From a virus: DNA of 26,434 nucleotides. Below are positions 1-26,434 of the stretch, one piece after another. Both the position numbers and the translations under genes were made by a program. The stretch spans positions 1-26,434 of IMG/VR virus record IMGVR_UViG_3300028025_004488; one strand, written 5' to 3'. The notes beneath the pieces were generated by a model. That model was given only the letters and a program-made list of their open reading frames with translations. It did not search any database and was not told where the DNA came from. How positions within the stretch are numbered: the stretch's first letter is position 1; the number at the start of each line of letters is the position of its first letter.

Positions 1-108
1 TTCAAAAAACAAGTTGAAGAAGAAACTAAAATAGGTAAACAACTTCAAGAAAAATATGGTGATGGAAATATTGATTTAGAAAAAGGAGAGTTTATCTCGG
101 TTTCATGA
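1..108 (+). CDS. C-terminal end of an unidentified protein (5' truncated)
   Basis: Frame 1 is open from the first base to a TGA at 106-108 and encodes 35 residues, charged and rich in Lys/Glu/Gln, including QEKYGDGNIDLEKGEF. It has the same AT-rich codon use as the genes after it and is followed 50 bp later by the sheath gene. In T4-type phages the gene before the sheath is often the terminase large subunit or a neck protein, but nothing in these 35 residues is diagnostic, so no function is given. The short gap to the next gene contains a promoter-like motif, so this gene probably ends a separate unit. Confidence 0.6.
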   Translation, partial: FKKQVEEETKIGKQLQEKYGDGNIDLEKGEFISVS

Positions 109-126
109 TTTTGACCCTTTTTAAGA

Positions 127-134
127 TATTTATA
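127..134 (+). promoter_or_regulatory. Late-promoter-like TATTTATA box upstream of the sheath gene
   Basis: TATTTATA, preceded by AGA, ends 24 bp before the sheath ATG. The leader between is A-rich with no Shine-Dalgarno. It is one of eight such boxes placed just before gene starts in this window. Promoter function is inferred from position and recurrence. Confidence 0.55.
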
Positions 135-158
135 ATTAAAACAAACATAACATAAACC

Positions 159-1883
159 ATGGCAGAAACTCTAATATCACCAGGCGTATTAGCAAGAGAA
201 AATGATAATTCATTTGTTGCTCAAGGTCCCGTAACTGTTGGTGCTGTTCTTATAGGCCCAACTGTAAAAGGACCTGTAGAAATACCCACAGAAATTACTT
301 CATACTCCCAGTATCAACAAATTTTTGGCACTACACTTTCAAGCGGCAGCCCAGCCCAAACTTATACTTACTTTACTTCTATAGCGGCGTATAATTACTT
401 TATTAATGGAGGTACTTCATTATTAGTAGCTCGTGTTGTAACAGGATCTTATACCTCAGCTACAAGTAGTTTAATTGTAAGTGCTAGTGGAGCAACAACC
501 CCAGTATTTACTTTAGAAACAATTTCTGAAGGAGTTATCACTAACAGTTCAGGATCTGAGGATGCAATAGGTGCTTTAGCAAATGGTACATCTAATAACC
601 TTAGATGGCAAATAGTTAACTCAAATACATCATCAGGTACATTTGACTTATTAGTTCGCCAAGGTAATGATAATAGTGTAGAACCAACCATATTAGAAAC
701 GTTCCAAGGTTTATCATTAGATCCTTTTGCTTCCAATTATATAACTAAAATGATTGGAGATCAAAAGTATACTCTAAGAACAGACTCAGTAACTGCAACT
801 AAATACTTACAACTATCAGGTAGTTTCCCTAACCAATCAGCTTATATAAGAGTTAAATCAGTTAACCTGACTACTCCTAATTATTTTAATAACGCTGGAA
901 CTCCAAACCCAATTTATACTGGTTCATTACCTATAGTTAGTAGTGGATCATTTGGTGGTGCTGTTGGTGATATTAAAGCTGGTGCTAATTTCTATCAAAA
1001 TATTAATGGTACAGATACTCAAGGATTAACTGGTGGATGTTATGATGATATGATCTCATTATTAGCAAACCAAGATGATTACAAATATAATGTAATGCTA
1101 ACACCTGGTTTATATAATGTTGATTATACTTCCCAAATGACTCAAATCATATCTAATACTCAAAATCGTGGAGACGCTATTTATGTAACTGATATGGTAG
1201 CTTATGGAGCGTCTAGTGTAACAACAGTTACAGGAGAAGCCTCTAAAAGAAATACATCATATGCAGCTACATATTGGCCTTGGGTTCAAGTTCAAGACCC
1301 AGACTCAGGACAAAATGTATGGGTACCAGCTTCAACTATGATAGGTGGAGTATATGCTTATAATGATAGTGTTTCTGAACCATGGTTTGCACCAGCCGGT
1401 ATAAACAGAGGTGGATTAAGTACTGTAATTAGAGCTGAAAGACGTTTACCACAAGGTGATAGAGATACTTTATATAATGGAAAAGTAAACCCAATTGCTA
1501 CATTCCCAGGAACTGGAGTAGTAGTATACGGACAAAAAACATTACAAACTAGAGCAAGTGCTTTAGATCGTGTGAATGTTCGTCGCTTGTTAATTGCTCT
1601 TAAGAGTTATATTTCTCAAGTTGCTAACAACTTAGTATTTGAACAAAATACAGCTGCTACAAGAAATAACTTCTTAGCACAAGTTAATCCATATTTAGAG
1701 TCAGTTCAACAAAGACAAGGTTTGTATGCTTTCCAAGTAATAATGGATGATACTAATAACACACCAACAGTAATTGACCAAAATCAAATGGTAGGTCAGA
1801 TATATCTTCAACCAACTAAAACTGCTGAGTTTATCTATTTAGATTTCAATATTACACCAACTGGAGCTACATTCCCAGCATAA
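159..1883 (+). CDS. gp18: Contractile tail sheath protein (T4 gp18-like)
   Basis: This is the subunit of the contractile sheath that surrounds the tail tube and shortens on infection. The 574-residue product is a little shorter than T4 gp18 (about 660). The N-terminus has the family opening SPGVLARENDNSF followed by GAVLIGPTVKGP. The C-terminal half is the conserved sheath core: a WVPAS/GGVYAYND segment, PAGINRGGL, ALDRVNVRRLLIALKSYI, and the final strand region with QIYLQPTKTAEFIYLDF. The middle (about residues 90-330) is Ser/Thr/Gly-rich and probably the variable surface domain. The ATG lies 24 bp after a TATTTATA box. The tube gene follows directly, the usual 18-19 order. Identity is firm; the middle domain boundaries are estimates. 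Confidence 0.96.
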   Translation: MAETLISPGVLARENDNSFVAQGPVTVGAVLIGPTVKGPVEIPTEITSYSQYQQIFGTTLSSGSPAQTYTYFTSIAAYNYFINGGTSLLVARVVTGSYTSATSSLIVSASGATTPVFTLETISEGVITNSSGSEDAIGALANGTSNNLRWQIVNSNTSSGTFDLLVRQGNDNSVEPTILETFQGLSLDPFASNYITKMIGDQKYTLRTDSVTATKYLQLSGSFPNQSAYIRVKSVNLTTPNYFNNAGTPNPIYTGSLPIVSSGSFGGAVGDIKAGANFYQNINGTDTQGLTGGCYDDMISLLANQDDYKYNVMLTPGLYNVDYTSQMTQIISNTQNRGDAIYVTDMVAYGASSVTTVTGEASKRNTSYAATYWPWVQVQDPDSGQNVWVPASTMIGGVYAYNDSVSEPWFAPAGINRGGLSTVIRAERRLPQGDRDTLYNGKVNPIATFPGTGVVVYGQKTLQTRASALDRVNVRRLLIALKSYISQVANNLVFEQNTAATRNNFLAQVNPYLESVQQRQGLYAFQVIMDDTNNTPTVIDQNQMVGQIYLQPTKTAEFIYLDFNITPTGATFPA

Positions 1884-1899
1884 AAATTAATTATATAGA

Positions 1900-1907
1900 T
1901 ATTTATA
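1900..1907 (+). promoter_or_regulatory. Late-promoter-like TATTTATA box upstream of the tube gene
   Basis: TATTTATA preceded by AGA, as in the copy before the sheath gene. It ends 13 bp before the tube ATG, so any transcript would have a very short A-rich leader. A separate tube promoter would allow extra tube transcription. Function is inferred. Confidence 0.55.
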
Positions 1908-1920
1908 ATAAACAGAAAAC

Positions 1921-2409
1921 ATGGCAATACTAGACGCAAACGAAATATTTTTCACAGCATTTGAACCAAAACAAGCTAATAGATTTATCCTTTATATGGA
2001 TGGAGTACCTAGCTATATAATTAAAGGAGTAAATGGTGTAAATTTAACTCAAGGTGAAGTAACATTAAACCATATTAACGTACAACGTAAAGTTAAAGGT
2101 AAAACGGTATGGGGTGATATTCAAATGACATTATTTGATCCAATTACTCCATCTGGAGCCCAAGCTGTAATGGAATGGGTTCGTTTACATCACGAATCAG
2201 TAACAGGTAGAGATGGATACTCTGACTTTTATAAAAAGGATTTAGTAATAGATGTATTAGGACCTGTAGGAGATGTAGTAAGTGAATGGATTCTTAAAGG
2301 CGCATTTGTTAAAGATGCTAATTTTGGTGATTATAACTGGGATACTGCAGACACCGCAGTTAATATCACAATGACTTTAGCCGTAGATTACTGCGTATTA
2401 AACTTCTAA
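1921..2409 (+). CDS. gp19: Tail tube protein (T4 gp19-like)
   Basis: This is the major subunit of the inner tail tube, which stacks as hexamers around the tape measure. At 162 residues it is almost exactly the length of T4 gp19. The sequence fits the family: N-terminal EIFFTAFEPKQANRFILYMD, a central KVKGKTVWGDIQMTLFDPI strand pair, WVRLHHESVTGRDGYSDFYKK, and the C-terminal DTADTAVNITMTLAVDYCVL. It follows the sheath gene, the standard order in contractile tails. Its 3' end is closed by a strong intrinsic terminator about 20 bp downstream, so high-level tube transcription should be largely separated from the next gene. Confidence 0.95.
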   Translation: MAILDANEIFFTAFEPKQANRFILYMDGVPSYIIKGVNGVNLTQGEVTLNHINVQRKVKGKTVWGDIQMTLFDPITPSGAQAVMEWVRLHHESVTGRDGYSDFYKKDLVIDVLGPVGDVVSEWILKGAFVKDANFGDYNWDTADTAVNITMTLAVDYCVLNF

Positions 2410-2430
2410 TATCACTACTTAATTATAAAA

Positions 2431-2460
2431 AGAGCTCGCATTTTGCGAGCTTTCTTTTTT
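2431..2460 (+). terminator. Rho-independent terminator after the tube gene
   Basis: The arms AGCTCGCA (2433-2440) and TGCGAGCT (2444-2451) are perfectly complementary around a TTT loop, and the stem can be extended by one G-T and one A-T pair. A T-rich tract runs to 2460. It is by far the clearest GC-rich hairpin in the window. A TATTTATA box begins only 3 bp after it. Confidence 0.9.
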
Positions 2461-2463
2461 GAA

Positions 2464-2471
2464 TATTTATA
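2464..2471 (+). promoter_or_regulatory. Late-promoter-like TATTTATA box after the tube terminator
   Basis: TATTTATA lies 3 bp beyond the terminator tract and ends 11 bp before the ATG at 2483. The terminator-then-box order is what is expected if the box restarts transcription for the repetitive protein gene. Confidence 0.6.
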
Positions 2472-2482
2472 ATAAAATAATT

Positions 2483-3742
2483 ATGGGATTATTAGAATTA
2501 TTACAACAAGGTCAAACTACATTAAGCGCAGGAAGTTTTCCTGGTGATACCCCTATTAATGATCCTCAATCTGGATTCATACAAGAAAATTCACCTACAA
2601 ATACATATGAAAGTGGAATAATAGGCCAACCTGATAATGGAAGTATATTAGTAGATACTTTACCAAACACAGGATTAGATAATACTGTAGCAAATCATGA
2701 TCCTAATAAACCTATACCTCAACCAAGTATATATTTTCCCCAATTATCTAGAGGAGAATTTGGTGGGGCATCAGACAGTTATATTCAAAATTATGGCCCT
2801 GAGTCTACTTACTTAGATACTACACCAATCCAAACTTCAAATAGTCCCCAATTACCTACTTTAGAACAAACTGGCTTAGATAATACAGATGATAATTCTA
2901 CATCAAATATTCCTACTCCAAACAGCATTAGTGCCCCTACTAACTATGGTAATGTACCTGTTTCCCCTCAAGTTCAAATGGGTGAATTTGGAGGAGCACC
3001 CTCCCAGTACCAAACAACTTATACTCCTGATCAAACATATTTAGATCAGTATAATACATTAGTTGGAGATACTAATTCTCAACTTAATACATTAAATGAA
3101 ACTGGCTTAGATAATACTGATAATGGATCAGCTGAAACTACTATCACACCAGATAGCATAGCTTATCCTAATAATTACCCTGTTATTCCAAATGTAAGTT
3201 TAGGGGCATTTAACGGAGCACCATCTCAATATGAATCACTATATAATTCTAACAGTACATACTTAGACACATATGATGTTATTACAAATGATAGTACAAA
3301 TCCATTAAATAACAACCTAAATTCCTCAGGATTAGATAATACCTATCCTTCTGAAGCTGCTCCTACAGCTGAGATTCCATTTGACGGTACAGTTTATCCT
3401 GTATTCTCTTCAGGCCAATGGGGAGGAGCCTCACAATTATTCGAACAAAATTATGGCCCATCAGAAAACCAATACTATCCACCATTTGTAACTACTTCAA
3501 ATACAGATTTATTAAGTCAACAATATGATAGTTTATCTAAAACTGGATTAGATGTTGATAATGAAAACGCAATCCCAACTACTGATATCGTAGTAAACCC
3601 AGACAATATCACAGTTTACCCAGCATCTAATGTTACTAGTATCACAGGTAGTGCCCCTCAACCTTTTAATCAAGTGTGGAAACCTATAAAAAGATATTAT
3701 AATGACTATATTAAACCATTAAAAGATCAAAATCTAGTATAA
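2483..3742 (+). CDS. Repetitive protein, probable virion component (function unknown)
   Basis: I do not recognise this family. The 419-residue product is built from about five degenerate units of 67-77 residues. Each carries a GEFGGA-type motif, then an SQY...Y...TYLD segment, then TGLDNT. TGLDNT-type motifs lie near residues 63, 130, 207, 282 and 354, the last degenerate (TGLDVD). The protein is rich in Asn, Pro, Ser, Thr and Gly, lacks Cys and has no signal peptide or membrane segment. The last 30 residues are different and basic/aromatic (KPIKRYYNDYIKPLKD). An upstream in-frame TTG at 2459 would place the start inside the terminator tract and across the TATTTATA box, so the ATG at 2483 is chosen. 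Its place between tube and tape-measure genes suggests a tail-associated role; this is inference. Confidence 0.85.
   Translation: MGLLELLQQGQTTLSAGSFPGDTPINDPQSGFIQENSPTNTYESGIIGQPDNGSILVDTLPNTGLDNTVANHDPNKPIPQPSIYFPQLSRGEFGGASDSYIQNYGPESTYLDTTPIQTSNSPQLPTLEQTGLDNTDDNSTSNIPTPNSISAPTNYGNVPVSPQVQMGEFGGAPSQYQTTYTPDQTYLDQYNTLVGDTNSQLNTLNETGLDNTDNGSAETTITPDSIAYPNNYPVIPNVSLGAFNGAPSQYESLYNSNSTYLDTYDVITNDSTNPLNNNLNSSGLDNTYPSEAAPTAEIPFDGTVYPVFSSGQWGGASQLFEQNYGPSENQYYPPFVTTSNTDLLSQQYDSLSKTGLDVDNENAIPTTDIVVNPDNITVYPASNVTSITGSAPQPFNQVWKPIKRYYNDYIKPLKDQNLV
2525..3562 (+). repeat. Five degenerate ~70-77-codon repeats within the repetitive protein gene
   Basis: The start-of-unit motif recurs as GEFGGA (twice), GAFNGA, GQWGGA and a divergent first copy (GSFPGD). 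The end-of-unit motif TGLDNT recurs at codons starting 2669, 2870, 3101, 3326 and 3542, a spacing of 67, 77, 75 and 72 codons. Conservation is mainly at protein level; only the short GGATTAGATAATAC-like core is well kept in DNA. This indicates old duplications under protein-level selection. Confidence 0.8.
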
Positions 3743-3758
3743 AAATATAGTTTGTATA

Positions 3759-3766
3759 TATTTATA
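3759..3766 (+). promoter_or_regulatory. Late-promoter-like TATTTATA box upstream of the gp26-type gene
   Basis: TATTTATA within an alternating TA stretch, ending 31 bp before the ATG at 3798. This is the longest box-to-start distance of the set. Confidence 0.5.
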
Positions 3767-3797
3767 TAAGACATTAAAGTTATAACAAATAAAAGAT

Positions 3798-4529
3798 ATG
3801 GAAAACAAATTTAAAATGCCAACAGAGATTGTTGAGCTACCATCACAAGGATTAGTATATCCTGAATCATCACCTTTATCAAGCGGAAAAATAGAAATGA
3901 AATACATGACCGCTCGTGAAGAAGATATCTTAACTAACCAAAATTATATTAATAAAGGTATAGTATTAGATGAGTTAGTTAAATCACTCATTGTTTCTGA
4001 TATAAATTATGATGACTTAATTGTAGGTGATAAAAACGCTATTTTAGTAGCAGCTCGTATCTTAGGATATGGTAAAGATTATTCATTTAGTTGGGGTGGG
4101 GATCGATATGATATTGATTTAACAACAATTGATAATAATCCTTTAGACACTAAATTATTTAAAAAAGGTGTAAATGAATTTAATTTTACTCTTCCATCAA
4201 CAGGCATAAGTATTACCTTTAAATTATTAACAGGTCAAGATGAAAAGAAAATTAAAGGAGAAATTGAAGGACTAAAGAAGATTAATAAAAATTCTTCAAC
4301 AGATTTATCAACCCGCCTAAAATATATCATTACATCTGTTGATGGGAATAGAGACCAAAAAGACATTAGAGAATTTGTCGACACAGCTTTATTAGCTCGT
4401 GACTCCAGAGCATTAAGGGAGTATATAAAGGAGGTGCAACCAGACGTAGATCTGACCTTTTTTCCCAACCCAATCGGAGAAAAAGTTGCAATTCCCATTG
4501 GACTTAGCTTTTTTTGGCCTGACATCTGA
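3798..4529 (+). CDS. gp26: gp26-type baseplate hub/assembly protein; candidate tail assembly chaperone
   Basis: The 243-residue product has the opening typical of the T4 gp26 baseplate family: ELPSQGLVYPESSPLSSG, then IEMKYMTAREEDILTN, followed by a helical region (LVKSLIV) and an AARILGYG segment. T4 gp26 is about 208 residues and is needed for hub assembly. The C-terminus ends FFWPDI. The FFW codons are TTT TTT TGG, part of a run of seven Ts at 4509-4515. The 3' end overlaps the gp51-type frame by 44 bp from its first TTG, and the pair lies directly upstream of the tape measure. That is the position of frameshifting tail assembly chaperones in lambda- and Mu-type tails. Family assignment is good; a chaperone role is an inference from position. 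Confidence 0.8.
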   Translation: MENKFKMPTEIVELPSQGLVYPESSPLSSGKIEMKYMTAREEDILTNQNYINKGIVLDELVKSLIVSDINYDDLIVGDKNAILVAARILGYGKDYSFSWGGDRYDIDLTTIDNNPLDTKLFKKGVNEFNFTLPSTGISITFKLLTGQDEKKIKGEIEGLKKINKNSSTDLSTRLKYIITSVDGNRDQKDIREFVDTALLARDSRALREYIKEVQPDVDLTFFPNPIGEKVAIPIGLSFFWPDI

Positions 4530-4803
4530 GATAGTACCTCAATTACGTTCTAGCATATTCACTCAAATCCATGAAATTGTTTTTCATGGTCAAGGAGGAT
4601 ATGATTGGGAAACAGTTTATAATATGCCTATTTGGCTTCGTAAATTTACTTTTCATAAATTAAAAGAATACTACGAAAAACAAAACCAATCACAGAATAA
4701 TGATTTAGCAGCCCAATCTCAAAAAATTAAAGAGGGTAAAATAGATATCCCATCTCATCTAAAAGGAAAACTAAGTGATAGTAAAAGAGTAGCCAAGTAT
4801 TAA
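4486..4803 (+). CDS. gp51: gp51-type hub assembly protein; possibly the frameshift extension of the gp26-type protein
   Basis: This frame encodes a conserved-looking block, FTQIHEIVFHGQGGYDWETV then NMPIWLRKFTFHKLKEYYEK, then a polar tail ending VAKY. It resembles the short gp51-type hub assembly proteins of T4-like phages. The frame opens after a TGA at 4453-4455 and has no ATG before the conserved block. If expressed alone it needs TTG at 4486 (105 residues) or TTG at 4498. A GGAGA at 4476-4480 lies 5 bp before the first TTG and supports independent initiation. Alternatively, ribosomes on the gp26-type gene could shift +1 or -2 on the T7 run and read straight into this frame, giving a fusion of 334 or 335 residues. 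The sequence alone does not decide between the two. A terminator hairpin overlaps its stop codon. Confidence 0.7.
   Translation: MQFPLDLAFFGLTSEIVPQLRSSIFTQIHEIVFHGQGGYDWETVYNMPIWLRKFTFHKLKEYYEKQNQSQNNDLAAQSQKIKEGKIDIPSHLKGKLSDSKRVAKY
4509..4517 (+). other. Candidate programmed frameshift site (TTTTTTTGG)
   Basis: In the gp26-type frame this reads TTT TTT TGG, five codons before the stop. A -1 shift hits TGA at 4520-4522. A +1 or -2 shift enters the gp51-type frame, open to 4803. Homopolymeric T runs are slippery for ribosomes and RNA polymerase. A deletion of one T in the transcript would have the same result. The site is seen; its use is hypothetical. Confidence 0.45.
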
Positions 4804-4820
4804 TTCTTGGCTTTCTTTAT
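4791..4820 (+). terminator. Probable terminator overlapping the gp51-type stop codon
   Basis: AGCCAAG (4791-4797) and CTTGGCT (4806-4812) form a perfect 7-bp stem with an 8-nt loop that contains the TAA stop, followed by the T-rich tract TTCTTTAT. The stem is weaker than the one at 2431 and may be leaky. It would reduce read-through from the assembly genes into the tape measure gene. Confidence 0.65.
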
Positions 4821-4827
4821 ATTTATG
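4820..4827 (+). promoter_or_regulatory. Late-promoter-like box (TATTTATG) upstream of the tape measure
   Basis: TATTTATG, one base off the common form, begins where the terminator tract ends and lies 15 bp before the ATG at 4843. It repeats the terminator-then-box arrangement at 2431-2471. Confidence 0.45.
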
Positions 4828-4842
4828 TCTATATAAAACATT

Positions 4843-7233
4843 ATGGCAACACCTTCTACCCCCGATCCTAAAGACATACAAAGACTAGAAGAACTTTATA
4901 AGAAAATTCAAGGTTATAGTGAGGCCGGAGCAAGAGCTGCTGCCCAACTAGCTATTAGTAATGGTAAAGCAGCTGATGAATTAATTCGATTAGAAGTAGC
5001 GTATAAAGATCTTATGAAAGATGTTAACACTTCTGTAACTTCTTTTACTAACATTGTTGATGAAATAAAAAATATGAACAGTGGTGTGAATAAAAGCATC
5101 GCTGGTTTTAAAGGATTAGAAAGTTTAGCTTCTAAATTAAATTATCACCAACAAGGAATAAATCGTTTATCTACCAAAGAATTAGAAACTTTACAGAAAA
5201 AAGCTAAACAAAAACAAAAAGATTTAGAAAATGCTAGAGACCTAAACGCATCTGAAATTGCTCGATTAGAAAATGTTCGTCATTTATCTCTTGAGCTTGA
5301 AGAACAATATAAAGATGCTAAAACATCTTATAATAATATACAATCCCAACTAACTGATAATAATAGTGCTTTACACACTTTTAATGATCAAATTGCAGAT
5401 GCTATTGATGGTACTAAAAGCATTGAAGATTCATTAGGATTAACTGGTACGATGATGAAAGGAATGAGTAAAATCCCATTCTTAGGTAACCTCCCAGGCA
5501 TGAATAGTGTTTTAGGCAATGTTGAAGAGAAAATAGCTAACATCCAGAATGAAACAGGCATGACTGTTTCTAAAACTAAAGCTATGGGTATGGCTTTTAA
5601 AGAAATGGGACCAGTTATAGGTAAATCTTTATTTGACCCATTATCTATGTCTTTATTTGTATTTAAACAATTAAAAGACATTTTCTTTGCTATAGACACA
5701 GGGGCAGGGGAGTTGGCTAAAGGTATGAATATGTCTTATAAAGAAGCTTTAGCTTTCCGAGATAAATTAGGAGAAATAGCCAAAGACTCTAAGGACGCTG
5801 CTCTTAATACAAAAGGAATACAAGAGAGTTATATGGCTATTGGCCAAGCTTTAGGAGCTAATGCTGATATAAATGAAAAAGAATTAAAAACTTTTACTAA
5901 ATTAAGAGAACAAGCTGGATTTACTAATGATGAATTAGTAAGTATGCAAAAGATGTCTTTAGTTACAGGTAAAAGTATAGAAGATACTACTAAAGAATTT
6001 TTAGGTGGAGCTACAGCTCTATCTGCTCAAAAAGGTTTAGCTATTAATGTTAAACAATTAATGAAAGAAACCGCTAATGTTTCTAATGCTACTAAATTAT
6101 CATTAGTTGGTGGAGCTAAAGGTTTAGCAGAAGCAGCTGTAGCAGCAAAAGCATTAGGTGTTGACTTAGGTAAAGTAAGTGACATATCAGGTAAATTGCT
6201 TAATTTTGAAGACAGCATATCAGCTGAATTAGAAGCAGAATTATTAACTGGTAAACAAATTAATCTTGAAACAGCTCGTCTAGCCGCTTTAAACGGAGAC
6301 ATGGCCACAGTAGCTGAGGAAATTAAAAAACAAATAGGCGGGTCAGCTGAATTCTCTAAAATGAATCGCATCCAGCAAGAAGCATTTGCTAACGCTGTTG
6401 GAATGGGTAGAGAAGAATTAGCTAATTCATTAGTTGAACAAGAGGCATTACAAAAAGTAGGTGCTAAAACAGCTGAAGAAGCAAAGAAAAAATATGATTA
6501 TTTAATATCTACAGGTTTAACAGCTGAACAGGCTGCTTTACAATTAGGTGACGAACAATTAGCTAAACAATTTGAACAGCAAAATCTTCAAGAACGTTTT
6601 AATCAAGCTATTGAAAAACTAAAAGATACATTATCAACATTAGTTGATGGACCATTAGGTTCATTTATGGCTGGGTTAGCTGATTTATTAAATAATGCTG
6701 AAGTATTAAAAGGAATATTCTTAGCTATAGGTACTATATTAGCTACAAGAATGGTAGTTAGCTTAGCTACAGGTGTAGTAAGTATAATGGCATCTGTAGC
6801 TGGAGCAAGAGCATATAATCAAGCTTTAAACCAAAACTTAGGCAAAGAAGCAGCCCTTACAGCTATGAAAGTAGCTGGAGCAGAAGCATCAACTCTTGGG
6901 GCGGCAACTGTTCCCATTTTAGCGGGTATAGCAGCAGTAATGGCTGTTGTTGGTGGATTATATGCTTTAAAAGATGGAGCTGTTGATCCCAACGGTGGAT
7001 TAGTTGTTTCTAAACCAGAAGGTGGACTTGTAGCTCAATATGATAAAAAAGACTACATTGTAGGTACAACTAACAGACCAGGATCAGGTGGAGGAAGTGC
7101 GCCCATAGATTATGATCGTTTAGCAGCAGCAATGTCTAAAGTAAATGTATCACCTGTTGTGAACTTAGACGGAAGAAAAATATCAGATAATTCAAATGAT
7201 ATTACTAATAAATCGTCTGTTAAACTCCAATAA
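4843..7233 (+). CDS. Tape measure protein (T4 gp29-like role)
   Basis: This protein is expected to run down the tube lumen and set tail length. It has 796 residues. The first ~200 are long charged helices likely to form coiled coil (LEELYKKIQGYSEAGARAAA and the Lys/Gln-rich stretch after it). A mostly helical, Ala/Lys-rich middle follows. Two hydrophobic segments lie near residues 621-655 and 682-708, typical of tape measures. The C-terminus has a Gly-rich linker and DYDRLAAAMSKVNVSPVVNL followed by DGRKI, an ending seen in many tape measures. Using about 0.15 nm per residue, it suggests a tail near 120 nm. It follows the gp26/gp51-type pair and precedes baseplate genes, the expected position. 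Confidence 0.88.
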   Translation: MATPSTPDPKDIQRLEELYKKIQGYSEAGARAAAQLAISNGKAADELIRLEVAYKDLMKDVNTSVTSFTNIVDEIKNMNSGVNKSIAGFKGLESLASKLNYHQQGINRLSTKELETLQKKAKQKQKDLENARDLNASEIARLENVRHLSLELEEQYKDAKTSYNNIQSQLTDNNSALHTFNDQIADAIDGTKSIEDSLGLTGTMMKGMSKIPFLGNLPGMNSVLGNVEEKIANIQNETGMTVSKTKAMGMAFKEMGPVIGKSLFDPLSMSLFVFKQLKDIFFAIDTGAGELAKGMNMSYKEALAFRDKLGEIAKDSKDAALNTKGIQESYMAIGQALGANADINEKELKTFTKLREQAGFTNDELVSMQKMSLVTGKSIEDTTKEFLGGATALSAQKGLAINVKQLMKETANVSNATKLSLVGGAKGLAEAAVAAKALGVDLGKVSDISGKLLNFEDSISAELEAELLTGKQINLETARLAALNGDMATVAEEIKKQIGGSAEFSKMNRIQQEAFANAVGMGREELANSLVEQEALQKVGAKTAEEAKKKYDYLISTGLTAEQAALQLGDEQLAKQFEQQNLQERFNQAIEKLKDTLSTLVDGPLGSFMAGLADLLNNAEVLKGIFLAIGTILATRMVVSLATGVVSIMASVAGARAYNQALNQNLGKEAALTAMKVAGAEASTLGAATVPILAGIAAVMAVVGGLYALKDGAVDPNGGLVVSKPEGGLVAQYDKKDYIVGTTNRPGSGGGSAPIDYDRLAAAMSKVNVSPVVNLDGRKISDNSNDITNKSSVKLQ

Positions 7234-7240
7234 TAAACAA

Positions 7241-7248
7241 TATTTATA
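7241..7248 (+). promoter_or_regulatory. Late-promoter-like TATTTATA box upstream of the 629-residue baseplate gene
   Basis: TATTTATA ends 16 bp before the ATG at 7265, in the short gap after the tape measure gene. No further clear box is seen between genes until 17039, so this one may serve the whole baseplate and first fibre block. Confidence 0.55.
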
Positions 7249-7264
7249 TCTAAATAGCTAATTA

Positions 7265-9154
7265 ATGCCTTTAATTAATATACAAACCAACTTAAAATCT
7301 TTAGGATTTGGGCGCGACCGTCCTAACGGCGGTTCTAGTAATCAACCTTACATCCAAAATCCAGTTGATATTAATCTTGGTATTGATCAAAATTCAGTGG
7401 GAGGTAATATTTTAGGTAGTGATTTTTTATTAAGAGGAGGAGTACTTGGAGCAGTTAATGCTTCTGCTACTGATTTTTTAAGAATATCAAAGTTTTTTAA
7501 TCCTATAGCTCAAGGAGGTTCATTTAAAGGAGCATTATTTATAGCTAAACAAGAATTATTAGAGCAACAAGGAGTTAAAGTAGTAGATGGTAGAAGTAAA
7601 ATATATAATCCTTTAAGTACATTAGCTCAAGTTGCTGTTAATGCTATTGGAGGACATCTAGATAGAACTGGGTTAAACCCATTTAAAGCAGGTTATTATA
7701 ATAGTGGTAATACTGGTTATTGGGTTGAGACTAAAAAAAACGATGAACCAGATGTCTTTAGAGATGGTTCTCATAATCGTCTTCAATTATTATATCAAGT
7801 AAAAAGAATAGGAACTAACACATCAGATCAAACAGAACTTAAACGTCAATTTCAACTTAGAAATAATGCGAATGGTTTAGCTCTTGGTCTTATTGGTATA
7901 GGAGCACTAGGTACATTTGGTGCGTTAAGAGCTAACGCTCCCTTATACCAAACTCTTACTACATCTGCTATTGGAGTAGCAGGATTAGGTTTATTATTTT
8001 CTCTCCCTAAAAATAAACAAGTTCCTATTAAATTAGCAGCGAAGTTATATGGTATAACAAACGCAGAGGACACTAACAACTTAATAGAATATAGTGGAGG
8101 CCCAGGATCAATTTTAGGCTTAATAGGTAAAACTAATATAAGAATTTGGAATAAACTTCAATTTAAAAATTATCCAAATGAAAGTTCTAATATAACTAAT
8201 AATGGGGGTGCACTTGATAAACCAAAACTATATTTAACACCTACTGGAGGAAGCATAAATGGACCTAAAAGAAAATTTGGTTCTCAAACCTCATTTAGTA
8301 GAACTAGAAACGGAACAGATCAAGTTGTAAATCCAAACTTATCAGTATCCCCAGACAATGATTTTGCTTATGGAGATGATATAATTGATTTTCAATTTCA
8401 ATTAATCAATAATGACAAACCAGATGCACCAACAATATTAAATTTTAGAGCATATATAGATGATTTTAGTGATTCATTTAATGGAGATTGGGATGCTTAC
8501 AAATATGTAGGTAGAGGAGAAAACTTCTACAAATATAAAGGATTTACTCGAGATATGGGTATTAGTTTTGTAGCCCCAGTTTTATCAAGAGCTGATATGA
8601 TTAATACATATCAAAAATTAAATGGACTAGTATGGTCTACTACCCCTGACTACTCAGGAACAGGATTAATGAGAGGTACTTTAGTTAAATTTACAATGGG
8701 TGATTACTTAAGAGACGCAATTGTAATTATTAAATCTTTAGCTTATACTCCTATTATGGAAATGGGATTTGATATAAATAGAGATATAGATGGAACTAGA
8801 TTCCAAAGATCAGATTCACAATACACTGGTCAACTTCCTAAAGGAATAAAAGTACAATGTAATATAATACCATTAACACAAGGTGTAGGAGAAATAAATA
8901 ACACAAATTATTATTATACACCACAAAGAGGTGAAGCGTTTATAGGAAATAGAGATCATACTATACATGATAGAGAGAATATAAGCGCGCAATACGGCAA
9001 TGAAAACCAAAACGCCTCATCATTTGCCCCAGACTTCACCCCACAAAACCCATTACTTTCTCCTCTAATGCCAAAACAAACTTCATTTCCATCTATAGAT
9101 AGTCCTATACCTAGTTCATCTCCTAATACTATGGATGGAGTTAATTTAGCTTAA
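7265..9154 (+). CDS. Baseplate protein, tail tube initiator/cap-like (gp48/gp54 type)
   Basis: The 629-residue product lies between the tape measure and a gp53-like gene, where T4-type phages often place tube-initiation proteins. Residues about 394-500 hold the most recognisable part: FRAYIDDFSDSFNGDWDAYK, then VGRGENFYKYKGFTRDMGIS, then a YQKLNGLVW...YSGTGLMRG...VKFTMGDYLRD segment. This block resembles central baseplate proteins that cap or start the tube in phages of Bacteroidota. Two hydrophobic segments at about 203-222 and 232-247 are unusual for a soluble baseplate protein. The C-terminal ~70 residues are Pro/Ser/Asn-rich and probably disordered. The exact T4 equivalent is uncertain. 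Confidence 0.6.
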   Translation: MPLINIQTNLKSLGFGRDRPNGGSSNQPYIQNPVDINLGIDQNSVGGNILGSDFLLRGGVLGAVNASATDFLRISKFFNPIAQGGSFKGALFIAKQELLEQQGVKVVDGRSKIYNPLSTLAQVAVNAIGGHLDRTGLNPFKAGYYNSGNTGYWVETKKNDEPDVFRDGSHNRLQLLYQVKRIGTNTSDQTELKRQFQLRNNANGLALGLIGIGALGTFGALRANAPLYQTLTTSAIGVAGLGLLFSLPKNKQVPIKLAAKLYGITNAEDTNNLIEYSGGPGSILGLIGKTNIRIWNKLQFKNYPNESSNITNNGGALDKPKLYLTPTGGSINGPKRKFGSQTSFSRTRNGTDQVVNPNLSVSPDNDFAYGDDIIDFQFQLINNDKPDAPTILNFRAYIDDFSDSFNGDWDAYKYVGRGENFYKYKGFTRDMGISFVAPVLSRADMINTYQKLNGLVWSTTPDYSGTGLMRGTLVKFTMGDYLRDAIVIIKSLAYTPIMEMGFDINRDIDGTRFQRSDSQYTGQLPKGIKVQCNIIPLTQGVGEINNTNYYYTPQRGEAFIGNRDHTIHDRENISAQYGNENQNASSFAPDFTPQNPLLSPLMPKQTSFPSIDSPIPSSSPNTMDGVNLA

Positions 9155-9166
9155 TAATATAAACTA

Positions 9167-9469
9167 ATGAATCGCTACCAATATATAAAAGTTGAATCAA
9201 ATTCAACAACAAAAGTTAGATATTATAGAGATTCTAAATATCCTACTATTCCCCTTTCCCCAAATGATATATATGTTATAACAACTATTGGGGATAGATA
9301 TGATTTGTTAGCAGATCAATATTATGGAGATAGTACACTTTGGTGGATAATATCAACAGCAAATAGTCTTTTACCACAAAATTCAATATTTATACCTATA
9401 GGAACACAGATTCGTATACCCACTAACATTAGTGAAATATTAACAAGTTATAATAATTTAAATTCTTGA
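9167..9469 (+). CDS. gp53: Small baseplate protein with LysM-like fold (gp53 type)
   Basis: The 100-residue product contains DRYDLLADQYYGDSTLWWII near residues 43-62, followed by NSLLPQNSIFIPIGTQIRIP. This is the pattern of phage LysM-like baseplate proteins such as P2 gpX and the relevant part of T4 gp53: a YGD...W.I..aN helix pair and a final PxGxxIxIP strand. It is shorter than T4 gp53 (about 196). Such proteins join the central hub to the wedges. It starts 12 bp after the previous gene and ends in TGA one base before the hub gene's ATG, so translation is probably coupled. Confidence 0.8.
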   Translation: MNRYQYIKVESNSTTKVRYYRDSKYPTIPLSPNDIYVITTIGDRYDLLADQYYGDSTLWWIISTANSLLPQNSIFIPIGTQIRIPTNISEILTSYNNLNS

Positions 9470-9470
9470 T

Positions 9471-12400
9471 ATGGCTAAAAGTATCATTGGAGATGGTTTT
9501 GACGAATATGTTCAAAAACAAATTGAAGTAAGACAAGAAAAATTAAATTTAGGTCTTCAATCTTTAGATACATTCCAATTTAATAATACTAACTCTCCTT
9601 TTATTCGTTTAACATCTGGAGTCAATGTTGATGGTTCTATTTTAAAAGATAATGGAATAGATTGGAATGGAGCAGATGGCTCAGCTTTCGCTAAACAATA
9701 CAAATTATTCTCAGCCCGAACTCTTTCAGGTAGTCAAGAAATCTTTACTCATGGTTTAGGATATAATAATGAATCATCATACGGATTCGCATCCTCCCCA
9801 GATTACGGGTATGTACCACCTCCAGGTATTAAATCTATTGATATTAAAGCAATGAACCGAGGTTCATTAAGAGAAGCTAATATAAGCATAGAATGTCATA
9901 ATCTTCAACAATTTCAAATAATTGAAATATTATATTTAAGATTAAAATATAGCATTTTACTAGAATGGGGACATAGTGTTTATTTTAATAATAAGGGAGA
10001 ATTAGTTCAATCTATACATAATCTGTCTGATAATTTTTTAAGTGGAAATTTTGACCAACAAGATATGTTGGATTTAGTTAGACAAGAAAGAGCAAAATCT
10101 TTTGGAAATTATGATGCTTTCTTTGGATTAATAACTAATTTTTCATGGACTTTAAGACCTGATGGAGGGTATAGTGTAACAGTCACAGCTAGATCATCTG
10201 GAGATGTTATCGAATCATTAAAATTAAATACATCATACCCTTCTGCTAACCCCGCATCTACAACTAGTAATGCAAAGACAGCGTTGCAAAATAATTATTA
10301 TAAATCTACCATAAATAAAATATTAAATGCTATGGTACAACAAACATGGGATGGAAACGGAAAGTTTTACGCCCATGGAGTAGAAGATGGTACCCAAGGA
10401 GCAGGCAACTCAGTATATACTCCTATACATAATTATAATATTGAGTGGATGGCTGATCTTAAAGCAGTATATAATAGAACATCTAAAAGTGATATCAATA
10501 AAAAAGGTCCATATCTAGTCTTTAATGAAATAATGTTATTTTTATTTTCTCAATTACCTAATGGAGTTGGGGGAAATGGTCAATATTATATGAAATTAGG
10601 TACATTACTAAGAATAATAGAATCTTTTTTATTAGTATATGATAATGCAAAACCTCATTTTCAAATAGATTATAATTATGATACAAATCATTGTCTCACA
10701 ACTGAAAGACATTGCTCTGTTGATCCTAAAGTATGTTTAATAGAAATTAATGACTCAGCATCTGTAGCAGGAGGAGCATTAGCAGGAAAAAATATAATTA
10801 AAGATATTACCTACTCTTACTCAGAGTACAAAGTCCTACTTAATGTTTCCCCTCCAGAATATTACACATCTGCTGTAGCTGAAGCAACCCAAGTAGGTAC
10901 TTTCCCAACTTCTAATATTCCTTATAAACAAAATGGTGATTTTCTTGGAAAAGAACTAGCAGCCACAGGAGCTACCCAAGGGGCAAATATTACATCTACT
11001 ATAACAGCACTTTTTTCCGACCCAGCGGTCTCAGCGATACCTAATATATACAGTTATAATTATATTATAGATGATGGACAAGCACAATTAAGAGCAAGTT
11101 CCCCAATTGGTTATAAATTTAATATTAAAGTAAATAAATTAAAAAAAGATCCATTCACTGGTGGTTTTAATGATGACTTCCAACGAGATGAATTTATAGA
11201 AACAGATACAAGTTATATTGGTTTTGATGCTAGTGGGATAAGAATAAAAGTTGATTATCCTAATCTTAAACTATATACTGTAGATAATGTTGGTAACATT
11301 ACAGGAGATTATTTTCCTTACGCCGCGGCTCAAGATGAAGTAACAGAATATAAAACATTAATAAATTCAAATGTTCCCCAAGAAAGAAGAGACTCAAAAG
11401 TAATAGTAAGACAATATATAGATGCTGCTAGTAACGTAGGAGGAGTTGTCATAGCTGCTAAAGATCAATTATATCCTAGACTTAAAGGTACTGGGTTTAA
11501 AACACCTAAGAGTTCTTGGATTGGAAATACAATGCATATGTTCATCAATATGGAATATATAGCTACTACTTTAGACAAATATGTTAATACAGAAACTGGG
11601 GCTATTGCTTTATATGATTTTTTGACTAATCTAATGAGTGGTGTTCAAAATGCTTTAGGAAATATTAATAATTTTGAAGTAATATATAGTGAAGAAAAAA
11701 ATAAATTTAGTATTATAGATAATACCTTTATTCCTGGAACAACATTTGGTAATAAAATTTCTTCATTTAATGCTAATATATTAAAAAATACTAAAGGTAG
11801 TTTTATAACAAATGTGAATTTTAAAACTAAATTATCAAATAATTTTGCTACAATGACCACTATTGGAGCTCAAAAGAATGGTAATGTTGTAGGATCAAAT
11901 TCTACTATGTTAAGTAAGTGGAATAATGGATTAACTGATAGAATTATTCCTAATCGTAGTAACCCAAATGCTGATTTAGAAGACGCTGCTAAAGTAGAAT
12001 TAACTTATATTAATAATATCTTAAATCTTCAAACATTTAATGGTAAAGTAACTTCACTTATAGTTACCGATAATGATATTAATTCATTAAGAAACGGAAT
12101 AGTAGATTTATTTAATGCTGATTTAGGAGCTTATACTAATGCTGGTAACATTAAAGGTATTGGTTTTATCCCATTTGATTTGGAATTGACAATGCTAGGT
12201 TTAAGTGGTCCTAAAATATATGAATCGTATACCATAGACACTACATTATTACCTGCTGTATATAAAGACAAAGTACAATTTATATGCTCTGGTGTATCAC
12301 ATAAAGTAGATGATAATGGTTGGACAACTACATTGAATAGCATATGTGGACCTAAATACCAAGGAGTTGTAGTATCAAATGGTAAAGGAGTTAAAAATAT

Positions 12401-12983
12401 TACTTCCGTTGCTCAACCATCACCTACTCCTCCTAAAGGTGGTGGAAAATTACGCTCTGCTGCAATGGTAGAAGCACTTAAAGGTGCTGGGTATGTTGAG
12501 GGAAGTTTTGATTTTGAGTTTGCTTTAGTTATAGGTACTAAAGAAGGATTTAAAGGATCAAGTAGCACTAATCTACCTAGTAGAAATAATAACCCAGGTA
12601 ATTTAGATTATCAAGCCTCATTTAAAACCCTTGATCCTGGAGTGATATTAGATCCTTCTTCAGGTAGATTTGCTAAATTTACTACCCCAGAACTTGGTGC
12701 TAAGGCATTAGTAGAATATAAAATTAAAAGATGGGCTGATGGAAATTTCCCATCAACCGCAGTTAACTCTAAAAATACTACATATCAAAATACATGGAAT
12801 GTTCCTGCTGCTATAAGAGATATATATGGTAAAAATGTAAAAATGACCATCGAAGCGTTTATATACACTTACGCCCCTCCTAGTGGGAATGATACAGAGT
12901 TATACATAACTCAGATAATTACCGCATTAAAACCAAAGTACCCAAGTATAACTCGATTTGATAAAATTATAGATTACTTATAA
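9471..12983 (+). CDS. Baseplate central hub/spike protein with C-terminal peptidoglycan-hydrolase-like domain (gp27-gp5 type)
   Basis: This 1170-residue protein looks like a fusion of hub and tail lysin functions, separate proteins gp27 and gp5 in T4. The N-terminal ~250 residues have hub-like features: DIKAMNRGSLREANISIECH, then LQQFQIIEILYLRLKYSILL and EWGHSVYF. The long middle is beta-rich and unassigned. A Pro/Gly/Lys linker near residue 985 (QPSPTPPKGGGK) leads to a C-terminal domain of about 170 residues. It contains GTKEGF with E1025, then RNNNPGNL starting at R1038, and KFTTPELGAKALVEYKIKRW, ending in a YAPPSGNDTELYI helix. The NNPGN signature is typical of phage and VgrG-linked muramidase-like domains. 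E1025 is a candidate catalytic acid, not demonstrated. Confidence 0.82.
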   Translation: MAKSIIGDGFDEYVQKQIEVRQEKLNLGLQSLDTFQFNNTNSPFIRLTSGVNVDGSILKDNGIDWNGADGSAFAKQYKLFSARTLSGSQEIFTHGLGYNNESSYGFASSPDYGYVPPPGIKSIDIKAMNRGSLREANISIECHNLQQFQIIEILYLRLKYSILLEWGHSVYFNNKGELVQSIHNLSDNFLSGNFDQQDMLDLVRQERAKSFGNYDAFFGLITNFSWTLRPDGGYSVTVTARSSGDVIESLKLNTSYPSANPASTTSNAKTALQNNYYKSTINKILNAMVQQTWDGNGKFYAHGVEDGTQGAGNSVYTPIHNYNIEWMADLKAVYNRTSKSDINKKGPYLVFNEIMLFLFSQLPNGVGGNGQYYMKLGTLLRIIESFLLVYDNAKPHFQIDYNYDTNHCLTTERHCSVDPKVCLIEINDSASVAGGALAGKNIIKDITYSYSEYKVLLNVSPPEYYTSAVAEATQVGTFPTSNIPYKQNGDFLGKELAATGATQGANITSTITALFSDPAVSAIPNIYSYNYIIDDGQAQLRASSPIGYKFNIKVNKLKKDPFTGGFNDDFQRDEFIETDTSYIGFDASGIRIKVDYPNLKLYTVDNVGNITGDYFPYAAAQDEVTEYKTLINSNVPQERRDSKVIVRQYIDAASNVGGVVIAAKDQLYPRLKGTGFKTPKSSWIGNTMHMFINMEYIATTLDKYVNTETGAIALYDFLTNLMSGVQNALGNINNFEVIYSEEKNKFSIIDNTFIPGTTFGNKISSFNANILKNTKGSFITNVNFKTKLSNNFATMTTIGAQKNGNVVGSNSTMLSKWNNGLTDRIIPNRSNPNADLEDAAKVELTYINNILNLQTFNGKVTSLIVTDNDINSLRNGIVDLFNADLGAYTNAGNIKGIGFIPFDLELTMLGLSGPKIYESYTIDTTLLPAVYKDKVQFICSGVSHKVDDNGWTTTLNSICGPKYQGVVVSNGKGVKNITSVAQPSPTPPKGGGKLRSAAMVEALKGAGYVEGSFDFEFALVIGTKEGFKGSSSTNLPSRNNNPGNLDYQASFKTLDPGVILDPSSGRFAKFTTPELGAKALVEYKIKRWADGNFPSTAVNSKNTTYQNTWNVPAAIRDIYGKNVKMTIEAFIYTYAPPSGNDTELYITQIITALKPKYPSITRFDKIIDYL

Positions 12984-12987
12984 TTAA

Positions 12988-13512
12988 ATGGCATACTATC
13001 CTAAAAATAAAATACAACAAAATCTCCAAACTAATGGGGATGAATATAAAACTATTATTAATTATAATAATGGTATAGATACATTTTATATAGGAGCATA
13101 CTATAAATTATATAATGGTAAAACATACACCGGAAGATTTCCGGGAGATGGAAAAAATGAAGAAATAATACCTGTTAGTGATTCTGATACTCTACCTATC
13201 CCTGAATCTTCACTTGCAACTACAAATGTTCCACCTCTTTTTCCAACTCCTAAAGATTATGAGTTAGGAGTATTTACTCGTTATTTTAAGAAAAAACGAA
13301 ATGAATATCTATTTGAAGAATTAACTAAAGATCAATATGATAATGTTGATAATATTTTATATATTAGATTCCAAATACAGTGGCAGTTAACCGGAGATAA
13401 AACTGCTACTTTTAATACTAATAGAAATATGATTTTATTGGCGGAACAAAAAAATAATGTTTATGGTTTTAATGAATATTTACAAATGGATTATCTTAAA
13501 TATTATAAATAA
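12988..13512 (+). CDS. Conserved-looking baseplate-region protein, function unknown
   Basis: The 174-residue product begins MAYYPKNKIQQNLQTNGDEY, then IGAYYKLYNGKTYTGRFPGD, a Tyr/Gly-rich stretch that reads as beta strands. A Pro-rich linker (PPLFPTPKDYELG) separates it from a mixed C-terminal half with FTRYFKKKRNEYLFEEL and DYLKYYK. No catalytic motif, signal peptide or membrane segment is visible. It starts 4 bp after the hub gene and its TAA overlaps the next ATG by one base, so it is co-translated with baseplate genes. A wedge or peripheral baseplate role is plausible but not shown. Confidence 0.85.
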   Translation: MAYYPKNKIQQNLQTNGDEYKTIINYNNGIDTFYIGAYYKLYNGKTYTGRFPGDGKNEEIIPVSDSDTLPIPESSLATTNVPPLFPTPKDYELGVFTRYFKKKRNEYLFEELTKDQYDNVDNILYIRFQIQWQLTGDKTATFNTNRNMILLAEQKNNVYGFNEYLQMDYLKYYK

Positions 13513-13844
13513 TGTCTACTAGAACGCCATTCCAGTGGGGTAATGCAAATTTCTCTTGGGATGCGAATCCATTCCCGAACCAAAGTAAAAATCCGTTTAC
13601 TTGGGATGATTGCGCGCTGATAGATGGTATAGTTGGTGCTATTCAAGGTGGAGGTTATGATGAACATGATTTTTGGCAACGTCGACCTAAAGAGGAAAAG
13701 AAGCGATTTATTAAATTACTTTGTAAAGTAGAAGGCAGAGAATACAAAGAAACTAAAGAGGTACTAGAACGTAAAATACGTATAACGGACATATCCTTAG
13801 TCGCTAAGGAAGTATTGGGAATAAACATAAAAGTAGAATTATAA
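13512..13844 (+). CDS. Small W/F-repeat protein, function unknown
   Basis: The 110-residue product opens with a short aromatic repeat: PFQWGNANFSWDANPF, then KNPFTWDD, so F-x-W-like units recur three times in the first 32 residues. A Gly-rich helix (LIDGIVGAIQGGG) and a charged helical half follow (EEKKRFIKLLCKVEGREYKE, then KVEL at the end). The start overlaps the preceding stop in a TAATG arrangement, and its own stop overlaps the next start in the same way, so the three genes from 12988 to 14401 form a coupled set. I do not recognise a function. Confidence 0.85.
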   Translation: MSTRTPFQWGNANFSWDANPFPNQSKNPFTWDDCALIDGIVGAIQGGGYDEHDFWQRRPKEEKKRFIKLLCKVEGREYKETKEVLERKIRITDISLVAKEVLGINIKVEL

Positions 13845-14401
13845 TGTATAAATTATTTACAGATAAACCTGAAGTATTTGAGTGTAATATTAAACTTGAA
13901 GGTGCTTCATTAAAGAACAGTTCAGCTCGATTAATAATTGAGTCTGAAGATGTTAATTTAATGTTTGAAGGAACAATTAATAAAGACGGAAAATGTTCTA
14001 TTCCTATTAAAAAATTAAAAGGATTATTAGAAGATAGCACCTCAGGCCAAATAAAGCTTGAAGTTATAGCAGAAGATACGTATTTTACACCTTGGAAATC
14101 AGATTTTATAGTAGATTCGTCTCGTAAAGTAACTGTAGAAGTTAAATCAAACGATGCTGAAGTAATAAAAGATACTACTCCTAAAATTCAAATTACAGGA
14201 ATACAAGAAGTTGATCCTGTAACTGAACACATCATCAGAATAGTTAAAATGTTGGTTAAAGAAGACATCAATGTTAAAAACTTAACTATTAAAAAAGACA
14301 AAGTAAACAATATAATTGGTACTTACTTACAAGAAAACAAAATTGAACAAAATTATGTTCAAGAAATTATAAATGGGATAGTTTCTAAACTACCTAAATA
14401 A
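13844..14401 (+). CDS. Two-domain protein, function unknown
   Basis: The 185-residue product starts MYKLFTDKPEVFECNIKLEG and continues with alternating strands (ARLIIESEDVNLMFEG, KCSIPIKKLKGLL, IKLEVIAEDTYFTPW, KVTVEVKSNDAEV), consistent with a compact beta-sandwich of about 110 residues. After a linker (DTTPKIQITGIQEVD) the last ~60 residues are predicted helical and Lys/Ile-rich. No enzyme motif is visible. It overlaps the previous gene by one base. It could be a structural, assembly or chaperone protein for the adhesins that follow; this is a guess from position. Confidence 0.85.
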   Translation: MYKLFTDKPEVFECNIKLEGASLKNSSARLIIESEDVNLMFEGTINKDGKCSIPIKKLKGLLEDSTSGQIKLEVIAEDTYFTPWKSDFIVDSSRKVTVEVKSNDAEVIKDTTPKIQITGIQEVDPVTEHIIRIVKMLVKEDINVKNLTIKKDKVNNIIGTYLQENKIEQNYVQEIINGIVSKLPK

Positions 14402-14414
14402 ATAAATAAAAGTT

Positions 14415-17030
14415 ATGCCTGGACCGTTTGATTTAACAGGTCAGAATATAGAGGATACATACCAACGTATTCTTCAAACTGATGGTACTTCCATATATAA
14501 TGGTACCGGTTCTTTATTTACATTACCTTCTACATTTCCATTTACTGGTTCCGCTTTAATAACAGGTAGTTTAGGAGTCACAGGCTCAACTTCAATACAA
14601 GGAACATTCAACCAAGGCTCAGCGTCATTAGCATCAGGATTATTTTCTCATGTTCAAGGATTAGCTAACACAGCCTCAGGCGATTATTCACATGCTGAAG
14701 GTCAATTAACAAAAGCAACTGGATCGTATTCACATGCTGAAGGGTATAATACAATAGCTAGAGGACTTAACTCACATGCTGAAGGTGTTGGCGCTCAAGC
14801 AATTGGAAACTATTCGCACGCAGAAGGAAGTAATACTCAAGCAACTAATAGTGGTTCACATGCAGAAGGAAGTAATACGATATCATCAGGAGCTAGCTCA
14901 CACGCAGAAGGAAATATTACTCAAGCAATTGGAGATAACTCACACGCAGAAGGAAATAGCACTCAAGCATCTGGATCTTATTCACACGCAGAAGGAGATA
15001 GTACTAAAGCAATTGGAATAGCATCTCACGCAGAAGGAGGTGGTGCTCAAGCAATTGGTGTTAGTTCACACGCTGAAGGATTCAAAACAATAGCATCTGG
15101 ATCCCATTCACACACTGAAGGTGTTAGCACTCAAACAACTGGATCCTACTCACATGCAGAAGGAGATACTACTAAAGCAATTGGAATAGCATCTCACGCA
15201 GAAGGTCAAAATACAATAGCATCTGGAAACTACTCACACACAGAAGGAGATAGTACTCAAGCTACTGGGAAAAATTCTCACGCAGAAGGAAATAGTACTC
15301 AAGCAATCGGAGAAGCTTCACACGCTGAAGGAAATACTACAATATCATCTGGATCCTATTCACACGCAGAAGGAGAAAGTACACAAGCAATTGGAGATAA
15401 TTCTCACGCAGAAGGTGGTAACACTCAAGCAATTGGAGCATTTTCACACGCGGAAGGTAATACTACTAAAACAGGAATTACAAATGCATACTCATCATCT
15501 GTATCTTCTGGAATTCTAACTTTAGACTCTTCATATGGTGATATAAGTGGAGAGTTTGCAACTGATAATAGATTACTCTTATATGATAATCCATTTGACG
15601 CTAATTATGGGAAAGCTACTTTTATTATAAGTCAATCCTATTTTTCATCTCCAAACACAATTGTAGAATTAGTTGATACAAGTGTAACTACTACAACAGC
15701 ATATGTAGGTAATTTAGATTATGGAGTAGCTAATTGGATTGGTGATCAAACTATACCTGGAGATTATTCACATACAGAAGGAACTAGTACAATAGCAATT
15801 GGAGATTACTCACATGCTGAAGGTGCTAGTACAATAGCAATTGGAGACTCTTCACATGCAGAAGGATCTAGTACAATAGCAATTGGAAACTCTTCACACG
15901 CAGAAGGTACTAATACCCAAGCAATTGGAGACGCTTCACACGCAGAGGGAACTAGTACACAAACAATTGGAGACTATTCACACGCAGAAGGAGATTATAC
16001 CCAAGCAATTGGTATTAGTTCACACGCAGAAGGTAGTGTTACCACAGCAATTGGATCCTATTCTCACGCAGAAGGTGCTAGTACAATAGCAATTGGAGAT
16101 TATTCTCACGCAGAAGGTACTAGTACAACTGCAGGTCAATTAGCATATGGAACAGACACACCTATAACCTCAGGTGTATTTGAATTAAATTCTGGGTATG
16201 GTAATTTGACATCATCATTTACCGCAGGTGTATTTATATTAATTAATGATACTCAAGGACAAATTAATGGGACACCAAATATATTCAAACTTGAAGTATT
16301 ATCCTCTACATACACTGGAACTCCTGCTACTCAAATAACATTAGTTGATACTAGTATTAATACTTCTAATAACAAATATCAAGTAGGTATATATGGTGAT
16401 TACAATCCTACATTAGCTGATGGATCAATTGGTAATTACAGCCATACAAGTGGAGAATCAACACATACCGTTGGTTTAGGATCTTCAACTGAAGGTATTT
16501 CTACTGAAGCATTAGGATACTATTCACACGCAGAAGGTGTTAGCACTCAAACAACTGGATATGCTTCACACGCAGAAGGTAGGAGCACTCAAGCTACTGG
16601 ATATGCTTCACACGCAGAAGGAGAAAATACAATAGCATCTGGATCCTATTCACATGCAGAAGGTAGTGCTACTAAAGCAACTGGAGACTACTCACACGCA
16701 GAGGGAGATTATACCCAAGCAATAGGAAACTATTCACACACTGAAGGTCAAGAGACAATAGCGTTAGGACAGTATTCTCACGCAGAGGGTTATAACACAA
16801 TAACATCAGCCAGCTACCAACACGTACAAGGTCAATGGAACGCCACATCACCTATACAATCAGCTTTTATTGTAGGTAATGGAACAGATGATGGTAATAG
16901 ATCAAACTTAATATACGCTCATGATTCTACAGTTGAAATAACAGGATCCTTAAATGTATCCGGAAATATAATCCAAAATGGAGTAGACTTAAACTCTTTA
17001 ATGATAGCTTATGCAATAGCGCTTGGCTAA
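14415..17030 (+). CDS. Tail fibre/adhesin with YadA-like SHAEG beta-roll
   Basis: This is a probable trimeric receptor-binding fibre of 871 residues. After a ~74-residue N-terminal attachment region (PFDLTGQNIEDTYQRILQTD, then GSALITGSLGVTGS) come about 39 units of 14 residues of the form GxxSHAEGxxTxAx, the left-handed beta-roll of YadA-type head domains. The units form three blocks: residues 75-352, 449-574 and 673-812. Between them lie two ~95-residue non-repeat domains that resemble each other: SGILTLDSSYGDISG... and SGVFELNSGYGNLTS..., each ending with an LVDTS strand. The C-terminal ~58 residues (FIVGNGTDDGNRSNLIYAHD...) are a typical fibre end. It begins 13 bp after the previous gene behind an A-rich leader. 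No S74 self-cleaving peptidase is seen. Confidence 0.88.
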   Translation: MPGPFDLTGQNIEDTYQRILQTDGTSIYNGTGSLFTLPSTFPFTGSALITGSLGVTGSTSIQGTFNQGSASLASGLFSHVQGLANTASGDYSHAEGQLTKATGSYSHAEGYNTIARGLNSHAEGVGAQAIGNYSHAEGSNTQATNSGSHAEGSNTISSGASSHAEGNITQAIGDNSHAEGNSTQASGSYSHAEGDSTKAIGIASHAEGGGAQAIGVSSHAEGFKTIASGSHSHTEGVSTQTTGSYSHAEGDTTKAIGIASHAEGQNTIASGNYSHTEGDSTQATGKNSHAEGNSTQAIGEASHAEGNTTISSGSYSHAEGESTQAIGDNSHAEGGNTQAIGAFSHAEGNTTKTGITNAYSSSVSSGILTLDSSYGDISGEFATDNRLLLYDNPFDANYGKATFIISQSYFSSPNTIVELVDTSVTTTTAYVGNLDYGVANWIGDQTIPGDYSHTEGTSTIAIGDYSHAEGASTIAIGDSSHAEGSSTIAIGNSSHAEGTNTQAIGDASHAEGTSTQTIGDYSHAEGDYTQAIGISSHAEGSVTTAIGSYSHAEGASTIAIGDYSHAEGTSTTAGQLAYGTDTPITSGVFELNSGYGNLTSSFTAGVFILINDTQGQINGTPNIFKLEVLSSTYTGTPATQITLVDTSINTSNNKYQVGIYGDYNPTLADGSIGNYSHTSGESTHTVGLGSSTEGISTEALGYYSHAEGVSTQTTGYASHAEGRSTQATGYASHAEGENTIASGSYSHAEGSATKATGDYSHAEGDYTQAIGNYSHTEGQETIALGQYSHAEGYNTITSASYQHVQGQWNATSPIQSAFIVGNGTDDGNRSNLIYAHDSTVEITGSLNVSGNIIQNGVDLNSLMIAYAIALG
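14637..15470 (+). repeat. 42-bp tandem repeat block 1 (about 20 units)
   Basis: Twenty near-identical 42-bp units encode GxxSHAEGxxTxAx. The DNA core TCACACGCAGAAGGA recurs with few changes. The array keeps frame throughout and should be prone to slippage or recombination in whole units. Confidence 0.9.
15759..16136 (+). repeat. 42-bp tandem repeat block 2 (9 units)
   Basis: Nine 42-bp units of the same type, with AGTACAATAGCAATTGGAGA repeated almost exactly in several adjacent units. They are flanked on both sides by non-repeat domains. Confidence 0.9.
16431..16850 (+). repeat. 42-bp tandem repeat block 3 (about 10 units)
   Basis: About ten units. The first two (GNYSHTSGESTHTV, GLGSSTEGISTEAL) and the last (ASYQHVQGQWNATS) are degenerate, as expected for caps of a beta-roll. 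Confidence 0.85.
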
Positions 17031-17038
17031 TGACAATA

Positions 17039-17046
17039 TATTTATT
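17039..17046 (+). promoter_or_regulatory. Late-promoter-like box (TATTTATT) upstream of the 52-residue ORF
   Basis: TATTTATT, one base off the common form, lies 12 bp before the ATG at 17059 in the 28-bp gap after the SHAEG fibre gene. It may restart transcription for the second adhesin block. Confidence 0.45.
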
Positions 17047-17058
17047 ATTATATACAAT

Positions 17059-17217
17059 ATGACAACATACGAAGTACAATTATTACAAGAAAGAATATGG
17101 ACCACAGTCTTTAGTTGCTACGATCAATATCAATCCGAACGAGTTATGATTGAATTGCAAAATAAAAGCACATCTGGGGAACAATATAGATTAATATCCA
17201 ATGAAAATACTATTTGA
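17059..17217 (+). CDS. Small protein of 52 residues, function unknown
   Basis: An upstream in-frame TTG at 17023 would overlap the fibre gene and run across the TATTTATT box, so the ATG at 17059 is preferred. The product begins MTTYEVQLLQERIWTTVFSC, continues YDQYQSERVMIELQ and has no membrane segment. It reads as one compact alpha/beta unit. It overlaps the next gene by 17 bp, which suggests coupled translation and supports it being real. It resembles the small host-nuclease-like or regulatory ORFs phages often carry only in size; no function is assigned. Confidence 0.65.
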   Translation: MTTYEVQLLQERIWTTVFSCYDQYQSERVMIELQNKSTSGEQYRLISNENTI

Positions 17218-17719
17218 AGATTATAGTTTTGATGCTGCTGCTCAAACAGTTACATTTAATGCAACAGATGTAATAACTTTAGAGCAACTGCTGATTATTA
17301 CTAATGTAACTACTAACAAGATTATTTATAATTTTGCAGACCCAAACTCTGGTGGTACTATAGCTAATAATGTTTTAACATTAAACTTTGATACTACATC
17401 AATGTCGAGTAGTGATAAACTACAAATATTTCTTGATAATATTCTTACACCTGCCTCTGATGAAACATTACAACTAGTTGGTGAACAAACAGAGTTATTA
17501 AGACGTATGACTAAGTTGTTAGAACCATCTTCAAGAGCTTCTAATGCTGGTTTGCAAATGGTTGATGCTTCTTTCACTACACTTTCTACTATAAATAATA
17601 ATAACTTAATATACATGGGTGGAGCACAAAACCAAACAATAACAGCAGCAGAAGCAGCATTCTTTCCACAATCAAGACAATCATACGCATTAATAAGACA
17701 AAACTTAATATTCAGCTAA
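17201..17719 (+). CDS. Small tail/fibre-region protein, function unknown
   Basis: The 172-residue product starts MKILFEDYSFDAAAQTVTFN and has an N-terminal half of short strands (VITLEQLLIITNVTTNKIIY, then LTLNFDTTSMSSSDKLQIFL). A helix near residues 88-105 (ETLQLVGEQTELLRRMTKLL) is followed by an Ala/Asn-rich C-terminus. This beta-domain plus helix design is common in small proteins that link fibres to the baseplate or act in their trimerisation, but no specific family is recognised. It overlaps the preceding 52-residue ORF and ends one base before the next ATG, so it belongs to the adhesin operon. Confidence 0.82.
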   Translation: MKILFEDYSFDAAAQTVTFNATDVITLEQLLIITNVTTNKIIYNFADPNSGGTIANNVLTLNFDTTSMSSSDKLQIFLDNILTPASDETLQLVGEQTELLRRMTKLLEPSSRASNAGLQMVDASFTTLSTINNNNLIYMGGAQNQTITAAEAAFFPQSRQSYALIRQNLIFS

Positions 17720-17720
17720 T

Positions 17721-20441
17721 ATGGCATTAGTAAACAGACTTAGAAAACAAGTAGACCAACCAGTATGGGAATGGATGAGATATACTCCATTCACTACAGC
17801 GGCAACAAACACATTTGTATTGCCTCCACTAACTGGAAGTGGCAACCAATATATCTACGCTATTAATAGCGTAGATTTTTGGAGATATGATACTTACTCA
17901 GACTCATGGTCTTATATAAATGGAGGTGTACCTGTTAGTGTAACTAGTACTTGCACAGGTACTTGGAAAGTAGATGATGGTTATCATACTTATGCTATAG
18001 CTGGAAGTGGTTCTACAATTACAGGTGCCTTTTTAGCTGGTGAAACAGTTAAAGGGCTTAAAATAAAAGTAATAAATGGATTAGGAGCAGGACAAGAACG
18101 TACTATAACTGATGTATCTAATCCTACAACATTTGATTATCTTACAGTAACTAACTTTACTAATGCGGGAGCTGGAGTAGGTTCTATAACAGACTCATCT
18201 AAAAAATGGAGAATAAATCAATGGAGAAATTATCAAATTCGTGTTTATTTAGGTACTTCACAACAGTACTTTATAAGAACTATTCTTTATAATAATAATG
18301 ATACTTTATTCTTTGCAGATGCTAACTGGCATGCTATAGATACCTATAATGCCTACAATCACGGTTGGGAGACTGGTTTTTTAACACCAAGTACATCATA
18401 CGGTTCAAGAGCTGTTATTGAATCTAGTGTTATAACTTTAGATTCACCATTAACTACTCCTTTAGATATCACAAGTGAGTGTGTGGTTAAATGTGGAACA
18501 TTACATTATATAACAAATGTAACAGCTGGTTCATTCTTTACTCACTACTGGTTTGACCCACTTAGAGGTCAATGGTTTTCAAACCATAGCCAAACTGGAG
18601 TTATACCTTCATATACTGGTGGTTCTGAATTATATATTGAAGGAATCGATAGTTCAATTGTAGCAACTTATGATTCAGGATCTATAACCTCTGCCACAAC
18701 TAGGTCATTTACTGATAGTACTAAAACATGGACCCCAGGCCAATTTAATAATTATAAAGTTAGAAATTTAACTAATGGTCAAGAACATACTATTATTAGA
18801 AATACTACTGATACTATTACTATAGGTCATGATTGGGATGTTCCAATGAGTGCTAGTAATTTATATGATATAGTACCTGATGATGATAAGTATTATATGA
18901 TGGGAGCAGTTAATGCTACATTAGCCCAATACTCAGATGAAAGTAATTCATGGTCTCCTTCTCAAGTGTTTGATTGGGGTGTAGCTAATATAGCATATGC
19001 TCAATATTCTTCTAGTACTGAAATGAAATTCCCAATTTCTGCTATTACTAGAACTGGAGCAGTAGCAACTGTAACAACAATTGCTAACCATTCATTTAAA
19101 GATGGAGATAATATCTTTATATCTGGGGCTTTAGGAGCTGATGGGGCATTTTATAATGGAAACTTTGTAGTAACAAGCTCATATCCATTATCTACTACAT
19201 TAACAGCAGCAACTGGTCCAACTCAATTTACTTATGGTATGAGTGGTACTCCATCTGCTAACGCTACTTTAAATTCTCATACTACTACTCCAATTTATGA
19301 CATGTCTAAAAATTGGCAAACAAATGAACATGCTGGTAGAGTACTTCAAGTATGGAATAACGTAGCTCAAAGCCCTACTACTTATTATCGTTTAATAGCT
19401 AGTAACACATCTCAATCCTTAACATTAAACACAGCGTTACCTGCTTCAGTAGCAGGTGCTATTTGGGGATATAATATTATCTCATCTGCTTCATTCCAGG
19501 CAAGCTATGGGTTAGACCCAGCTCCATATACTGGAAGTATTTATTTTGTATCTGGAAGCACAGTCAACGGAGCACCATTTGTATATGTGACAGCTAGTTT
19601 ATCAGCTAGTGTTTTAGCTTTACCATTAGGAGCTCCAATAACTGGATCAGGTATTCCTGCAGGTACATTTTATAGATCATTTGAGATAACACCTTCAAAT
19701 CCTCAATTTGTATCAATGTCTATAAGTGCAAATGCTACAGCCACTGCTAACATTTTTACTACATCAAGTATGGCTGCAACTTGGGGACACGGTGTATGTA
19801 CTTCTGGTACTACTACTGTATTAACAGATAGTACTAAAGTTTGGCCTTCAAACTTTTGGGCGGGTGCTCGATTAAGAATATTAGCTGGTACAAATGTTGG
19901 TAATGAATATGCTATTACAGCCAATACTAGCAATACTCTTACTGTAGCATTAACAACTGCTTTTGATTCAACAAGTGTTTATAGTATTATACCTAATGCT
20001 GTAAGAACATCAGGAGGAGAATTAAAATGGATTTATGGATATGGACCATCAGGTTCTGCTGCTAATAGAGGAAAATATATTTACTTATTTGAAGGTAACG
20101 CTACTGCAAGATATACTAAGTATAATATTAATACTATGCAACTTGAATATCCAAGAGCATCTTTATTAGGTGTACAAATTGGTGAAGCATTATCAATAGG
20201 TACAATGTATGCTTATGATGGAGAAAGTAGATTATATATCCAAACCAACGCTAACGCTCGTATATATTATTTAGATGTTGATTTAGATGTAACCCACAAC
20301 GCAGGTCAAATACCAGCAGGTATGTCTACATCTCGCCAAGGTCGAAGAATGTGGATGGTAAGAACAGAAGATAATTTAAAATATCTTTATGTAGCAAGAC
20401 ATAACGATACTCCATTCTTTAGGCAACTTACATTCTTTTAA
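17721..20441 (+). CDS. Large beta-rich tail protein, propeller-like with inserted repeat modules
   Basis: The 906-residue product has blades reminiscent of Kelch-type propellers near both ends and in the middle: YIYAINSVDFWRYDTYSDSW, YYMMGAVNATLAQYSDESNS, YIYLFEGNATARYTKYNINT and RIYYLDVDLDVT. Between them are about five related modules of ~70 residues with a TDSTKxW-like motif, near residues 157, 331, 527 and 703 plus a divergent first copy. Each is followed by a G/N-rich turn, an xxIxxNTxxTLT strand and a closing YxI strand. A further SAITRTGAVATVTTIANHSF domain lies near residue 440. The start is one base after the preceding stop. It is probably a peripheral baseplate or receptor-binding component; the propeller reading is an inference from pattern. 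Confidence 0.8.
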   Translation: MALVNRLRKQVDQPVWEWMRYTPFTTAATNTFVLPPLTGSGNQYIYAINSVDFWRYDTYSDSWSYINGGVPVSVTSTCTGTWKVDDGYHTYAIAGSGSTITGAFLAGETVKGLKIKVINGLGAGQERTITDVSNPTTFDYLTVTNFTNAGAGVGSITDSSKKWRINQWRNYQIRVYLGTSQQYFIRTILYNNNDTLFFADANWHAIDTYNAYNHGWETGFLTPSTSYGSRAVIESSVITLDSPLTTPLDITSECVVKCGTLHYITNVTAGSFFTHYWFDPLRGQWFSNHSQTGVIPSYTGGSELYIEGIDSSIVATYDSGSITSATTRSFTDSTKTWTPGQFNNYKVRNLTNGQEHTIIRNTTDTITIGHDWDVPMSASNLYDIVPDDDKYYMMGAVNATLAQYSDESNSWSPSQVFDWGVANIAYAQYSSSTEMKFPISAITRTGAVATVTTIANHSFKDGDNIFISGALGADGAFYNGNFVVTSSYPLSTTLTAATGPTQFTYGMSGTPSANATLNSHTTTPIYDMSKNWQTNEHAGRVLQVWNNVAQSPTTYYRLIASNTSQSLTLNTALPASVAGAIWGYNIISSASFQASYGLDPAPYTGSIYFVSGSTVNGAPFVYVTASLSASVLALPLGAPITGSGIPAGTFYRSFEITPSNPQFVSMSISANATATANIFTTSSMAATWGHGVCTSGTTTVLTDSTKVWPSNFWAGARLRILAGTNVGNEYAITANTSNTLTVALTTAFDSTSVYSIIPNAVRTSGGELKWIYGYGPSGSAANRGKYIYLFEGNATARYTKYNINTMQLEYPRASLLGVQIGEALSIGTMYAYDGESRLYIQTNANARIYYLDVDLDVTHNAGQIPAGMSTSRQGRRMWMVRTEDNLKYLYVARHNDTPFFRQLTFF

Positions 20442-20449
20442 TATTTATA
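20442..20449 (+). promoter_or_regulatory. Late-promoter-like TATTTATA box upstream of the 111-residue ORF
   Basis: TATTTATA starts on the base after the preceding TAA and ends 9 bp before the ATG at 20459, the closest spacing of the set. If it works as a -10-type element the transcript would be nearly leaderless. Confidence 0.55.
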
Positions 20450-20458
20450 CCAAAATAA

Positions 20459-20794
20459 ATGGCAGTACAAGTAACTGGATTTTTCCAAAATCCACAAACA
20501 GGATTGATTTACGAATCTCCTCTATTAACATTAGTACCACACCTTCAATATGCAGGTCAAATTGCAATGGATGTATTCATTGCTAATAATGGTGCAGTGG
20601 GATATCAAAATATTGATAAAGCTACTTTAACATATGATACTACAATTACAGATCCATACACTCAATTAATTGATGCTTTAGATACTTATGTAATTGATAA
20701 TTTACAAAACGCTAATCCTATAAATAGTGCTTCTACATTTACAAAATACTCTCCACCTACTCCAGAGCCAACTCCTGAGGAACCAATAGTTTAA
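20459..20794 (+). CDS. Small tail/fibre-associated protein, function unknown
   Basis: The 111-residue product starts MAVQVTGFFQNPQTGLIYES and has strands LLTLVPHLQYAGQIAMDVFI and ATLTYDTTITDPY, then a helix (TQLIDALDTYVIDNL). It ends in a Pro/Glu tail (PPTPEPTPEEPIV). The compact beta domain with a flexible acidic tail suits an adaptor or fibre-attachment protein. It has its own TATTTATA box and lies 3 bp before the 1244-residue fibre gene, so the two are probably expressed together. No recognised family. Confidence 0.82.
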   Translation: MAVQVTGFFQNPQTGLIYESPLLTLVPHLQYAGQIAMDVFIANNGAVGYQNIDKATLTYDTTITDPYTQLIDALDTYVIDNLQNANPINSASTFTKYSPPTPEPTPEEPIV

Positions 20795-20797
20795 TAA

Positions 20798-23700
20798 ATG
20801 GCAGAATATTTTCCTTTTGATATTAACTACAAATCCTATTCAGGATCATTTTCAGGATCATTTTTTGGGGATGGTAGTGGACTAACAAATGTAAAATCTT
20901 CTAATATCTCAGGATCTGTTACTAGTGCATCTTACGCAGCTACTGCTTCTTACTTATTAGGATCTGTCACTAGTGCATCTTATGCTTCAACAGCTTCCTA
21001 TGTTAACCCGTTAGTACAAAATGTAATTATAACAGGTTCAACATACCTAACAGATTCAATATATTTTTCTGGGTCAGGAGCTGCTAGTCGTCTAGTATGG
21101 AATGATACAGATGGTACTTTAGATTTAGGATTAAAAGGTGGTAATGTTACTTTACAAATAGGTCAAGAACAGGTTATTAGAGTAGTAAATAAAACTGGAG
21201 CCAATTTATTAGAATCTGAATATAAAGCTGTTCGTATACGTAGAGTGGATGAAGGTGGAGCCCAAGGACAACGACTAGCAATTGTCTTAGCCCAAGCTGA
21301 TAACGACGCTAACTCAGTAGACACATTAGGGTTAGTAACAGAAAATATTGATGTAAATCAAGAAGGTTTTATTACTACTAGTGGGTTAGTTAGAGATATA
21401 GATACTACTGGTACTTTACAAGGAGAAACTTGGGTAGATGGTGATCCATTATATCTATCTCCAACAACGTCAGGATCTATAACAAAAGTTAAGCCTCAAG
21501 CTCCACAACATATTGTAAATATAGGATATGTTGTTTATGCTCATGTTAACAATGGTAAAATATTTGTTAAAGTAGATAATGGCTATGAAATAGATGAATT
21601 ACATAATGTTAGAATAAATACTGGGTCTTTAACAAGTGGTGATTTATTAGTATATAGTAGTAGTGTTTGGGTCAATACAAAACAACTTACAGGTAGTTAT
21701 GGATTAACAGGTTCATTAACAGCTACTTCATTTACAGGATCACTTTTAGGTACATCAAGTTGGGCTATAAATGCCTTAACAGCTTCATTTGTTAACACAG
21801 CAAGTACAAATGCGTTTGTACAAAATGGAAATAGTTTTGGTACTACTGCTTTATTAGGTACTAATGATAATCAATCATTAGCATTTGAAACAAGTGGTTC
21901 TACTAGAATGTTTATTTCAAGTAGTGGTAATGTAGGTATTGGAACAACTACCCCACCATATAAATTAACAGTTCAAGGAACCACTCTAACAGATAGCTCA
22001 GTTTCAGTTCAAGGAGCATTTAACCTTAATCCACTAACAGCCCCAACTGCTATTGGAGGTTATACTTTATCTGCGGGTTCCTCATTAGGTGTTGGTACAT
22101 ATTATTATTTTGCAGTATATGTAACTGCACTTGGTGAAACAAGCGCGGGTAGTACTTTAACTGTTATTACTACTGCAGGCAATACTACAGTAAATTTAAC
22201 TGGCATACCCGTTTCAAGTGATCCTCGAGTAACAGCAAGAAAAATATATCGAACTAAACTTAATGGTACATCTGATAATGAATGGTTTCTTACAACTATT
22301 AGTGATAATGTAACTACGACACTTACTGATAATATAGCAGACGCTTCATTGACAGGTGTTGGGTTACAAGCATATAAAGTAAACACTACCTCAAGATACA
22401 TCACTACGAATGGAACTCAGGGTATGATTCTTGATGCTAATTTAACTGCTCTAGGATTAAGTGCGGGCAGGATAATTATATCTTCAAACGCCGCAGCTGT
22501 CAGGTCTGTATTTATTGGCGCACTTGCTGGAGAAAATGTCACAACTGGAACTGCTAACGTATTAGTTGGTGGCGCAGCTGGAAGAAATTTAACAACAGGA
22601 GGCTCAAATACACTTATTGGAGATCTTGCAGGTTTTGTAATATCAAACGCATCAAATAACACAGCAATTGGATCCCAAACCGCAAGATATTTAACAACAG
22701 GTGGAAATAATATAATCATAGGAGCAAGTTCTGCTAATGTATTAACAGATGGATCAACTCAGTTCACCCAAGGTACCAATAATACTATTTTAGGGAATAG
22801 TATTAGAATGTCTACTATTACAGACACAAACTCAATTGTAATTGGCAACACAGCTTGGGGCTTAGGATCTAATACTACTGTATTAGGTAATGATAGTACT
22901 ACTAGAACAGCACTTAGAGGTAATGTTAGTATGGGAACAACTGGTTCTATATCTTCTACATTACATATTAAAGGCTCAGGTGCTACATCAGCTACAACAG
23001 CACTCCGAGTTGAAAACACTAATGCAACTGCTAGCTTAGTTGTATTAGATGATGGAAGTGTTGGAGTAGGCACTGCAACAACAACAGCTAAACTAGACGT
23101 ACGAATTAATTCTGCAAATACATCGACGGTATCGTATTTAAATCTATTAAATGACGCAGCGGGGTATGTTGGATATACATTTAAAAAAGTAGGATCTAAT
23201 GATTTAGGATTGTATGGTAACTATACAACACCACCTGCAATGTTATGGAAGTATGTATCTACTAATGAAGGTTATGTAGGTATTAATACAACTTCCCCAG
23301 TTGCATCACTCCATGTTTCCGGCTCGTCAGGATCAGTTTTATTAAAAATAGATTCACCTGCATCATCAAGTATATTATATGTTAGTGGAAGTGGAAGGGT
23401 TGGTATAGGCACTAGTACTCCTACAAGAACACTGCAAGTGGTTGGTGGTGATATTTTAATTGATAATAACAAAGGCTATTTTTCTAAAAATACTGGTGGT
23501 TCTGAGTTGAGTTTACTTAAATTTGACACGTCCGATAACTGTCTTATAGGCTCAAACTTTCAGGGTGGCGCTACAAACATCTATACGACGACTAATATTT
23601 TATTTTATTCTTATCCCGGTTCGGTACTGACTGAACGTATGAGAATTGTAGGAAGTACAGGTAACGTACTTATTGGCACGACTACAGATGCAGGGTATAA

Positions 23701-24532
23701 ACTAGACGTAAGCGGATCAGGCCGATTCACCAACAACCTATCAATAACTGGCTCACTGATAGCATCGGGAACATATGGTGGTATTAATACCATTACTAAC
23801 AAACCAAATTTATTTGATATAAATGGAATTGTAAGAGTGCAGTGGGCAAATGGAATATTAAATAGTTCTGTAGGTGATACAACTTTAGATTGGGAACTTA
23901 AGCAACTTAATGATGCTGCTACTACTGGGGTGCTAGACTGGGAAAATAAAATACTTTATGACTCAGCAGGTGCTAGTAGCATGGATTGGACAAATAGAAC
24001 ATTATCAGAAACCACCAACACATGGGTTGCTTTAGAATACTCCGATGACACATACCTAAATAGCCAACTTTATTACCGTAATGTAGTTCCTGCTCAGGTT
24101 CAAAGATCAATAGCTGATGCACCAACATCAAAATATGGTGGCCAAATAATTCAAGCAGCTGTAGATGCTGGGGTGACAGATTTTCAATTAGTATTTTTAG
24201 ATACTGATGGAATTTGGAAAGCTACTAAAGCCACAGTTGCAAACGGAGCAGCTAAGATGTTAGGAATATGTGTTGATCAAGCGGGTGGATACGTGTTAAT
24301 AGAAGGTGATGTAGGAGTAAGTGATGATAACAGCCAAGGTGCATATGTAATAGGAGCAGATCATGGCTTACCGGCATATGTTTCTGCAACTACTGGAGTA
24401 ATGACTACAACCGCTCCATCAAGTGCAGGCGAATTAGTAAGAATAGTAGGTCACATTTACTACCAAAGTACAACAGATGCTAATTGGTGGACAATGAAGT
24501 TTAGACCAAGTAATGATTGGGTAGTACTATAA
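20798..24532 (+). CDS. Large modular tail fibre/adhesin
   Basis: The 1244-residue fibre has an N-terminus of GSFSGSFFGDGSGLTNV and SVTSASYAATASY repeats, a fibrous-stem motif set common in phages of Bacteroidota. A globular domain spans about residues 125-265. Next come stem segments with five GNVGIGTTTP-like units and, near 590-700, YadA/LbR-like loops (NVLVGGAAGRNLTTG, NTAIGSQTARYLTTG, NNIIIGASS). Near the end are three DWE/DWT units (LDWELKQL, LDWENKIL, MDWTNRTL). The last ~90 residues (from about 1155) resemble residues 177-260: both have a PLYLS/LPAYVS-TTSG-T pattern and a closing VGYV/VGHIYY strand. No S74 peptidase motif is seen. The polymerase-side promoter begins right at its stop codon. 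Confidence 0.88.
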   Translation: MAEYFPFDINYKSYSGSFSGSFFGDGSGLTNVKSSNISGSVTSASYAATASYLLGSVTSASYASTASYVNPLVQNVIITGSTYLTDSIYFSGSGAASRLVWNDTDGTLDLGLKGGNVTLQIGQEQVIRVVNKTGANLLESEYKAVRIRRVDEGGAQGQRLAIVLAQADNDANSVDTLGLVTENIDVNQEGFITTSGLVRDIDTTGTLQGETWVDGDPLYLSPTTSGSITKVKPQAPQHIVNIGYVVYAHVNNGKIFVKVDNGYEIDELHNVRINTGSLTSGDLLVYSSSVWVNTKQLTGSYGLTGSLTATSFTGSLLGTSSWAINALTASFVNTASTNAFVQNGNSFGTTALLGTNDNQSLAFETSGSTRMFISSSGNVGIGTTTPPYKLTVQGTTLTDSSVSVQGAFNLNPLTAPTAIGGYTLSAGSSLGVGTYYYFAVYVTALGETSAGSTLTVITTAGNTTVNLTGIPVSSDPRVTARKIYRTKLNGTSDNEWFLTTISDNVTTTLTDNIADASLTGVGLQAYKVNTTSRYITTNGTQGMILDANLTALGLSAGRIIISSNAAAVRSVFIGALAGENVTTGTANVLVGGAAGRNLTTGGSNTLIGDLAGFVISNASNNTAIGSQTARYLTTGGNNIIIGASSANVLTDGSTQFTQGTNNTILGNSIRMSTITDTNSIVIGNTAWGLGSNTTVLGNDSTTRTALRGNVSMGTTGSISSTLHIKGSGATSATTALRVENTNATASLVVLDDGSVGVGTATTTAKLDVRINSANTSTVSYLNLLNDAAGYVGYTFKKVGSNDLGLYGNYTTPPAMLWKYVSTNEGYVGINTTSPVASLHVSGSSGSVLLKIDSPASSSILYVSGSGRVGIGTSTPTRTLQVVGGDILIDNNKGYFSKNTGGSELSLLKFDTSDNCLIGSNFQGGATNIYTTTNILFYSYPGSVLTERMRIVGSTGNVLIGTTTDAGYKLDVSGSGRFTNNLSITGSLIASGTYGGINTITNKPNLFDINGIVRVQWANGILNSSVGDTTLDWELKQLNDAATTGVLDWENKILYDSAGASSMDWTNRTLSETTNTWVALEYSDDTYLNSQLYYRNVVPAQVQRSIADAPTSKYGGQIIQAAVDAGVTDFQLVFLDTDGIWKATKATVANGAAKMLGICVDQAGGYVLIEGDVGVSDDNSQGAYVIGADHGLPAYVSATTGVMTTTAPSSAGELVRIVGHIYYQSTTDANWWTMKFRPSNDWVVL

Positions 24533-24566
24533 TAACTTGGCCTACAAAATCTTTATTACTATATTA
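24533..24566 (+). promoter_or_regulatory. Early/middle-type promoter, copy 1
   Basis: The 12-mer TAACTTGGCCTA (24533-24544), a 15-bp spacer and TATATTA (24560-24566) lie 16 bp before the polymerase ATG. The same 12-mer, spacer length and TATATTA recur at 26351-26384. TTGGCC to TATATTA is 17 bp, a normal -35/-10 spacing. No copy with the full 12-mer is seen in the tail region. Confidence 0.7.
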
Positions 24567-24582
24567 CTAGAAAATAAAGGTT

Positions 24583-25860
24583 ATGTATTGGTTAGTAGAA
24601 ACTAAAGATCAATTAAGAGAATTTTTTAATCAAGACTATAAAGAAGTCTTTGTTGAGATTATTCCTTACCATAATCAAATCCACCCTGCCTTAAATGATG
24701 TATGTTTAGTCTATATTAGACCAACTTATGACTCTAAAGGATATATGTTTTGTATTGATCACAGTGAAACAATGTCACTTGGAAAAACATACATTGAAAA
24801 ATTACTAAAACATATAGATACAGTTTATATTAGGGATAAAAAATCATTCCTATACTATTTTCAATTAAATAAAGTAACAGACATTTCTTCCATTAAGTAT
24901 GTAGAAACACCATCTGAACCTGTATTTGACATCTTTTATAGAAAACATCCTAACAAAACGGATATTAATAAAATAATTCCAATAGTTAAGCATTATGAGG
25001 TTTGTGAGAATATTTATACTCAACTCGAAGATGTTTTAAAAACACCTAAACCAGAATATGTTAAATTCTATAATAAAGGTGCTTTAGCATTTTTTGGAAT
25101 TGAAAAGAACGGAATTAAAATTAATGAAGACAAGTTTTATAAATACTATGAACCAAATAATAGCCTATACTCGATACGCGATAGTAGAGTGTTTACTCAA
25201 TATAACCTCAATACTACAACCAGACGCCCATCCAATGCCTTTAATAGCATTAACTTCGCTGCTCTAAAGAAAGACAACCACTCAAGAGCGAGCTTTATAC
25301 CACAAAACAATGAATTTCTTGAAATTGATATTTCTGCATACCATCCGACTTTGGCTGGACAACTGGTTTCTCATGAATTTGATAACCCTGATATTCACGC
25401 TGATTTTGCTAGCATGTATGGCGTAGACTACGCTAAAGCAAAAGAATTAACATTCAAACAATTATATGGGGGAGTATTTGAAGAATACAAATCACTCCCA
25501 TTCTTCCAGAAAATTCAAACATATGTTCAAGAACAATGGAAATTGTTTAATGAACAAGGATTTATTAACACCCCTATATCAGGTTATAAATTTGAAAAGG
25601 ACAAGTTAGAGAATATGAATCCACAAAAGTTATTTAATTATATCTTGCAAAACCTAGAAACATCAACAAACATAGGTATACTACTTAAGATTCATAAGAT
25701 ATTAACAGGCAAAAATACTAAAATAGTTCTATACACGTATGACTCATTTCTACTTGATTGGGATGAAGATGAAGAGCAAGAATTAGAACAGATCAAAAAT
25801 ATATTTAAGGAAATGAAGTTATCAATAAAAATTAATGGAGGGAAGAATTATGACTTTTAA
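24583..25860 (+). CDS. Miniature, divergent family A DNA polymerase
   Basis: The 425-residue product has the family A polymerase motifs in order. An NGIKIN segment (about 175-180) matches the usual E-x-x-G-V-x-hydrophobic-D region. TTRRPSN starts at 212 (like TGRLSS), with INFAAL and RASFIP in place of NLQNIP and R-x-x-FIP. Motif A is LEIDISAYHP with D249. DIHADFA follows at 270, then motif B K287-x3-F291-x3-Y295-G. Motif C is TYDSF with D387. Both catalytic Asp are kept. HDE of motif C is YDS, and the first Arg of the O-helix is Tyr283. Klenow fragment is ~600 residues; here most of the thumb is missing. Residues 1-150 look like a 3'-5' exonuclease fold, but the DxE site reads EII. T4-type phages normally use a family B polymerase. 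Confidence 0.82.
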   Translation: MYWLVETKDQLREFFNQDYKEVFVEIIPYHNQIHPALNDVCLVYIRPTYDSKGYMFCIDHSETMSLGKTYIEKLLKHIDTVYIRDKKSFLYYFQLNKVTDISSIKYVETPSEPVFDIFYRKHPNKTDINKIIPIVKHYEVCENIYTQLEDVLKTPKPEYVKFYNKGALAFFGIEKNGIKINEDKFYKYYEPNNSLYSIRDSRVFTQYNLNTTTRRPSNAFNSINFAALKKDNHSRASFIPQNNEFLEIDISAYHPTLAGQLVSHEFDNPDIHADFASMYGVDYAKAKELTFKQLYGGVFEEYKSLPFFQKIQTYVQEQWKLFNEQGFINTPISGYKFEKDKLENMNPQKLFNYILQNLETSTNIGILLKIHKILTGKNTKIVLYTYDSFLLDWDEDEEQELEQIKNIFKEMKLSIKINGGKNYDF

Positions 25861-26293
25861 ATCAAACTATGATATGTATGACGCGAACAATGCTAATATT
25901 AAGGATTTGAATAATAAGTTATTTTGCACATTCACAAGTGGTGAGGAATTAGACGAGTTGGTAAGTGAATTATCTACTGTCTACACCATTATGTACAACA
26001 AAATGTTTGTGTTATTTGTTAAAAGCACAAATGAGTATGTTATTACTTACAATGTCGATCAAGGTAATGTAAATTCAATCCCTGAGAATACAATTCTAGT
26101 TCACCGCAAAAAAGAAACCAATACTCTTTATACTATAAACGCTTTAAATGAACTTATTAAAAAGTTAAATGATGGAGTAGTTGATATGGCTTATAGAGTA
26201 AATTGGCCTCATTATAGAAATAGCATATTATTAACCCAACATAACGAGTTAAAACAATTGAATACAAAGGTATTCAAGATCATTGAATTATAA
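25850..26293 (+). CDS. Unknown protein coupled to the polymerase gene
   Basis: The 147-residue product (from the ATG at 25850) is MTFKSNYDMYDANNANIKDL..., with a strand-rich middle (YTIMYNKMFVLFVKS, EYVITYNVDQGN) and a C-terminal VNWPHYRNSILLTQHNELKQ followed by LNTKVFKIIEL. An in-frame ATG lies at 25835. The 25850 start is preferred because GGAGG at 25837-25841 lies 8 bp before it, a good ribosome site unlike those of the tail genes. It overlaps the polymerase gene by 11 bp. I recognise no family; coupling suggests a DNA replication or nucleotide-related role, not proven. Confidence 0.8.
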   Translation: MTFKSNYDMYDANNANIKDLNNKLFCTFTSGEELDELVSELSTVYTIMYNKMFVLFVKSTNEYVITYNVDQGNVNSIPENTILVHRKKETNTLYTINALNELIKKLNDGVVDMAYRVNWPHYRNSILLTQHNELKQLNTKVFKIIEL

Positions 26294-26350
26294 GGTACGT
26301 AACGTTAAAGAAACACTACGAGAAAAGGCATTTTAAAAGCTTGTATTAGC

Positions 26351-26384
26351 TAACTTGGCCTATTAATAAAAATGTAGTATATTA
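26351..26384 (+). promoter_or_regulatory. Early/middle-type promoter, copy 2
   Basis: TAACTTGGCCTA (26351-26362), a 15-bp spacer and TATATTA (26378-26384), matching the copy at 24533 in both boxes and in spacing. It lies 28 bp before the ATG at 26413. Confidence 0.7.
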
Positions 26385-26412
26385 AATAGTAACAATTTAA
26401 AACCAAATAAAA

Positions 26413-26434
26413 ATGGACATCAATGCGATTAAAC
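26413..26434 (+). CDS. Start of a further gene (3' truncated)
   Basis: ATG at 26413 opens MDINAIK and runs off the window. It has a promoter copy 28 bp upstream and an A-rich leader (AACCAAATAAAA) like those of other genes here, so a real start is likely. Seven residues cannot identify it. A replication protein such as a gp32-type ssDNA-binding protein would fit the position, but this is only a guess. Confidence 0.5.

Follow-up and report, generated by a model that had tools for sequence, protein, structure and literature searches.

Two overlapping reading frames, one of gp26 type and one related to the C-terminus of gp51, lie just ahead of the tape measure gene in the viral DNA studied here, and the second has no ATG before its conserved block. 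How is this second frame expressed, and which proteins does the pair encode? The window, i.e., the whole stretch that was analyzed, comprises 26,434 nt of one strand (IMG/VR record IMGVR_UViG_3300028025_004488, positions 1 to 26,434). Our analysis indicates that, very probably, one gene gives rise to two tail assembly chaperones by +1 programmed frameshifting, with predicted forms of 243 and 334 residues. This conclusion was drawn from sequence alone, without protein or reporter data.

The locus and its two reading frames

All window features described here are on the + strand. The gene order is tail sheath (159..1883; phrog_23, E 2e-76), tail tube of the gp19 type (1921..2409; phrog_4542, E 1e-22; PF06841, E 3e-5), an ORF without assignment, ORF1/ORF2, and tape measure (4843..7233, directly 3' of ORF2; phrog_2335, tail length tape measure, E 8.7e-5). 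The chaperone genes of the G/GT type are located between the tube and tape measure genes, and ORF1/ORF2 occupy this position. The same order, with the tape measure gene next, was found in immuto, SP-15, and LIS04.

ORF1 (3798..4529) starts with ATG and encodes a gp26-type protein of 243 residues ending in ...GLSFFWPDI, the putative short form of the chaperone, which matched PF12322 (E 1e-3) and phrog_150 (E 2e-9). Its 3' end reads CTT AGC TTT TTT TGG CCT GAC ATC TGA. Within this end, the conserved shift signal CTT AGC TTT TTT TGG CCT GAC spans 4503..4523, and the slip site, a run of seven Ts, spans 4509..4515. The wild-type site sequence is TTTTTTTGG. ORF2 is in the +1 (= -2) frame relative to ORF1, is open from 4456, and ends at 4803. 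Following a +1 shift, with GGC (4516) as the next codon, it would contribute 95 residues (4516..4803; GLTSEIV...KRVAKY) corresponding to the C-terminal ('T') domain of gp51. The fusion would have 334 residues by a +1 shift, a predicted rather than measured length, and 335 by a -2 shift. The only start-like codons in the ORF2 frame before its conserved block are TTG 4486 and TTG 4498. An earlier sequence-only reading had described the ORF1 ending, the seven Ts, and the second frame open from 4456 without an ATG, and we confirmed all three. GGAGA at 4476-4480 and TTG at 4486, named there as a possible independent start, are also present.

The unassigned ORF between the tube and gp26-type genes (2459-3742) is rich in Ser/Thr/Pro/Asn and contains four degenerate 33-nt repeats (TGLDNT); it showed no family match and is missing from the equivalent place in immuto. 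Farther downstream, 14415-17030 encodes a large protein, probably a tail fibre, in which SHAEG-type repeats are numerous (YadA head repeat, PF05658, E 6e-12). Two ORFs that overlap it in another frame (14776-15021 and 15883-16089) are likely by-products of the repeat. A 425-residue ORF downstream of the tail genes (24583-25860) had no Pfam match.

Conservation of the site and direction of the proposed shift

Two scans of viral contigs yielded 160 loci; with the window and its cultured relatives included, 159 were testable. ORF2 was offset by +1 in 159/159, and a -1 frame open for 50 codons beyond the ORF1 stop was found in 0/99 non-redundant loci. These counts indicate that the +1/-2 frame relation proposed in the sequence-only reading is not due to chance. 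The site read TTT TTT TGG CCT GAC in 116 loci, TTT CTT TGG CCT GAC in 34, and TTT CTA TGG CCT GAC in 4; five single variants account for the remainder beyond these 154 (TTT-(TTT/CTT/CTA)-TGG-CCT-GAC). In one locus (L141), TAC replaces TGG and the remaining site is kept. The arrangement displays two marks of a G/GT-type pair, an overlapping second ORF without a start and a conserved slippery sequence at the overlap.

Among the 99 non-redundant sequences, the LSFF(W)PD stretch formed the strongest synonymous-constraint peak in the whole gene (z 4.8), beginning two codons 5' of the Ts. The Phe codon of the site was TTT in 98/98 sequences and the Pro codon was CCT in 99/99; TTC was common at other Phe positions (e.g., 28/97 at another Phe column). 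Variability tracked the ORF1 codon positions upstream of the site and the ORF2 codon positions downstream, where diversity in the ORF2 frame was coding-like (0.20/0.11/0.32 at codon positions 1/2/3). In an ORF2 alignment of 32 relatives, GG, P, and WLR were invariant. The opening of the ORF2 frame upstream of the shift (4456..4515) is probably untranslated in that frame: the codons just 5' of the site were free of synonymous constraint (z -2 to 0), and relatives carry ORF2-frame stops at many upstream positions, as near as 3 codons to the site, with a TAA one codon ahead of the slip codons in L070. From the slip site to the end of ORF1, no relative had a stop in the ORF2 frame. Thus, use of the ORF2 frame begins at the T-run, the pattern that a ribosomal shift at this position predicts.

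An alternative, which we consider improbable, is that ORF2 is made as a free small protein, starting at TTG 4486 or TTG 4498 or through reinitiation once ribosomes have terminated at the end of ORF1; in cyanophages it is annotated as such a free protein. The GGAGA-TTG arrangement in the window (4476..4488) could serve such initiation, TTG at -32 is frequent in relatives, and KVP40, W14, phiM12, and S-PM2 have an ATG that overlaps the gp26 stop or comes after it. However, TTG 4486 (-44) occurs in only a minority of relatives, so that this start was judged non-conserved, and the frequency of the -32 TTG is attributable to Ile/Val-Gly codons. From the ORF2-frame stop to 12 codons past the site, 7/98 non-redundant +1 loci contain no ATG, GTG, or TTG whatsoever; the same absence was noted in the span of 11/41 non-redundant S-PM2-type cyanophage loci, and the -1 ORF of PA5oct lacks start codons entirely. 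An own start would also leave the constraint on the T-run unexplained, and it is at odds with the unconstrained ORF2 frame upstream of the Ts and with the domain being covalently part of gp51 in T4. The sequence-only reading had suggested weighing the T-run/FFW codons and the offset against an independent start; the former were conserved in 159 loci and the latter was not.

The +1 frameshift itself was then compared with other ways of reaching the same frame. The first Phe codon and the following base were TTT_T in 69, TTT_C in 29, and CTT_T in 1 of the 99 loci, and +1 re-pairing is possible in all of them. A -2 shift, as in Mu, with a product of 335 residues, could be accommodated by TTTTTTT, which permits -2 re-pairing, but it has little in its favor beyond the window itself: the TTT CTT TGG or TTT CTA TGG sites of 29/99 non-redundant loci allow no -2 re-pairing, whereas +1 on TTT_C works. 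Slippage of RNA polymerase on the seven Ts, placing a fraction of mRNAs in the other frame, is very unlikely: the homopolymer of 7 in the window is a short run for such slippage, immuto-type relatives break the run (TTTCTTTGG) yet keep the arrangement, and cyanophage-type loci have only six Ts and a C, a classic ribosomal heptamer. The +1 shift is preferred because both of these alternatives fit poorly at the TTTCTTTGG or TTTCTATGG runs (29/99). Of the '+1/-2' alternative put forward earlier, we therefore retain +1, on the basis of the TTT CTT TGG variants, and not -2.

The CTA variants favor movement of the tRNA on the first slip codon rather than the second, an assignment that remains a prediction. 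A search for a stimulatory RNA structure 3' or 5' of the site found none (mean MFE z -0.5). According to a 2016 review (PMC5009743), stimulatory signals also seem to be missing from the frameshifts of certain tailed phages.

The gp26/gp51 family in T4 and other lineages

T4 gp26 (208 aa) and gp51 (249 aa) both matched PF12322 and phrog_150, and matched each other (E 2e-6). T4 gp51 is composed of a gp26-like protein with an extra C-terminal domain (phrog_634), and cyanophage 'gp51' consists of this domain. Judged from their sequences, T4 gp26 and gp51 are paralogues. ORF1 of the window matched phrog_150 (E 1.9e-9); its PF12322 score of 19.2 bits was under the cut-off of 24.5, and RM378, GXN1, LIS04, and LR756508 were above it. 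The link between ORF1 and the gp51 family rests on phrog_150/PF12322, because ORF1 and strabovirus gp51 gave no significant match when their whole profiles were compared directly. For ORF2, the direct profile match to T4 gp51 was weak (E 0.03). The ORF2 profile matched gp51 of the -1 clade described below (E 2.9e-5), and the profile of the latter matched residues 200-245 of T4 gp51 (E 3.4e-6). Via this clade, homology of ORF2 to the gp51 C-terminal extension holds at the level of profiles. The earlier label 'gp51-type' for ORF2 holds for the C-terminal part and not for the whole protein, as T4 gp51 also has a gp26-like part. Weak Pfam MRP-L51 matches to ORF2 were judged spurious.

Two full copies were present in T4 and KP15. 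Every complete phage of the single-gene type that we examined had one; in SP-15, this copy is accompanied by an additional weak match (E 0.03). Genes 26 and 51 of T4 are divergently transcribed, and the slip run is lost from gene 26 of T4, KP15, and their relatives (GAG TTC TTT GAG and CAA TTT TTA in straboviruses). Campylobacter phage CP81 (L246) carries two gp26-like genes side by side on one strand, of which the second is extended at its C-terminus, and is apparently a two-gene form in a lineage far from T4. It has been reported that gp51 is absent from the virion (PMC3004832). The gp26 and gp51 of phage Konradin were annotated by the depositors as tape measure protein assembly chaperones.

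The two ORFs were also modelled as separate chains. The ORF1 model (pLDDT 89) gave its best re-aligned PDB matches, over residues 1-96, with YqbN (3klu, Z 6.4) and the HK97 tail assembly chaperone gp13 (2ob9, Z 5.1). These Z values are modest, and Foldseek alone was non-significant (E >1); only 7/681 re-aligned chains reached Z 2. As far as a predicted model allows, the two best matches agree with the independent positional argument. The viral models retrieved for ORF1 were largely baseplate hub, gp26, and gp51 proteins. The ORF1 profile had no match among the sequences of solved structures, and a plasmid search gave no match. The chaperone-pair idea of the sequence-only reading is supported by the gene position, by gp26 and gp51 being paralogues in T4, and, more tentatively, by the modest resemblance of the ORF1 fold to HK97 gp13 and YqbN. 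The ORF2 model was of low confidence (pLDDT 63), with PDB matches at Z <5, and was not used. Third behind the two chaperones, ORF19 of a Vibrio cholerae PICI-like element (5ir0) matched the gp26-type model with Z 4.3; a tail-chaperone-like protein may be encoded by a phage satellite.

The +1 overlap of the window also occurs in RM378, Mel-JY01, immuto, SP-15, LIS04, GXN1, and LR756508. RM378, at about 25% identity, retains TTT TTT TGG; it lacks a start, and a stop lies shortly before the site. A search of viral contigs for its relatives recovered only RM378 itself. The gp51 C-terminus, or the equivalent frame, was found in the -1 frame in S-PM2, Melnitz, HTVC008M, phiM12, KVP40, Vibrio 1.081.O, Delftia phiW-14, Atu_ph07, PA5oct, RAS14, XacN1, and LR756511, each of which carries T TTT TT(T/C). 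A scan with S-PM2 gp26 gave 80 loci, with the canonical heptamer T TTT TTC in 80/80 and the gp51 C-terminus at -1 in 80/80. Different offsets between relatives had been named beforehand as grounds for refutation. The window's group shares the same +1, but other T4-type lineages have -1; this is not refuting, because, as among the classical G/GT phages, the slippery site of each lineage suits its own offset.

Several loci showed further particulars. An ATG overlaps the gp26 stop (TAATG/TGATG), 3' of the slip heptamer, in KVP40, phiW-14, and phiM12 (L237, L239, and L236), which may make a free C-terminal product too and use both shift and reinitiation. In Gram-positive phages (L085, L086, and L183), CCCGATT, common to both frames, follows FF. 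The sites of this clade are TTT TTT C, TTT TTT A, and TTC TTT C, followed by CCCGATT or similar; the exact +1 shift codon may differ from that of the window's group, and is not fixed, nor is it in LR756508. Public annotation of L081 (4175-4285), L183 (2321-2440), and L185 (2391-2513) shows only a truncated ORF of 36-40 aa near the gp51-C frame, which is consistent with gene callers seeking a non-existent start.

In a tree of the family, T4-type gp26 and gp51 fell into one group near the -1 lineages, with several mode switches across the family; the root is uncertain, as are the long CP81, RM378, and KP15 branches. We consider it likely that gp26/gp51-C frameshifting is the rule throughout the T4 superfamily, that its direction has changed several times, and that gene duplication took its place in T4-type phages (Tevenvirinae and relatives) and probably in Campylobacter phages. 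The +1 mode would then be that of Bacteroidota and Gram-positive phages, and the -1 mode that of cyanophages, vibriophages, and rhizobial and jumbo phages. The same review counts T4 as an exception to G/GT frameshifting (PMC5009743); in the reading given here, T4 would be a split G/GT and not an exception. The direction of evolution is inferred.

Proposed mechanism and relation to known systems

In the proposed mechanism, most ribosomes would read the gp26-type ORF to its TGA, yielding the 243-residue, gpG-like short form. A minority would slip +1 at UUU UUU U(GG), where the peptidyl-tRNA on UUU re-pairs one base downstream. With GGC as the next codon decoded, the 95-residue C-terminal domain of gp51 type would be appended to give the 334-residue, gpGT-like long form. 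The shift itself is inferred, as are its efficiency and the product ratio. By analogy to the lambda model (PMC5009743), the part common to both forms may coat the product of the next gene, the tape measure protein, and the additional domain of the long form may bring in subunits of the tail tube or connect the tape measure with the baseplate hub; these binding partners are inferred. T4 gp26 and gp51 would descend from the same pair, with two duplicated genes in place of the frameshift.

Like lambda G/GT, the gp26/gp51-C pair lies after the tube and before the tape measure, is predicted to comprise a short form and a frameshift-extended long form, and has overlapping ORFs with a slippery run and a shift direction that varies among lineages; relatives of lambda G/GT shift by +1 in HSTV-2 and by -2 in Mu. 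The fold match of ORF1 to HK97 gp13 is modest, and no sequence similarity of ORF1/ORF2 to lambda-type proteins was found. Unlike lambda G/GT, the pair in the window belongs to the PF12322/phrog_150 family and has a UUU-UUU/CUU-UGG +1 signal. The baseplate hub assembly chaperones gp26/gp51 of T4 are of the same family, with a short form ending in FF and a long form with a C-terminal extra, but they are encoded by two divergently transcribed paralogous genes that have lost the slip site. A two-gene chaperone form has been described in 0305phi8-36 (PMC2147016). As in T4 26/51, short and long chaperones come from two related genes without a frameshift; unlike T4, this phage is of another lineage, and the assignment was an inference based on paralogy, position, and secondary-structure prediction. 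The cyanophage and vibriophage 'short gp51' (PMC3037559) has a C-terminal domain homologous to that of ORF2; it was annotated as a free short protein, and we read it as a -1 frameshift extension of gp26. In the prfB +1 frameshift (CUU UGA), as at CTT TGG of the immuto group, a YUU_U codon allows re-pairing by +1. Here, however, a sense codon rather than a stop follows the slip, and no upstream Shine-Dalgarno-like stimulator was seen.

Frameshifted tail chaperones and the two-gene form were already known. No report of a frameshift joining gp26 and gp51 was found in the literature searched, whose coverage was incomplete, and an earlier mention is not excluded.

If the frameshift is real, gp26/gp51 would be the tail assembly chaperone pair of T4, the model contractile phage, in which the roles of these proteins have been unclear. 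Cyanophage gp51 was reported to be without its first ~200 residues (Sullivan et al. 2010, Fig. S3; PMC3037559); the frameshift from gp26 would supply the ~200 residues that appear to be missing. It would also account for the truncation or omission of this gene by automatic annotation in many phages (about 36 aa in immuto; 39 aa in SP-15). The family would then show one problem solved in nature by a +1 shift, by a -1 shift, and by two genes, and the need for a fixed short:long ratio would therefore be testable in T4 with amber mutants in 26 and 51.
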